Positions 1-64,000 of a stretch of 64,000 nt of DNA are shown piece by piece. The position numbers and the translations under genes were made by a program. The notes below the pieces were generated by a model. It was not told where the DNA came from and did not search any database. It was given only the letters and a program-made list of their open reading frames with translations. The first letter of the stretch is position 1. Every line of letters starts with the position of its first letter. Origin of the DNA: Lysobacterales bacterium (lineage in GTDB: Bacteria; Pseudomonadota; Gammaproteobacteria; Xanthomonadales; SZUA-5); contig JALHMG010000011.1 of assembly GCA_022844135.1 (NCBI GenBank), positions 46,839 through 110,838 on the forward strand, written 5' to 3'.

Positions 1-2305
<2,305 letters not shown>

Positions 2306-2403
2306 TTGCTTCGCGGCGCTGGCGCGTTCGACCAAGGTCTAACAGCCGCGGTGCATTCCTGAGCCTATGCTCTCAACGAACGTCCGCCGTTGGAGCTGCC
2401 GCT

Positions 2404-4341
2404 ATGAGCAATACCTTTTCGCCGAGCCCCGAGTTCGTTGCCGCTGCACGCTTTACGCGTGAGAAGTACCTTGCCGACTACCAGGCCTCGCTTGAGGACC
2501 CGAACCGTTTTTGGGGTCTGGTCGGACAGCGTCTGCAGTGGATGAGACCGTACACTCGCGTCAAGGATGTGTCCTACTTGCCAGAGGACTTTCGCATCCG
2601 CTGGTACTTCGACGGCGTGCTCAACGTGTCGGTCAATTGCCTCGATCGGCATCTCGCCGTGCGCGAGCATCAGACGGCGATTCTGTTCGAGGGCGACAAT
2701 CCGCACGTTAGCTACGCGCTGACGTATCGCGAGTTGTATGAGCGCGTGTGCCGCTTCGCCAATGCGCTGCGCGCCCAGGGCGTGCGCAAGGGCGATCGCG
2801 TGACGATTTATCTGCCGATGATTCCCGAGGCTGCGGTGGCGATGCTTGCCTGCGCACGCATCGGCGCGGTGCATTCGATCGTGTTCGGCGGCTTCTCGCC
2901 AGAAGCGTTGATCGGGCGGATCTCCGATTGCCAGAGCAAACTGGTGATCACCGCAGACGCCGGTTTGCGCGGAGGAAAATCGGTGCCGCTCAAAGCCAAC
3001 GTCGACGTTGCGTTGGAAGACCCGGCGACAGCGTGCGTCGAGCGCGTCATCGTGGTGCGCCACACCGAAGTACCCATCGCCTGGCGCAACGGCCGCGACC
3101 AGTGGTACCACGATCTCGTCAGCGAGCAACCTGCCGAGTGCGAACCCGAACCGATGAATGCCGAGGATCCGCTGTTCATCCTCTACACCTCCGGCTCAAC
3201 GGGTAAGCCAAAGGGTGTGCTGCATACGACGGGCGGCTATTTGGTGTATGCCTCATTCACCCACGAAACCGTGTTCGATTTGCGCGAGGGCGACGTTTAC
3301 TGGTGCACCGCGGACGTCGGCTGGGTTACCGGCCACAGCTACGTGGTCTACGGGCCGTTGTGCAATGGCGCTACAACGCTGATGTTCGAAGGCGTACCGA
3401 ACTACCCGAGCTTCTCGCGCTTCTGGGAAGTCGTGGACAAGCATCGCGTGACCATCTTCTACACGGCTCCCACCGCAATTCGAGCCTTGATGCGCGAAGG
3501 CGAAGCCGCGGTCAAGTCCTCTTCGCGCGCGAGCCTGCGCCTGCTCGGCAGCGTCGGCGAACCGATCAATCCGGAGGCCTGGGAGTGGTACCACCGCGTG
3601 GTCGGCGATGGGCGCTGCCCGATCGTCGATACCTGGTGGCAAACCGAGACAGGCGGGGTGTTGATCACGCCGCTGCCCGGTGCCTGCGATCTCAAGCCCG
3701 GCTCGGCGATGACGCCGTTCTTTGGCGTGCGTCCCGAGTTGGTCGACGCTGAAGGGCGCGTTCTTGAGGGCGCAACAGAAGGCAATCTGGTACTCGCCGA
3801 TTCCTGGCCCGGACAAATGCGCACCGTGTACGGCGATCACCAGCGCTTCATCGACACCTACTTCAAAGCCTATCGCGGTTATTACTTCACCGGCGATGGT
3901 GCAAAGCGCGATGCAGATGGTCACTGGTGGATTACCGGTCGTGTCGACGATGTGATCAACGTTGCCGGGCATCGTCTCGGCACGGCAGAAATCGAAAGTG
4001 CGTTGGTGTCGCACGCGGCAGTGGCCGAGTCGGCGGTTGTCGGTTGTCCGCATGACATTAAGGGCCAGGGCATTTATGCCTATGTCACGCTCAAATCCGG
4101 CATCGATCCCAGCGACGACCTGCGCCGCGCCCTGGTCACGCATGTGCGACAGGAAATCGGCCCCATCGCCACACCCGATGTAATTCAATGGGCGCCGGGT
4201 CTGCCAAAAACCCGCTCTGGAAAGATCATGCGGCGCATCTTGCGCAAAATCGCAGCCAACGAGTTCGATAGCCTGGGCGATATCTCCACGCTCGCCGATC
4301 CGGGCGTGGTGCAATTCCTGATTGAGACGCGACCGAGATGA
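2404..4341 (+). CDS. acs: Acetyl-CoA synthetase (AMP-forming)
   Basis: A 645-residue cytoplasmic enzyme that activates acetate to acetyl-CoA via acetyl-AMP. Visible motifs are the acetyl-CoA synthetase N-terminal region (residues about 25-85), the AMP-binding P-loop [12 protein letters not shown] at about 261-272, [30 protein letters not shown], and the C-terminal [11 protein letters not shown]. Lys607 in that last motif is the residue regulated by acetylation in the family. The start at 2404 is preceded by GGAG and gives the usual N-terminus and length (E. coli 652). It is followed after 40 bp by a CrbR-like response regulator. Across the convergent gap lie the CrbS-like sensor kinase and the acetate symporter, making this an acetate-use cluster. 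Propionate may also be used. Confidence 0.97.
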
Positions 4342-4381
4342 TCGAACGACATCCTTGCGGCTTCCGGGAAGTTTCCGGCTA

Positions 4382-5002
4382 ATGCGCTTCTTGCTCGCCG
4401 ACGACCATCCGTTGTTTCGCGACGCGCTGCGCACCATCGTGCAGCGCGCGTTCGCTCAAGCCGAGGTGATCGAGGCGCCCGATGTGAGCGGCATCTATGC
4501 GGCTCTCGATGGCGATACCGATCTGCTGCTGCTCGATTTAGCGATGCCCGGTGCGCGCGGGTTCTCGGCGCTCGTCGCGTTGCGCGCGCAGTTCCCTGCC
4601 CTGCCGGTCATCGTCGTGTCTGGCCGCAGCGATCCGCTGACCATCGCCCGGGCGCTGGTTCACGGCGCTGCGGGTTTCATCCCGAAATCGGCCTCCGCCG
4701 AGCAAATGACCCATGCCATCGAGCGCGTGCTTGCTGGCGATATCGTCGATCCGACACACAGCGCATCGCCCATGATGCCCGCCGCCGAACGCGCGCTCGC
4801 GAGCAAGCTTCGCGAGCTCACCGCCGCTCAGTTCCGCGTGCTGCTGGGCATTTGCGATGGCAAACTCAACAAACAAATTGCCCATGAGTTGTCGATCACC
4901 GAGGCTACGGTGAAAGCCCACGTCACAGCTGTGTTACGCAAACTCGGCGCGCATCATCGAACGCAACTGGTGGCGATGACGGCGGCGCTGGCGGTGGAGT
5001 GA
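4382..5002 (+). CDS. crbR: LuxR/NarL-type response regulator (CrbR-like acetate regulator)
   Basis: A 206-residue two-domain DNA-binding regulator. The receiver domain spans about residues 1-120, with the acidic pair near the start (ADDHPL), the phospho-acceptor Asp52 in LLLLDLAMPG, and the conserved Lys in FIPKSAS. The C-terminal LuxR helix-turn-helix is at about 140-200 (LTAAQFRVLLGICDGKLNKQ). The ATG at 4382 is chosen because it begins the receiver core; upstream codons run into acs. In Vibrio and Pseudomonas the equivalent pair (CrbS/CrbR, MxtR/ErdR) switches on acs. Here the regulator lies 40 bp after acs and the matching hybrid kinase is convergent at 5333-8542. That makes the assignment strong, although the symbol rests on context. 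Confidence 0.85.
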   Translation: MRFLLADDHPLFRDALRTIVQRAFAQAEVIEAPDVSGIYAALDGDTDLLLLDLAMPGARGFSALVALRAQFPALPVIVVSGRSDPLTIARALVHGAAGFIPKSASAEQMTHAIERVLAGDIVDPTHSASPMMPAAERALASKLRELTAAQFRVLLGICDGKLNKQIAHELSITEATVKAHVTAVLRKLGAHHRTQLVAMTAALAVE

Positions 5003-5010
5003 TGGCGAGT

Positions 5011-5030
5011 TGGGCCTCAGTTCAGGCCCA
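5011..5030. terminator. Short hairpin at the end of the acs-crbR transcript
   Basis: A 7-bp stem (TGGGCCT/AGGCCCA) with a six-base loop lies nine bases after the crbR stop, in the gap between convergent genes. There is no T-run, so it may only slow or protect transcripts. The call is tentative. Confidence 0.25.
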
Positions 5031-5074
5031 GAGGCGCTGCACGGCGTAGTTTGCGAAAGCCTCATCGGCACTCG

Positions 5075-5281
5075 CTAACGCACATCCTCAAACTCCGGAA
5101 GCGGTGCATCAAAATCGTCCGACATCCAAATCTGACCACGAGCGCTTCCAGGTTGACGAACATCTCTCACGGCCAACATTTGCTGCTTGCGTTCCAGAAA
5201 TTGAACGAAGTCGAAAACCTCGGCGGCGACCGATTCTGGAAGATTCTTCAAGTGCTGATAGACCAACTCCGCTTGACCCAC
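5075..5281 (-). CDS. DUF2281-like small protein (possible orphan antitoxin)
   Basis: A 68-residue protein whose N-terminal half, GQAELVYQHLKNLPESVAAE followed by VFDFVQFLERKQ, matches the DUF2281 pattern (two short helices, Leu-Pro turn, DFVxFL). The C-terminal half is acidic and aromatic (MSDDFDAPLPEFEDV), as in the toxin-binding tails of related antitoxins. I chose GTG at 5281 because GGAG lies six bases upstream and family members start at this point; ATG codons at 5287 and 5314 have no properly spaced ribosome site. It starts 51 bp after the end of the crbS-like gene on the same strand, so it could be co-transcribed. No PIN or RelE-type toxin gene is adjacent. Function is uncertain. Confidence 0.7.
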   Translation of the reverse strand: MGQAELVYQHLKNLPESVAAEVFDFVQFLERKQQMLAVRDVRQPGSARGQIWMSDDFDAPLPEFEDVR

Positions 5282-5332
5282 GTGCATCTCCAGACACCTA
5301 TGTCCAGACTCCACGATGATAGCGGCTGGCCG

Positions 5333-8300
5333 TTAGTCTCGCGCCGCCGATAGCGTCGCGCGCAAAGCCGCAGGGCGGACAGGTTTCCTCAAGAACTGCA
5401 CACCGAGCGCTTTGCACCGCAGGGGTAAGTCTGGATCGCCTTCGGCAGTCAGCAGCGCTGCGCGCAAACCCGGCCATTGCGCGCGTTCTGCGGCGATCCA
5501 ATCGAGGCCCGTGATCGGCTCGCCAAGCGCGTAGTCGACAATCGCCCAATCGATCTTCTCGCTCGCAAGTATCGCGCTGGCTGCGGTGCAGTTCGCCGCG
5601 GGGTGAACTTGCATCCGCCAGCCGCGCAGCAAGGTGCACAGGCTGGCCAACACCTCGGGATCGTTGTCGAGCACCAGCAGCGACAACGAGGGCTGTTCCG
5701 AGGCGACATCGACGGCGATATCGACGCGCGGCGCGCTGATCGGCAGCGATAGGGAGAACGCACTGCCGTGACCGGGTGTCGATTTGAGATCGAGCGTCGT
5801 TTGCATGACCTGCGCCAGGCGACGACAGCCGGCCAGCCCGAGCCCGAGCCCACGTTCACCCCACGGCGAGATACCGCCAATGCAACGGTCGTCGAAGATG
5901 CCCTGGGCCTGATCGGCATCGATGCCTGGGCCGGTGTCGATCACGACGATATGGGCGAGCCCGCCGCGTCGGCGCGCGCCGAGTAAGACGCCGCCATGCG
6001 CGGTGTAGCGCACCGCGTTAGCGAGAAAATTCGACAAGATACGTCGCAGCAGGCGTGCGTCGGTCTGCACCGAGAACTGGCAATCTACATAGCGCAGGCG
6101 CAGGCCGCGACTATCGGCCACTGGCGTGTACTGCTCGATGAGTGCAGCGAACAACGGTCCCAGCGCCACCGCCTCAATGTTCGGCCGAAGTTGACCGGTA
6201 TCCAGGCGCGACAGGTCCGTTAGTCCGCCCAGCAAATCCTCGCTGGCGCAGAGCGCCGCATCGATGCGCGCCAGCAGTGGCGAATCGTCGCTGTCCCGTG
6301 CGGCGGACAGGTACAGGCGCGCCGCCGACAACGGTTGCAGCAAATCGTGGCTGGCCGCAGCGATGAAGCGGCTCTTTTCATCGAACGCTTGCGCTAACTG
6401 CCGTGTGCGTTCGGCGACGCGCTTTTCGAGCAATACGTTTGCCTCTTCCAGATCCTGCCGCTGCTGCACTGATTCGGTCACATCGAAGAACGTGGTGACG
6501 AAACCACCGCCGGGCAGAGGTTCGCCGCGCACATCCAGCCAGCGACCGTCGGGCAAATGCCGCAGGCTTCGATACGGCGTCGCCAGCCGCAACAGGTGCA
6601 GCCGGCGCGCCGTACGCTTTTCGGCAGCATCGGGATCGAGCCCCGACTGATCGGCCGCGACTTTGAGCAGATCGGCAATCGGTCGGCCGACCTGGAGCAG
6701 GTCGGCGGGCCATTGGAACAGGCGTTCGTACGGCGCATTCCACGCAACCAGCTTGAGATCGGCGTCGACCACGCTCACCGCCTGATGCATATGCTCGAAG
6801 GTTGCCTTGAGCAGCGACTCGGTACTGCGCACGCGACGCGCGCTTTGATCGAGCGCATCCAGCATTGCGTTAACGCCGGCCGTGTGGCCGCCGAGAGTGT
6901 GCGTGAGCACTTCGCGCGCGCTGTTGCCGAGTACCGCGCTGAGCGCACGTTCGGCGGCCTGCAATTGCGCGGAACTGGCGTAGCCATCGCGCCGCTCGCC
7001 CAGCGTCGCGACGCTCGTCGTTGGGCCCAGGATGCGATCGAGCAGCACGCGTACATCATCCAGCGGCACGCGCGTGACGCTGTCGGCCAGTTCGCCGGTG
7101 TGCAAGAACGCGCTCGCGGCGCTGCGTTCGCGCAGCGGCGCTGGCCACAGTTGCGCGAGCATCAAGACCGCAACGTTCAACGCCAACACAACAATCGCGC
7201 GCCACGCCAGCTCCGCCTGGCTGCGCGCGCCCGGCTCCATCAGCTCCGGCAGCCACAGCGCAAACACCCATCCGCATGCGCCCACGCCGAGCGCCATCCG
7301 CGCCCCGAGCGCGCGCGTCCGATCGCCGTTGATGCCGGCCCACAGGATCGGTGCCAGTTGCGCCACAGCAGCGAACGCCAGCAGCCCCATTTGCGCCAGC
7401 GTGCTCTTGCCGGCGTCGGCGCGAAACCACAGCAAACTGACCAGCGCCACTGCGATCACCGCAGCGCGCCGATGCAATAGCACGGCGCGCGCCGATGCCG
7501 GCCATCCCAGGCGTAACAACAGGGGCGTCGACAAGCTGTTGCTGACCAGCGTCGACAGCGCCAGCAGCGACACGATGATCATCGCGCTCGCCGCCGACAG
7601 GCCGGCGACGAAGGCCAGAATCGCCAACACCTCCAGACCGTGCCCGAGTGGCAGGCTGATCAGCAAGAAATCGCCGCTCGCCGACTGTGCCATGGCCAGA
7701 TGCGCAATCGGCAGCACGGCAAGCGAGACGACGATCAGATAGCCGGCAAATATCCGGCGCGCGCCGCGCACATCAGCCGGCCGCTGGCATTCGACGACCC
7801 CGATGTGGAACATGCGCGGCAGCAGCAACACTGCGAGCGCGGCAAGTATCGTTTGAAAAGCGAACGTAGTCGGCGACGGCGCGGGCAGATGCAAGCCCGT
7901 GCGCTCTGCCGGCGCCAGCGCAGCCCACAGCGCGATCGCAATCAAGATCGCCAGCTTCAGCACGCTCTCGACAGCCACGACCAGGACCAGACCTGGGCGG
8001 CGCTGCACGGCGCTTGCATCGCGCACGCCAAAAAGCAGCGTGAACACTACGATCATCGCCAGCAACACCATCGTCAGCGATTCGGCGGCCGGAACGCCAA
8101 GCGTTGCGAAGGACCCGTTCAGCGCGCGCAGTTGCAACGCCACGTACGGCACCACCGCGAGCAAACACAGCATCGCTGCGAGCGCGGCGATCAGCGGATC
8201 GCGCCCAAAACGCGCTCCAAGGAAATCCGCAAGCGTGCCGATTTGATGGCGCTGCTGCAGTGCCACCATCCGCTCCCAAGCGGTCGGCGCAAACATGAGC

Positions 8301-8542
8301 AGCAATAGCGGCCCCAGATAGATCGGCAAATAGCCCAGCCCATCGCGTGTGGCCGTGCCGATGGCGCCGAACACCGTCCAGGTCGAGCAGTAGACGCCGA
8401 GCGCCAGGCCCAGAATCCACTGCCGTAGCGTACCTGGCAATGAGCGCCTGGACGCGAAACGATCGCCAAGGTGCGCCAGCCCGAAAAGCGCCAGGAAATA
8501 CAAGCAGGCAACGACGAGCGTGCTGGCGGCGAGCGTGGACAT
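5333..8542 (-). CDS. crbS: Sodium:solute symporter-histidine kinase-receiver hybrid (CrbS-like)
   Basis: A 1069-residue inner-membrane sensor. Residues 1-about 480 form an SLC5/SSS-type transporter with about 13 hydrophobic segments. A PAS domain follows (about 600-710), then a histidine kinase with phospho-acceptor His732 in AAASHDLLQPLSAARLYLS, the N-box RILSNFLANAVRYT and the G-boxes DTGPGIDADQ and GERGLGLGLAGC. The C-terminal receiver has Asp1003 in AIVDYALGE. This order is that of CrbS/MxtR/CbrA-type acetate and carbon sensors, which act through a LuxR-type regulator like the convergent crbR. ATG 8542 gives the usual N-terminus but lacks a clear ribosome site; a TTG at 8590 with GAGG upstream would add 16 residues. 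Transcription runs in the same direction as actP, with a terminator between. Confidence 0.88.
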   Translation of the reverse strand: MSTLAASTLVVACLYFLALFGLAHLGDRFASRRSLPGTLRQWILGLALGVYCSTWTVFGAIGTATRDGLGYLPIYLGPLLLLMFAPTAWERMVALQQRHQIGTLADFLGARFGRDPLIAALAAMLCLLAVVPYVALQLRALNGSFATLGVPAAESLTMVLLAMIVVFTLLFGVRDASAVQRRPGLVLVVAVESVLKLAILIAIALWAALAPAERTGLHLPAPSPTTFAFQTILAALAVLLLPRMFHIGVVECQRPADVRGARRIFAGYLIVVSLAVLPIAHLAMAQSASGDFLLISLPLGHGLEVLAILAFVAGLSAASAMIIVSLLALSTLVSNSLSTPLLLRLGWPASARAVLLHRRAAVIAVALVSLLWFRADAGKSTLAQMGLLAFAAVAQLAPILWAGINGDRTRALGARMALGVGACGWVFALWLPELMEPGARSQAELAWRAIVVLALNVAVLMLAQLWPAPLRERSAASAFLHTGELADSVTRVPLDDVRVLLDRILGPTTSVATLGERRDGYASSAQLQAAERALSAVLGNSAREVLTHTLGGHTAGVNAMLDALDQSARRVRSTESLLKATFEHMHQAVSVVDADLKLVAWNAPYERLFQWPADLLQVGRPIADLLKVAADQSGLDPDAAEKRTARRLHLLRLATPYRSLRHLPDGRWLDVRGEPLPGGGFVTTFFDVTESVQQRQDLEEANVLLEKRVAERTRQLAQAFDEKSRFIAAASHDLLQPLSAARLYLSAARDSDDSPLLARIDAALCASEDLLGGLTDLSRLDTGQLRPNIEAVALGPLFAALIEQYTPVADSRGLRLRYVDCQFSVQTDARLLRRILSNFLANAVRYTAHGGVLLGARRRGGLAHIVVIDTGPGIDADQAQGIFDDRCIGGISPWGERGLGLGLAGCRRLAQVMQTTLDLKSTPGHGSAFSLSLPISAPRVDIAVDVASEQPSLSLLVLDNDPEVLASLCTLLRGWRMQVHPAANCTAASAILASEKIDWAIVDYALGEPITGLDWIAAERAQWPGLRAALLTAEGDPDLPLRCKALGVQFLRKPVRPAALRATLSAARD

Positions 8543-8605
8543 GAATGCGATTGTAGTGTCCGGCGATGTTCCGTTGTGCGTGAGCAGCAACCGATGACCT
8601 CAACG

Positions 8606-8635
8606 AAACGGGCCGCGCCTTCGCGCAGCCCGTTT
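8606..8635 (-). terminator. Rho-independent terminator after actP
   Basis: On the minus strand a 13-bp stem (one G-T pair, four-base GAAG loop) lies 26 bp past the actP stop and ends in GTTTCGTT. It separates the porin/DUF485/actP transcript from the crbS-like gene, whose start is about 64 bp further on. Confidence 0.6.
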
Positions 8636-8661
8636 GCATGATGATGCGGTTTGACCAGGAC

Positions 8662-10548
8662 TCAATGTGCGCTGGCAGCCTCCGCGTGCAACCCGGTGTT
8701 CTGGCGCACGTACAACTCTTCCCACATGTCCTCCGAGCGCTTCTCGCGCATCAGCAGCGAACCGAAGATCACACATAGGAAGCCCAGCGGAATCGACAGT
8801 ATCCCTGGATTCTTGAGGCCGATCAGCGGCGCTTCCAGACCCACGAGGCTGCGCGTTTGCCCGGCCACCGCGTCGATCTTCGCTTGCGCGGCAGCGCGTT
8901 CTGCCGTGAGCTTGACGACACGGGCTTCGATCTCGGCGCGCCGCGCCGGATCGGCCAGCATTTCCGCATTTGCCGCGTCAATCGACGTGGTACGCGCCGC
9001 GACAATGGGCTCATTGGTTGTGCGCACAGCGTTCGGATAGGTCATGTTCGGACTGACCAGCACCAGGCCAATCGCGCTGGCAGCGCCGACGATCATGCCG
9101 AGCGCAATGCCGCGGGTATTGCAGCGCTTCCAGTACAGCGTCAGGAGCACTGCCGGCAGATTGCTGGAGGCAGCCACAGCAAACGCCAGGGCCACCAGAT
9201 GCGCGACGTTCTGGCCCTTGGCGAGAATTCCGATCACGATCGCGATGACTCCGACGATCACCGAACTGATCCGTGCTGCGCGCACTTCCTGGGCTTGCGT
9301 GGCCTTTGCCCCCTTGATGACGCCAACCCAAAGATCGTGGCTCATCGCCGAGGCCGAGGCCAGCACCAGGCCGGCGACCACCGCGACGATCGTTGCAAAT
9401 GCAACGGCCGCAACAAAAGCGAGGAACAAATTGCCGAGGATCGAGTCGGCGCCGCCGCCGATGTATTGCGCCAGCAAGGGTGCCGCCATGTTGCCCCCAG
9501 CGTCGATGCCGCTGATGGTTGCTGAGCCGACGTTCATCGCTGCGCCCAGGCCGAGGAAGAGCGTCAACACATAGAAACCGCCGATGATCCCCATCGCCCA
9601 CAACACGCTGGTGCGAGCGTCTTTGGCGGTTGGAACGGTGAAGAAGCGCATCAGGATGTGCGGCATGCCGGCGGTACCGAACACCAACGCCAGACCCAGC
9701 GAAATCTGATCGATCGGGTTTTTCAGGTACAGGCCCGGCTCGAGAAATCTCTGTCCGAGCTCTTGTGCGCTCATCGCGGTGGCCGGATCGCCGAGCAGCT
9801 TTGCCACTTGCGCTTGAATGCCCGGATTGTCGACCGCCGCTTGCAGGAATCCCGGCAGCGAAAAACCGTAAGGCATCCAGGTGAAAAACACCAGCAGCAG
9901 CGAGGCCGATACCAACAGCACTGCCTTGATGATTTGCACCCACGTGGTGGCGACCATTCCGCCGAACACCACATACGCGAGCATCAGCACGCCGACCGCG
10001 ACCACGCTGACTTCGTAGTCGATACCGATCAGCGTCTTGACCAGCACGCCGCCGCCGACCATTTGCGCTGTGAGATAGAAAATCGACACCGTGATCGTCG
10101 ACACAGCGGCCAGTGTCTTGGCGGTCTTCGGATCGTTGCGGAATGCGAGGATGTCGCCCAGCGTGTACTTGCCGATGTTGCGGCAGGGCTCGGCGATCAC
10201 CAATAGCACAGTGATGTAGGCGACTAACCAGCCCACCGAATACATGAAACCATCGTAGCCGTAGAGCGAGATCAGTCCGGCGATGCCGAGGAAACTGGCG
10301 GCCGACAAATAGTCGCCCGCGATCGCCCAGCCATTTTGGATGCCGGTCACCGAGCGCCCTGCCGCGTAAAACTGCGCGGTGCTCTTGACCCGCCTTGCCG
10401 CCAGGTAGGTGACGAACATCGTTAGCGCGATGATCACGCCAAACACCAGGAATGTGAGCCACTTGTACTCGGCCGAAACCGCGCCCTGAGCCGCGGCGGG
10501 AAAAGCTGCAACCAAACCTGCGACGACGAGACCCGATTTGCGTTTCAT
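8662..10548 (-). CDS. actP: Cation/acetate symporter ActP
   Basis: A 628-residue SSS-family permease for acetate and similar short acids. The N-terminus has a signal-like segment (SGLVVAGLVAAFPAAAQGAV) followed by about 13 membrane spans. Family patterns include FYAAGRSVTGIQNGWAIAGD, AASFLGIAGLISLYGYDG and GTAGMPHILMRFFTVP. The start ATG has GGGAG six bases upstream and overlaps the stop of the DUF485 gene by four bases (ATGA), so the two are translationally coupled. It is about 80 residues longer than E. coli ActP (549). The extra length is mostly an Ala/Arg/Glu-rich segment between the last two spans (about residues 515-590) predicted to be coiled. Part of the acetate cluster. Confidence 0.94.
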   Translation of the reverse strand: MKRKSGLVVAGLVAAFPAAAQGAVSAEYKWLTFLVFGVIIALTMFVTYLAARRVKSTAQFYAAGRSVTGIQNGWAIAGDYLSAASFLGIAGLISLYGYDGFMYSVGWLVAYITVLLVIAEPCRNIGKYTLGDILAFRNDPKTAKTLAAVSTITVSIFYLTAQMVGGGVLVKTLIGIDYEVSVVAVGVLMLAYVVFGGMVATTWVQIIKAVLLVSASLLLVFFTWMPYGFSLPGFLQAAVDNPGIQAQVAKLLGDPATAMSAQELGQRFLEPGLYLKNPIDQISLGLALVFGTAGMPHILMRFFTVPTAKDARTSVLWAMGIIGGFYVLTLFLGLGAAMNVGSATISGIDAGGNMAAPLLAQYIGGGADSILGNLFLAFVAAVAFATIVAVVAGLVLASASAMSHDLWVGVIKGAKATQAQEVRAARISSVIVGVIAIVIGILAKGQNVAHLVALAFAVAASSNLPAVLLTLYWKRCNTRGIALGMIVGAASAIGLVLVSPNMTYPNAVRTTNEPIVAARTTSIDAANAEMLADPARRAEIEARVVKLTAERAAAQAKIDAVAGQTRSLVGLEAPLIGLKNPGILSIPLGFLCVIFGSLLMREKRSEDMWEELYVRQNTGLHAEAASAH

Positions 10549-10859
10549 GGTGTGCTCCCTTCGAATTGTTTTTGCAGCTCTGCCGCCAGCGCATCGAAAT
10601 TGCGGTTGGCGTGACGCGCGTAAATGGCGGCAATGCCCCAGGCGACCAGGAACTCGCTGAAGGCGAAGACCAGCCCAAAGTTCATCGGCCCCCAGAGTTT
10701 TTGTTTGAACAGTTCGGGGAAGTAGCCGGCTCCCACCGGCAGCAAGAAGTAATAGGCGACCGAAATCGCCATCAACGTCCACAAAAAGCGGCTCTTGCGT
10801 CGATGCAACTCTTTGAACTTCGGATGCGCATGGATATGCGCCCAGTCGGTGTTGCTCAT
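10545..10859 (-). CDS. DUF485 membrane protein (YjcH-like, ActP partner)
   Basis: A 104-residue inner-membrane protein with two hydrophobic spans (LMAISVAYYFLLPVGAGYF and FGLVFAFSEFLVAWGIAAIY) and charged ends. The opening HPKFKELHRRKSRF is the DUF485 signature. Members are almost always encoded directly before actP, as yjcH is in the E. coli acs-yjcH-actP operon, and are thought to support the symporter. GGAGG lies six bases before the ATG. The stop overlaps the actP start by four bases. About 100 bp upstream is the 327-bp CTAG-bounded element that separates this gene from the porin. Confidence 0.9.
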   Translation of the reverse strand: MSNTDWAHIHAHPKFKELHRRKSRFLWTLMAISVAYYFLLPVGAGYFPELFKQKLWGPMNFGLVFAFSEFLVAWGIAAIYARHANRNFDALAAELQKQFEGSTP

Positions 10860-10957
10860 GGTGGTTTCCTCCCTCGTGGATCGCAGGTGTTGGCTGACAG
10901 TGGTATCCGGGCAAAGGGCAGTTGGCGGGGAACCGCTCCTGCCCCATCCGCTTGCCC

Positions 10958-11284
10958 CTAGCCCGCATATTTCATGAGGTCGCGATGAAATGGCTTAGTT
11001 TCGTTGTTACAGCCCGGAAATCATCGAGTTGGTCGTACTGACAAAGTGTTCGCTGCCATTTCCTCGCTAACACGGCCCTCGCTCGTTCTTTGCGCCGGAC
11101 TCTTCGTTGCTCGTCGTCGCAATGGAACAACCATTCCTTCTCCTCCCGCCTCGATTCCGGCGCAAAGGTCCGGCCTGGCGGCGCAGCCGCCAGTCGTTCG
11201 AGAGGGCGCATCGCATGCGATGCAAGCTTGCCCTCTCTCACCCTTCGCGATCTTCCGTGTTCCCTCATGAAATATGCGGGCTAG
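10958..11284. mobile_element. 327-bp MITE-like element with 21-bp perfect terminal inverted repeats
   Basis: The left arm 10958-10978 (CTAGCCCGCATATTTCATGA plus one G) is repeated exactly in inverse at 11264-11284. Both ends are CTAG. The interior has no credible gene but is full of symmetry: GCATCGCATGCGATGC, GGCGGC-GCA-GCCGCC, an outer GAGAGGGC/GCCCTCTC pair, TTTGCGCCGGA with TCCGGCGCAAA, and AATGGAACAACCATT. The right-hand CTAG contains the TAG stop of the porin gene on the minus strand. This looks like a non-autonomous element able to fold on itself. No transposase is present, so the mobilising family is unknown. Confidence 0.75.
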
Positions 11285-12588
11285 AACGCGTACTTGACCG
11301 TGGTATGCAAGCGCCAAAGATCGCCACTTGCGCCTGATTCGATCTCGCGATCGGCGTAGAACAGTTCGGCGCCGATATCCCACTTCGGCAACGGCGAATA
11401 AAACAGGTTGACGTGGAAGCTCTGAGTACTGCGCGTCTGCAGGAGTCCTCCGCCGACAGGTGAGTCGTACTCGCCGCGAGCGTAGAAGACGTTGCCGCGA
11501 AGCGTCGGCGTGAACAGGTGGCGATAGGCGACGTAACCGAAAACTCCGTCGACCGTATCGATCTCGCCGCGCGCGTTGAGCACGCCGTCGTTGTTGGCGT
11601 TCAGCGCCAGATAGCGCGAGATCCCCTGCCCGGCAGTCACCGCGAAGCGCACATCATCGCTGCCGATCGGGACTTTGCCGAACACGCTAATGCCCGCACC
11701 GATGGTGTCGTCGCTGCGGCCATCGGCCTCGAAGCGCAACTGTCGAAGGAGGCCGGCAACACCGAAAGTGCCGGCGCCGATCTTGCCGTTGTAGCGCACC
11801 ACCAGGTCCGGCACGGAGCTGTCGTCGGTGCTGATTCGCGCGCCGCCGCCACGCGGCGTCAGTGTGGTTTCGGGGTTTTCGAGCGCGAACATCCACGGCC
11901 CGTGCGTGTAACGCACCTGCGGCTCGCGGACGAACACTGTGCCATCCGTGGGCCCGATCAGATCGGTCGATTCCGGCAGCGTTGCGGCGTCCATGAACGT
12001 GGTCCAGGTTTGACCGAACAGCCAGCGGTTATCGACATTGACGAAGGCGTGGCGCACAACAAGACCACTGGCGTTGTTGAAGCGCTCGTCGCCCAATCCA
12101 TTGCCGAAAAAGTCAGCCTCAATACGGGTTTGCACGCTGTGCCCGTTGCTGACGCCGTCGGTGCCGAAGATCAGGCGCGAAAACTTGAGGTGCGAGTCGA
12201 TGTCCGAGGCCTCGGAACGTCCGCCGATCGGGATCAGGCCCGGAATGTACAGGTCGCGTGCAATACCGCCGTCGGCCAATTCGCCATCCCCGGTATGCGT
12301 GCTCATCGCATCCAGTTTGACGAAACCGGAAACGAAAAACTTGGTGCCTGGCACGGCCGATGGCGTCAACGTGGTTTGCTGAATCGGCTCAGGTGCTGCC
12401 GCAGCGGCTGTGCCGGACGTTGGCGCAGGTGTGCTTGCAGGGGCGGCTGGCGCAGCAGCGCGCAACTGAGCCTCCAAGGCCGCAATGCGCGCCTCCAGCG
12501 CAGCGATGCGGGCGTCATCGGCGTGCGCCGGCGACAGCGCCAGCAGCAACAAGGAACTCACCAACAACGAAAGCCTTTTCTCGCGCAT
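11281..12588 (-). CDS. DcaP-like outer-membrane porin
   Basis: A 435-residue precursor with a signal peptide (LSLLVSSLLLLALSPAHA), a short coiled segment (DDARIAALEARIAALEAQLR), an Ala/Pro-rich linker, and an outer-membrane beta-barrel ending in Phe (TTVKYAF). The patterns VSGFVKLDAMSTH, SRLIFGT and RHAFVNVDNRWLFGQTWTTF fit the DcaP family of trimeric porins, which take up carboxylic acids. The ATG at 12588 has GGGAG upstream. The gene precedes DUF485-actP on the same strand, so it may bring acetate or related acids across the outer membrane. Its TAG stop is the CTAG end of the adjacent 327-bp element, immediately after the canonical C-terminal Phe, so the protein end is intact. Confidence 0.87.
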   Translation of the reverse strand: MREKRLSLLVSSLLLLALSPAHADDARIAALEARIAALEAQLRAAAPAAPASTPAPTSGTAAAAAPEPIQQTTLTPSAVPGTKFFVSGFVKLDAMSTHTGDGELADGGIARDLYIPGLIPIGGRSEASDIDSHLKFSRLIFGTDGVSNGHSVQTRIEADFFGNGLGDERFNNASGLVVRHAFVNVDNRWLFGQTWTTFMDAATLPESTDLIGPTDGTVFVREPQVRYTHGPWMFALENPETTLTPRGGGARISTDDSSVPDLVVRYNGKIGAGTFGVAGLLRQLRFEADGRSDDTIGAGISVFGKVPIGSDDVRFAVTAGQGISRYLALNANNDGVLNARGEIDTVDGVFGYVAYRHLFTPTLRGNVFYARGEYDSPVGGGLLQTRSTQSFHVNLFYSPLPKWDIGAELFYADREIESGASGDLWRLHTTVKYAF

Positions 12589-12660
12589 GTTTCACTCCCA
12601 CGACTACGGTGTGCGCATCGTGGTGCAACGCGAGCGTTTTAAACATTCGACTTTGGTCGA

Positions 12661-13068
12661 TCAGGGTGCGCGAACCCGCCCGTGCCAGACAGCCATCATG
12701 GCCGGCAAAATCAGGATCAGAATGACCTCGAACCAAGGCCTCAGGCCCGATTGATCGCGCATTTCGTGCGCCAGCAAGCCGCCGACAATCGCTAGGCCGT
12801 ACCCCAGCAGCGGTCGCCCCGAAACCTGCGCAAGCCAGCCAGCCAATCCTCCGAGGGCACCGGCCAGCGCCGCAACCAATGCCGCAGACACCACCAGGAT
12901 GAGTACAACGACGGGCCCGAGCAATGCCGCACTGCCGGACTCCGGTCCGCGTCCCTGCGCTGCGCCATGGTCATCGAGAAAAACAAATAGCAAGGCCATG
13001 GGCGCTGCGTACAGCGTTGCCATCATGAAGGCGCGAGCGAAAGCAAGTCGGGGTTGCTGGTTCTGCAT
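12661..13068 (-). CDS. Small integral membrane protein, unknown function
   Basis: About 135 residues from the chosen ATG, with four likely membrane spans: AFMMATLYAAPMALLFVFL, LLGPVVVLILVVSAALVAALAG, PLLGYGLAIVGGLLA and WFEVILILILPAMMAVW. I recognise no family. The start is uncertain: ATG 13068 has no clear ribosome site, and an upstream in-frame start at 13140 would run to within 15 bp of the divergent hydrolase start. The gene ends about 70 bp from the porin start and is read in the same direction. Confidence 0.6.
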   Translation of the reverse strand: MQNQQPRLAFARAFMMATLYAAPMALLFVFLDDHGAAQGRGPESGSAALLGPVVVLILVVSAALVAALAGALGGLAGWLAQVSGRPLLGYGLAIVGGLLAHEMRDQSGLRPWFEVILILILPAMMAVWHGRVRAP

Positions 13069-13154
13069 TTCGGCCAAAACCCGCCAGAGCAATCGCGTGT
13101 CGTCTTTGAATATGGCAGTGTAGCACCGCGCCTGCACCACTTAGGACGAAACTG

Positions 13155-14051
13155 ATGAAGGCTTGGTCGATCGACGGCAACACGCAGCGTCTGGATGGTG
13201 GTGCGATGTTCGGCAATGTGCCGCGCGCGTTGTGGCAGAAGTGGCTGCCGCCGGATGATCAGCATCGTGTGCCGCTGGCCTGTCGCGCGCTGCTGGTGCA
13301 ACTGGACGATGGTCGCTACGTGCTTTTCGAGACTGGCATCGGCGCGTTTTTCGACCCTGCAATGCGCGAGCGATTTGGCGTCGTCGAGTCTGAGCACCGC
13401 CTGCTGGCCTCGCTCAGCGCCATTGGCTTGACCGATGCCGATATCGATGTGGTCGTGCTAAGTCATTTGCACTTCGATCATGCTGGCGGATTACTGGCGC
13501 CGTGGGCCCCCGGAGAGCCGCTGCGCCTGCTGTTCCCGAGAGCGCGATTTGTGGTTGCGCGCGAGCATTTCGAGCGCGCCGACAGACCACATTCGCGCGA
13601 CCGTGCTTCGTTTATCCCAGGAATGAACGAGTTGTTGCGCACCAGCGGCCGCCTGGAGTTGGTTGAACTCGGCGCCGCGCAGTCGCTGATCGGCCAGCCT
13701 ACGCCGGCGCGCACGCCGTGCCTGGGGGACGCGGTGGATCTTTATCTGTCCGATGGACATACACCAGGTTTGATGCTCAGCGAAATCCGAGGCGGACGAA
13801 ACATCGTGTTCTGCGCCGACTTGATTCCTGGACGGCCGTGGGTCCATGTGCCGGTGACCATGGGCTACGACCGCTTTCCCGAGCGCTTGATCGATGAGAA
13901 GCGACACTTCCTGGAAGATCGACTCGCGCGCGACGTACGTTTGTTCTTCACGCACGATCCCGAGGTCGCGATGGCCGGCATCGCGCGCGATGGCAACGGC
14001 AAGTTCTCTACAATCGATGAGCTGCCGCGACTGGAGGCACTCTCCGTTTAG
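13155..14051 (+). CDS. MBL-fold metallo-hydrolase
   Basis: A 298-residue, apparently cytoplasmic member of the metallo-beta-lactamase fold. It carries the zinc motif [11 protein letters not shown] (HxHxDH), the downstream zinc ligands in [10 protein letters not shown] and [11 protein letters not shown], and a C-terminal His in FFTHDPEVA. The overall pattern is closest to quorum-quenching lactonase and related hydrolases (AttM/YtnP type), but the substrate cannot be read from sequence. It begins 14 bases after the divergent transcript region of the small membrane protein. No dedicated promoter is evident. Confidence 0.85.
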
Positions 14052-14146
14052 CGCCCAAGCCCGAAGCGCACTCGTCGGGGCACATTTCGATCCGAACCTT
14101 GCGGTTCTGCAATACTGCACTCTTCACACCCTTTGGAATTGCATCG

Positions 14147-14617
14147 ATGCGCTTATCAGTACTTGCCCTGTGTCTTGCCTCGGCCCCGCTGTTCGCCGCC
14201 GACATGCCCAGTAAACCCATTGCCGTAGTCGACGGCCAACCGGTGTACGGTGTAGACATGCCGGCGGGCGACGCTGTCGATATCAAAGACGCGCTGGCCA
14301 ATGTCGCGCAATACGCCGACAAGCCATCCAAGTTCAGCGGCCGCGTTGCACAAGTGTGTCAGACAAAGGGCTGCTGGCTGGTGCTCGCAAATGGCGAAAC
14401 CCATGCGCGCGTAATGTTTGGCAAGCACGATTTTTACATCCCCAAGGACACCTCCGGAAATGCCGTGGTCTACGGAACACTCACGGTTAAAGATCTCGAT
14501 GAGAAAACGGCCAAACATTTAGCCGAAGACGCCGGCAAAGACCCTGCCACGGTTACAGGCCCGCAAGTCGAATACCGCATCACGGCAACAAGTGTGATGC
14601 TGCAACCAGGCGTGTGA
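14147..14617 (+). CDS. DUF4920 exported protein
   Basis: A 156-residue precursor with a signal peptide (RLSVLALCLASAPLFAA). The mature protein carries the DUF4920 pattern: KFSGRVAQVCQTKGCWLVL, then ARVMFGKHDFYIPKD and VVYGTLTVKDLDEKTAKHLA. The CQTKGC pair could form a disulphide or bind a metal. Periplasmic location is predicted and the biochemical role of the family is unknown. I start at ATG 14147, at the signal peptide, rather than at 14099. It lies about 95 bp after the MBL hydrolase on the same strand. Confidence 0.82.
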   Translation: MRLSVLALCLASAPLFAADMPSKPIAVVDGQPVYGVDMPAGDAVDIKDALANVAQYADKPSKFSGRVAQVCQTKGCWLVLANGETHARVMFGKHDFYIPKDTSGNAVVYGTLTVKDLDEKTAKHLAEDAGKDPATVTGPQVEYRITATSVMLQPGV

Positions 14618-14797
14618 CTGGGCAGCCAGTATTCCGTGGTGAGCAAGGCGGCCGGTTGAGCTCTTCAGCGCAATCGGCCTTCGATCAAGCTGCTCATCAC
14701 GCCGCACGGGCTGGCGGTTCGCTTGCAGACCATGCTCAGGCAGTGGCTGTGCAGCGAATGCGCGAGCTGCTTTCTTTCACAACCGGCTACTAACGCT

Positions 14798-15529
14798 ATG
14801 ACCTATTGCGTCGGCATGATGATGGACGAAGGACTGGTGTTCCTCGCAGATTCGCGCACCAACGCCGGCGTCGATCAGATCAACAGTTTTCGCAAGCTCA
14901 CGCTTTTCGAACGCGCTGGCGATCGCGTGCTGGTACTGCTTTCGGCGGGTAATCTGGCGATCACGCAAGCGGTGATCGCAATCCTGAAACGTCGGCTCGA
15001 TGCTGAGGATGGCACCGGAAATTTGATGGCCGCCAAATCGATGTTCGATGCTGCCGAACTGGTCGGCGAGGCGCTGCGCTTCGTCTATGCGCGCGATGCG
15101 CGCGCGCTCAAGGATCACAACGTCGAGTTCAACGCGAGCTTTGTTCTTGGCGGACAAATCCGTGGCGAAGCGCCGCGCATGTTTTCGATCTACGCTGCTG
15201 GCAACTTCATCGAAGCCACCGACGACACGCGTTACTTCCAGATAGGCGAGAGCAAGTACGGCAAGCCGATCATCGATCGCATGATCACGGCTACATCGAG
15301 CCTGAAGGAAGCGGCCAAATGTGCCCTGGTTTCAATGGATTCGACGATCCGCTCCAATCTGTCCGTCGGCCCGCCGCTCGACATGGTGTTGATCAAGACC
15401 GATACGCTCAGCGTGCATCACCACGTGCGAATCAACGTGGACGACGAGTACTTCCAGACGATTCGAATCCGCTGGGGCCGCGCGCTGCGACAAGCTTTTG
15501 CGGATTTGCCGGATCCGCCGTTTGCGTGA
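14798..15529 (+). CDS. Anbu-type proteasome-related peptidase (BPH family)
   Basis: A 243-residue Ntn-hydrolase. The sequence opens M-TYCVGMMMDEGLVFLADSR; removal of Met would expose the nucleophilic Thr, followed by the Asp in LADSRTNAG and the Lys in SFRKLTLFE that complete the proteasome-type active site. Anbu proteins (ancestral beta subunit) self-assemble into rings or open helices and are usually encoded with a transglutaminase, an ATP-grasp protein and an alpha-E protein. None of those is next to it here. I choose ATG 14798 because upstream codons would bury the Thr and abolish activity. The genes downstream converge on it. Confidence 0.88.
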   Translation: MTYCVGMMMDEGLVFLADSRTNAGVDQINSFRKLTLFERAGDRVLVLLSAGNLAITQAVIAILKRRLDAEDGTGNLMAAKSMFDAAELVGEALRFVYARDARALKDHNVEFNASFVLGGQIRGEAPRMFSIYAAGNFIEATDDTRYFQIGESKYGKPIIDRMITATSSLKEAAKCALVSMDSTIRSNLSVGPPLDMVLIKTDTLSVHHHVRINVDDEYFQTIRIRWGRALRQAFADLPDPPFA

Positions 15530-15725
15530 GCGAAGCGTCTTCCGACATGACGAATGCGTTCGTTACGAAACGATCGAAGATGCTCCACACCGGAGCCGCG
15601 CGACCAGCGAGTTCCCAGGCACTTTTGCGGCGATTCGGAATTTAGTAGTCAATCGTCGAATGGGAGTGTCAAACGCGGACGGTACGAGACCGACGCTTTC
15701 CCATTGACCATTTACCAATGAAACG

Positions 15726-15740
15726 ACCGAGTTCCTCGGT
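15726..15740 (-). terminator. Possible terminator after the glycine-zipper gene
   Basis: A six-bp stem ACCGAG-GAA-CTCGGT on the minus strand, 19 bp beyond the stop, is followed by CGTTTCATT. It is short and weak, but placed as expected. Confidence 0.35.
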
Positions 15741-15758
15741 TCGAATCGCATCAGCCAA

Positions 15759-16313
15759 TCACGGATCAGCCGGTTCCACCGACACGCGCACGCGCAGCTT
15801 TTCGCCTGGGTCATAGCCCAGGCGCGAAAAGAACACTTCGCCGCGATAACGGTACTCGACGTCGTAGCCGATGATGCGGCGTTCGTCGTAGCCGGACTCG
15901 ACCACGCGGCAGCGCGTTTCGACCTCGCGATAGCTGCCAGGGCGATTGTCGTTGGCATCCACCTCGCGCCCGACCGCTCCGCCGATCACCGCGCCTGCAA
16001 CCGTTGCGGCACGACGCCCGTCGCCACTGCCCACTGTGTTGCCGAGCGCACCGCCGACGATGGCGCCGACGATGGTGCCGGTATTAGTGTTGTCGTAACG
16101 ACCCGAAGAGCGGCGAACTTCTGTGTCGTAACACTCTTCGCGCGGTTGGCTGACACGTACATTTTCGTACACCGGATCGACGCGCAAGACATCCGCATAC
16201 ACGGTACGAACGTTCTCATCCGGATAGGCCGGAGGCGGACCGTAATCTCGCGGTTGCGCGAGTACAGAGGTTGCCAGTCCCAACGATAGAGCAAGCACTA
16301 GGGCCGAACGCAT
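15759..16313 (-). CDS. Glycine-zipper 2TM-domain envelope protein
   Basis: A 184-residue precursor with a signal peptide (RSALVLALSLGLATSVLA). The centre carries the glycine-zipper pattern TGTIVGAIVGGALGNTVGSG followed by TVAGAVIGGAVGRE, two short Gly-rich hydrophobic helices found in SlyB/RcnB-associated outer-membrane proteins. The C-terminal domain is beta-rich with YDVEYRYRGEVF. The role is probably in envelope integrity; the exact function is unknown. TGGAGA lies six bases before the chosen ATG; a second ATG four codons upstream has none. Confidence 0.82.
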   Translation of the reverse strand: MRSALVLALSLGLATSVLAQPRDYGPPPAYPDENVRTVYADVLRVDPVYENVRVSQPREECYDTEVRRSSGRYDNTNTGTIVGAIVGGALGNTVGSGDGRRAATVAGAVIGGAVGREVDANDNRPGSYREVETRCRVVESGYDERRIIGYDVEYRYRGEVFFSRLGYDPGEKLRVRVSVEPADP

Positions 16314-16547
16314 TGCGATCTCCAAGCGGCACTTAACGCGGCCATTACATCAGTGGGGGGCTGAATGTTTTCTGATGCGCACTTGAGTCATTCAGCAGCC
16401 GTGGTTGATCCCATCAGAATGACCACTTACGACGCCCCGTTCATGCCGGGAGTACGGCGAATCGCGGGGTCCGCATCTTATGACCGCTGCTGGCCAGCGA
16501 GACTCGACCGGAAGCTGAGTTCCAGCCTCCGGCAAATTTGTCGCTCT

Positions 16548-17228
16548 TCAATTGCGGGATTCGGTCGCTGCCGCGTAGCGCCGGCTGACTTCATTCCAGT
16601 TGACGATATCCCACCACGCAGCGATGTAGTCGCCGCGGCGGTTCTGGTACTTCAGGTAATAGGCGTGCTCCCACACATCCAAACCCAGCACGGGCGTGCC
16701 ACGCACATCCGCGACGTCCATCAGCGGGTTGTCCTGGTTGGCTGTTGAGGTGATCTTGAGCTTGCCATCGTTGCCTACGATCAGCCACGCCCATCCGGAG
16801 CCAAAGCGCGTGGATGCAGCCGCGGCGAATTCCGACTGCATCGTGTTCAACGAACCAAAGTCGCGTTCAATTGCCGCGCCCAATTCCGCACTCGGCGCGC
16901 CGCCCGTACCCTTGGGCGCCATCACTGTCCAGAACAACGAATGGTTATAGTGACCGCCCGCGTTGTTTCGCACCGCGGCTGGCAAGGTCGAGACCTTCGC
17001 AAGCAGCTCCTCCAGCGACTGTTCGGCTAACGCCGGGTTCTTGTCGAACTCGGCGTTCAAACCTGTCACTTGAGCGCCATGGTGGCGCGTGTGATGGATC
17101 TCCATCGTCTGCGCATCGATCGCGGGTACCAAGGCGTCATACGCATAAGGCAGCTTGGGGAGCTCGACTGCGGCCGAGGCGCAGTTGGCGAGCGACCAAA
17201 AGCACAGGCCGATCAGGGTTTTCTTCAT
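16548..17228 (-). CDS. Superoxide dismutase, Mn-type, with signal peptide
   Basis: A 226-residue enzyme that converts superoxide to peroxide and oxygen. The metal ligands are present: His in MEIHHTRHH, His in [10 protein letters not shown], and Asp and His in [10 protein letters not shown]. The STANQD segment supplies the glutamine usual in Mn enzymes, so manganese or dual use is more likely than strict iron. An N-terminal signal peptide ([17 protein letters not shown]) indicates export to the periplasm, unusual for this family but known in some bacteria. The upstream ribosome site is weak. The gene is read toward convergent neighbours and is not in an obvious operon. Confidence 0.93.
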
Positions 17229-17288
17229 GGGCTTGGTTTCTGGTGTGAGTAAGAGCCGACAAAGTTAGCGGTGCCTGCGTCGTCATAC

Positions 17289-17316
17289 CGTCATCTCCGC
17301 GACGGCGGAGATGACG
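17289..17316. repeat. REP-like palindrome
   Basis: A perfect 12-bp stem, CGTCATCTCCGC/GCGGAGATGACG, with a GACG loop lies between the sod start and the diguanylate cyclase stop. There is no T-run, and the form resembles the dispersed REP/PU palindromes common in proteobacteria. Only one copy was seen in the window. Confidence 0.6.
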
Positions 17317-17347
17317 AGCATCGCTTGTGTATTGAACGGCAGCTTGC

Positions 17348-18259
17348 CTAAGCGGGCGGCGGACTTGCCGCATCGACCACTCGATTGCGGCCCTTAGCCT
17401 TGGCATCGTACAGGGCCTGATCGGCAATGCGCAGAAGCTCGGCCGTAGCTCGCATCTCTGGGGTTTGCTCGGACAGACCGATACTGACGGTGAGGTTCAG
17501 CGATTTGCCTTCGTCGATGGGCAGTGCGGTGGCCTGGAGTTCGCTGCGAATTTTCTCGGCCAGTGCGAGAAAATCGTCGTGATTGGTGGCTTGCGAGAAC
17601 ACCATGAACTCCTCGCCGCCCAGACGTCCCCCGACCATTTCTGAGGTCAGGCATTCCTTGACGACGGCAGAAAAGCCGGCGAGCACGCGATCCCCGGCCA
17701 AGTGACCATGGACATCGTTGACTTTCTTGAAATGATCGAGGTCCAAGATCATCACACGCAGGCGCCCAGGCTCGCGGCGACCGCGGTCGAAAGCATGCTC
17801 CAGCATCTCGCGCGATTGGCGACGGTTGTAGAAACCCGTCAGGCCATCGAATACCGCATGATTCAGAAGCTCACGATGGTAGGTGGCCTCGGCACTGCCC
17901 TCGCCGAAGAACTTGAGTTCGCAGTGCCCAACGCGCAAACGATCGCCATCGCGCAAGCCGAACTTCGTGATCTGTTCGCCGTTGACGAAGGTGTGATTGG
18001 TCGAACCTAGATCTTCCACGGTGTAGCCGTCGCCATCGCGCACGATGCGACAATGCCGACGGGACACGGACGAATCGCTGAGCGCAAGCCCGCAGTCTTC
18101 AGCACGTCCGATGACGAGCGGGTTATCGTCGACGCGAGCTTCCAGTCCCAATTGCGCACCCGCCACAACAACGACGCATGCCGGTTCGCGGCGCACGCGC
18201 GCTTCGGCTGGCGTGATCACGCGCGTGGTGGTGCTATTGGGTTGAGCGTCTTGGGTCAT
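17348..18259 (-). CDS. FHA-GGDEF diguanylate cyclase
   Basis: A 303-residue cytoplasmic protein. Residues about 30-115 form an FHA phosphothreonine-binding domain (VIGRAEDCGLALSDSSVSRRH, with GSTNHTFVNG). Residues about 135-295 form a GGDEF domain with FDGLTGFYNRR, DLDHFKKVND and the catalytic GGEEF. It should make c-di-GMP. The product-inhibition site (RxxD five residues before the catalytic motif) is missing: the position reads TSEM, so feedback control may be lost. The ATG overlaps the stop of the upstream giant secreted protein gene by four bases, so the two are translationally coupled. FHA suggests control by a Ser/Thr kinase. Confidence 0.92.
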   Translation of the reverse strand: MTQDAQPNSTTTRVITPAEARVRREPACVVVVAGAQLGLEARVDDNPLVIGRAEDCGLALSDSSVSRRHCRIVRDGDGYTVEDLGSTNHTFVNGEQITKFGLRDGDRLRVGHCELKFFGEGSAEATYHRELLNHAVFDGLTGFYNRRQSREMLEHAFDRGRREPGRLRVMILDLDHFKKVNDVHGHLAGDRVLAGFSAVVKECLTSEMVGGRLGGEEFMVFSQATNHDDFLALAEKIRSELQATALPIDEGKSLNLTVSIGLSEQTPEMRATAELLRIADQALYDAKAKGRNRVVDAASPPPA

Positions 18260-21200
18260 TCGTTTTCCGACTCAAAACCATCCGCATGGAGGCCAATTGT
18301 ATCGACGTCCGTACTTTCGTTGTTGCCAAGTTGCGGGTCCGGCGTATTCGCAGGCGGCGCAATATTGGCGGTGTTGCTCACGATCTGTTCGGGGTTCAAC
18401 TGCACCGTCGCCGTCAACTGGAACGTTGCTTGCGCGCCACTGGCCAGACTCACCAGTGCATCAATGTTACCGCTGCCGCTGGCCGGACACGAGCCGGACC
18501 CGCTGACAACACATGTCCATGTAGCTGCACTCAACTGAGGGGGCAGAATATCCGTTACGCGAGCGTTGGTCACGGGCTGCGGACCGTTATTGGTAACCAA
18601 AATGACATAGGTGGTCTGGGCGCCGCCAGGGAGCAAACGCTCGCCGTTTCGCTTGACAATAGCCAGGTCCGCCGTCGATGAGGCAATCGTGTGCGCCTCC
18701 GTGTCGCTGTCCGGCAAGAAATTCGCATCGCCCAGGTAGCGCGCCTCGAGCGCGAACGCGCCGGTGTTTTTGGGTACAAAGGTGCAGCTTAAAGCCGGCA
18801 AGAAAGCACTGCAGCTCCCCACGCCATCGGTGATGAAGATCTCGCCTGTGGGCACGCCGGCACCTGGGCTGACCACGCTCAGAGTGGTTGTCACCGTGAT
18901 GGGTTCGTTCAGGGCCGATGGGTCGGGCGTATCGGCGATGATGTTGATCTCGGTTGCTGCTGCGTTCACCGTATGCGCTTGCGTCGCCGAAAGGCTCGGC
19001 GCCAATGACGGCGTGCCAAGGAACCGAGCCTGTACGGCCGTGTTGATCGCAAGCGTAGACGTCAACTGACAGCTGCTGGCGCTGGCGAGATTGATCGTGC
19101 AGCTCTGGTTGTCCGTGAGCTGCTTGATCTCAACCTGACCTGTCGACACTGGCATGCCACCGTCGTTGACAGCGACTGTCACGGTGTAGGGCTGGCCAAC
19201 GATGCTGGGTTCGGGAGCTACGGAGGCGATCGTCGTGGTTGTCGGCAATGGGCCTTGAATCGTATGCGGCTCCGAGCCCGAGGAAACGATGAATGGTGAA
19301 TCTGGCGCACGGTAAGACGCGCCCAGGGTCACCACGCGGGGTGGGCCTGCCGTGTTGAGTACGCAGGTAAAGCGAAGCCCGGTGCCCGCGACAGGCACCG
19401 GTATCGCCGGGTCGCAACCCCCTGCGCCATCGCCAATGGCCATCGCACCTGCCAACTTAAAGGGCGTGGCGTCGACGTGATTGACCGATGCCGTTACCGT
19501 GTAGGACTGACCAGCGAGCGTGGGATCGGGCGTATCGGAATCGATGGTCGTTGTGGTGGCGTAAAAAGACACTTCCGATGATCGGCCCAGCGCATCGGTT
19601 GCAATGGCCACGAGTGTGTCGTCCGCCGTGAGGGTGACACCAGCCGGTACGTTGAAGCCGAAACTGCCGCCGATGGGACCCTTTTCGGCACTGGGCGGCA
19701 AGAGGCTACCGCTGCCCAGATAGGCACCGAGTTCGTCGCCGAGGGCAACGAAGAAGTCGATCCGGACGGGATAATTGTTTGGACTCGACGAAATCGGCGT
19801 GTCCAGCGCCACGGTAACGTCGACCCGATCCGGGTCGGGCACGGTGTCGACGGCGAATGCGGTGAATATCGGAAAGTTTTGCAGTCCATTCGGACCGTCG
19901 TCGGAATCGCCAACATCGTTGCCGGTGCGGCCGTCTCCGCCAAGATCGATGGCCAATCCAAGGTTCCCGTCGATGAGATTTGGCCCTGTCACGGCGACTC
20001 GCCCCGCGTTCGAAGGCGCATTAGTGAACAAAACCCCATTGCCGCCGTTGTTGCGAATTCGGTTACCGATGAAATCGCCCGCTTCTAACCCGATATCGAC
20101 CTGCGAAGCAACCAAACCAGAGACATTGATGCCATTGCCGGCATTCGGCAGCGGCGTGAACCCATCGGTGCTGGTTCCGATAAGGTTGCTGTAGATCGCC
20201 GCGCCAAAATCGAAACACGCGCTGCCGGGAACTGTGCATTGCAAACGGATACCGTCTTCATCGTGACCGCTGATGATGTTGTTGCGCAGGTACAGTTGAG
20301 CGCCGACGGGTCCTGAAACGTCTGCATACACGCCCCGACGTCCATTGGCTGCGAAGGTCGCCTGGCCGGTTCGATTGGTGCCGATATAGTTGAGCTGCGC
20401 CTGCAGGGCGCTCCCGCTGGTGAGCTCCAGTGCCTGATCGGTGAAACCAGCCAGCACATTGCGCGACAGCGGCCCACGCACCGGAGTGCCCACCACCACA
20501 TCGCCGGCCGAGCGCACGCCCACGGACTGATTGCTTCCCACCGTAGTGCCATCGGCACGCAGCCCAATGAAGTTGCCGAACACGAACAACACGTTGTCCG
20601 CAGGTCCATTACCGACAATCTGCGCACCAGGGAAACTATGGATGGCAATACCTTCGACGCGGCTCGGACCACCACCCAGCGCAAACACCAGACCGTTCGT
20701 GCCAGGGCCGGTCAGGGAGCCATTGATTTCGATCTGGATCACCATGTTCAGCGGCCCAAAGCCGATTTCGGAATTCGGCACTGACCCGGGTTGCGAATTG
20801 CCGTCGAAACGCACGTTGTTGGGCAGGCTGGGCAGCGCACTGGTAGGGCTGATGACGTGAGGCCCGCTGCCCGGGATGTTGAACTCGATATCGGCGCCCG
20901 GTCCAAACAGTGCGGCAGCCACCATCGCGCCGCGCAAAGTGCAGTCGCTCAACGCGGCCGTACAAGCCTGAGCGGCGGGAGAGAGATCGTCGTCGGCACG
21001 ATCGACCGTAAAGGAGCTCGGCGCGGCAACCAGTCGAATCGCGTTGGGCAGAACCGCCAGACCGAAGCCGGGAAAGTCGTTGATTCCGATCGTCAGATTA
21101 CCGCTGCGAGTCCCGGTGAAGGTGATGAAATCGAAGACGTCCGACGGTGCCGGTATGAAGCTGATCGAAAGCGCATCCAGCGTTCCGGCAAGGCTCGCAT

Positions 21201-24200
21201 TGCCATTGATCGCCAGGCGATCGTACTGCGTGCCGGGCGTAGTGCCGCTCGCTTGCATCACGAAACGTGTGGACGGTTGCGCCGTGAAGTTGCCCTGGAC
21301 GGTAAGCAAGCCGGGACTCGTGCCGGGCCGGATTTCGACCTGGCCCACATCGAGATCGGCAGCGATGGTTCCCGATCCGCGCAACGTCCCATTGCTCATG
21401 GTCAGCGCGCTGCCACGGGCAAGAGTGGCGCCGGAGGCGATGTCGATGATCGAACCGGAGGCTGTCGTCAAATTGGCGTCGAGCAACAGCTGGCCGGCGT
21501 CCACATTCAGCGTGCCGTCTAACTGAACGCCGACGCCGGCGCCAATCGTGTTTCCGACGCCAGCGCTGGCGCTGCCCAAAATCGCCGCGGAGCCAATGAC
21601 GACATCGCCACAAGGACCCGAGAACTCGCACTGAATGCGCGTTTGACCGATTGCAGAACCGTTGAGGTTCAGCGCGCCGCTGACCTCAACCCGGGCACTG
21701 CCGTCGAGCGATAGCGTAGTAGCGTTGATGTCCATTGCGCCCGAAACCTCGATCGTTCGGTTGCGCAAAACACGTTGCGAAGGCGACTGCGGAATCAGGT
21801 TCAGCGTCGTGCCGGCCGTCACTCGGAACAACGGCGAGCCGGACGTTCGGGTGATCTCGCCACCATTCCAGGTAAATGTGCCGCTAAGGTCGATGGTGTC
21901 GTCGCCGCTGATCGTGGCTCCTTCCAACAAAGTGTCGGCCAGCGCGATCGCGGTCCCTGGGGTCGAAAATTCGATAGTGCCTCCAACCATTTCGCTGGGT
22001 CCGGTGTGCGCGTATCCGCCAGCGAAAATCAAAGTCCCGGAACCTGATTTGCGCCAGATTCCGGCGCCTGTGATCGGCGGGCTGGCGCCGAGTGTGCGCG
22101 TCGTGCTGCCGGGCAAATCGAACTGCAACATGGCTCCGCTCGCAACCTGGAAACTGCCGTTCTCGGTGCCGCCGCCGCTTACCTCCAGGCGCCCACCCTG
22201 CACCTCAACGGAGTTGGTGTTCTCGAACGGAACATTTGCGGTAAACACCACGCTGCCAGCACCCTGCTTGACCACGTTGCCGGAATTGACAAACCGAATC
22301 TGCGGCGCGCCGTCGCCCGAGATATTCAAGTTACTGGCGGCACCGGCAACGAAGCCGCCAGCGTTGAAGACTCGGGTGTCGGCGAGTAACTCAATATCGC
22401 CACTGGTCCACGTGGTACTTCCGTTCATGTTCCACGTGCGCGAGCGCACGGTTTTCGTACCGCCACTGAGATTGACCGTAGAGCTGGGGCCGAACGAGAG
22501 CGTGTCGCTTGCCGGGCTGACGCCGGCAATTTCGCCGCCGCTCCAATCGACCACGCCGATCACCACGAGATTGCCTGAACCGCTGATCTTTCCGGTTTCG
22601 AGCGTCAAATTGGTCACGGAGCGATTCCCGCCGAGTATTACGTCGGCCAACGGCGTGGCGCTTCCAATCACAGCGGTGTCGGCGGTACCTGGCGTACCGC
22701 TGGGCGTCCCGGAACCCGTCGAGCAACCGTTCCAGTTGCCAGGCACGTTCCACTGTCCAGCACCGTTGACGTTCCAGGTACACGTCGCGCTCGCCTGCTC
22801 GACATAGCGCACATCGTCGCCGCTCAACTGCAACGCGAACGACGGGTTCGGGTTGCTCGCCAAAGTCGGCAATTGCGAAAAACCCGCGGGCCCATCGACG
22901 ACGGTGAACGGGCCGGTGCCAGCGCTCACAAGGCAGCCCAGCGTGAAGACATCGAGATTGCCGTTGAGCACGAGGCCAGGGCCCGCGACAAGGGCTCTGG
23001 CCACTCCGCAAGGAGCGCCCTTTTCAGCTGCCAGATTGTTCTCCATCGGAATCGCGAGAAACCCGGCGGCGCCTTGTTGATAAGCGCCCGTGACGGTGCC
23101 GGAGGGATCGCCCGGACCGATCTCCAGCACACCAGCGGTCTGGTTCAATGCGCCGGACAGCGTGCCGTCCAGAAACAGCCGGCCGCCGCTCTGCTGAAGC
23201 GGCGACGTAGGCGTGACCACCGCCGTATCTTCGATCAGCAACTCGCCGCCGCTCAAAGAAAAAGATCCATTCACGGACATCGAGGTCGCCGGTTGCAGAT
23301 GGATAACGCCTGAGGTGAGTGCAACCGTTTGATCGACAGTGAGGCCGCCGCTCTGGATGGCCACAGTGGCGGAGGTAGCATTCACGGCGAGCCCGACGTT
23401 CGGTCCCAGCTGTACGATGTCAGCACCACTCAGCCCAAATGTACCGCCGACAGTCACGGTGGGCGAACAGGCGCCGGGTAGCGCGCATTCAAAAACCAAC
23501 GGTTTGCTGTTCGCGACGGCAAGAAGCTGACCGCCCGGCTTGATTGTCAACTGCGCGCCAGAATCGAACAGTTGTCCGTTGCGCACCTCGTGTATCCCAT
23601 AGACGCGTTGATGCACATCATCGAAAGTCACGGAGCCAGCGCCGCTGAAGAATGGATCGCGGCCGATCACCGCGATATCGCGCACGGCACCGATGCCGTT
23701 GAGTCGCGCGGAGGTCAGCAGCCCATATCGATCCAGCACCACAATCGAGCCGTTCAAGTCGATCGTGCCGTTGTTCGAAAGCGTCAAATTCGTCAGCTCG
23801 CGCGGAAAGGTCCAGGAAGGCAATACGACGCGCGTGGATCCGCCCTGCGCGTGCAATCCGATGCCGCGATCGGGCGCGTTAACGATCGTCGCTGTGGCGC
23901 CGGTGTCGAACCAGTATGTGCCGGCGCGTCCCTTCAACGCCAAAAGACTCCCGATCGTGCGCGGCTGGCTGAATCGCAGCGTTCCTTCCGCCTCGACGTG
24001 CATCGTGCCGGTGTCCGCACCCGGTAGATCGATGGTGATATCGCCGAGCGCCAGCAAGGTGCCATCGATGTCCAGAGAACCGGTGTCGGTCGACACAAAG
24101 TTCTGCGGTCCGCTCCTCACGACCAGCCGGCCAGAGGCGCCGACGTTGAATGCACCAAGAATGAAATCGGCGGTGCCACCCGAAAATGCCCACGTGCCGC

Positions 24201-25224
24201 CCATCGCCACCGTGCCCTCGATGGGCATGACAAAACTGCCGGCAAGAATTTCGACACTGGCGTCGACCGGCACCGTGAAGGCGACTGATGGCGCGACCCC
24301 GATCGAACCATCAATGAGCCGAAGCGAGTGACCGATGGTCAGGTTCTGATCGATACCTAACGTGGCGCTGCCGATCACGATCTCGCCGACGGTTCCGCCG
24401 CCAGAAACGTCGTACGAGATTTCCGGCCCGCCGTTGATCGTCGCTCGATCATTGGCGCCCGGAACGACCCCGCAACTCCAGTGCGACGGGTTACTCCAGC
24501 TGCCCGTCCCTGGCCCCACATAGTTGCAGTCGTTCGTCGGAAATCCAGAACCCACGGTTACCGTGGCGTTCGACGAGACCGAAGCGCCGTGATCGGGGTT
24601 GCCGAGAAAACTCGCCGTCACGCTATAGGCGCCAGGTGCCAGGAAAGTGATGTTGCAGCTGTTCGCCGGCAGAAGAACCCAGCAACGTTTGTTCTCGCTG
24701 CCGCTGGTGGCGAGCACCTCAATGACGCCAGTGGGGATGCCACCGCCCGGCGCCGCGGCAGTCGTGGCAACCGTGAAAGTTGCTGGCGTCTGCGCAACGG
24801 CGCTCGGCGGTGCCGATAAAGTGGTCGTCGTCGCAGCCGCGGTGATTGTGAGCGGTGCGGCGCCCGACGATGGATTGAATCCCGGTGCGCCCGCATAGTC
24901 TGCAACCACATTGCGCAGTCCTGAGGGAAGCGCGCTGAACGCTGGGGTAAATCCGCAGTTGCCGATCGACGTGTTAGCGCCCCCCGGCGAGAGCGTAGCG
25001 ACGCAGGTTTCGCCGACCACTCCTGTGGACAGGGTAACGCTGCCGGTGGGTGGCCCGGCGCCGGCGCTTTCCACTTGAACAACAATATCCAGCGCCTGAC
25101 CCGTCACCGAGCTTGCCGGATTGACATTGGCGATTGCGGTGATCGTGGGTGCGGCCTCGGCAGCGCCTGCGAGGACGCAAAGCAGTGCAGCGGCCACGAT
25201 CCAACTACGGTTGCGCCCAGTCAT
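18256..25224 (-). CDS. Giant secreted beta-rich repeat protein (Ig-like, beta-helix, DUF11)
   Basis: A 2322-residue precursor with a signal peptide (SWIVAAALLCVLAGAAEA). In order: two bacterial Ig-like repeats (about 27-230, PTGSVTLSTG and PTGVIEVLAT types); a long right-handed beta-helix-like region with two WSNPSHWSC / WNVPGNWNGC openings each followed by an ADTAVI-type strand; a CSLREA-like segment (FTVDRADDDLSP with CTLRGA); parallel beta-helix repeats; about five further Ig-like repeats (about 1880-2220); and a DUF11 domain (LAIVKRNGERLLPGG). The C-terminus HADGFESENE resembles a sorting-tail type seen in related bacteria; this is inference. Likely a surface or matrix adhesin. Its stop overlaps the start of the FHA-GGDEF gene. 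Confidence 0.85.
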   Translation of the reverse strand: MTGRNRSWIVAAALLCVLAGAAEAAPTITAIANVNPASSVTGQALDIVVQVESAGAGPPTGSVTLSTGVVGETCVATLSPGGANTSIGNCGFTPAFSALPSGLRNVVADYAGAPGFNPSSGAAPLTITAAATTTTLSAPPSAVAQTPATFTVATTAAAPGGGIPTGVIEVLATSGSENKRCWVLLPANSCNITFLAPGAYSVTASFLGNPDHGASVSSNATVTVGSGFPTNDCNYVGPGTGSWSNPSHWSCGVVPGANDRATINGGPEISYDVSGGGTVGEIVIGSATLGIDQNLTIGHSLRLIDGSIGVAPSVAFTVPVDASVEILAGSFVMPIEGTVAMGGTWAFSGGTADFILGAFNVGASGRLVVRSGPQNFVSTDTGSLDIDGTLLALGDITIDLPGADTGTMHVEAEGTLRFSQPRTIGSLLALKGRAGTYWFDTGATATIVNAPDRGIGLHAQGGSTRVVLPSWTFPRELTNLTLSNNGTIDLNGSIVVLDRYGLLTSARLNGIGAVRDIAVIGRDPFFSGAGSVTFDDVHQRVYGIHEVRNGQLFDSGAQLTIKPGGQLLAVANSKPLVFECALPGACSPTVTVGGTFGLSGADIVQLGPNVGLAVNATSATVAIQSGGLTVDQTVALTSGVIHLQPATSMSVNGSFSLSGGELLIEDTAVVTPTSPLQQSGGRLFLDGTLSGALNQTAGVLEIGPGDPSGTVTGAYQQGAAGFLAIPMENNLAAEKGAPCGVARALVAGPGLVLNGNLDVFTLGCLVSAGTGPFTVVDGPAGFSQLPTLASNPNPSFALQLSGDDVRYVEQASATCTWNVNGAGQWNVPGNWNGCSTGSGTPSGTPGTADTAVIGSATPLADVILGGNRSVTNLTLETGKISGSGNLVVIGVVDWSGGEIAGVSPASDTLSFGPSSTVNLSGGTKTVRSRTWNMNGSTTWTSGDIELLADTRVFNAGGFVAGAASNLNISGDGAPQIRFVNSGNVVKQGAGSVVFTANVPFENTNSVEVQGGRLEVSGGGTENGSFQVASGAMLQFDLPGSTTRTLGASPPITGAGIWRKSGSGTLIFAGGYAHTGPSEMVGGTIEFSTPGTAIALADTLLEGATISGDDTIDLSGTFTWNGGEITRTSGSPLFRVTAGTTLNLIPQSPSQRVLRNRTIEVSGAMDINATTLSLDGSARVEVSGALNLNGSAIGQTRIQCEFSGPCGDVVIGSAAILGSASAGVGNTIGAGVGVQLDGTLNVDAGQLLLDANLTTASGSIIDIASGATLARGSALTMSNGTLRGSGTIAADLDVGQVEIRPGTSPGLLTVQGNFTAQPSTRFVMQASGTTPGTQYDRLAINGNASLAGTLDALSISFIPAPSDVFDFITFTGTRSGNLTIGINDFPGFGLAVLPNAIRLVAAPSSFTVDRADDDLSPAAQACTAALSDCTLRGAMVAAALFGPGADIEFNIPGSGPHVISPTSALPSLPNNVRFDGNSQPGSVPNSEIGFGPLNMVIQIEINGSLTGPGTNGLVFALGGGPSRVEGIAIHSFPGAQIVGNGPADNVLFVFGNFIGLRADGTTVGSNQSVGVRSAGDVVVGTPVRGPLSRNVLAGFTDQALELTSGSALQAQLNYIGTNRTGQATFAANGRRGVYADVSGPVGAQLYLRNNIISGHDEDGIRLQCTVPGSACFDFGAAIYSNLIGTSTDGFTPLPNAGNGINVSGLVASQVDIGLEAGDFIGNRIRNNGGNGVLFTNAPSNAGRVAVTGPNLIDGNLGLAIDLGGDGRTGNDVGDSDDGPNGLQNFPIFTAFAVDTVPDPDRVDVTVALDTPISSSPNNYPVRIDFFVALGDELGAYLGSGSLLPPSAEKGPIGGSFGFNVPAGVTLTADDTLVAIATDALGRSSEVSFYATTTTIDSDTPDPTLAGQSYTVTASVNHVDATPFKLAGAMAIGDGAGGCDPAIPVPVAGTGLRFTCVLNTAGPPRVVTLGASYRAPDSPFIVSSGSEPHTIQGPLPTTTTIASVAPEPSIVGQPYTVTVAVNDGGMPVSTGQVEIKQLTDNQSCTINLASASSCQLTSTLAINTAVQARFLGTPSLAPSLSATQAHTVNAAATEINIIADTPDPSALNEPITVTTTLSVVSPGAGVPTGEIFITDGVGSCSAFLPALSCTFVPKNTGAFALEARYLGDANFLPDSDTEAHTIASSTADLAIVKRNGERLLPGGAQTTYVILVTNNGPQPVTNARVTDILPPQLSAATWTCVVSGSGSCPASGSGNIDALVSLASGAQATFQLTATVQLNPEQIVSNTANIAPPANTPDPQLGNNESTDVDTIGLHADGFESENE

Positions 25225-25370
25225 TCACGAAACCCCTGATTGTTGTGTCGCGTGGCAAGTCTACTGCGGGGCGTTTCGATTCAGCGAGCGTCGCTTCTGT
25301 TTCCTTGGAGATTTCACGATTGCTGGCGGGTAGCCGACGCTTCGTCTCGGGCGCCGCGTTGCAGAAGCCT

Positions 25371-28300
25371 TTAGCGGCGGGTGTTCTGACGATTCCAGGC
25401 CTCGGCGGCCTGGCGCAATACAGGCCCGAGATGGATGCGATGTCGGGGCGAGAGCAAGTCGAGCGCCAGCTTGCGATCGTCATCGACGATGCGCGGATCT
25501 GCACCGCTCTCGATCAGCGCATTGCCGCATTGAATCAGGCCATGACGGCAAACCCAATGCAACGCCGTGCGCCCAACGAGATCGACGGCGTTTGGATTGG
25601 CGCCGGCAGCAAGCAACGCTGCCAATGCTGGCTTCAATCGCGTTTCGTCGCGAATGGTTGGCTCAGCAAGACCGGCGCCGACCAGGAACAACAACGGCGA
25701 TAATCCTGCACTTGGCTGATCGCCATTGGCGCCCGCTTGAAGCAATCTTTCTAACATCGCCTGCACCTGCGGCTGCGGCCTGGTCGCATCGAGAATCTGC
25801 CGCAACAGCGCCCACAATGCCGACTCAGCGCCGCCATCGATTCTTGCGCCCCGCGCGATCAATAAGTCGACCATCGGCAACCGTAGACATCCGGCAGCCA
25901 ATCCCAGGGCTGTAAAGCGCTCGGCGATGAGGCTTTCCAGCCCTACTCCACGCTGAAGCAAGAACTCGACTGCCTCGGCCTGCCCCGCCAGCACGGCTGC
26001 GCCAAGCGGCGTGATGCCGCGCTTGGAAGGCGCCGTTGTGCTGGCACCACGGTCGAGCAGTGCGCGCATAAGGTCGACCTGGCCCTTGCCAGCGGCGTGG
26101 ATCAGCGCAGAGTTGCCATCTTCATCGCCAGCGTCGATATCGATGCCGAGCGCCAGCAAGCGATCGATCGTAGCCAGATCGCCGCGCTTTCCCGCGGTCG
26201 CCAGGGCGCGACCGTCGAGCGCGGTGCCGGGGTGCGCGCCGGGCGGCCAATCCAGTAGTTGCGCCAACTCGAACTGCCCGTTATAGCGAGCGACGCCCGC
26301 AGCCGTGCTGCCATCGCGCGCGCGGCGCGCCGGATCGGCGCCGGCACGAATCAGCAGCGGCGCCAGCTCGCGTGCGTCCGAGCGACGCGCGGCCGCCAGC
26401 CCGATGAGCATCGGATTGCCTTGCGCATCGACGCCGTTCGGATCAGCGCCTGCCGCCAGTAAGCGCTCGATCGCTACCAGCGGCCAGTGCAGCACGCCCG
26501 ACAAACCTGGCACGCTATCGGTCGCCAGCGACGCGCGTCGCGCTGCCAGAGCGTCGATCAAGGCGACCAGCGCGGGCGCATCGTCGGGTTCGAGTTGCAA
26601 CTGTGGCAACGCGGCCCAAGGATTGCCAGTGGCACGTTCGGCAAGCGTCGTCAGAAATGACCACGGAACCGGCGAATGCGCGCACAGCCGCGCAAAGATG
26701 CTGGGCTCGCCCGGCGCCGCAAAGGGGTCGATGTTTTGCGCCAGCAGCGCTTCCAGGTAGCGCTCGCCATGCACGACGGCGGCGGCCAAAGCGTCTGCGA
26801 GATGGGAAATCGCAATTCTCGGCACGCCCAGCAGCTCCTGGTAGAGCGGGAATCGGCCTTGGGTCGCTGCCCGAACGAGTAGCTCGCCCGGCGCATCGGG
26901 ACGAATCGTCGGCGCAACGTCGTTTTCGTCCGCAACGTGCGCGCTCGGTACCGGATAATCGGGGTCGAGTGCCATGACCTGGGGCCAGCGTCCGGCGGCT
27001 GCGGCGATATCCACAGCGCGTCGCCCTTGCCGATCTCGCACCTCAGGATCGGCGCCCATCTCCACCAGCAGGCGAATGGTCTCGGCATTGGAGTTGGCTG
27101 CGCTTGCCGCCAGATGCAGCACGCTGCGGCCGTCGCCGTCGATGCCCTCGGCGCTCAGCTTGTGCAAAAACAAGCGTTGCAGAACGCGGTTGGCGCCCGA
27201 TCTCGCAGCTTCGGTAAGCGCACTGCGCTGCGCGTCGTCGGTAGCCGCAAGCGGCGCGCCGGCGGCCACCAAGACATCCGCGATTTCAGCGTTATCGGCG
27301 AGCGCTGCCACCATCAATGCGGTTCGTCCGTTCGGGCCGCGGCTGTCGACTTTGGCTTTGGCTTTCAGCAGTGCTTTGACTCCGCGTGGATCGTCGCCAT
27401 CGACGGCGGCGGCAAACAGCAGCGCAGGCGTCGCGCCCGGCATTTCAGCTTTCGCGCCGCATTTCAACAGAAACTCGAGCACGGCCCAGTTCGCAGCCTC
27501 GGCCGCAAGACCGATGGGCGTCATGCCCTCGCGATTGATGGCGTTAACGTCTGCGCCGGCGTCGATCAAACTCTGTGCGACGGCCGGATCGCGCGTCAGC
27601 GCGGCAAAGTGCAGCGGCGTGTTGCCCGCACCGTCCGCCAACGTCACGTTGGCGCCATTGGCAATCAGCGTCATCACTGCTTCGACGCGGCCGTCGTAGC
27701 AATCTTTGGTCGCCGCTAGCAATGGCGTGACCCCATTCGCCGCCAGATTGACATCCGCGCCCTCGGCAATCAAGGCTCGCAGCGCACTCAAGTCCGGCAT
27801 GGTTGCGGCGATCACCAGCGGCAGGCGCTGATCTGCAGCGTGCACGGGCGGGCGCGCGTTGGCACTCGCACCCATCGCCAGCGCGGTTTTAACGCCTTTG
27901 GCATCGCCACGCCGCGCCGCTTCCAGCAGGTCCTCGTCCGGGGTCGGTATGGCTTCGACGCTCGGTTCAGACGGCAGCTCGCTGACACCGCCATCAAGGA
28001 GGAACGATGGCACGCTGCGCGCTGCTCGGGGCTTGTCGCGCTGCGCCAAGGTGACGCGCACCGCGACTTCGACAGCCAGAAAACACGCAGCGAGCAGCAA
28101 TGGCAGGCGCAGCCAGACAGATTCAACGAATCCGTGGAGGAAAATCGGTGCCAGCAACGCCAGTAAGAACCCCGACGCCACCCAAATGCCACCCTGAAAG
28201 AAGGCCTCGCGCTCATCGCTCAAATCCCCAGCGCGACTCGCCAGCCGCTGCCACAGCGAACGATTCCCGCTGGGGTCGCGCATTCGCGACGCCAGTAGCA

Positions 28301-28664
28301 ACACGGGCATCGGCCACCATCGCCATTGCGCGAACAAGGCCGCAACTAGCAGTGCAGCCAGGAACAAAAACGATGCGACTGAGCCGAGGTCCGCAAAGAT
28401 CGGTCCGAACACCAACTGCAGCGCCATGCCGAATCCAGCGACCAATCCCAGACCAAGTGCCAGCCTCGGCAAGCGCTCTTGATGCAGAAAGGGCTTGGCC
28501 CACGCCTCGGCTATGCCAGCGCGAGCCACCAGGGCAAAAAACAACCCCGGCCAAAGCGCAAAGGCAACAGGCGCTGGTTCATACGCCGCAACGGCGATCA
28601 GCAGCGCGCCAGCCGCGCCAAAGGCGCCAGCCAGGCGCAGGCGTTGAGAATGAGGATTGAGCAT
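25371..28664 (-). CDS. Membrane-anchored ankyrin-repeat protein
   Basis: A 1097-residue protein. Residues 1-about 220 hold roughly six membrane spans (AGALLIAVAAY, FALWPGLFFALVARAGI, LGLGLVAGFGMALQL, FLFLAALLVAALFA, ASGFLLALLAPIFL, LPLLLAACFLAVEVA). From about 250 to the end there are many ankyrin repeats with the pattern GxTPLHxAA...LLxxGADxN, for example AGNTPLHFAAL and EDGNSALIHAAG. This suggests a scaffold facing the cytoplasm; partners are unknown. I start at ATG 28664, where the first membrane span begins, rather than at 28868. It is read in the same direction as, and upstream of, the giant secreted protein, separated by about 146 bp. Confidence 0.88.
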   Translation of the reverse strand: MLNPHSQRLRLAGAFGAAGALLIAVAAYEPAPVAFALWPGLFFALVARAGIAEAWAKPFLHQERLPRLALGLGLVAGFGMALQLVFGPIFADLGSVASFLFLAALLVAALFAQWRWWPMPVLLLASRMRDPSGNRSLWQRLASRAGDLSDEREAFFQGGIWVASGFLLALLAPIFLHGFVESVWLRLPLLLAACFLAVEVAVRVTLAQRDKPRAARSVPSFLLDGGVSELPSEPSVEAIPTPDEDLLEAARRGDAKGVKTALAMGASANARPPVHAADQRLPLVIAATMPDLSALRALIAEGADVNLAANGVTPLLAATKDCYDGRVEAVMTLIANGANVTLADGAGNTPLHFAALTRDPAVAQSLIDAGADVNAINREGMTPIGLAAEAANWAVLEFLLKCGAKAEMPGATPALLFAAAVDGDDPRGVKALLKAKAKVDSRGPNGRTALMVAALADNAEIADVLVAAGAPLAATDDAQRSALTEAARSGANRVLQRLFLHKLSAEGIDGDGRSVLHLAASAANSNAETIRLLVEMGADPEVRDRQGRRAVDIAAAAGRWPQVMALDPDYPVPSAHVADENDVAPTIRPDAPGELLVRAATQGRFPLYQELLGVPRIAISHLADALAAAVVHGERYLEALLAQNIDPFAAPGEPSIFARLCAHSPVPWSFLTTLAERATGNPWAALPQLQLEPDDAPALVALIDALAARRASLATDSVPGLSGVLHWPLVAIERLLAAGADPNGVDAQGNPMLIGLAAARRSDARELAPLLIRAGADPARRARDGSTAAGVARYNGQFELAQLLDWPPGAHPGTALDGRALATAGKRGDLATIDRLLALGIDIDAGDEDGNSALIHAAGKGQVDLMRALLDRGASTTAPSKRGITPLGAAVLAGQAEAVEFLLQRGVGLESLIAERFTALGLAAGCLRLPMVDLLIARGARIDGGAESALWALLRQILDATRPQPQVQAMLERLLQAGANGDQPSAGLSPLLFLVGAGLAEPTIRDETRLKPALAALLAAGANPNAVDLVGRTALHWVCRHGLIQCGNALIESGADPRIVDDDRKLALDLLSPRHRIHLGPVLRQAAEAWNRQNTRR

Positions 28665-28951
28665 TGGGCCAGTATAGAGCGGCTTGCGACAGCAGCCCCC
28701 GTCGCCGACCTCACATAACTGGTAATCCTCGCTGGACAAATGGTCCGGCCAGAATTCACCAGCAACTTGAGATCGATGAGCCGGGCAGGAAGCGGGTGGA
28801 TAAAGGCCACGCAATGGGCCTACAGCGATTAACGCTCGAGCCCTGAAAAACGCTCGGCGTGCATGCAATCAAGCTCGGCCCCTGCCCCCTTGCCCGCGCC
28901 CCTACTTCAGTTGCTGAAGAAATCCACCCGATTTAACCATCAGTACTGGCG

Positions 28952-30364
28952 TCAAGCATGAATGGCGTGCCCCAACGCCGCGAGGGCCGCCTCGGGCAAG
29001 GTTTCGGTCATCGTCGGATGCGCATGAATGGTTCCCGACAAATCCTCCAATCGCGAGCCCATTTCCAGCGCCAGCGCATATTCGCCGGACAACTCCGACA
29101 CGTGCGCGCCCACGGCGTGGATTCCCAGCACCAGATGATTGTCGGCGCGCGCGGTGATGCGCACAAAGCCGCCGTCGCTACCTGCCTGCATCGCCAGCGA
29201 GCGGCCGTTGGCGGCGAACGGGAATTGGCCGACGATGACGTCGATGCCTTGCGCTTTGGCCTCATCGGGCGTGAGGCCCACGCCGACCAGCTCGGGCTCC
29301 GTGAAGCACACCGCCGGGATGGCGACCGGCGCAAATGCACGCCGATGCCCGGCAATGATCTCGGCCACCATCTCGCCTTGCGCCGAGGCTTTGTGCGCCA
29401 GCATCGGCTCGCCGACCAGATCGCCAATGGCAAACACGCCACGCATCGACGTGCGGCATTGCGCGTCGATCTTGACGAAGGGGCCGTTCATATCGACGGC
29501 CATACGCTCCAGACCCATGCCTTGCGTCGCTGGTTTGCGACCGACCGCAATCAGGACCTTATCGCAGGGCAGGCGCTGCAGCGTGCCGTCCGCGGCTTGG
29601 ACTTCCAGCGCGCGCCCATGGCCATCGTCGATCAGCGCCTGCGCGCGAGTGTTCAAGTGCACATCGATCTTGCGCTGCTTCAACCAGTTCTCGACCGGCT
29701 TCGTCAGCGCACGATCGAACAGCGTCAGCACTCGATCGAGCGCCTCGACGAATACGACCTCGCTGCCCATGCGGGCATACGCCATGCCGAGTTCCATGCC
29801 GATGTAACCGGCGCCGATCACCGCCAGACGCTTTGGCACCTCGCGTTGCGCCAGTGCCTCGGTTGACGACCACACGTGCTCGCCATAGGGAATTGTCGGC
29901 AGCGTGGCGACGGTCGAACCGGTGGCCAGAATCACGTGTTTGGCGCTGATCGCCACATCGCCGCTTGCTGTGCTCGCCATGCAGTTTTTCGCATCGGAAA
30001 ACACCGCCTTGCCTAGAACCACGCGCACCTTGGCGCGCTTGAGCAAAGCCGCAACGCCGGTGTTGAGCTTATCGACGATGGTTTCCTTCCAATCTACCGC
30101 CTGGCCCAGGTCGAACTCCGGTGCTTGCGGTAGACGAATTCCCAACTTCCCGGCGCCAACATGGTGCATGAGTTCATCGAATTTCGCCGCGACATGGATC
30201 AGCGCTTTGGAGGGAATGCAGCCGCGAATCAAACACGTGCCGCCGAGCCGATCGCCTTCGACGAGCGTGGTCTTCAGACCCAGTTGCCCAGCGCGGATGG
30301 CGGCCACGTAGCCACCCGGGCCGCCGCCGACGACCAATACATCGGTTTCGATTTTTTCGCTCAT
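28952..30364 (-). CDS. lpdA: Dihydrolipoyl dehydrogenase (E3)
   Basis: A 470-residue FAD enzyme that reoxidises the lipoyl arm of 2-oxoacid dehydrogenase complexes, giving NADH. Visible are the FAD motif VLVVGGGPGGYVAA, the redox-active disulphide GGTCLIRGCIPSKAL, the NAD-binding AVIGAGYIGMELG, and the C-terminal His-Glu pair region HAHPTMTETLPEA. It is the last gene of the branched-chain dehydrogenase operon, 153 bp after E2. It lacks the lipoyl domain some pdh-linked copies carry. ATG 30364 is preferred; a GTG three bases upstream is also possible. Confidence 0.95.
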   Translation of the reverse strand: MSEKIETDVLVVGGGPGGYVAAIRAGQLGLKTTLVEGDRLGGTCLIRGCIPSKALIHVAAKFDELMHHVGAGKLGIRLPQAPEFDLGQAVDWKETIVDKLNTGVAALLKRAKVRVVLGKAVFSDAKNCMASTASGDVAISAKHVILATGSTVATLPTIPYGEHVWSSTEALAQREVPKRLAVIGAGYIGMELGMAYARMGSEVVFVEALDRVLTLFDRALTKPVENWLKQRKIDVHLNTRAQALIDDGHGRALEVQAADGTLQRLPCDKVLIAVGRKPATQGMGLERMAVDMNGPFVKIDAQCRTSMRGVFAIGDLVGEPMLAHKASAQGEMVAEIIAGHRRAFAPVAIPAVCFTEPELVGVGLTPDEAKAQGIDVIVGQFPFAANGRSLAMQAGSDGGFVRITARADNHLVLGIHAVGAHVSELSGEYALALEMGSRLEDLSGTIHAHPTMTETLPEAALAALGHAIHA

Positions 30365-30517
30365 CACGGTTTCTCGATGGTTCGGGCCGAAACCGGAGAA
30401 GTACCCAGTTCGACAGTGCTCTCGATGGTGTCAGACCTGTTTCCTCGCCCACTGGTAGGGAACACGTCTGGTTTCGTATGGACAGATTGGCCAGTGAAGG
30501 CCAACTGCCCTGCACGC

Positions 30518-31828
30518 TCACGCCACAAACAACGTAGCCGGATGCTCCAGCTGCCCGCGCACATCCTGGATGAACTCGGCGGCGTTGTAGCCATCGACCA
30601 TGCGGTGATCGAAGCACGACGACAAGTTCATCATGGTACGGATCACCACATGCCCGGCGCGCACCATCGGTCGCTCGACCATCTTGTTGACGCCGACAAT
30701 GGCCACCTCCGGCGCGTTGATGACCGGTGTGGTCACGATGCCGCCGAGTGCGCCCAGGCTGGTGATGGTCATGGTAGAGCCGCTCAACTCTTCGCGCTTG
30801 GCCTTGCCCTCGCGTGCAGCTGTGGCGAGGCGGCGAATCTCAGCGCTGCACTGCCATAGATCCATGGCCTCGGCGTGGCGGACAACTGGAACGACCAATC
30901 CATTCGGCGTCTGCGTGGCGATGCCGATGTGCAAAGCAGCATGACGGTAAGCGATGCCTGCCTCGTCATCGAAGGTGACGTTGACTTGCGGATAGCGAAC
31001 GATCGCATTGGCCAACGCGCGAACCAGGAATGGTAACAACGTCAACTTGCCGCGCTCTTTGCCGTAGTCGGCATTGAGCTTGTTGCGCAAATTCTCAAGC
31101 TCGGTGACATCCACTTCTTCGACGTACGCGAAGTGCGGGATGCGCTGCTTGCTGCGCTGCATCGCCTCGGCGATCTTGCGCCGCATGCCGATGACCTTGA
31201 TCGGTTCGACAGACGTGCGTGGCGCAAGTGCGCTCGATGCCGGGTTGGCGACCGGCGCAGTGCCGCGCGCAATAAAGCCATCGAGATCGGCGTGCGTGAT
31301 TTGCCCGGCCGGTCCACTTCCCGGCACGTACTGCAGCGCGATGCCGAGATCGTGCGCGCGTTTACGAACGGCCGGCGATGCCAGCGGCTTCTCGCCAGCG
31401 GCGCGCGGCACGCCGGGCGCAGATGGGTTCACCACAGTTGCAGTTGCCACTGATGCAGGTACAGCTTTGAGCGGTTCTTGCTCCGCAACCGCAGCAGGCG
31501 CAGGAGTCGCGGCGGAAGGCACAGGCGCAGGCGCCGCCATCTTCGGCGCCGGCGCCGCCAGCACATCCGCCTCCGGCGTCCCCTCGCCTTCCACTTCGAT
31601 GATGACCAGCGGTCCACCCACTGGCGCCATGTCGCCCTCTTTGCCACGCAACTCCAATATCTTTCCGGACACGGGCGAATAAATCTCCACCGCAGCCTTG
31701 TCGGTCAGCATGTCGACCAGCGGCTGATCCTCGGCGATCACATCGCCCACCTTCACTCGCCACTGCGCGATTTCGCTTTCCGCGATGCCTTCGCCGATGT
31801 CCGGCAATTTGAATACAAAGCGTCCCAT
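30518..31828 (-). CDS. bkdB: Branched-chain 2-oxoacid dehydrogenase E2 (lipoamide acyltransferase)
   Basis: A 436-residue core enzyme of the complex. The N-terminal lipoyl domain carries the lipoylated Lys44 in MLTDKAAVEI. An Ala/Pro-rich linker follows, then the E1/E3-binding peripheral domain (SPAVRKRAHDLGIALQYVPG, about 150-185), a second linker, and the catalytic domain with the active-site SSCFDHRMVDGYNAAEF near the C-terminus. One lipoyl domain and this catalytic signature fit the BkdB/branched-chain type better than pyruvate E2. AAGGA precedes the ATG at 31828. The gap to E1beta is 111 bp, unusually wide for this operon. Confidence 0.93.
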   Translation of the reverse strand: MGRFVFKLPDIGEGIAESEIAQWRVKVGDVIAEDQPLVDMLTDKAAVEIYSPVSGKILELRGKEGDMAPVGGPLVIIEVEGEGTPEADVLAAPAPKMAAPAPVPSAATPAPAAVAEQEPLKAVPASVATATVVNPSAPGVPRAAGEKPLASPAVRKRAHDLGIALQYVPGSGPAGQITHADLDGFIARGTAPVANPASSALAPRTSVEPIKVIGMRRKIAEAMQRSKQRIPHFAYVEEVDVTELENLRNKLNADYGKERGKLTLLPFLVRALANAIVRYPQVNVTFDDEAGIAYRHAALHIGIATQTPNGLVVPVVRHAEAMDLWQCSAEIRRLATAAREGKAKREELSGSTMTITSLGALGGIVTTPVINAPEVAIVGVNKMVERPMVRAGHVVIRTMMNLSSCFDHRMVDGYNAAEFIQDVRGQLEHPATLFVA

Positions 31829-31939
31829 GATTCACGTCCTTCAAGATTCGGTCTCTACCGCAGGGTTGTTGGCAGCGAGTGCGTTCGCACGCTCCTCAAG
31901 CCATTCCAACAACCAGCAACCCGCAACCAACAACCGCTG

Positions 31940-32953
31940 TTACGCCTCCATGACTGCGAGCAACGCGCGCTTGACGCGATCGGGCCCAGGGAAATACTCC
32001 CACTCTAAGGCATGCGGATACGGCGTGTCCCAGCCGGTCACGCGTGCGATCGGCGCCTCCAGGTGCACAAAGCATTGCTCCTGCACTTGCGCCATCAACT
32101 CGGCACCAAAGCCGCCGGTCTTGGTCGCTTCGTGCACGATGACGCACCGCCCGGTCTTTTTCACCGAGGCCACGATGCAATCGATGTCGAGCGGCACCAG
32201 CGTGCGCAAATCGATGATCTCGGCATCGACGCCCGCCTCCGCCGCACCGGCCATCGCCACATGCACCATGGTGCCGTACGCGAGTACGGTAACCGCACTA
32301 CCCTCGCGCACAATCGCAGCTTTGCCGAGTTCGATGCGGTAGTAACCCTCCGGCACTTCGCCCAGCGGGTGCTTGGACCACGGCACCAAAGGCCGATCGT
32401 GGTAACCCTCGAATGGCCCGTTGTAAATGCGTTTGGGCTCGAAGAACACCACCGGATCGTCGTCCTCGATGGCCGCAATCAGCAAGCCCTTGGCGTCTAC
32501 GGGATTGGAGGGGATTACGGTCTTCAAGCCGCACACGTGCGTGAACACTGCCTCCGGGCTCTGGCTATGGGTTTGCCCACCAAAGATGCCGCCACCGCAC
32601 GGCGAACGCACGGTGATCGGCGCCCAGAATTCACCACCCGATCGATAGCGCAGGCGCGCCGCCTCAGAGACGAGCTGATCGAACGCGGGGTAGATGTAAT
32701 CGGCGAACTGAATTTCGACCACCGGCCGCAAGCCGTACACGCCCATGCCAATCGCCGCAGCGAGAATGCCGCCTTCAGCAATCGGCGCATCGAACACGCG
32801 CTCCTTGCCGTATTTTTTCTGCAGGCCCGCCGTGCAACGAAACACACCGCCGAAATAGCCCACATCCTCACCAAAAACCACCGTGCCTGAATCGCGTTCC
32901 AGCATCACATCCATGGCGGAGTTGATGGCTTGAATCATATTCATCGTAGCCAT
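31940..32953 (-). CDS. bkdA2: Branched-chain 2-oxoacid dehydrogenase E1 beta
   Basis: A 337-residue thiamine-diphosphate E1 beta chain that, with E1 alpha, decarboxylates the keto acids from Val, Leu and Ile. Patterns seen are MATMNMIQAINSAMD, FGEDVGYFGGVFRCT, APIAEGGILAAAIGMG and the C-terminal HEATKTGGFGAEL. The start lies one base from the E1 alpha stop, indicating coupled translation. Length matches the family. Its products feed branched-chain fatty-acid priming or catabolism to acetyl- and propionyl-CoA. Confidence 0.95.
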   Translation of the reverse strand: MATMNMIQAINSAMDVMLERDSGTVVFGEDVGYFGGVFRCTAGLQKKYGKERVFDAPIAEGGILAAAIGMGVYGLRPVVEIQFADYIYPAFDQLVSEAARLRYRSGGEFWAPITVRSPCGGGIFGGQTHSQSPEAVFTHVCGLKTVIPSNPVDAKGLLIAAIEDDDPVVFFEPKRIYNGPFEGYHDRPLVPWSKHPLGEVPEGYYRIELGKAAIVREGSAVTVLAYGTMVHVAMAGAAEAGVDAEIIDLRTLVPLDIDCIVASVKKTGRCVIVHEATKTGGFGAELMAQVQEQCFVHLEAPIARVTGWDTPYPHALEWEYFPGPDRVKRALLAVMEA

Positions 32954-32954
32954 C

Positions 32955-34545
<1,591 letters not shown>

Positions 34546-37500
34546 ATGACCCGATGGCTTGCTGCTGCCATATTGTTTTGCTGTGGACCAGCACATGGTG
34601 GCGCTCTCATCGTGGCTACGGAACGCCGCCCGGCCCAGAGCGTTCCTCTGGACACTGTGGTCTCGGCGTGGATCGATAGCGAAGGCGAAAGCCACGCAGT
34701 GGAAAGTCCGCTGGACTTGCTTGAAGTCGAATACGGTGCGATGCAATTCGGATCGGTCGAATTGGTGTCTGGCACGACCAAGCACCAGATGGCTTCGGGC
34801 TCCTGGTACTGGCTGCCGATTCCGAGCGAGCTTGCAGCCGATGGGCGCTTGCGGGAAACTGTGTTACTGCCGCCCGAATCGGTATCCGCCGCTTGCGATA
34901 TCGCGAGCGACCAGACGCTGGAGATTTCCGCCGGTTCGCGAGGTTCGCTCTATTGGCGCTGCGCGCTGACGCACTTGCGCGCCGGTCGCCAGGACAAGTC
35001 CGATGCCGCATTTGCGAACGCTGTCGCTTTTGCGCCAGAGCACGCTTTATGGCTGAACATTGCCTATCGCATCGAGGGACGGCGCGCTGGTGCTCCTGTG
35101 CAAGGCTTGCGCACCGCACTCGATGCTCTGGTTCACGACAGCCAGAGCAGCGCCGTCGCGAAGGACGTTGTGCAGCTCGAACGCGCGAGGGCATTGCAGC
35201 GCGAGTTGAAACTTGGCGAAGCTTCGGCACAACTTGCGGACCTGCGCTCGCGGCGCACTGGCGATCACTTGCTCAACATGGTTGCGACGATGGTCCATGC
35301 GCAAACGCTCCGCGACTTGAACCGCGTCGAAGAAGCGCACGCCGCGTTCGTCGATCTGCTCGAAATGGCGAGAAAACTGCCGCCTAGCCTGGAGGTTGCT
35401 GGCGCGCTGATGAGCGCTGGTCTGTGGCAACGCACCCGCGGCGACTACGCCGAGGCCGAGCGAACCATGCTGGATGCGCTCGCCGTTTATCGGCAAACCG
35501 ACCCCTTCGGCCTGCAGACTGCTTCGTTGCTGTTCAACATCAGCCCGCTGTACCTCGACCGGGGTGAGCTGACCAAGGCGGATGAGGCGCTTCGAGAGGC
35601 GCTGGCAATACAACTCAAGGTCAGTTCTACGGGTCGGTACGCGAAGAACACTTACATCGCGATGGCGGCGTTAGCCGTCGAACGCAATGAGTTGGACGAA
35701 GCTCTGCAAAACATTCTCAGGGCCATCGAGCTTCTCAGCGCGGAGCCGGCATCGCCCAACCTGGCCGCTGCGTACTCTCAGCTTGGCATCGTTCATTCAA
35801 AACGTGGATCGTTGTCCGATGCGGTATCAGCTTTTACCGAAAGCGATCGACTGTTCCGTCAGACCACTCCGGGCACGATGATCCATACCTGGACTCTACA
35901 GTTGGGTGCTAGCGCCAGACAATCGCTCGGCCAGATCGAATCGGCGCGCGCGGATCTGGAACGCGTCGTTGCGATGCGCGAAAAGATCGCACCCGACGGG
36001 CTCGACCTGGCCAAAGGTCGGCAAGCGCTCGCAGATTTGGCGTTGGCCAATAACGACGTCGATGTGGCTGCCAAAATGCTCGATGCGGCGGTACCGGTTA
36101 TCGAACGAAATGCGCCACATTCGAGCTACCTGGCGCACGCAATCAATAGCCAAGGTCGTATCGCCAGGCGCCTCGGGCAAACGGATAAGGCTCGCGAATT
36201 GTTCTGCCGTGCGGTCGATATCGTGGAACAGCAAAAAATGCGCATCAGTCCGCTCGCCGAGCGGCGCGCGCGGTACAGCGCGGAACAGCGTGCGCTGTAC
36301 GACGATTGCACACTCGCACGCGCGCAGGATGGCGACCTCAGCAGGGCTTTCGACGTGATCGAGCGTTATCGAGCGCGCGGTTTGATCGAGTTGATGAGCG
36401 ATCGCGCGCTGCTGCTGGACAACGACCTCACTCCCGCATTGAGATCCGAGCGCGACCGGCTGGAACGGGCATTGGCGCGAACCCCCGGCGACGCTCAATT
36501 GCAGTCTGCGCAGGATCAGCTGATTGGCCGCATTCGGGCTCAGGCGCCGCGTTACGCGGCCCTTCGCTATCCCGAGCCTTTGTCCCTTCGCGTCGCGAGT
36601 CGGCAGTTGCCTCGCAAGAGTGCGGCGGTCGTTTACTTGCTGTCGGGCGATCGTTTGCACGCCCTGGTGGTTCGGGGCGACCGCGAGCCATCGTTTGTCG
36701 ATCTTGGACCAGGCCGTGATGCAATTGCTGCGGTCGCGGCATTGCGCTCCTCAACCGACACCGCCTCGCTGCGTCGTACCTTTGCAGTCCTGATGGCGCC
36801 GTTAGAGACGGCGATTGCCGGCGCCGAACGACTGATACTTGCGCCGGACGACGTGCTGCATCAAGTGCCTTTCGCTGCGCTGCAGGATACGCACGGGAGA
36901 TATCTGATCGAGCGCTTCAGCCTGAAACAGGTGCCGTCGTTGTCGCTGCTCGCGGAACTCCAGCGGCGCCGCTCTGCGAACGACGGCATCGTTGCGACCG
37001 CTGATCCGATGGCCGACGGCGGTCAGCGACCCGCCGTTTTGCGCGGCAACCTTGCGCCGCTGCCGAATGCGCGTCGCGAAGTCGATGCGATCGCTCGTAT
37101 CTTCGGTGGTCGCACGGCAGTCATCGTTGGCGAAGCCGCAAACGAATCCGCAGTGATGGCAGCGGCACGCAATGCTCGCGTTGTGCACTTGGCGGTACAC
37201 GGTTTTTTCGATTCCAAGTTTCCCGCGCGATCGGGTCTGGTACTGGCGCCGTCCGCGAACGACGATGGGATCGTCAACGTCGCCGACGTCGCTCAGCGCT
37301 GGCAGCTCGATGCCGATCTCGTTGTTCTCAGCGCCTGCGAGTCGGCCGCAGGCGAGATCAGCGCCAGCGAGGGCGTGATCGGTTTGGTGCGGGCATTTCA
37401 TTACGCCGGCGCGCGCACCGTATTGGGCAGCCTCTGGGCGGTCCCTGATCGAAGTACCGCCGACCTCATGGTGGTGTTCCATCGGCTGCAGCAACGCGGC

Positions 37501-37656
37501 TTCGATGCAGCCGACGCTCTTCGGCACGCACAGTTGGCGATGATCGGGCGCCCGGCTCTCTCCGCGGATACGTTGCGCGGCGTTGGCGCCGTCGCCGCCA
37601 CAAAGAGCTCGCCGAGCATCCAGGCCTGGGCAGCCTTCGTCGTTCATGGCGGATAG
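34546..37656 (+). CDS. Exported TPR-CHAT (caspase-like) protein
   Basis: A 1036-residue precursor with a signal peptide (RWLAAAILFCCGPAHGGA). A short N-terminal beta region is followed by tetratricopeptide repeats from about residue 140 to 640, then a CHAT domain to the end. Both catalytic residues of the caspase-like fold are present: His885 in VVHLAVHGFFDSKF and Cys931 in VVLSACESAAG. Later family motifs are ARTVLGSLWAVPD and the C-terminal WAAFVVHGG. CHAT proteins include separase-like and gasdermin-activating proteases. Here the signal peptide would place it outside the cytoplasm. AAGGA lies eight bases before the start. Downstream lie an unknown protein, then a convergent Ser/Thr kinase and sigma factor, suggesting one signalling system. 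Confidence 0.88.
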   Translation: MTRWLAAAILFCCGPAHGGALIVATERRPAQSVPLDTVVSAWIDSEGESHAVESPLDLLEVEYGAMQFGSVELVSGTTKHQMASGSWYWLPIPSELAADGRLRETVLLPPESVSAACDIASDQTLEISAGSRGSLYWRCALTHLRAGRQDKSDAAFANAVAFAPEHALWLNIAYRIEGRRAGAPVQGLRTALDALVHDSQSSAVAKDVVQLERARALQRELKLGEASAQLADLRSRRTGDHLLNMVATMVHAQTLRDLNRVEEAHAAFVDLLEMARKLPPSLEVAGALMSAGLWQRTRGDYAEAERTMLDALAVYRQTDPFGLQTASLLFNISPLYLDRGELTKADEALREALAIQLKVSSTGRYAKNTYIAMAALAVERNELDEALQNILRAIELLSAEPASPNLAAAYSQLGIVHSKRGSLSDAVSAFTESDRLFRQTTPGTMIHTWTLQLGASARQSLGQIESARADLERVVAMREKIAPDGLDLAKGRQALADLALANNDVDVAAKMLDAAVPVIERNAPHSSYLAHAINSQGRIARRLGQTDKARELFCRAVDIVEQQKMRISPLAERRARYSAEQRALYDDCTLARAQDGDLSRAFDVIERYRARGLIELMSDRALLLDNDLTPALRSERDRLERALARTPGDAQLQSAQDQLIGRIRAQAPRYAALRYPEPLSLRVASRQLPRKSAAVVYLLSGDRLHALVVRGDREPSFVDLGPGRDAIAAVAALRSSTDTASLRRTFAVLMAPLETAIAGAERLILAPDDVLHQVPFAALQDTHGRYLIERFSLKQVPSLSLLAELQRRRSANDGIVATADPMADGGQRPAVLRGNLAPLPNARREVDAIARIFGGRTAVIVGEAANESAVMAAARNARVVHLAVHGFFDSKFPARSGLVLAPSANDDGIVNVADVAQRWQLDADLVVLSACESAAGEISASEGVIGLVRAFHYAGARTVLGSLWAVPDRSTADLMVVFHRLQQRGFDAADALRHAQLAMIGRPALSADTLRGVGAVAATKSSPSIQAWAAFVVHGG

Positions 37657-37908
37657 GCTATCGGTCGTTGCTGATGCGATCTGGCGCCGCGGCCTTTCGA
37701 ATCTGGCTTGCAACCCAACTCCAGCGCCGACTCGGCGTTATCGAGGACGCCACGCGCACCGAATGAAGCGCACGTATCGATCTCGCGCAAGCGAGCGTGC
37801 GCTTCAGCATTCGCCAGCGTTTCAGCAATCGAACAATGGCGATTTCGAGCGACGCATTGCAATTGTCGTTTCGACATGAGAGCGACCGACGCTACAGGAG
37901 TTCGGCAC

Positions 37909-38439
37909 ATGGATGAGCGCCTGACGCGGTTGCGACAATGGCTGACGCCAAACTACCTGCACCGCGTGTTGACGGTTCCGGAGCATGCGCTACTGAAGCC
38001 GGGCTGGCGTCTGTATGTGCTCAAGATCGATGCACTGAGCCGACAACTGACGGACTCAGGCGCGCGAAGTTCGGCGTTCGAGCAGCTGCGTACCCGCCTG
38101 TTTCCGCAGTTGCTGCTGCGCATGGATTTCACCGACATCGCAGACCTGACGCACGATGGTCGCCAGCTCTGGCTCACGGATGGTGCTGCCGTTCGCTGGC
38201 GCAACGCGGCGCCGAATGCCGCATCCAGCCTCGGATTCGCCTTTCAATTCCTGCCGTTCGCGATCGCCATGGATGGCGAATGCCTTTCGGGTGGGTGGAT
38301 CGTCCCGGCTGAAAGCCGCGCCCGCCTCGCAACGCCGTGCATGCGTCTGCTGGTCGGGACGCGGCGATTGGCTATCGAATTTGTGGCCGCCGGGAGCGAC
38401 GATCCAGCGCAGGCAATGGCAGCATGCCGCAACTTGTAA
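37909..38439 (+). CDS. Hypothetical protein (176 aa) between CHAT and kinase genes
   Basis: A soluble 176-residue protein with no signal peptide and no family I recognise. The N-terminus is helical and basic (DERLTRLRQWLTPNYLHRVL). The centre is rich in Leu and Arg (LRTRLFPQLLLRMDFTDIAD), and there is a beta-rich stretch GRQLWLTDGAAVRWRNA. GGAG lies eight bases before the ATG; an upstream in-frame extension to 37708 is not supported. It follows the CHAT gene on the same strand by about 250 bp and converges with the kinase gene, with four bases between stops. Its position suggests a part in the same system. Confidence 0.7.
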   Translation: MDERLTRLRQWLTPNYLHRVLTVPEHALLKPGWRLYVLKIDALSRQLTDSGARSSAFEQLRTRLFPQLLLRMDFTDIADLTHDGRQLWLTDGAAVRWRNAAPNAASSLGFAFQFLPFAIAMDGECLSGGWIVPAESRARLATPCMRLLVGTRRLAIEFVAAGSDDPAQAMAACRNL

Positions 38440-38443
38440 TCCG

Positions 38444-40015
38444 CTACGGGTTGATCAATTCGAAACGCCGCACTTCGAGATTCCGATGGCGAGCCTTCAA
38501 TGCCGCTAACCATTGCGCATCCGGCTCGCTGGTTGCTGGCGCGAGACCACCGACGCCACGCGTGGGCTCGAAGGCATAAAGACCTTCGCCGGGGGCATCC
38601 AGCGCCGCTTGTTGCGCCGATTGGAAGTGCTCGCTGGAGATCGGCTCATCGCTCAGTAGAACGAAGAAGTGCTCGCGACCGCCTCGGCTGGTGATACGCC
38701 AGTCGAGGGCCGAGTCTGGGAGTCGATAGCTACCAGCATCGAGCGGATTCTTGAGGGTCGATGTGGCGAGCGGGAACAGCTTGTATCGTGCGCCGGCGAG
38801 GTCCTCATTGATCACATATACATACCGCCGGTCGGTCAACGTCAGATGCAACGCCAGCGCATCGCCAACCCGAGCGGTAGCGCCTGAGCTGAGGATTTCG
38901 ACGCCCTGATCGCTGCTGGTGCGCAACCACTCAGTTCGATGCGCCTCAGGCGTGGCGACCGGCCACCAGATCGCGGCCGCTAGCACAACGGCCGCCGCTG
39001 TCGCTACCGCCATCAGCGGCGGTACCCGGTGGCGCGGCGCGGCATGCAGCGCCGCAGCGAAGTTTCCGCAACTGCTGTGGCGCTTTTTGGGATCGACGGC
39101 CAGCGCGCGCTCGATCGCATCGATCTGCAGGCGCGGTAAATCCGGGCGCAAGTCCATGAGACGGCGACGCTCACCCTTGCGGTGTTGCGCTTTCAGATCG
39201 ATCACAGTCTCGGCGCTGTACGGATAGCTGCGTGCAGCAAGATAGAACAGCAGCACACCCAGGCTGTATTGATCGGCCGAAGCCGTGACGGCAGTCGATG
39301 TGAAGCGTTCTGGCGCCATGTAGAGCGGCGTGCCGCTGGCGCCCAAAGGATCGTTTGCGTATTGGCTTGAACCAAAATCGGCGACGACCCAACGGCCGTC
39401 GCGGTGGCGCAGGACGTTTGCGGGCTTCAGATCGCCGTGGACGATGTTGCCCTGGTGTAGCGCACAGAGCGCCGCACACAACTCACCACCGATCGTCGTT
39501 ATTTCGCTGGCGCTGAGCTTGCCCTGGCGTCCGAGCCATCGCTCGAGCGATTCGCCGGGTAGCAGTTCGCTGACAAATCCGATCAGCGAATCGGTTTCGA
39601 CCGCGCCATATACTTTGAGCACGTTCGGATGGTCGATCCGCGCCAGCAATTGCCCCTCGCGAAGCAACTCCTGGCGATGCCCTCCCTTGAACACCTTGAG
39701 CGCCACATCGCGATCGAGACGTTCATCGTGAGCCCGATAAACGGTGCCATAGCTTCCCTCGCCGAGTACGGCCGCGATACGCAGATCGCCCACGGTTGAG
39801 CCAACGCCAAGCGGACCGATCCCCTGCGGGGCGTCCGCTGCGACCGCAAAGCTCCCGGCGAGCGCCGCCACCTGGCGCAAGCTGGCGAGCAAGGCCGGAC
39901 TCAAATCTGCAGCCGCTTGCGTCCAATCGATCGGCAGCCCTTCGGCCAGACGCGCCGTCCACTTCAATAACGGGTCGGCGTGCAGCGGGGTGACGTTGCT
40001 CGCGGTTGCCGACAT
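38444..40015 (-). CDS. Transmembrane Ser/Thr kinase with DUF4384-like C-terminal domain
   Basis: A 523-residue Hanks-type kinase. The N-terminal 65 residues are helical. The kinase domain (about 75-335) has the P-loop GEGSYGTVYRA, Lys107 in VALKVFK, catalytic Asp195 in IVHGDLKPANVL, DFGSSQ and YMAPERF, so it looks active. The HRD motif reads HGD, as in several bacterial kinases. A membrane span follows (PPLMAVATAAAVVLAAAIWW). The C-terminal region, with DRRYVYVINEDLAG and YKLFPLATSTLKNPLDAGSY, matches the DUF4384 pattern and would lie outside the membrane as a sensor. It begins four bases after the ECF-like gene, with AAGGA upstream, so the two form an operon. Confidence 0.9.
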   Translation of the reverse strand: MSATASNVTPLHADPLLKWTARLAEGLPIDWTQAAADLSPALLASLRQVAALAGSFAVAADAPQGIGPLGVGSTVGDLRIAAVLGEGSYGTVYRAHDERLDRDVALKVFKGGHRQELLREGQLLARIDHPNVLKVYGAVETDSLIGFVSELLPGESLERWLGRQGKLSASEITTIGGELCAALCALHQGNIVHGDLKPANVLRHRDGRWVVADFGSSQYANDPLGASGTPLYMAPERFTSTAVTASADQYSLGVLLFYLAARSYPYSAETVIDLKAQHRKGERRRLMDLRPDLPRLQIDAIERALAVDPKKRHSSCGNFAAALHAAPRHRVPPLMAVATAAAVVLAAAIWWPVATPEAHRTEWLRTSSDQGVEILSSGATARVGDALALHLTLTDRRYVYVINEDLAGARYKLFPLATSTLKNPLDAGSYRLPDSALDWRITSRGGREHFFVLLSDEPISSEHFQSAQQAALDAPGEGLYAFEPTRGVGGLAPATSEPDAQWLAALKARHRNLEVRRFELINP

Positions 40016-40019
40016 TGGA

Positions 40020-40609
40020 TCAATCCTTGAACTCGCTCATGTTGCGGGCGAGATCGGCAAGCGCACGCGCTACGCGCATGCGCGCCGCGTTGGCGCTTGG
40101 GCTCTCCGTCGCTGCTGCGATCTCATCGTGCGCCATACCAAGCTCAACACGCATGACCACAACCTCGCGCTGGTCGTCGCTCAGCTTGCTCAATGCCGCC
40201 TCGTAGGCCCGCAAGGTTTCCACCGTCATTGTCTGCGCCAAGGGCAAGGGCGCCTCATCGACGATGTGCTCTTCGAGCGCACTGGCTTGCGGACGGCGAC
40301 CAACACGACGCAATTCGTCTTTCAGCAGATTACTCATGATCTGGCGCAAGAATGCGAAAAAAGCTCCGGGTCCTTGCGCTTGAAACGATGGCAAATGCTG
40401 AAACGCACGCAACAAAGTAACTTGCACCAGATCGGAGGTCTCCGACAAATCCCGTGCGCCCGACGGCAGGCGTCCACGCGCCCAGCGGGTGAGAATCGGG
40501 AGGTACCGAGCGAGAAGGCGTACCGAGCGAGAAGGCGATCGCGCGCTGTCGCGTCGCCGGCATGGCTGCGTTCGACCAGGTCCATGGTGGTTTCGAGCGG
40601 GGCATTCAT
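40020..40609 (-). pseudogene. ECF-type sigma factor, frameshifted by a 17-bp duplication
   Basis: From ATG 40609 (GGAAG upstream) the frame reads MNAPLETTMDLVERSHAGDA and continues to RDRLLARY, then breaks at a tandem 17-bp repeat. Removing one copy joins RDRLLARY to LPILTRWARGRLPSGARDL, then DLVQVTLLRAFQHLP (sigma region 2) and LSDDQREVVVMRVELGMAHD (region 4), giving an intact 190-residue sigma factor. As read, the N-terminal frame ends early and region 2 can only be reached by a frameshift or a downstream start. The kinase gene follows after four bases. ECF sigma factors paired with Ser/Thr kinases are often activated by phosphorylation. An error in the assembly or a true OFF state would both explain this. 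Confidence 0.85.
40504..40537. repeat. 17-bp tandem duplication inside the sigma gene
   Basis: TACCGAGCGAGAAGGCG occurs twice in direct tandem, at 40504-40520 and 40521-40537. Because 17 is not a multiple of three, the second copy shifts the frame. Loss of one copy would restore it. This is seen directly. Confidence 0.97.
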
Positions 40610-40818
40610 CGGCTGACTTCCACGATTTTGCGCATGCTAACGCACACAACTTCAGACCACCGGTTTTGGCCGTCGATGGCCCATCGGCATTGGAGCGTCC
40701 GCTGTGCCCTACCAGAGGCGCGCAGACGATGGAACGAGCCTGTGCATCGGCGCTCGGTTCTCGTTGTGAATCCCGCTGGATATGCCACAGTGGTGAAGAA
40801 CCGAGTACAGCCTGGAAC

Positions 40819-41070
40819 CTACTTCTCCGGCAGCGTCACCGACAGCGCCAGCACTTCCTGGCTGCCCTCGCGCTCAAGGTTAACCTGCACAGCGTCCGGG
40901 TCGACGTTGACGTACTTGCGGATGACTTCCAGCAGCTCGCGCTTGAGCAGCGGCAGATAGTCCGGCATCGCCTCAGCGCCGCGCTCTTGGGCGACGATGA
41001 TCAACAGGCGTTCTTTGGCCAGTTTGGCGGTGTTTTTCGGTCGCGCTTTGAAAAGATCGAATAGGCCCAT
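40819..41070 (-). CDS. minE: Cell-division topological factor MinE
   Basis: An 83-residue partner of MinD that clears the division inhibitor from mid-cell. The N-terminal membrane and anti-MinCD segment reads [20 protein letters not shown]. The C-terminal dimerisation region follows ([20 protein letters not shown]). Length is normal (E. coli 88). It lies six bases after minD, with GGGAG upstream. It is the last gene of the minCDE run; the gap after it leads toward the sigma-kinase operon. Confidence 0.95.
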
Positions 41071-41076
41071 CGCTGC

Positions 41077-41886
41077 TTAACTCCCAAACAGTCGCTGGAA
41101 AAAGCCCTTCTTTTTGGCGTCGAGGAAGCGCATCGGCACGGTGTCGCCCAAGAGGCGCGCTACCGCATCGGTGTAGGCTTGTCCGGCGTCGGAGTTCTCG
41201 TCCAGGATGACCGGTACGCCCGAATTCGATGCGCTTAAGACTTCGGGCGACTCGGGAATCACTCCGATGACTTTGACGCCGAGGATTTCCTCGACATCGC
41301 CTATGCTCATCATGTCGCCGCGCTCGACGCGTTCGGGCGAATAGCGGGTCAGAAGCAAGTGTTCCTTGACCGCTGTCTGGCCTTGTTCCGCGCGCCGCGA
41401 TTTGCTCGACATGATGCCCAGCACGCGATCGGAATCGCGCACGCTGGAAACTTCTGGATTGACCACCACGACGGCACGATCCGCGAAGTACATGGCAAAA
41501 AAGGCCCCGCGTTCGATACCGGCGGGCGAGTCGCACAGAACGATATCGAACTCACTCTTCAACTCGTCGATGACTTTCGCAACGCCATCTTGGGTGAGCG
41601 CGTCCTTGTCCTTGGTTTGCGAGGCTGCCAGCACCGATAAATTGTCGAAACGCTTGTCTTTGATCAGCGCCTGCTTGAGCGAGCAATCGCCGTTGATGAC
41701 GTTGACGAAATCGTAGACCACGCGCCGTTCGCAGCCCATGATCAAATCGAGATTGCGCAAGCCAATGTCGAAATCGACGACCGCAATTTTCTTGCCGCGG
41801 CGTGCGAAGCCGCAGGCAAGACTGGCGCTAGTGGTGGTTTTGCCGACGCCGCCCTTCCCCGATGTAACAACGATGACCTCGCCCAT
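41077..41886 (-). CDS. minD: Septum-site ATPase MinD
   Basis: A 269-residue ParA/MinD ATPase that recruits MinC to the membrane. It carries the deviant Walker A KGGVGKTTTSA at residues about 11-21, the Walker A' region VVDFDIGLRNLDLIMG, DSPAGIERGA, and the C-terminal amphipathic membrane-binding helix AKKKGFFQRLFGS. AAGGAG lies five bases before the ATG. Between minC and minE, as in most proteobacteria. Confidence 0.97.
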   Translation of the reverse strand: MGEVIVVTSGKGGVGKTTTSASLACGFARRGKKIAVVDFDIGLRNLDLIMGCERRVVYDFVNVINGDCSLKQALIKDKRFDNLSVLAASQTKDKDALTQDGVAKVIDELKSEFDIVLCDSPAGIERGAFFAMYFADRAVVVVNPEVSSVRDSDRVLGIMSSKSRRAEQGQTAVKEHLLLTRYSPERVERGDMMSIGDVEEILGVKVIGVIPESPEVLSASNSGVPVILDENSDAGQAYTDAVARLLGDTVPMRFLDAKKKGFFQRLFGS

Positions 41887-41935
41887 GAGCGCTCCTTAGC
41901 AGTTTCGCACCAGCCGACTGTCTCTTGGCGATCGG

Positions 41936-42748
41936 CTAGGCTTTCAAGGGCCGCACATCGACGCGGCCTTCATTCAAATAAATTTCCACAGCTTTCCCGG
42001 CGATCTCGCGCGGAGCCGACTCGAAGACCTTAAAGTTGCCGGCGATGGACACCAGCTCCGGCCCAAAACTCAAGCAGTAAATCCGTGCACGCACGTCCCC
42101 TGCTGCGCCTGCAAGAGCCTTCCCCGACAGCCGACCATAAACGTGCACGCAACCATCCGCAGCGACTTCCGCCCCGGCGCTGACCGCGCCAGTGATGATC
42201 AGATCGCGGCCTTTGGCGTAAATTTGCTGACCTCCCCGGATCGGACCCGGAAGGAGCAATGGCGGCACGGCTACCGGCTCTGCGGGTGCGTCCTCAGCAG
42301 GCTCTTGTGGCGCGGCTTCCGCGCCTGGGTTGGCGTCTGGGGTCGCAGGTATCTCAGGCGCGGTTGGCGCGGCAGCAGCTTCAGCTTCGGTCGGTTTAGC
42401 TGGCGCCTCATCGGACTTCTTGCGCCGCGGTCCTACCGTCAGCGCCGGCAATCCAACCGCATGCGCCAGCGGCTCGCCGATCGCATCGGCCACCAGCGCA
42501 ACCACCCGCAATCCTGCGACCTGCGTGCGCATCAGTAAATTGGTGACTTGATGGGCCGTAGGCTTGGGATCGGCTTGCCCGAGATCGAGCACCACAGGCG
42601 CGTTCTTAAGCAGCGCCGGCGCTTTCGCAACATGCTGCGATATTTCGATTTGCAACTGGTCCAGATCAAAGCGTCGCACCGCAAGCACCATCAGCGACAT
42701 CTGGGCTGACTTGAGTTCGAACGCTGGCGTGAACAGCAGGCCCTGCAT
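41936..42748 (-). CDS. minC: Septum-site inhibitor MinC
   Basis: A 270-residue FtsZ inhibitor. The N-terminal MinC domain (about 1-105) binds FtsZ. A long Ala/Pro/Glu linker (about 120-165) follows, then the C-terminal beta-helix domain with RGGQQIYAKGRDLIITGAVS and VHVYGRLSGKALAGA, which binds MinD. The linker is longer than in E. coli (231 residues). The ATG overlaps the stop of the GNAT gene by one base (TGATG), suggesting coupled translation. Confidence 0.95.
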   Translation of the reverse strand: MQGLLFTPAFELKSAQMSLMVLAVRRFDLDQLQIEISQHVAKAPALLKNAPVVLDLGQADPKPTAHQVTNLLMRTQVAGLRVVALVADAIGEPLAHAVGLPALTVGPRRKKSDEAPAKPTEAEAAAAPTAPEIPATPDANPGAEAAPQEPAEDAPAEPVAVPPLLLPGPIRGGQQIYAKGRDLIITGAVSAGAEVAADGCVHVYGRLSGKALAGAAGDVRARIYCLSFGPELVSIAGNFKVFESAPREIAGKAVEIYLNEGRVDVRPLKA

Positions 42749-43338
42749 CAGATGGGACTCAGGTCGCGCACGGCACTGAGGCGATCCTGCAGCAGAAAAC
42801 TCGGTGCCGGCACATCGCCGTTGTGATAGCGCTCGCGGACGAAGGGATAGGCTTTCATTTCTTTGATCATCATGCTGACGCGCCTGCCATTCGGCAGCAC
42901 CTGCTGGCCGACTTCCTGGAATCCATTGGTGCCAAAGAACACCAGCGACACATCGTCGCGTGGTTCGATGAAGACCTCACAGGTGAGCTCCGGATAGCGC
43001 ACTTCGGCAAAGCTCAACACGTCGGCGTAAAACACGCGGCCGACGCCGTGGCGGCGAAAGCGCGAGTCGATGACGATGCGGTCGATGTACAAAAAGTTCG
43101 GCGCGCGCGCCTTGAACCACAGAAAGTTCGGAGAGTCATAGTCGGCTTCGGGCGTGAGCGCAATCAGAAAGCCGGCAAGTTCGTGCTGGATACGCGCCAC
43201 GCGGAAGTAGCGAGCGATCTTGAACAAATGCGCCATACGCTCGCGGTCGATCGGAATGATGCCCGGGCCGGCCGCGTTGTTGAGCGCTAGCACTTCATCC
43301 AGCTCATGAGCTTCAACATCGCGCAAAATCAGTGACAT
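42748..43338 (-). CDS. GNAT-family acetyltransferase
   Basis: A 196-residue cytoplasmic enzyme of the GCN5-related fold. The acetyl-CoA loop reads RIVIDSRFRRHGVGRVFYADV, with the preceding strand NFLYIDR. The C-terminal half includes VFFGTNGFQEVGQQ. The substrate cannot be told. Its stop overlaps the minC start by one base, so it is probably first in a GNAT-minC-minD-minE operon. Upstream, a clear terminator closes the Deg protease gene read in the same direction. Confidence 0.85.
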   Translation of the reverse strand: MSLILRDVEAHELDEVLALNNAAGPGIIPIDRERMAHLFKIARYFRVARIQHELAGFLIALTPEADYDSPNFLWFKARAPNFLYIDRIVIDSRFRRHGVGRVFYADVLSFAEVRYPELTCEVFIEPRDDVSLVFFGTNGFQEVGQQVLPNGRRVSMMIKEMKAYPFVRERYHNGDVPAPSFLLQDRLSAVRDLSPI

Positions 43339-43437
43339 ACGAGGCGTTCTTCAAATCTTTTGCAAGCCCGGCCGGGCGCAGTCAGCCAGCGATTATGCAC
43401 TGCTGGTCAGCGATATGTGTTCGATAAGTGCAAAGAA

Positions 43438-43462
43438 CGAAGGCGCCCTGCGGGCGCCTTCG
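43438..43462 (-). terminator. Rho-independent terminator after the Deg protease gene
   Basis: An 11-bp perfect stem CGAAGGCGCCC/GGGCGCCTTCG with a three-base loop starts 22 bp past the stop and is followed on the minus strand by TTCTTT. Confidence 0.8.
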
Positions 43463-43484
43463 AATTGTCTCGATTGGGGTTCGC

Positions 43485-44966
43485 CTAATCGGCTTCCGGC
43501 TCAACCACCAAAAACAGCGAACCTTCGCCGCGGCGCACCAGCAGGATGACCGGATTGCCGGCATCGACGCTGGCGATCGCCTCACGAACCTCACCGATCG
43601 ACCCGACTGTGCGTCGATTGACTTCAACCAGAACATCGCCGCGCGCCAGACCAGCGCGCTCGGCAGGTCCTTGCTGCACGCCGGTGACAAGCACACCGCC
43701 CTCGATGCCCAACTCTTCGCGCTGCTCGGCAGTCAACTCGCTCAGCGACAAGCCGAGTTTGGATTCGCTGCCGGAGGCTGGAGCGCCCGGCGCAGTGCGA
43801 GAAGCCAACGGCACGGCGTCCTCGGCCAGCTTGCCGATCGTCACGGTTATGTTGCGGGTCTTGCCATCGCGAAGCACTTCTAAGGTGGCCTTTTCGCCGA
43901 CTGGCGTGGCGCCTACCAGCGGAGGCAACTGAGTGGAGGTTTCAAGCGCATTGCCGTTGTAGCTCAAGATGATATCGCCGCGTTTTATGCCGGCCTTCGC
44001 CGCAGGCCCGTCTTTCTCCACCGACGCCACGAGCGCGCCGCGCGGCCGATCGAGACCAAAGCCGCGTGCGGTGGGGCCATCGACAGGCTGGAACTGCACA
44101 CCCAGAAAACCGCGCTCGACAACGCCCTTCTCCGCCAGCTGTCTGGCAATCTGATTGACGGTGTTGATCGGAATCGCGAAGCTCAAACCCATGTAGCCGC
44201 CGCTTCCGGACAAGATTTGCGAGTTGACGCCGATCACCTCGCCGCGGGCGTTGAAAAGCGGCCCGCCGGAGTTGCCGGGATTCACGGCCGCATCGGTTTG
44301 AATAAAGGGCACATAGCGTTCGCGCAAGGATCGCTCGGTGGCGCTGACGATGCCTTGTGTGGCGGTGTAGCTCATGCCAAACGGCGCGCCAATCGCCAGC
44401 ACCCACTCGCCAACCTCAAGACGATCGGAGTCGCCGAAAGTGACCGTTGGCAGGCCGCTGGCCTCGATCTGGATCAACGCCACGTCGGTTTGCTCGTCCA
44501 GTCCCAGTAGCTTGGCCTTGAACTCGCGATTGTCCGACAGGGTTACCATGATTTCGTCGGCGTCCTTGACCACATGAGCGTTGGTCAGAATGCGCCCGTC
44601 GCTGGAGGTGATGAAGCCCGAGCCCGACCCGCGGCGTTGCGGTGCCTGCCCGCCAGGCATGCCTGGCTGACCGGGAATCCCGAAGCGCCGGAAGAACTCG
44701 TTCATCGGATTGTTTTCGTCGTTGAACTGCTCGAAACGCCGATCCGTACCGCGCACAGCGATCTGCACTACCGAGGCCCGATTGCGCTGCACGATCTGGC
44801 GAAAATCCGGTAGTGCAATTCCCGAAGTATTGATTGCCGCTGCCGATGGAGCGGCTGGTGTTGCCTGCGGCGCTGCATCTCGGCCGCTCTGCGCGTACAA
44901 GCCAACACCGAGCGCCAAAGCAACTGCCGTTACCAAAGCGCCATAGCGAAACCGATTCATCGACAT
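43485..44966 (-). CDS. HtrA/Deg-family periplasmic serine protease
   Basis: A 493-residue protease/chaperone for misfolded envelope proteins. An N-terminal hydrophobic segment (YGALVTAVALALGVGLYA) acts as a signal peptide or anchor. The trypsin-like domain has His in LTNAHVV, Asp in EQTDVALIQI and Ser233 in NPGNSGGPLF. Two PDZ domains follow (about 280-380, beginning RGFLGVQF, and 395-490, with GVQQGPAERAGL). Two PDZ domains and overall length match DegP/MucD/DegQ; the exact orthologue is not fixed. The gene starts with ATG at 44966, and a GGGGG run upstream may serve as the ribosome site. It is divergent from the GtrA-like gene. Confidence 0.93.
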   Translation of the reverse strand: MSMNRFRYGALVTAVALALGVGLYAQSGRDAAPQATPAAPSAAAINTSGIALPDFRQIVQRNRASVVQIAVRGTDRRFEQFNDENNPMNEFFRRFGIPGQPGMPGGQAPQRRGSGSGFITSSDGRILTNAHVVKDADEIMVTLSDNREFKAKLLGLDEQTDVALIQIEASGLPTVTFGDSDRLEVGEWVLAIGAPFGMSYTATQGIVSATERSLRERYVPFIQTDAAVNPGNSGGPLFNARGEVIGVNSQILSGSGGYMGLSFAIPINTVNQIARQLAEKGVVERGFLGVQFQPVDGPTARGFGLDRPRGALVASVEKDGPAAKAGIKRGDIILSYNGNALETSTQLPPLVGATPVGEKATLEVLRDGKTRNITVTIGKLAEDAVPLASRTAPGAPASGSESKLGLSLSELTAEQREELGIEGGVLVTGVQQGPAERAGLARGDVLVEVNRRTVGSIGEVREAIASVDAGNPVILLVRRGEGSLFLVVEPEAD

Positions 44967-45153
44967 GCAAAGCCCCCAAAGGACGGAAAGATCAGGACCG
45001 TTAGACCATCGCCTGGAGAATTGTTCCGGCGCGACTGCTGAAAGTCAGAGTCGATTCAGTCTCGGCGACACGATAGGGCTGCAGTTGTCGAAATCAAGTC
45101 GCGATAAGGTAAGAATGACAGGCTGTCCGCTTGAGCCGGAGGACCCAAATTTC

Positions 45154-45555
45154 ATGCGGCAGTTCGCGCATTTCGTCGTCAATGGGCTCGTCGCGGCAGG
45201 CGTCTACTTTGCGCTGTTGAGTCTGTTCATTGAGGTGTGCCACTTCTCTTCGGCGGCACTGGCCGGAGCGCTGGCGTACTTTCTTGGTACTGGTGTCGCC
45301 TTCGTCGGCAATCGATTCTTCGTCTTTCGAGCGCGCCACCAGCCCGTGGCTGGTCAAGTTCTTCGGTTCGTCGTCCTGTATGCAGCGATGGGTTTGCTCC
45401 ATTCGACGGTACTGCTGGCCTGGACTGACCTCTTGCGCCTCGACTACCGTATCGGTTTTGTTATCGCCACGGCTTTGCAGATTGGCATCAGTTTCATCAG
45501 CAATCGGCGACTGGTGTTTCGTCCCCAGCACACCATCGAAAAAAACACTTCCTAG
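45154..45555 (+). CDS. GtrA-like membrane protein
   Basis: A 133-residue protein with four membrane spans and the GtrA pattern FVVNGLVAAGVYFALLSLF, AYFLGTGVAFVGNRFFVF and GISFISNRRLVF. GtrA proteins are thought to move polyprenyl-linked sugars across the inner membrane. I start at ATG 45154; a start at 45115 is possible. The TAG stop is the CTAG of the adjacent 111-bp element, so the last residues may have been changed by its insertion. No glycosyltransferase lies beside it, but a broken acyltransferase gene does, which suggests a former surface-glycan locus. Confidence 0.82.
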   Translation: MRQFAHFVVNGLVAAGVYFALLSLFIEVCHFSSAALAGALAYFLGTGVAFVGNRFFVFRARHQPVAGQVLRFVVLYAAMGLLHSTVLLAWTDLLRLDYRIGFVIATALQIGISFISNRRLVFRPQHTIEKNTS

Positions 45556-45662
45556 TGTGGTGTCCCAAAAATAACTTGAACTAATTGTGGCGAGGTTCGT
45601 CTTTTTAGAGCAGGGAAAGTGATTACTATTTAATGGTAGTTATTTTTGGGACACCACACTAG
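45552..45662. mobile_element. 111-bp MITE-like element with 25-bp perfect terminal inverted repeats
   Basis: The left end 45552-45576 begins CTAGTGTGGTGTCCCAAAAA. The exact inverse occupies 45638-45662. The interior is about 60 bp with no gene. Both ends are CTAG; the TA flank and overall form resemble IS630/Tc1-mariner-type ends (inference). The left CTAG provides the GtrA-like stop codon. The right end abuts a truncated acyltransferase, so insertion was probably linked to a deletion. A degenerate single end of the same family occurs at 50322. Confidence 0.85.
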
Positions 45663-46090
45663 CGAGATCGAGCCATTGACCACGCCTGGATACGGCAGGC
45701 TCTCGAAAGAACCGGGTAAGTGGTAGATGGGAAAGAGCGCTAAGTTCCAGAAGTACAGAGTGAATAGCGGATGCGCAAAGTACTCGGCGGCGTCCAGCGA
45801 ACTCACGAATGGGCCAAGAATCACCGCGCTCAGGGCGATGACCACGGTCAACCCTGGCCACAGCCGGAGCGCGCGCTTGGCGAGAAAACGGAGAACATTC
45901 GGGTCGGAGCGATAGCTCTTGTAGATCAGGAAGCCGCTGATCGAAAGGAAGATGTACACGCCCAAAGGCCCTAGCGGCAGGCGGTCGAGAAACAATGGTT
46001 CGTGCAGTTTCCGCAGCGAATGCGCGTGGCATAGAGAACCAGCATGGCCGCAAAGAGGCGCAGCAAATGGAAGTTGTTGTGAATGGCCAT
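45663..46090 (-). pseudogene. Acyltransferase-3 (OafA-like) remnant
   Basis: From ATG 46090 the frame reads MAIHNNFHLLRLFAAMLVLY. At about 46029 one base is missing, and the frame continues as HAHSLRKLHEPLFLDRLPLG, then GVYIFLSISGFLIYKSY and KRALRLWPGLTVVIALSAVI. It ends at the 111-bp element after PGVVNGSISL. Only about the first 140 of the usual 350-380 residues remain. Both the frameshift and the truncation are seen directly. Intact relatives are membrane enzymes that acylate surface polysaccharides. Confidence 0.85.
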
Positions 46091-46177
46091 GAGCGGAAGC
46101 AGCGGGAGGCGAACCTGTCATCATATGGCTTTCGGGCGCAGCCAATCTTCGCCGCTGGAGATTTGGCTCGCGTAGAA

Positions 46178-49165
46178 CTACGCCACCCAGGCGCCCAACG
46201 GCCCAGGTCGCGCGAACCAGTAGCCCTGCCCTAACTTGCAGCCAAGATTGCTCAAGGCCTGACATTGCTCTTCGGTCTCGATGCCTTCGCCGATGACTTC
46301 GATGCCCAACGATTCGGCGAGTGCATGAATGGCGCGAACCACCGGTGTGCTGCTGTTGGTGTCGATGCATAGATCGCCAACGAACGAGCGATCGATCTTC
46401 AGCGAGTGGATCGGGAAGCGATGCAAGTACGACAGCGAACTGTAGCCGGTGCCGAAATCGTCCAGCTGCGCGCGCACGCCGGCTTCGCGCAGAGTCTGCA
46501 ACAGGCGACAAACGTGGTCGGGGTTCTCTAGCAATACGCCCTCGGTTACTTCCAGGCGCACCCGCCCGGGCTCAAGGCCGCTGGCGGCGATCAGCCGCAG
46601 TGCGGTTTGCGCAAACCCAGGCGAGCGCAGTTGGCGTGCCGAAACATTGATGCACACATAAGCTCCGAGCTCGGGAAGGCGTTGCGCGTCGCGGCAGGCC
46701 ATGGTGAACATCTGCCAGTCGATGACCTCGATGGCGCCGTTGTCCTCGGCCACCGAGAGAAAGTCGGCGGGCAACATCAGTCCGCGCTCGCTGTGATTCC
46801 AGCGCAGGAGCGCCTCATAGCCGACCACGCGACGATCTGTCAGACGCACGATCGGCTGGAAGTAAGGCTCGAACTCGCCGCGCGAGATCGCACGTCGCAA
46901 GTCGCCCTCGAGATCGAGCACGCGCACGGCCTCGGCACGCAGGAACTCATCGAACATTTCATAGCGCTGGCGACCCTGCGCCTTAGCGCGATACATTGCC
47001 GCATCGGCATCGCGCAACAACTCTTCGGCGCGCGTGTAACGCGCATGCGCATAGGCGATGCCGACGCTGGCGGAGGTAAACAGCTCTTTGCCGGCAATCC
47101 GCATCGGCTCAGCCAGCGTGGCTATCAGGCGATCCGCCACGTTGGTAGCGCGGTCGGGGTGCTCCAATTCTTCGAGCAGGATCGCGAACTCATCGCCCCC
47201 GAGTCGAGCGACGGTGTCGGGCGTACGCACGCTCGCAGCGATTCGTTCGGCGGCTTCCTTGAGCAGCTCATCGCCCACCAGATGACCAACGCTGTCGTTT
47301 ACGACCTTGAATCGATCGAGATCGAGAAACAGTACGGCAAATGAGCGCGTCTCGTCGCGCCGAAAACGCTGCAGCGCGCGCCCGAGGCGATCCAGCAACA
47401 AGGTGCGATTGGGCAAACCCGTGAGCGCATCGTGCAGCGCCTGATGCTTGAGCGTGCCTTCGATGCGCTCGCGTTCGCGGATTTGATCGGTGAGATCGCG
47501 ATTGGCGATCGCCAGCGCCAAGGTGCGCTCGGCAACGCGCTGTTCGAGATCGAGGTTGGCCAGACGCAGCGACTCCTGGGCACGCTGCCTTTCGATGGCG
47601 TTGGCAACGTGGATCGCTACAAACGTGAGCAATTCCTGATCGCGCTCGGTGAAGCGTGCCTGGGTATCGTAGCTTTGCACTGCGATGACGCCGGCCACGC
47701 GCTCTGCGCACACCAGCGGCACGCCCAGCCAGTGCGCCGACAATGCGCCGAAGCTCGCCACCTCGCCGCTTTGATGCAGCGATTCGATCGATGTGCGATT
47801 GGCAAGCAGCGGGCTGCCGGTGCGCAGAACGTATTCGGTCAGTCCCTTCGCAAGCTTGCGCGTCGGGAAGTTGCTGTCGCGCTCATCGACGGCATACGGG
47901 AACTCCAGCGAGTCGCCGTCGGCATTGAGCAGCGCGACGTAGAAGTTACGAGCATCCAGCAGTCCGCCGATGATGCCGTGGATGGTGCGGTAAAACTCGA
48001 TGGCGCTTGAGGACTGCGCCGCACTTTCAGCGATTTGAAACAGCGCCGCCTGCAATTGCTCGCTGCGCCGGCGCTCGGTCACTTCCGACTTCAACTCAGC
48101 GTTGCGCTCGGCCAATTCGCGGGTGCGCAGACCGACCTGATGCTCCAGCGCTTCTTGTTCGCGCTTGCGATCGACTGCCGTCAGAACGTGCTGCGCCACA
48201 TACGTGAGCAGTGTGCGATCGTCGGCATCGAAGCGATGCGCAGGCAAGTAGCTCTGCACCACGATGCCGCCGCGAACGCGAGCGCCCTGCAACATCGGAA
48301 CACCGAGCCAATCGATCGCTTCGGGGCCGAGCGATTCATCGTGTGCAACATTGAGCCGCGCGACGATCTCTTCGGAGGGGCCCATTTGCGCTTGGCCCGA
48401 GCGCAGCATGGCCAGCGTCAGGCTGTTCGGTATCGCGCTTGCCGGAATGGCCTCGTCGGATGGCGGACGAAGATAGTCCACCGAATCGGAAAAGTAGATA
48501 AAGCGCAGGGTTTCCTTGACGTCGTCGTAAAGCACGATGAAGAAGTTTTCGGCATACATCAATTGCGCAACTTCGCTGTGAATAGCGCGCAGCATCTCCG
48601 GCATATCCAGCTCGCTGCTGGCCATATCGGCGATCGCGAATAGCGCCCGCTGAGTACGCTCGGCGCGTTCCAGGCGGGCCACCGTCGATTCCAGTCCTGC
48701 GATTTCCAGGCGCTGGATCATTGCCGCGCGAACAGCGTCGATAAAGTCGGCCCAGTCGCTGTGGGCTTGCAGCCCCTCGACGACCAGCACAGCTTCGCCG
48801 AGCAGATTGCTGAGAAGCAGCGTCTCCACCTGCATGCCGGGACTTGGACGGCCATCCAGCGCATCGATGATGGCCGAGTGCGCTCGCGGCTCCGGCCAGA
48901 CGCTACTTTCGTTACCGCGTCGATGGACCAGCCAGAGGCCGCATACGGCGAATCTTCGTTGCGCTTCCCAGCTGGCCACCGTTCCAACGCTCGCCAGGTC
49001 GGGCGCACTCAACAGCGCTCGATGAAAGCGCAGCAGGAACTCGACCTCGCTGGAATGGGAAGACAAGCGATCATCCGACCGAACGCAAGAGCCGAGAGTG
49101 TAATCCTGTCGTGTACTGATTTCATGCCGCCATGACGGACGTGCATTTGTAGCGTCGCCATGCAA
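46178..49165 (-). CDS. GAF-GAF-GGDEF-EAL c-di-GMP signalling protein
   Basis: A 995-residue cytoplasmic protein with no membrane span. An N-terminal region (1-about 165) precedes a GAF domain (about 170-330), a coiled helix, a second GAF domain (about 365-545), another coil, a GGDEF domain (about 575-735) and an EAL domain (about 745-990). GGDEF is intact (ARLGGDEFA) with the inhibitory RTPD five residues before it. The EAL domain has YEALLRW, DDFGTGYSSL, KIDRSFV and GEGIET, so both synthesis and hydrolysis of c-di-GMP look possible. The start is uncertain: 49165 is the longest, close to the divergent cysteine synthase start. Confidence 0.92.
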   Translation of the reverse strand: MHGDATNARPSWRHEISTRQDYTLGSCVRSDDRLSSHSSEVEFLLRFHRALLSAPDLASVGTVASWEAQRRFAVCGLWLVHRRGNESSVWPEPRAHSAIIDALDGRPSPGMQVETLLLSNLLGEAVLVVEGLQAHSDWADFIDAVRAAMIQRLEIAGLESTVARLERAERTQRALFAIADMASSELDMPEMLRAIHSEVAQLMYAENFFIVLYDDVKETLRFIYFSDSVDYLRPPSDEAIPASAIPNSLTLAMLRSGQAQMGPSEEIVARLNVAHDESLGPEAIDWLGVPMLQGARVRGGIVVQSYLPAHRFDADDRTLLTYVAQHVLTAVDRKREQEALEHQVGLRTRELAERNAELKSEVTERRRSEQLQAALFQIAESAAQSSSAIEFYRTIHGIIGGLLDARNFYVALLNADGDSLEFPYAVDERDSNFPTRKLAKGLTEYVLRTGSPLLANRTSIESLHQSGEVASFGALSAHWLGVPLVCAERVAGVIAVQSYDTQARFTERDQELLTFVAIHVANAIERQRAQESLRLANLDLEQRVAERTLALAIANRDLTDQIRERERIEGTLKHQALHDALTGLPNRTLLLDRLGRALQRFRRDETRSFAVLFLDLDRFKVVNDSVGHLVGDELLKEAAERIAASVRTPDTVARLGGDEFAILLEELEHPDRATNVADRLIATLAEPMRIAGKELFTSASVGIAYAHARYTRAEELLRDADAAMYRAKAQGRQRYEMFDEFLRAEAVRVLDLEGDLRRAISRGEFEPYFQPIVRLTDRRVVGYEALLRWNHSERGLMLPADFLSVAEDNGAIEVIDWQMFTMACRDAQRLPELGAYVCINVSARQLRSPGFAQTALRLIAASGLEPGRVRLEVTEGVLLENPDHVCRLLQTLREAGVRAQLDDFGTGYSSLSYLHRFPIHSLKIDRSFVGDLCIDTNSSTPVVRAIHALAESLGIEVIGEGIETEEQCQALSNLGCKLGQGYWFARPGPLGAWVA

Positions 49166-49206
49166 TGCGGCACACTCGCGGAAACACCTCCAGCACGAGT
49201 ACCACC

Positions 49207-50169
49207 ATGATCTACGACAACATTCTGGACACCGTCGGCAACACGCCCATCGTGCGCATCCAGCGCCTGGCTCCTGCGGGTATCGAGATGTTCGTCAAGG
49301 TCGAGGCATTCAATCCTGGCGCATCGGTCAAGGATCGACTGGCGTTGGCGATCATTCTGGATGCCGAAGCGCGCGGCGAATTGCAGCCTGGGCAAACCGT
49401 CGTCGAGGCGACCAGCGGCAACACCGGGGTCGCGTTAGCGATGGTCTGCGCGGCACGCGGCTATCCCTTCGTTGCGGTGATGGTCGAGACCTTCTCCATC
49501 GAGCGACGCAAAATCATGCGAGCGCTGGGTGCCAAGGTAATCCTCACGCCCGCCGCCGAGCGCGGCTCCGGGATGGTGCGCAAAGCCAAAGAGCTGGCCG
49601 AAAAACATGGCTGGTTCCTGACCCGCCAGTTCGAAAACCCGGCCAATCCTGCCTATCACCGCAACACCACGGGCCCCGAGATCCTGCGGGACTTCGCCAA
49701 TCGCCGCCTCGATTACTTCGTTGCCGGATGGGGCACCGGCGGCACGCTCACGGGTGCGGGCCAGATGATCAAACTGGCCCGTCCTGAGGTGAAAATCGTC
49801 ACCACTGAGCCGGCTGTCGCGCAACTGCTGGCGGGCGGGACCTGGTCGCCGCACAAGATCCAGGGCTGGACGCCGGATTTCATCCCCGCAGTGCTCGATC
49901 GCACCGTGTTCGATCTGAACGTTCCTATCGACGATGTGACGGCGCGGGATACGGCGCGGGCTTTGGCGCAGCAAGAAGGCATCTTTGTCGGTATTTCCTC
50001 CGGCGCCACGTTTGCCGCCGCCTTAGAGGTCGCCAAACAAGCTAAGCCCGGCAGTGTCGTGTTGGCGATCTTGCCCGATACTGGCGAGCGCTACCTCTCG
50101 ACCTTCCTGCTCGAAGGTGTGAATGAAGGATCGGATGACGAGTGGCTGGCGGGTCTGGGTGGGCTCTAG
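49207..50169 (+). CDS. cysM: Cysteine synthase (CysM/CysK family)
   Basis: A 320-residue pyridoxal-phosphate enzyme that makes cysteine from O-acetylserine. The Schiff-base Lys is in GASVKDRLALAI, the substrate loop is VVEATSGNTGVALA, and the phosphate-binding loop reads GWGTGGTLTGAGQ. KIQGWTPDFIPAVLD and GISSGATFAAA are further family motifs. CysM and CysK are hard to separate by eye; the ETFSIERR segment favours CysM. The ATG at 49207 is chosen for the typical MIYDNILDTVGNTP opening. Its TAG stop lies in the CTAG that opens the hairpin element at 50166. It is divergent from the GGDEF-EAL gene. Confidence 0.93.
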   Translation: MIYDNILDTVGNTPIVRIQRLAPAGIEMFVKVEAFNPGASVKDRLALAIILDAEARGELQPGQTVVEATSGNTGVALAMVCAARGYPFVAVMVETFSIERRKIMRALGAKVILTPAAERGSGMVRKAKELAEKHGWFLTRQFENPANPAYHRNTTGPEILRDFANRRLDYFVAGWGTGGTLTGAGQMIKLARPEVKIVTTEPAVAQLLAGGTWSPHKIQGWTPDFIPAVLDRTVFDLNVPIDDVTARDTARALAQQEGIFVGISSGATFAAALEVAKQAKPGSVVLAILPDTGERYLSTFLLEGVNEGSDDEWLAGLGGL

Positions 50170-50325
50170 CACGATGTTGAGAAACGCACTTCCTGTGCGT
50201 TTCTCAAGTCGCGAGTCCGGCGCATGTCCGGACTCGCTCTCCATTGATCAAACACTTACGTGCTTGATCAATGCGCGAACCATCCATGGTTCGCGCTAGC
50301 AGACTGTTTCTCAACAGCCTGCTAG
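50166..50325. repeat. 160-bp CTAG-bounded element of five consecutive hairpins (copy 1)
   Basis: Between two CTAG tetranucleotides lie five stems in a row: 50178-50206 (TGAGAAACGCA arms), 50211-50237 (GCGAGTCCGG arms), 50243-50272 (ATTGATCAA arms), 50273-50296 (GCGCGAACCAT arms) and 50296-50325 (CTAGCAGACTGTT arms, one mismatch). The outer 20 bases (CTAGCACGATGTTGAGAAAC on the left) recur with a few changes inverted at the right end. A diverged copy in the opposite orientation occupies 60915-61049. The left CTAG contains the cysM stop codon. No gene is inside. Confidence 0.85.
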
Positions 50326-50360
50326 TGTGGTGTTCCGTAATTAAGTTGAAGTAAGTTCCG
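50322..50360 (+). mobile_element. Solo end related to the 111-bp element
   Basis: CTAGTGTGGTGTTCC, continuing to TAAGTTGAAGTAA, resembles the left end at 45552 (CTAGTGTGGTGTCCC, continuing to TAACTTGAACTAA). No inverse partner is nearby. It shares its CTAG with the end of the five-hairpin element, so two elements meet at one site, just before the alpha/beta hydrolase start. Confidence 0.55.
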
Positions 50361-51194
50361 ATGCAGTGGAACTTGGCCAAATCTATCGCCCGCCTGCTGC
50401 TGGTCGGCATTGCCGTTGCGAGCATTGCTTGGGTCGCGCTGGTGGTCTTCATCTGGCGCACGCAGGAAAACCTCCTGTTTTTTCCAACCCGGCTGCCGCC
50501 CGACGCGGTGCTGTCGACAGATCCGCAGGTGCATGAACGCTGGGTCGATGTCGATGGCGCGCGTTTATCGCTGCTGCAACTGCAGTTGCCGGACCCCGAC
50601 GGCGTGGTGTTTTTTCTGCACGGCAACGGCGGAAGCCTGCGAGATTGGTTCGTCGACCCCTCGCTTTATCGCCAAGCCAACTTCGATCTGGTCATGCTCG
50701 ACTATCGCGGCTACGGCAAGAGCAGCGGCCAAATCGAAAGCGAGGCGCAACTGCATAGCGATGTGCGGCAGGTGTGGGAACACATTGCCCCGAAGTATCG
50801 AGACATGCCAGTGGTGATCTACGGTCGCTCGCTGGGAACGGGACTGGCGGCACGGCTGGCGACCATTGTGCAACCTGAGTTGACAGTGCTGGTGTCGCCT
50901 TATGTCAGCATGCGCGAGCTGGCCGCTCACTACTATCCCTGGCTTCCTGGCCTTGTCTTGCGCTACCCGATGCGCACCGATCAGTGGCTCACGCAAATCG
51001 ATGGCCCGGTGTTGATCTTCCATGGCAGCAAAGACCCGCTGATTCCGCCGCGCCATGCCCAAGATTTGGCCGCGTTGTCGCCGCGCGCAAGCCTGGTCTT
51101 GCTGGATGACGCGGCGCACGATGACGTGCAGGTATTCGACGAGTATCGGATCACACTGAAGGAAAACTTGCGTTCGCTGGTGCCATCAAACTGA
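50361..51194 (+). CDS. Alpha/beta hydrolase with N-terminal membrane anchor
   Basis: A 277-residue protein with one N-terminal span (LLLVGIAVASIAWVALVVFIW). The hydrolase fold shows the oxyanion region FFLHGNGGS, nucleophile Ser in VIYGRSLGTGLA, Asp in FHGSKDPLIPP and His in LDDAAHDDV. The pattern fits ABHD12/13 (BEM46-like) serine hydrolases; the substrate is unknown. The last nine bases overlap the 3' end of hutF on the other strand. Two CTAG-type elements lie directly upstream, so its promoter may be inside or between them. Confidence 0.88.
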   Translation: MQWNLAKSIARLLLVGIAVASIAWVALVVFIWRTQENLLFFPTRLPPDAVLSTDPQVHERWVDVDGARLSLLQLQLPDPDGVVFFLHGNGGSLRDWFVDPSLYRQANFDLVMLDYRGYGKSSGQIESEAQLHSDVRQVWEHIAPKYRDMPVVIYGRSLGTGLAARLATIVQPELTVLVSPYVSMRELAAHYYPWLPGLVLRYPMRTDQWLTQIDGPVLIFHGSKDPLIPPRHAQDLAALSPRASLVLLDDAAHDDVQVFDEYRITLKENLRSLVPSN

Positions 51195-52535
51195 GCGCAC
51201 AGCGTCCTGAAATGCCGACTCGAATACGTCGCGCTGCGAATGACGCCCCTCCTGGATGACGCGTTTTCCGGAGACGGTGACGGTCTTGATCGGGCGCCGT
51301 GCGCTTGCGAACAACCAGGCGGCAAGCACCTCCTGATCGGCAACTGGCGCAAATGCCGGATCGTCGGGATCGAGTTCGATAAAGTCCGCATCGGCACCGA
51401 CGGCGATACCGCCAGCAGATGCGCCGCACGCCTGCGCGCCGCCGAGCACGGCATCGGACCACAGATTCGCGGCCACATCGGGTCTGGTTGCGCTGCCCAA
51501 TTCGTTGCGCTGTCCAGAGGCGAGACGCGCCTGATACTCGAGCCAGCGCAGTTCCTCGCGTGGGTCGAGCCCGACATGGCTATCTGAGCCGATGCCGTAT
51601 CGCCCACCCAAACGACAGTAGTCGCCGATTTCGAACAGCCCATCGCCCAGATTGGCCTCGGTGGTCGGGCACAGACCCACCACCGCGCCGCAGCGTACGA
51701 TCGCGGCCAACTCATCGTGCGAGGCATGGGTTGCATGTACCAGACAGAAGCGCGTGTCGACCGGCGCAATGTCGATCAGCCGGTCTATCGGATATCGGCC
51801 GTGTACGACGAGACATTCCTCCAGCTCGCGGCGTTGCTCCGAGATGTGGATGTGAATCGGCCGCGCGCGCAACACCGGGCTGGCGCAAACGGCAGCGATG
51901 GTTTCGGCATCGACCGCACGCAGGCTGTGGATCGCCGCACCGAAACGAAAACCCTCATCGCGCGCAGCAAGGGTATCGAGCAAATGCAGATAGTCGTCGA
52001 GCGCGAAAGCAAAACGTTGCTGGCGCGGCGCCAGCGGCTCGTCGCGAAAGCCGCCGCGTTGGTAAAGCGTGGGCAACAGCGTCAGTCCGATCCCCGCCTC
52101 CTGCGCCGCCGCGATCAACGCATCGCTCATCGCGCCGACCGGCGCGTAGTGATTGCCGTTGGCTTGATGGTGTACGTAGTGAAACTCGCACACGCGCGTG
52201 TAGCCCATCTCCAGCAGATCCGCGTAGAGCAGGCGCGCGATGACGAACAAACGATCCGGATCGGCCATCGCCGCTTCCCGGTACATCGCCTCGCGCCAGG
52301 TCCAGAAGCTATCGTCCGGCCGCTCGAAGCGCTCGGTACGCCCGGCCAGCGCGCGCTGAAAAGCGTGCGAATGCAGATTCGGCATGCCGGGAAGCACGTA
52401 GCGGCCGAGATAGTCGGCATCGTCGCGCGGAGCGTCGGAGCAGACGCGGGCGATGACGCCATTTTCGACGTCTATGCAAACATCGCGCTGCCAAGAGCCT
52501 TGCACCAGTGCAAAATCGGCAAACCATCGACGCAT
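51186..52535 (-). CDS. hutF: Formimidoylglutamate deiminase
   Basis: A 449-residue amidohydrolase that converts N-formimidoyl-glutamate to N-formyl-glutamate in the five-step histidine degradation route. Zinc ligands are in GMPNLHSHAFQRALAGR, with further residues in IHIHISEQ, LVHATHASHDEL and GIGSDSHVGLDPREELRW. Length matches known HutF (about 450). It is divergent from hutI, which catalyses the preceding step, with about 50 bp between starts, so shared control is likely. hutH, hutU and hutG are not in the window. Confidence 0.94.
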   Translation of the reverse strand: MRRWFADFALVQGSWQRDVCIDVENGVIARVCSDAPRDDADYLGRYVLPGMPNLHSHAFQRALAGRTERFERPDDSFWTWREAMYREAAMADPDRLFVIARLLYADLLEMGYTRVCEFHYVHHQANGNHYAPVGAMSDALIAAAQEAGIGLTLLPTLYQRGGFRDEPLAPRQQRFAFALDDYLHLLDTLAARDEGFRFGAAIHSLRAVDAETIAAVCASPVLRARPIHIHISEQRRELEECLVVHGRYPIDRLIDIAPVDTRFCLVHATHASHDELAAIVRCGAVVGLCPTTEANLGDGLFEIGDYCRLGGRYGIGSDSHVGLDPREELRWLEYQARLASGQRNELGSATRPDVAANLWSDAVLGGAQACGASAGGIAVGADADFIELDPDDPAFAPVADQEVLAAWLFASARRPIKTVTVSGKRVIQEGRHSQRDVFESAFQDAVRSV

Positions 52536-52588
52536 GCGCTTCGTGCCCCTCGTTCAGTTGTCCAATCCTACGCTTGAAGGACCACGCC

Positions 52589-53800
52589 ATGTGGGATCGC
52601 CTGATTTTCGCGCCTAACCTCTGGACTGGCGGCACCGATGCCCGCCACATCAGCAACGCTGCGCTCGGCATCGCTGCGGGGCGGATTGTGTATGTGGGCC
52701 AGGCCAACGATCTGCCCGGCGATCCATCGCAACTGGCGACCCAGGTGGAACATCGCAACCAGCTGTTGACGCCGAGCCTCGTGGACTGCCATACGCACCT
52801 GGTGTTCGGCGGCGACCGCAGCGACGAGTTCGCCGAACGCCAGGCCGGAGCCAGCTATGCGGACATCGCCGCTCGCGGCGGCGGCATCCTGGCCACCGTT
52901 CGCGCCACCCGCGCATCGAACGTGGAGCAACTTGTTGAGCAAGCCGCCCCGCGGATGCGCCAACTGATTGCCGATGGCGTCGCGGCCTTCGACATCAAGT
53001 CCGGTTATGGTCTGGATTTCGACAGCGAGCGCCGCATGCTGCAAGCCGCACGGGCACTCGGCGAGCGCCTCGGCGCGACCGTGCGCACCAGCTACCTGGC
53101 GCTGCACGCGGTACCCAAAGGCGTCGATCGCAAGGGCTATCTCGACACTGCAATCGACGACTGGCTTCCGCAGCTGCATGCCGAAGGTCTGATTGATGCC
53201 GTGGATGCCTACCACGAACACCTGGCCTTCAGCAGCGAAGAAGTCGCGCGCCTGTTCGCGCGCGCAACGTCGCTCAGCATTCCCGTCCGCCTGCATGCGG
53301 ACCAGTTGAGTGCGCAGGGCGGTGCCGCATTGGCAGCCCAATTCGGTGCGCTCTCGGCCGATCACCTGGAATACACCGACACGGTTGGCGTGGCGGCGAT
53401 GGCGCGGTCTGGAACTGTGGCGGTGATTCTGCCTGCTGCATTTCTGGTGCTTCGCGAAAAACAGCGACCGCCGATTGCAGACTTGCGTGCCGCTGGCGTC
53501 CCGATGGCTGTCGCCAGCGATCTCAATCCCGGAACATCGCCGCTGTTGTCGCTGCGCCTTGCGATGGGACTGGCCGTCAGTATCTTTGGCATGACCGTGG
53601 AGGAAGCATTGTTGGGCGCAACGCAGCATGGCGCCCGGGCGCTCGGACTGGAAGCAAATAGCGGAACGCTTGCACTGGGCGCACGCGCCGATCTGGCCTT
53701 GTGGTCGGTCGATCGTGCCGAAGCGCTGCCTTACTGGCTGGGGGGCGAGCTTTGCGTCGAGACGATCGCTGGCGGTCGAACGATTTTTCGTCGCGCCTGA
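52589..53800 (+). CDS. hutI: Imidazolonepropionase
   Basis: A 403-residue zinc amidohydrolase that opens 4-imidazolone-5-propionate to formimidoyl-glutamate. Visible are the metal motif LVDCHTHLVFGGDR, GGGILATVRATR, SGYGLDFDSERRML, HADQLSAQGGA and the C-terminal ASDLNPGTSP. The ATG at 52589 has AAGGA eight bases upstream. Next to divergent hutF; together they mark part of a histidine-use locus. Confidence 0.95.
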   Translation: MWDRLIFAPNLWTGGTDARHISNAALGIAAGRIVYVGQANDLPGDPSQLATQVEHRNQLLTPSLVDCHTHLVFGGDRSDEFAERQAGASYADIAARGGGILATVRATRASNVEQLVEQAAPRMRQLIADGVAAFDIKSGYGLDFDSERRMLQAARALGERLGATVRTSYLALHAVPKGVDRKGYLDTAIDDWLPQLHAEGLIDAVDAYHEHLAFSSEEVARLFARATSLSIPVRLHADQLSAQGGAALAAQFGALSADHLEYTDTVGVAAMARSGTVAVILPAAFLVLREKQRPPIADLRAAGVPMAVASDLNPGTSPLLSLRLAMGLAVSIFGMTVEEALLGATQHGARALGLEANSGTLALGARADLALWSVDRAEALPYWLGGELCVETIAGGRTIFRRA

Positions 53801-54072
53801 ACTTGCGCTGCTGGTTCGCCTAATGACGTCCGCGCGGCAGCGAAACGGCAGCGCCAGCGGGGGTTCTCACCCAACGACAGTGCGAGGCTGCGTATAGGTA
53901 AGAGACCAGCGCTCGCCCCCGTCTCCCTGCCCCGCTCCAGATCGGCCCGCAGGCCGCCCAAGTGGGCAGCGCAGAGCGGCGATGTGCTAGCCTTAGAGGC
54001 TTGATTTTCGCGCCTATGGCAGCGGCGATTCTTTCGCCTGGCAGCCGTCGGCCCAACACCCGGAGTTGCTAG

Positions 54073-56658
54073 ATGGCTGATCTGGCCAAAGAAATCTTGC
54101 GCGTCAATATCGAAGACGAAATGCGGCAGTCGTATCTCGACTACGCGATGAGCGTGATCGTCGGTCGTGCCCTGCCGGATGTGCGCGATGGCTTGAAGCC
54201 GGTGCACCGTCGCGTGCTGTTTGCGATGAAGGAACTGGGCAACGACTACAACAAGCCGTACAAAAAATCGGCGCGTATCGTCGGCGATGTGATCGGCAAG
54301 TACCATCCGCACGGCGACACTGCGGTGTACGACACGATCGTGCGCATGGCCCAGCCGTTCTCGCTGCGCTACATGCTGGTCGATGGCCAGGGCAACTTCG
54401 GCTCGGTCGATGGCGATGCGCCGGCCGCAATGCGTTACACCGAAATTCGCCTGTCGAAACTCGCGCACGAACTGATGCGCGACCTCGACAAAGACACGGT
54501 CGACTTTCAACCCAATTACGACGACAAAGAACTCGAGCCCTCGGTGCTGCCCACCGTGGTGCCGAATCTGTTGATCAACGGCTCCTCCGGCATTGCGGTC
54601 GGCATGGCCACCAATATTCCGCCGCACAATCTGACCGAGGTAGTGAATGCGCTGATCGCGCTGATCCACGCGCCCGAGCTGACGATCGAGCAGTTGATGC
54701 AGTACATCGCCGGCCCGGACTTCCCCACGCACGGCATCATCAACGGTTCGATGGGCATCCGCGAGGCGTATCGAACCGGGCGCGGGCGCATTCTGGTGCG
54801 CGGCAAGGCCGAAATCGAAACGGAAGGCAATCGTGAAGCGATCATCATCACGGAACTGCCGTATCAGGTAAACAAGGCGCGGCTGGTTGAGAAGATCGCC
54901 GAACTGGTCAAAGCCAAAGAACTGGACGGGATCGCCCCCGACGGTTTGCGCGATGAGTCCGACAAGGACGGCATGCGTGTCGTCATTGAGGTCAAGCGCG
55001 GCGAAAACGCCGAGGTGCTGCTCAATAAGCTGTACAAGCAAACACAGCTCGAAACCGTGTTCGGCATCAACATGGTTGCGCTGGTCGGCGGTCAGCCGCG
55101 TACGCTGAATCTGAAGGAAATCCTCGAAGCCTTCCTGCGCCATCGTCGCGAAGTGGTGACGCGGCGCACGATTTTCGAGTTGCGCAAAGCGCGCGCCCGA
55201 GCCCATGTACTGGAGGGCCTGACCGTTGCGCTCGCCAACATCGACGAGATGATCGAGCTGATCAAGACCAGCAAGGATGGTGCCGAGGCCCGCGAGCGCA
55301 TGCTCGCCAAGCGCTGGGAACCCGGCTTGGTGCGTGCGCTGCTCGCTGCCGCTGGCGCCGAACGTTCGCGCCCGGAAGATCTGGGGCCAAATGAAGGCTT
55401 GTCCGACGATGGCTATCAGCTCTCTGAGCTGCAGGCCAAAGAAATTCTCGACATGCGCCTGCAGCGCCTGACGGGCCTTGAGCAAGAGAAGCTCACCGAC
55501 GAGTACAAGCAGATTCTCGACACCATCCGCGAGTTGTTTCGAGTGCTTGAAGAGCCAGGCCGACTCATGGAGATTATCGAAGGCGAACTGGTCTCGAATC
55601 GCGAAGAGTTCGGCGATGAGCGCCGCACCAAGATCGAGCACTCGCAATCGGATCTGGACATCCTCGACCTGATTCCGCCTGAAGATGTCGTCGTCACATT
55701 GAGCCATGCCGGCTATATCAAGCGCCAGCCGCTCACCGTCTATCGCGCACAGCGCCGCGGCGGTCGCGGTCGCAGCGCCACGGCGCTGAAGGACGAGGAT
55801 TTCATCGAGCGTTTGTGGATCGCCAATACGCACGATACGCTGCTCGCCTTCACCGGATTGGGCCGTGTCTTCAAGCTCAAGGTCTACCAGGTGCCTGAGG
55901 CCAGCTCGGGCTCGCGCGGCCGACCCATCGTCAACATGCTGCCGCTCGATCCGGGCGAGAAAATTCAAGCGGTGTTGCCGGTTCACGAGTTCGTCGACGA
56001 CAAATTCGTGTTCTTCGCCACGCATCAGGGCGTTGTCAAGAAAACCCCGTTGAGCGACTTCGTCAACGTTCGCGCCAATGGTATTCGCGCCGTTGAACTC
56101 GACGAGGGCGACGGGCTGGTCAATGTCGCGCTCACTGACGGCACGCGCGACATCATGCTGTTCGGCAGCCACGGCAAAGCGGTGCGTTTCGCCGAAGACG
56201 AAGTGCGTCCGATGGGCCGCACTGCGCGTGGTGTGATCGGCATGCGCTTCGCCGACGGCGTGCCCGATGGACGCGTCGTGGCCATGTTGATGGTCGATGG
56301 CGACGGCGACTTGCTGATCGCCACCGAGCGCGGCTTTGGCAAGCGCACCGCGGTCGCCGAATTCCCGCAGAAGGGCCGCGGCACGCAAGGCGTGATCGCA
56401 ATCCAGACCAGCGACCGCAACGGCGCACTGGTCGGGGCGATTCAGCTCACCGAAGCGAACGACGTGATGCTGATCTCCAATCAGGGCACGTTGGTCCGCA
56501 CTCGCGCCAGCGAGATTTCGCAGGTCGGTCGCAATACCCAAGGTGTAACGCTGATTCGCCTCCCGGACGACGAGAAGCTCGTTGGTCTGGAACGCCTCGA
56601 TGCGCTCGCCGATGAAGAAGGCGACAAACAAGAGGGCGATTCGATTGCTCCGCAGTGA
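54073..56658 (+). CDS. gyrA: DNA gyrase subunit A
   Basis: An 861-residue type II topoisomerase subunit that cuts and rejoins DNA. The N-terminal breakage domain carries the catalytic Tyr122 ([11 protein letters not shown]). In the quinolone-determining region the residues are Thr83 and Asp87 ([11 protein letters not shown]), as in Pseudomonas, where Thr83 is the wild type. The C-terminal beta-pinwheel has repeated units, including the GyrA-box form QRRGGRG. GGAG precedes the ATG by eight bases. The preceding 272 bp hold no gene and probably the promoter. A long open frame on the opposite strand is a codon-bias shadow. Confidence 0.98.
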
Positions 56659-56821
56659 CGGCCCGGGGTCTCGGCATTTTTCGTTGAGAGCGTGAACGGG
56701 CCAAATCCTCGTTGATTTGCCCTCGAAGGGCGCCGCGACGCATGCGCACGCCAGACCCAATCCGGGCCCGCCGCCGGTGGTAGTGCCTCTCAAACAGAGA
56801 CGCTACCGCGCCGGGCGCGGC

Positions 56822-57700
56822 CTAGCCTTTGCCAAACAGCGCGTCGATCTTTTGCTCGTAGGCGTGGTATCCCAGCACCTCGTAAAGCTCCATGCGCGTC
56901 TGCATGCGATCGACGACGCCCTGCTGGGTGCGCTCGTTGCGGATCGCCGCGTAAATGCCCTCGGCAGCTTTGGCCATGGCGCGAAACGCGCTCAAGGGAT
57001 AAATGATCATGGCGATGCCGATGGCGCCCAGCTCATCCACCGTGAAATACGGCGTTTTTCCGAACTCGGTGAGATTGGCCAGCACCGGAATCCTGAGCGC
57101 GCCGATGAAACGTTGATACTCCGGCAGCGTAGTGCAGGCTTCGGCGAAGATCACGTCGGCGCCCGCCTCTTGCGCGAGCAGCGCGCGCTCGATCGCCGAA
57201 TCGATGCCCTCCACGGCAAGCGCGTCGGTGCGCGCAACGATCATGAACCCGGCATCGGTGCGGCCGTCCACTGCGGCCTTGATGCGATCGGCGAAGTCCT
57301 CTTTCGCAACGACCGCTTTGCCCGGTCGATGGCCGCAACGTTTGGCCTGCACCTGATCTTCGATATGGCAAGCGCCGGCACCTGCGCGAATGAACTCTTT
57401 GATGGTGCGCTGGATGTTGAACACCGCTCCCCAGCCGGTGTCGGCGTCGACCAGCAGCGGCAGTTCGGTGGCGCCACTGATGCGGCGGATATCCTCGCAC
57501 ACGTTGTCCAGACTGGTCATGCCCAGATCCGGCAGACCATAACTGGCGTTGGCGATTCCAGCACCGGAAACATACAACGCCTTAAATCCGGCCCGCTCCG
57601 CCTGCATCGCAGCGTAGGCGTTGATCACGCCTGGCAATTGCAGCGGCTTTTCCGCCGCCAATGCGGCGCGCAAGCGGTGACCGGCCGAATGGTGCGACAT
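56822..57700 (-). CDS. prpB: 2-Methylisocitrate lyase
   Basis: A 292-residue member of the isocitrate lyase/PEP mutase family that cleaves methylisocitrate to pyruvate and succinate in propionate use. The active-site loop KRCGHRPGK is present, along with [26 protein letters not shown] and [15 protein letters not shown] precedes the ATG. prpC, prpD and acnD are not adjacent, so the rest of the cycle must lie elsewhere. Propionyl-CoA from the Bkd complex would give it a substrate. Confidence 0.94.
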
Positions 57701-57796
57701 ATTGGTTCTCCAGTGAAAGTCTCGCCAGATTCCGACGGTCGAGCGTGCATGGCTCCGCTCGCCGACAGTCAGCGCATGGGCTGGATCGCGAGCATA

Positions 57797-58219
57797 TCAG
57801 CGCAGCAAGGTGTCGCTCTCTTTCTGCTTGATCGACACCAACATATGCGTGCATAGCGCTATCGCGATACCAAATGCAGCGCAGATTGCGCCGATCGTCG
57901 CCTGCCAGATTGCGGCCAGCGCGCCGGGCAATGCGCCGATGAGCGCCAACACCAGTATGGACGAACGACCGAACCGAGCCCACAGCCCGTACATCGGTAC
58001 GCCGTAGAGAATCGCCACAGGAGTGGCAATCATGCCGCCGAACAGCGCAAGGTTGACGGTCGACGTGAGCACGCCGTACGAGTATGTGGGATTGCTCCAA
58101 TTCACCAATACAATGCCTGCGCTGGCAATCAACGAACCGAGCGGAATCGCAATCAGCTGCGCAAACAGCGCCAGGACGATGGCATCGCCCGACGGGTGCC
58201 AACCGTTCAATCTTTCCAT
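57797..58219 (-). CDS. Small integral membrane protein, unknown function
   Basis: A 140-residue protein with four likely spans: AIVLALFAQLIAIPLGSLIASAG, LALFGGMIATPVAILYG, ILVLALIGALPGALAAIW and IGAICAAFGIAIALCTHML. I recognise no family. Its start lies inside the 3' end of the PilZ gene (13-base overlap), so the two are probably co-expressed. It may act with that c-di-GMP binding protein; this is inference. Confidence 0.65.
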   Translation of the reverse strand: MERLNGWHPSGDAIVLALFAQLIAIPLGSLIASAGIVLVNWSNPTYSYGVLTSTVNLALFGGMIATPVAILYGVPMYGLWARFGRSSILVLALIGALPGALAAIWQATIGAICAAFGIAIALCTHMLVSIKQKESDTLLR

Positions 58220-58563
58220 ATCTCCAAGCTGTCCGCATAACCGCCAAGCAGGTTCCAGAGCGGCGCTTCTTTGTCCGGCGGAATCTGCGTGAAGGCAAAG
58301 CCGACATGCTCTTCGGTGACGCGCATCACATGCGCTTCGACGTGGATGTTGAGCTCATCGCCAAACAGCATGTCGAGCACGAACCGATCGCCTCGCGCGC
58401 CGATCCAATCGACCGGGCGCATCACCATCACACCCGTCGCGGAGATATCGAGCAATTCGCTGGTCCAGGACTCGTCGCCACGCATCATCAGCACGGCGGT
58501 GTTGATCGGCATCCGGCGATGGCGCTTTCCGACCGTTGGCTGGCTCGATTTGATTGACATCAT
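58207..58563 (-). CDS. PilZ-domain c-di-GMP receptor
   Basis: A 118-residue soluble protein. The c-di-GMP binding residues are present: RxxxR-type KRHRRMP near residue 15 and DISATGVMV downstream (DxSxxG). The rest forms the usual beta-barrel. ATG 58563 is chosen, directly before MSIKSS; an extension to 58629 is not supported. It overlaps the small membrane protein gene by 13 bases. With the two c-di-GMP enzymes elsewhere in the window it makes a synthesis/hydrolysis/receptor set, though not as one operon. Confidence 0.88.
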   Translation of the reverse strand: MMSIKSSQPTVGKRHRRMPINTAVLMMRGDESWTSELLDISATGVMVMRPVDWIGARGDRFVLDMLFGDELNIHVEAHVMRVTEEHVGFAFTQIPPDKEAPLWNLLGGYADSLEIWKD

Positions 58564-58823
58564 TTTCGTGCGATTCCCCGTCTGCTCGCAATCGCCGCTG
58601 CGCGGCGGCGTAATGATGACTGATTGCACGACGGCTCGCTATTGGGTTGGGATAGCGTCTCGCCAATTGCGATTCCAAAGCTCGACGCAGTCTGACCGTG
58701 GTTGCGCCTGTTCACAGTTGGTTGCTCGGGCGACCACCCAGCGCAGGCTGCGTGCGCGCAGGCATGGACCAAGCATGCGCTGGAATCGCGACCTGAGATT
58801 CGCGCCGTCGTTGCGGCAACCGA

Positions 58824-60182
58824 TCAGAGCAGCAGCAGCGTCCCCAGTCCCAGGAAGGCCAGGAAACCGACAACATCGGTAACGGTGGTGAGCACGACGC
58901 CGCCCGCCAGGGCCGGATCGATCGCGAAGCGTTTCAGCAGCAGCGGTATCAACACGCCAGAAAATGCCGCGAAAAAGAGGTTGATGATGATCGCTGCGCC
59001 GATCACACCTGCAATCTTCCAGTCGCCGAACCAAAGCCATGCAACCACGGCGACCACGGCCGCCCAGAGCACGCCGTTGATGACGCCAATGGCGACCTCA
59101 CGGGTCAACAAATCCTTGGCGTTGTCCCAACTGACCTGCCCCAACGCCAGTCCGCGCACAATCATCGTCAAGGTTTGCGTGCCTGCAATGCCGCCCATGC
59201 TGGCCACGATCGGCATCAGTACGGCCAGAGCAACGATTTGCTCCAGCGTTGCCTCGAACTGGCCGATGACCCACGCGGCCAGGAACGCGGTCAACAAATT
59301 GATGCCCAGCCACGTCGCACGCCGCCGGCTGGCGGCGACGATCGGTGCAAACATGTCTTCCTCTTCGTTGAGGCCAGCCATCGACATCAGATCGTGTTCG
59401 GCGCGCTCGCGCACCAGATCCATCACGTCATCGACGGTGATTCGACCGACGAGCCGATAGTCGCCATCGACAACCGGGGCCGACAAATAGCGATGGTTCT
59501 CGAATTCTTCAGAGACGCGATCCACCGACATGGTGGCGGCGATAGCCGGTTGCGTGTCGTCGACGATCTCGGCAATGGTTTTGTCGGAATCGCTGGTCAC
59601 CAGCGCCGTGAGCGCGACGCGACCGATGTAACGGCCGTTGCGATTGAGCACGAACATGTGATCGGTGTGCTCTGGCAACTCGCCGCGCATGCGCAAGTAG
59701 CGCAGCACGACATCCACGGTGACGTCCGCGCGCACGGTGACCACATCGGGATTCATGACGCGGCCGGCGGTGTCGTCCGGGTACGACAACACCTCGTTCA
59801 GCCGATCGCGATTCTCGCGGTCCATGCCGCGCAGCAGCTCGTCGATCAGTTGCGCCGGCAAGTCGTCGACCAGATCCGCGAGATCGTCGATTTCCAGCGA
59901 GTTCAGCGCACTGATCAGCTCGGCATTGTCCATCTCGGCGAGCAGGCCGTCGCGCACCTCTTCAGCGACGTGCACCAGCACCTCACCGTCGTCATCGGGA
60001 TCGACGAGATTCCAGACCACGCTGCGCTTGGTGCTTGGCAGCGATTCCAGCACGCGCGCAATCTCGCCGGGCGTGAGCGTATCGAGCATGCGTTTGACCG
60101 GCGCCAACCGGCCCGTCGCGAGCGCCTCCGACAATGCACGCAATTGTCGCGTCTTACGATCGTAGCGCTCGTTTTCGCTCAT
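58824..60182 (-). CDS. mgtE: Magnesium transporter MgtE
   Basis: A 452-residue inner-membrane Mg2+ channel. The N-domain (about 1-130) and two CBS domains (about 135-260) form the cytoplasmic Mg2+ sensor. The membrane part (about 285-450) has five spans with the conserved MPIVASMGGIAGTQTLTMIV and a final acidic Asp in TTVTDVVGFLAFLG. AGGAGG lies seven bases before the ATG at 60182. A longer frame to 60329 has no ribosome site. No riboswitch of the M-box type was recognised upstream. Confidence 0.95.
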   Translation of the reverse strand: MSENERYDRKTRQLRALSEALATGRLAPVKRMLDTLTPGEIARVLESLPSTKRSVVWNLVDPDDDGEVLVHVAEEVRDGLLAEMDNAELISALNSLEIDDLADLVDDLPAQLIDELLRGMDRENRDRLNEVLSYPDDTAGRVMNPDVVTVRADVTVDVVLRYLRMRGELPEHTDHMFVLNRNGRYIGRVALTALVTSDSDKTIAEIVDDTQPAIAATMSVDRVSEEFENHRYLSAPVVDGDYRLVGRITVDDVMDLVRERAEHDLMSMAGLNEEEDMFAPIVAASRRRATWLGINLLTAFLAAWVIGQFEATLEQIVALAVLMPIVASMGGIAGTQTLTMIVRGLALGQVSWDNAKDLLTREVAIGVINGVLWAAVVAVVAWLWFGDWKIAGVIGAAIIINLFFAAFSGVLIPLLLKRFAIDPALAGGVVLTTVTDVVGFLAFLGLGTLLLL

Positions 60183-60770
60183 AGCCGGCCCTCCTGCGCG
60201 GCGCGCAGGATACGTGCTGGCCCCGCCATCCGATACCGCAACGACCACGCGCTCGCCGCGATGTTCAGCTGCACCGATGCCTTCGCGACGCAATGCACTG
60301 AGCCGTTGTTCCGTGCGCTGTCCAATCATCGGATGTCACCGTTCAGCGCCCGGAGTCCATCGCTGACCTCTGCGCATTTCAACGATCTCGTCCATCGACC
60401 GCATGCGTCACATGTGCCGATAGCGCGCATCAATCCCGCGACATCGACGATGGCATGCCGACACAGCATCGATGCGTTTCCGAGATGCATCGTACCCATC
60501 GCCGGAAATCGCGCGAGACATCGAACGCGGCATCGATGTATTCGTTCAGAAGGCGCGGCACGTCGCCGGAACCCGTCATCGCCGGCATCGCTGTCAACGA
60601 ATGAGTGCCGGCAGGATCGATCCACTGCCTGCGCTCCAATATCCATAGTCGCCGTCGGTCGACGCGACGGCCAGCCGCCCTGGTAACGACTCCGCAACCC
60701 CAGATCTGATCGACCGACGCGACAATTTGTAATATTTTGGACGGCGATGGACAAATGACGCGCTGGCGAC

Positions 60771-60797
60771 TCCTTTTGCTTTGAAACAGCAAAAGGA
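60771..60797. other. 10-bp stem-loop in the intergenic region
   Basis: TCCTTTTGCT and AGCAAAAGGA pair perfectly around a TTGAAAC loop. No T-run follows on either strand, so a terminator is unlikely. Role unknown. Confidence 0.5.
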
Positions 60798-60914
60798 CCG
60801 GCGAGCAGATGACCAGCATGGACCGCAGCATCAGCTACAGGCCGCACGACTCTGCGCCCACACTGACTCTCCCGCAAGCCGACATGGCCGTCCACCCGCG
60901 ATGCGTCAGTTGCA

Positions 60915-61049
60915 GGCGCAACTTGCGCCGTAGTTCAGCGCGAACCACGGATGGTTCGCGCATGGATCAAGCAGATAAGTGCTTGATCCATCGAGAGCGA
61001 GTCCAGACTCGCGACTTGAGAAACGCACAGGGAGTGCGTTTCTCAACAT
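60915..61049. repeat. Multi-hairpin element (copy 2, opposite orientation)
   Basis: Stems in order: 60915-60929 (GGCGCAA arms), 60938-60961 (GCGCGAACCA arms), 60962-60991 (ATGGATCAAGCA arms), 60997-61012 (GCGAGTC arms) and 61017-61045 (TGAGAAACGCAC arms). Read in reverse, four of these match copy 1 at 50178-50296 in order and sequence. Loops and some arm bases differ while pairing is kept. The CTAG ends of copy 1 are degenerate here (CTCG near 61052). Confidence 0.85.
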
Positions 61050-61139
61050 CCTGCTCGTGCGCTGTCCCACGTGCACACTGACGCATTCCAAGAATCAGCA
61101 CGCTAGCGTTGAATCGCATCAAAACTGGAGAACATCGCC

Positions 61140-62453
61140 ATGCCTCACCTCATCGTCGGTCACACCACAAGCAGTTCCGCCCGCATTTGGGCGCGCGCAC
61201 TTCCGCGCTGGCCAGTTGCCCATCTGGAGGTTTTGGACGCAAGCGGAAACGTCATTCACACGGCCACGCCGGCCGTCACCGTGGATGCTGAGTTCCACAC
61301 CACCATTTTCGATGTCACTGGCCTGCAGCCAGATACGCCCTATCGCGCCAAACTGGCTTTTACCAAGACCACTGCCAAGGAAGAACCGCGAATCCGCCAA
61401 GCCTATTGCGAATCGCGCTTTCGGACTTTTCCAACGGACCAAGGACAGACCCTGCGGTTCTTTCTGGGGTCTTGCAATCTGCATTCTCTCGGCATCATCG
61501 CGCGCCCCGACCATGCATGGAACACCATCGCCGATCAGATCCGCACGCAAAATCCACACTTCATGCTGCACTGCGGAGACCAGATCTACGCCGACATACC
61601 TTTCCAACCTCTTGTAAGCCTGGATCACTATCGCCGCAAGTACCTCGACGCCTGGCAAGATTGCGTGCCGGCGCAAAGCGTGCTGACGATGTGTCCGCAT
61701 TACATGATTCTGGATGACCATGAGATCGACAATGATTTCGACAACGGTCGAGCGGATCACCGGGATGCGCAACTGCTGCGCTCCGCAGCGCTGAAGGTCT
61801 ACTGGGAGTTCCAGCATTCGCACAACCCCGACACCGCAGCCGGCAATTACTACTACCAGTTCAATTGCGGAGCGGCGAAGTTCTTTGTGCTGGATGTCCG
61901 CACTCAACGCGACTCGACGCGCAAAAGGATCGTCGAAACCCAACAGCTGAACGAACTCAAGGGCTGGCTGCTCGCCAACAAGGACGACCTCAAGTTCATC
62001 GTGACCAGCGTGCCCTTCATTGCACGCCCTCGCGGTGGCGGTTCGGACAAATGGCATGGCTTCCGTGAGCAACGCGAGTCGCTGCTTGACTACCTTCTGG
62101 AAAAAGACATCCAGCGCACCGTGTTCCTGACCGGCGACATGCACAGTTCGATGGTCAGCGAACTCACCTTGAAGGCCGGCAAAAAGTCAGTCACGCTCTA
62201 TGAGTTGATGTCGAGCCCGATCAACCAGTTGACGCCCGATACACCGCTGGAGTCGCGCTACGACGTCAGCTACAAGGGCAATACCAAAGCTGGCAACAGC
62301 TTAACGTCACGGATACGTGCCGAGTCCTTCTATCCGCACTCCAACATCATGGCGATCCAAGTGCAGTTCAACAACGGAGTCCCCACGATTTCCTACTCGA
62401 TCCATCGCACCACCAGGAGCGAGTCAGGTCCTACCGGAGTCATTACCTTTTAG
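61140..62453 (+). CDS. PhoD-like phosphatase/phosphodiesterase
   Basis: A 437-residue protein of the PhoD fold. A short N-terminal beta domain (about 1-95) precedes the metal-dependent catalytic part with FFLGSCNLHS, LHCGDQIYAD, ILDDHEIDND and the C-terminal FLTGDMHSSM. There is no Tat or Sec signal peptide, unlike classical secreted PhoD, so a cytoplasmic role is likely. GGAGA lies upstream of the ATG. It is followed after about 100 bp by a TIR-NB-ARC gene on the same strand. Confidence 0.9.
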   Translation: MPHLIVGHTTSSSARIWARALPRWPVAHLEVLDASGNVIHTATPAVTVDAEFHTTIFDVTGLQPDTPYRAKLAFTKTTAKEEPRIRQAYCESRFRTFPTDQGQTLRFFLGSCNLHSLGIIARPDHAWNTIADQIRTQNPHFMLHCGDQIYADIPFQPLVSLDHYRRKYLDAWQDCVPAQSVLTMCPHYMILDDHEIDNDFDNGRADHRDAQLLRSAALKVYWEFQHSHNPDTAAGNYYYQFNCGAAKFFVLDVRTQRDSTRKRIVETQQLNELKGWLLANKDDLKFIVTSVPFIARPRGGGSDKWHGFREQRESLLDYLLEKDIQRTVFLTGDMHSSMVSELTLKAGKKSVTLYELMSSPINQLTPDTPLESRYDVSYKGNTKAGNSLTSRIRAESFYPHSNIMAIQVQFNNGVPTISYSIHRTTRSESGPTGVITF

Positions 62454-62463
62454 CAAGGAGCAC

Positions 62464-62510
62464 CCGGCATCAAGCAAACCCCCGCTGCGCATTTTGCGGG
62501 GCCATGCCGG
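62464..62510. other. Nested hairpin between the PhoD-like and TIR-NB-ARC genes
   Basis: An outer CCGGCAT/ATGCCGG pair encloses CCCCGC/GCGGGG. It starts ten bases after the PhoD-like stop and could end that transcript or attenuate the next gene. No T-run follows. Confidence 0.45.
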
Positions 62511-62556
62511 ATCGGTTTCCAGCCGCCACAAAGTCGACTTTGGAGAAGGTCAGTTC

Positions 62557-64000
62557 ATGCCGACCGAGCCAGTTCCGCGCAGTCCCTTCGACGTCTTCTT
62601 GAGCTATGCGCGGGCGGACAACCACCCGGCCGATCCGCAGCAGGGCTGGGTGACGGCGCTGCACGCCTTCATCCAGAGCGCTGCGCGCTTACCCGGTGGC
62701 GTGGCGCCGCGGGTGTTCTTCGACACGCAGGACATTCGCGACTACGACGACTGGCGGCATCGGATTCTGGCGGCCTTGCGCCATAGCAAGGTGCTGCTGG
62801 TGTGCCTGTCGCCGGCCTACTTCAACAGCAAGAACTGCTTTTGGGAGTGGGAGCACTTCCTGCGTCGCCAGGGCCCGCACGTGGAGGGCGACGCGGGCGG
62901 CATCCAGAGCGTGCGCTTTGTGGCGCTGCCAGGCAGCCTGCCGGCGCAAAACCAGGAATGGCTGGACTCTGTGCGGCGCGGCAACACCATCGATCTGCAG
63001 CCCTGGTTCGCCCAGGGTCCCCAGACGCTGCAGCACGAACCCGCCGCGTTGGCCAGCGCGCAGCGCGCAGTGGCGGCCTTGCTCGCGCGCATCCGCGATG
63101 CCCGCCGCGAACTGGCGCGCCAATACGGCAATCTTCGGGCCGCCAATGAGCACTTCGTCGGCCGCCGCAAGCAATTGCGCGATCTGCATGAACGCGTCGG
63201 CGTGGGTCGTTTGGGCGTGATCACCGCCGTGCATGGCCTCGGCGGCATCGGCAAGACCGAACTCGCCGTGCAGTACGCCAACGAGTACGCGCGCAGCTTC
63301 CCCAGTGGCATCTGGTGGATCAACGCCGCCGGGCAACGCGATCTGCGACTGTGCCTCGCAAGTCTGATCGATGAGCCGCGCTTCCCGCAGCCCGCCACGC
63401 GCAGTACCGACGATGCAACGCGCTACGCCCAGGTCATGCAAGCGCTGCAGCAGTCCGCCGCGCAACGCCAGGCCCACGATCCGGACGGCGGCAGCCAGGT
63501 GCTGATCCTGCTGGACAATGTCGATCACCCTGAACTCCTGGGCGCCAATCAGCGCAGCCTGATCGGCAATCTGCCGTGGCTGAGCCTGATCGCCACGACC
63601 CGCCAAAGCGCCAGCGAATGGCGCCGCGCCGATCGGCTGCAGGTGCTGGAGCTGGACGCCCTGGACCCGGACGACGCGCTGGCCCTGTTCCGCGAATGGC
63701 AGCCGGAGCACGCCTTCGCCCACCGCGACGATGAAGCCGCGGCGCGCGAACTCTGCACGCTGCTGGGCAATTTCACCCTGGCGGTGGAACAGGCGGCGAT
63801 CTACTGTGGCACCGAAGCCGGCGTCAGCCTCCCCGACTTTGTCGCCGCCCTCAAGACCGCCGGCCTGCACCAACTCGACACACTGGCCCAAAACCCTGAG
63901 CTGCAAGCCAGCATGCAGCATCGCGAGAAGCAGCTCGCCCTGGTGCTGGCACAAACCCTGCCCGCCGAAGGCACGCTGGAACGCCTGCTGCTGGACTACG
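62557..64000 (+). CDS. TIR-NB-ARC (STAND) protein, 3' end outside window
   Basis: 481 residues are visible and the frame is open at the edge. Residues about 8-140 form a TIR domain (SPFDVFLSYARADNHP, VFFDTQDI, LVCLSPAYFNSKNCFWEWE); Glu97, three residues after Cys94, fits the catalytic Glu of NAD-cleaving TIRs. A linker leads to the STAND ATPase: HFVGRRKQL near 199-207, the P-loop HGLGGIGKTELA with Lys233, Walker B LILLDN near 316-321 and the sensor ATTRQ near 346-350. Sensor repeats such as TPR are expected beyond the edge. Members act in antiphage defence by depleting NAD when triggered. GGAGAAGG precedes the ATG. Confidence 0.92.
   Translation, partial: MPTEPVPRSPFDVFLSYARADNHPADPQQGWVTALHAFIQSAARLPGGVAPRVFFDTQDIRDYDDWRHRILAALRHSKVLLVCLSPAYFNSKNCFWEWEHFLRRQGPHVEGDAGGIQSVRFVALPGSLPAQNQEWLDSVRRGNTIDLQPWFAQGPQTLQHEPAALASAQRAVAALLARIRDARRELARQYGNLRAANEHFVGRRKQLRDLHERVGVGRLGVITAVHGLGGIGKTELAVQYANEYARSFPSGIWWINAAGQRDLRLCLASLIDEPRFPQPATRSTDDATRYAQVMQALQQSAAQRQAHDPDGGSQVLILLDNVDHPELLGANQRSLIGNLPWLSLIATTRQSASEWRRADRLQVLELDALDPDDALALFREWQPEHAFAHRDDEAAARELCTLLGNFTLAVEQAAIYCGTEAGVSLPDFVAALKTAGLHQLDTLAQNPELQASMQHREKQLALVLAQTLPAEGTLERLLLDY

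What the first reader, a model, noticed from the sequence alone, without database searches (positions are those of the whole stretch)
40020..40609. A 17-bp tandem duplication switches an ECF sigma factor out of frame
The 17-mer TACCGAGCGAGAAGGCG is present twice at 40504-40537. With one copy removed, the frame runs from a ribosome-site-supported ATG at 40609 through complete sigma regions 2 and 4. With two copies it breaks just before region 2. Such a short, exact tandem repeat could be gained and lost by slippage, giving an ON/OFF switch for the sigma-kinase-CHAT island. A recent inactivation or an assembly error are the alternatives.
Basis: partly seen in the sequence, partly recalled or inferred. 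Interest (0 to 1): 0.8.

Follow-up and report, generated by a model that had tools for sequence, protein, structure and literature searches.

The report
Tandem duplication breaks sigma factor gene
A stretch of 17 DNA letters occurs twice in a row inside a bacterial gene-regulator (sigma factor) gene and breaks its reading frame; this is most likely a recent, in principle reversible knock-out, and nothing found shows that the cell uses it as an on/off switch.

Summary
An exact 17-bp tandem duplication lies at 40504-40537, inside an ECF sigma-factor gene on the minus strand that is followed by a Hanks-type kinase gene. The only other genome of the genus held has one copy and an open frame that starts with the same 19 residues. 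Of 87 matches in 39 of 200 genomes of the order, 86 lie outside the window's gene and all 86 align straight through the site; only the window's does not. One copy is therefore ancestral. Codons on both sides of the duplication were under strong purifying selection, so if the duplication is real it is probably recent.

Best reading: a recent, potentially reversible loss-of-function allele. An evolved ON/OFF switch is not supported: no relative examined has a repeat or break there. An assembly error cannot be excluded without reads. One testable detail: the stop of the shifted frame overlaps a sigma-frame ATG (ATGA), so ribosomes might restart and still reach the kinase.

The sigma factor is kinase-paired like ECF43, but its region 2.2 motif ([ED]TxDLVQ) keeps the acidic residues that ECF43 lacks (definition), so it is not filed as ECF43.

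The parts
40504..40520 (-). 17-bp repeat copy nearer the sigma body; in the sigma frame it encodes the start of region 2
   Evidence: Pfam region 2 starts at residue 45 of the 209-aa reading
40521..40537 (-). 17-bp repeat copy nearer the start codon; the ATG-40609 frame leaves the sigma frame because of the extra copy
40020..40609 (-). ECF sigma-factor gene, frame broken by the duplication
40334..40609 (-). 91-aa reading frame open from the native ATG in the two-copy allele
40334..40337 (-). ATGA: the stop of the shifted frame overlaps a sigma-frame ATG, a possible site of translational restart
   Evidence: letters and frame offset 0; function inferred
40647..40649 (-). TTG, the only ATG/GTG/TTG upstream of the repeat in the sigma frame; the congener has TAG at that place in the alignment
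38444..40015 (-). Hanks-type Ser/Thr kinase (523 aa) with a borderline C-terminal DUF4384 match; start 4 bases after the sigma stop
   Evidence: 83% identical match in the congener
37708..38439 (+). uncharacterised ORF, no Pfam hit, convergent with the kinase; also beside the congener's kinase (76% over residues 65-242)
34366..37656 (+). TPR-CHAT protein (CHAT domain at residues 800-1095)
40819..41070 (-). minE-like ORF (name recalled from its sequence, not scanned); DNA similarity with the congener's min locus ends at 40823, so the sigma-kinase block is placed differently there

Best explanation
A chance 17-bp tandem duplication arose recently in a functional, kinase-associated ECF sigma-factor gene. 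Because 17 is not a multiple of 3, translation from the native ATG leaves the sigma frame after about 30 native residues, at the start of region 2, and ends at residue 91, so no intact sigma factor is made. The lesion could be undone by precise loss of one copy through replication slippage, but nothing indicates that this reversibility was selected. Kinase translation may survive because the shifted frame's stop overlaps a sigma-frame ATG. Shown: the duplication in the assembly, its derived state, the frame break, and past selection on the codons either side. Inferred: loss of function, recency, revertibility and restart. Not shown: that the cells really carry two copies.
For: Exact tandem pair with negligible chance expectation. 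The congener has one copy and the same first 19 residues in frame. 86 of 86 other matches align from residue 8 or earlier to residue 182 or later; only the window's starts at residue 16; in the family 8 of 9 rows are continuous and the ninth is the window's. Changes against the congener are mainly synonymous on both sides: dN/dS 0.023 over 24 codons upstream (11 synonymous, 2 not) and 0.041 over 161 codons downstream. No further stop or frame break downstream. No multi-copy array at the site and no counterpart in the congener, as expected of a one-off event.
Against: No raw reads and no second genome of this species could be examined, so an assembly error is open. Junction microhomology is only 1 base (by eye), so the origin by slippage is not obvious. 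dS is near saturation (1.4-1.6) and averages the whole divergence, so it cannot date the duplication. A recent origin is equally compatible with a frequently flipping allele.
Confidence: 0.7

Rival explanations
1. Assembly artefact: the genome has one copy, and the second copy comes from joining two contig ends that should have overlapped by 17 bases, or from another local misassembly.
For: The genome is a 75-contig draft; a gene whose homologues are unbroken at this site is broken here with no other decay.
Against: Two copies span only 34 bases, shorter than ordinary reads and usual assembly k-mers, so one-copy reads would not normally assemble as two copies (general knowledge, not tested). 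In the 311,737 of 5,340,936 bases of this genome that were scanned for periods 10-120, no other exact non-microsatellite tandem pair of period 13 or more was found outside the 28-39-bp repeat arrays, so there is no sign of a systematic artefact.
Confidence: 0.18
2. Evolved or selected phase-variation switch: slippage between one and two copies turns the sigma factor, and with it the kinase pathway, ON and OFF.
For: Exact repeat with a frame-shifting unit length in a regulator; frame intact with one copy in the congener; reversible duplications inside genes are described as a cause of capsule phase variation in pneumococci (passages).
Against: No repeat at the site in the congener and no break at the site in 86 of 86 other matches. 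Only two copies. Two alleles were not observed.
Confidence: 0.06
3. The two-copy allele still makes a working sigma factor, started at TTG 40649 with a different N-terminus.
For: The sigma frame is open from 40649 and keeps Pfam regions 2 and 4; GGTGG lies 7 bases before the TTG (by eye).
Against: The TTG is not conserved: the congener has TAG at that place in the alignment. The 24 native N-terminal residues would be replaced by 43 unrelated ones; native residues 7-24 align with residues 9-26 of RpoE, and they were under purifying selection.
Confidence: 0.05

Closest known systems
Spontaneous sequence duplications in Streptococcus pneumoniae capsule genes (Waite et al. 2001, 2003; not read, seen as cited in passages of PMC4022640 and PMC4243769)
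   Same: A tandem duplication inside an otherwise intact reading frame inactivates it; loss of one copy can in principle restore it.
   Different: There the duplication is described as reversible and tied to phase variation (PMC4022640 cites a reversion frequency of at most about 1e-5 for insertions of up to nine bases); here one sequence of one genome is available and the target is a sigma factor, not a capsule enzyme.
icaC tetranucleotide slippage in Staphylococcus aureus (PMC4117637, passages)
   Same: Tandem-repeat copy number sets the reading frame.
   Different: There a short-unit array varies in 9 of 103 genomes and was shown to be reversible and RecA-independent; here a single 17-bp duplication is absent from the congener.
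ECF43 sigma factor with cognate Hanks kinase (EcfP/PknT, EcfK/PknS; PMC8999054 and PMC13147305, passages)
   Same: ECF sigma gene directly followed by a Hanks-type kinase gene.
   Different: Region 2.2 here is ETSDLVQV: the charged DxxD positions are kept and the QTTA/STTA motif is absent; a Thr at the second position is invariant in 52 of 52 distinct homologues.

Membership tests
ECF sigma factors (group 4) | Regions 2 and 4 present | tested here: met
   Pfam region 2 and region 4 in the shifted-frame reading and in the congener's intact protein; NCBIfam sigma70-ECF above its cut-off in both. The best-scoring NCBIfam subfamily, TIGR02984, stays below its cut-off (83 and 94.7 of 183.75 bits), so no subfamily is assigned
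ECF43 (kinase-activated) | Adjacent Hanks-type kinase gene | tested here: met
   Kinase starts 4 bases after the sigma stop. Comparing by hand, 21 of the 25 listed kinase matches have a sigma match within about 270 bases upstream
ECF43 (kinase-activated) | Region 2.2 lacks the acidic DxxD motif (QTTA/STTA instead) | tested here: not met
   ETSD in the window; D/E at position 1 in 50 of 52 and D at position 4 in 52 of 52 distinct homologues; definition from passages
ECF43 (kinase-activated) | Sigma factor phosphorylated by the kinase | not testable with these tools
   needs biochemistry
Slippage-based phase-variable (contingency) locus | Tandem repeat in the reading frame with unit length not a multiple of 3 | tested here: met
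   two 17-bp copies
Slippage-based phase-variable (contingency) locus | Repeat retained or variable among relatives | tested here: not met
   single copy in the congener; 86 of 86 other matches align through the site. No other strain of the species was available
Slippage-based phase-variable (contingency) locus | Reversible copy-number change observed in a population | not testable with these tools
   no reads or sibling isolates
Spontaneous gene-inactivating tandem duplication (pneumococcal capsule type) | Exact duplication of a sequence that is single in relatives, shifting the frame | tested here: met
Spontaneous gene-inactivating tandem duplication (pneumococcal capsule type) | Reversion by loss of one copy | not testable with these tools
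   needs culture or reads

The most novel reading that the evidence does not exclude
The 17-bp duplication is one state of a slippage switch that disconnects a sigma factor from its kinase: two-copy cells lose the sigma factor but, through restart at the ATGA overlap, keep making the kinase, so a population holds signalling-competent and signalling-blind cells.
Probability: 0.06. Interest if true: 0.6.

Novelty: new member of a known kind. Interest (0 to 1): 0.25.

Why it matters
If the duplication is real, it is a clean natural example of a regulator switched off by a short, potentially reversible duplication, caught before further decay. If it toggled, it would carry duplication-type phase variation from surface structures to a sigma-kinase signalling pathway. 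As the evidence stands it mainly warns that frame-broken regulators in draft genomes need read support. Separately, the sigma family next to these kinases has a region 2.2 motif ([ED]TxDLVQ, with no acidic residue after the Q in 51 of 52 distinct homologues) that differs from ECF43; its invariant Thr is a specific candidate phosphorylation site to test.

Tried and rejected
Within-species comparison: the family search returned 9 genomes, 2 of them in the genus, so copy number among strains could not be tested. Hairpin-templated duplication: the 91-base region folds no better than shuffles (z 0.99); rejected. Sigma-70 promoter scan upstream: none found in the window or the congener, so no promoter is claimed. 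Recurrent breakage in homologues: a frame-split homologue, G023:C36, looks by eye like a 1-base shift, not a duplication. Two of the 86 other matches were flagged with one TGA; re-read, neither has a stop within the aligned residues (1-186 and 7-186), so the flag is probably the ordinary terminator, and I no longer count them as broken. A first regex for the region 2.2 motif hit wrong places in many loci; its counts are discarded and replaced. A first alignment with the congener used the wrong strand; replaced. Literature: one search gave 4 papers, one, four, 205 (20 listed), one; (CHAT domain + ECF sigma factor + kinase) gave 0; (phase variable + sigma factor + tandem repeat + slipped-strand) gave 2, PMC1574311 seen as a listing only and PMC12817950 by passages (it describes tandem-repeat copy number as phase-variable and reference errors at repeats in M. 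tuberculosis). No claim of absence from print is made beyond these searches.

Full report
Observation. The 17-mer is present twice, head to tail, at 40504-40537, with one further matching base at 40503. By base composition a period-17 exact pair is expected about 9e-6 times in a window of this size. In 311,737 of 5,340,936 bases of the same genome (the window plus the stretches), scanned for exact pairs of period 10-120, the others are two 12-bp pairs, one 10-bp pair, two 8-bp microsatellite tracts that register at period 16, and 28-39-bp repeat arrays. In 245,620 bases of other genomes (some stretches overlap, because the same contigs were fetched twice) there is one comparable 17-bp pair (L045, from G007). 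Such pairs are rare but not unique.

What is broken. On the minus strand the ATG at 40609 opens a frame that reads MNAPLETTMDLVERSHAGDATARDRLLARY, then leaves the sigma frame and ends after 91 residues at 40334. The sigma frame itself is open from 40649 to 40020 and carries Pfam region 2 and region 4. The only ATG, GTG or TTG upstream of the repeat in that frame is the TTG at 40649, where the congener's aligned letters are TAG.

Which state is ancestral. With that protein as query, 39 of 200 genomes of the order (drawn evenly from a larger group, at most 16 candidates scored per genome) gave 87 matches at E 1e-30 or better. All 86 outside the window's gene start at residue 8 or earlier and reach residue 182 or later in one alignment; the window's starts at residue 16. 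Two of the 86 were flagged with a TGA, which on re-reading lies outside the aligned coding part. One homologue below that threshold, G023:C36, is split elsewhere by what looks like one base. Within the family (9 genomes, E 1e-20) 8 of 9 rows are continuous and the ninth is the window's. One copy is therefore ancestral.

Selection and age. Against the congener, the 24 codons before the duplication show 11 synonymous and 2 nonsynonymous changes (dN/dS 0.023), the 161 codons after it 77.3 and 22.7 (0.041); the kinase shows 0.078 over 520 codons. The gene was thus under strong constraint in the frame that the duplication breaks. dS is near saturation, so the duplication cannot be dated; the absence of further decay only says that it need not be old.

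Consequences. From the native ATG the two-copy allele gives only the first 30 native residues before the frame changes. A TTG-40649 product would instead lack native residues 1-24, of which 7-24 align with residues 9-26 of RpoE. The stop of the shifted frame at 40336-40334 overlaps an ATG at 40337-40335 that is in the sigma frame (ATGA). A restart there would give only the C-terminal part of the sigma factor but would carry ribosomes towards the kinase start, 4 bases after the sigma stop. This is an inference with a simple test.

Context. The kinase (Pkinase, plus a DUF4384 match at 27.2 bits against a cut-off of 27) belongs to a recurring pair: of 25 kinase matches at E 1e-40 listed among 61 relatives, 21 have a sigma match within about 270 bases upstream (searches compared by hand; several matches are partial). 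The four exceptions are G001:C4, G007:C809 (its match begins 263 bases from the contig end), G012:C1:144548 and G023:C3:149610. The congener is the notable one: its sigma gene is on C20, its kinase on C4 with what looks like the last few codons of a sigma gene in front of it (by eye), its min genes on C35, and its best CHAT match is 31% identical. A CHAT match near a sigma or kinase match recurs in G011 (C1:1786926 with sigma at 1792376) and G007 (C809:3341 with a kinase at 263). The block is therefore modular, and its fate as one switched 'island' should not be assumed.

Relation to known systems. Kinase-paired ECF sigma factors are known; in ECF43 the acidic DxxD of region 2.2 is replaced by a motif whose Thr is phosphorylated (passages of PMC8999054 and PMC13147305; the latter also notes that EcfK keeps one acidic residue there). 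Here 52 distinct homologues (72 of 73 loci given matched over the motif; the set includes the window and the congener) have D at position 4 in 52, D/E at position 1 in 50, Thr at position 2 in 52, Ser at position 3 in 5, and an acidic residue at position 8 in 1. The family thus fails the ECF43 test, although it may be controlled by its kinase in a similar way (inference). Reversible inactivation by duplication within a gene is described for the pneumococcal capsule (passages of PMC4022640 and PMC4243769; the original papers were not read), and frame switching by tandem repeats for icaC (passages of PMC4117637).

Verdict. Reads decide between that and an assembly error; sibling strains or a reversion assay decide whether it deserves to be called a switch.

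Noticed in passing
1-323, with a like array just upstream on the same contig (L053:6692-6828): A 39-bp tandem array (CATGGGTCCGCGTACCAAGAGCAAAGCGAAGCTGCGGAC); related 28- and 35-bp arrays on contig C2 of the same genome (L061:6237-6322, L063:8370-8663) share the sequence around CCATGGGTCCGC, so this looks like a dispersed repeat family.
   Followed up: no
L042:10604-10660 and L043:15077-15649: In the congener the sigma gene and its kinase lie on different contigs, and a short stretch resembling the sigma 3' end precedes the kinase, suggesting relocation or loss of the sigma gene; an integrase-like ORF (name recalled, not scanned) lies beside the sigma gene at L043:13592-14890.
   Followed up: partly
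37708-38439: Uncharacterised ORF with no Pfam match, convergent with the kinase, found beside the kinase in the congener (76%) and more weakly in G007 (35%).
   Followed up: partly
L050, G023:C36:42020-42618: A homologous sigma gene in another family of the order is split into two frames by what looks like a 1-base shift, not a duplication.
   Followed up: partly
L045:18509-18544: An unrelated exact 17-bp tandem pair in G007.
   Followed up: no
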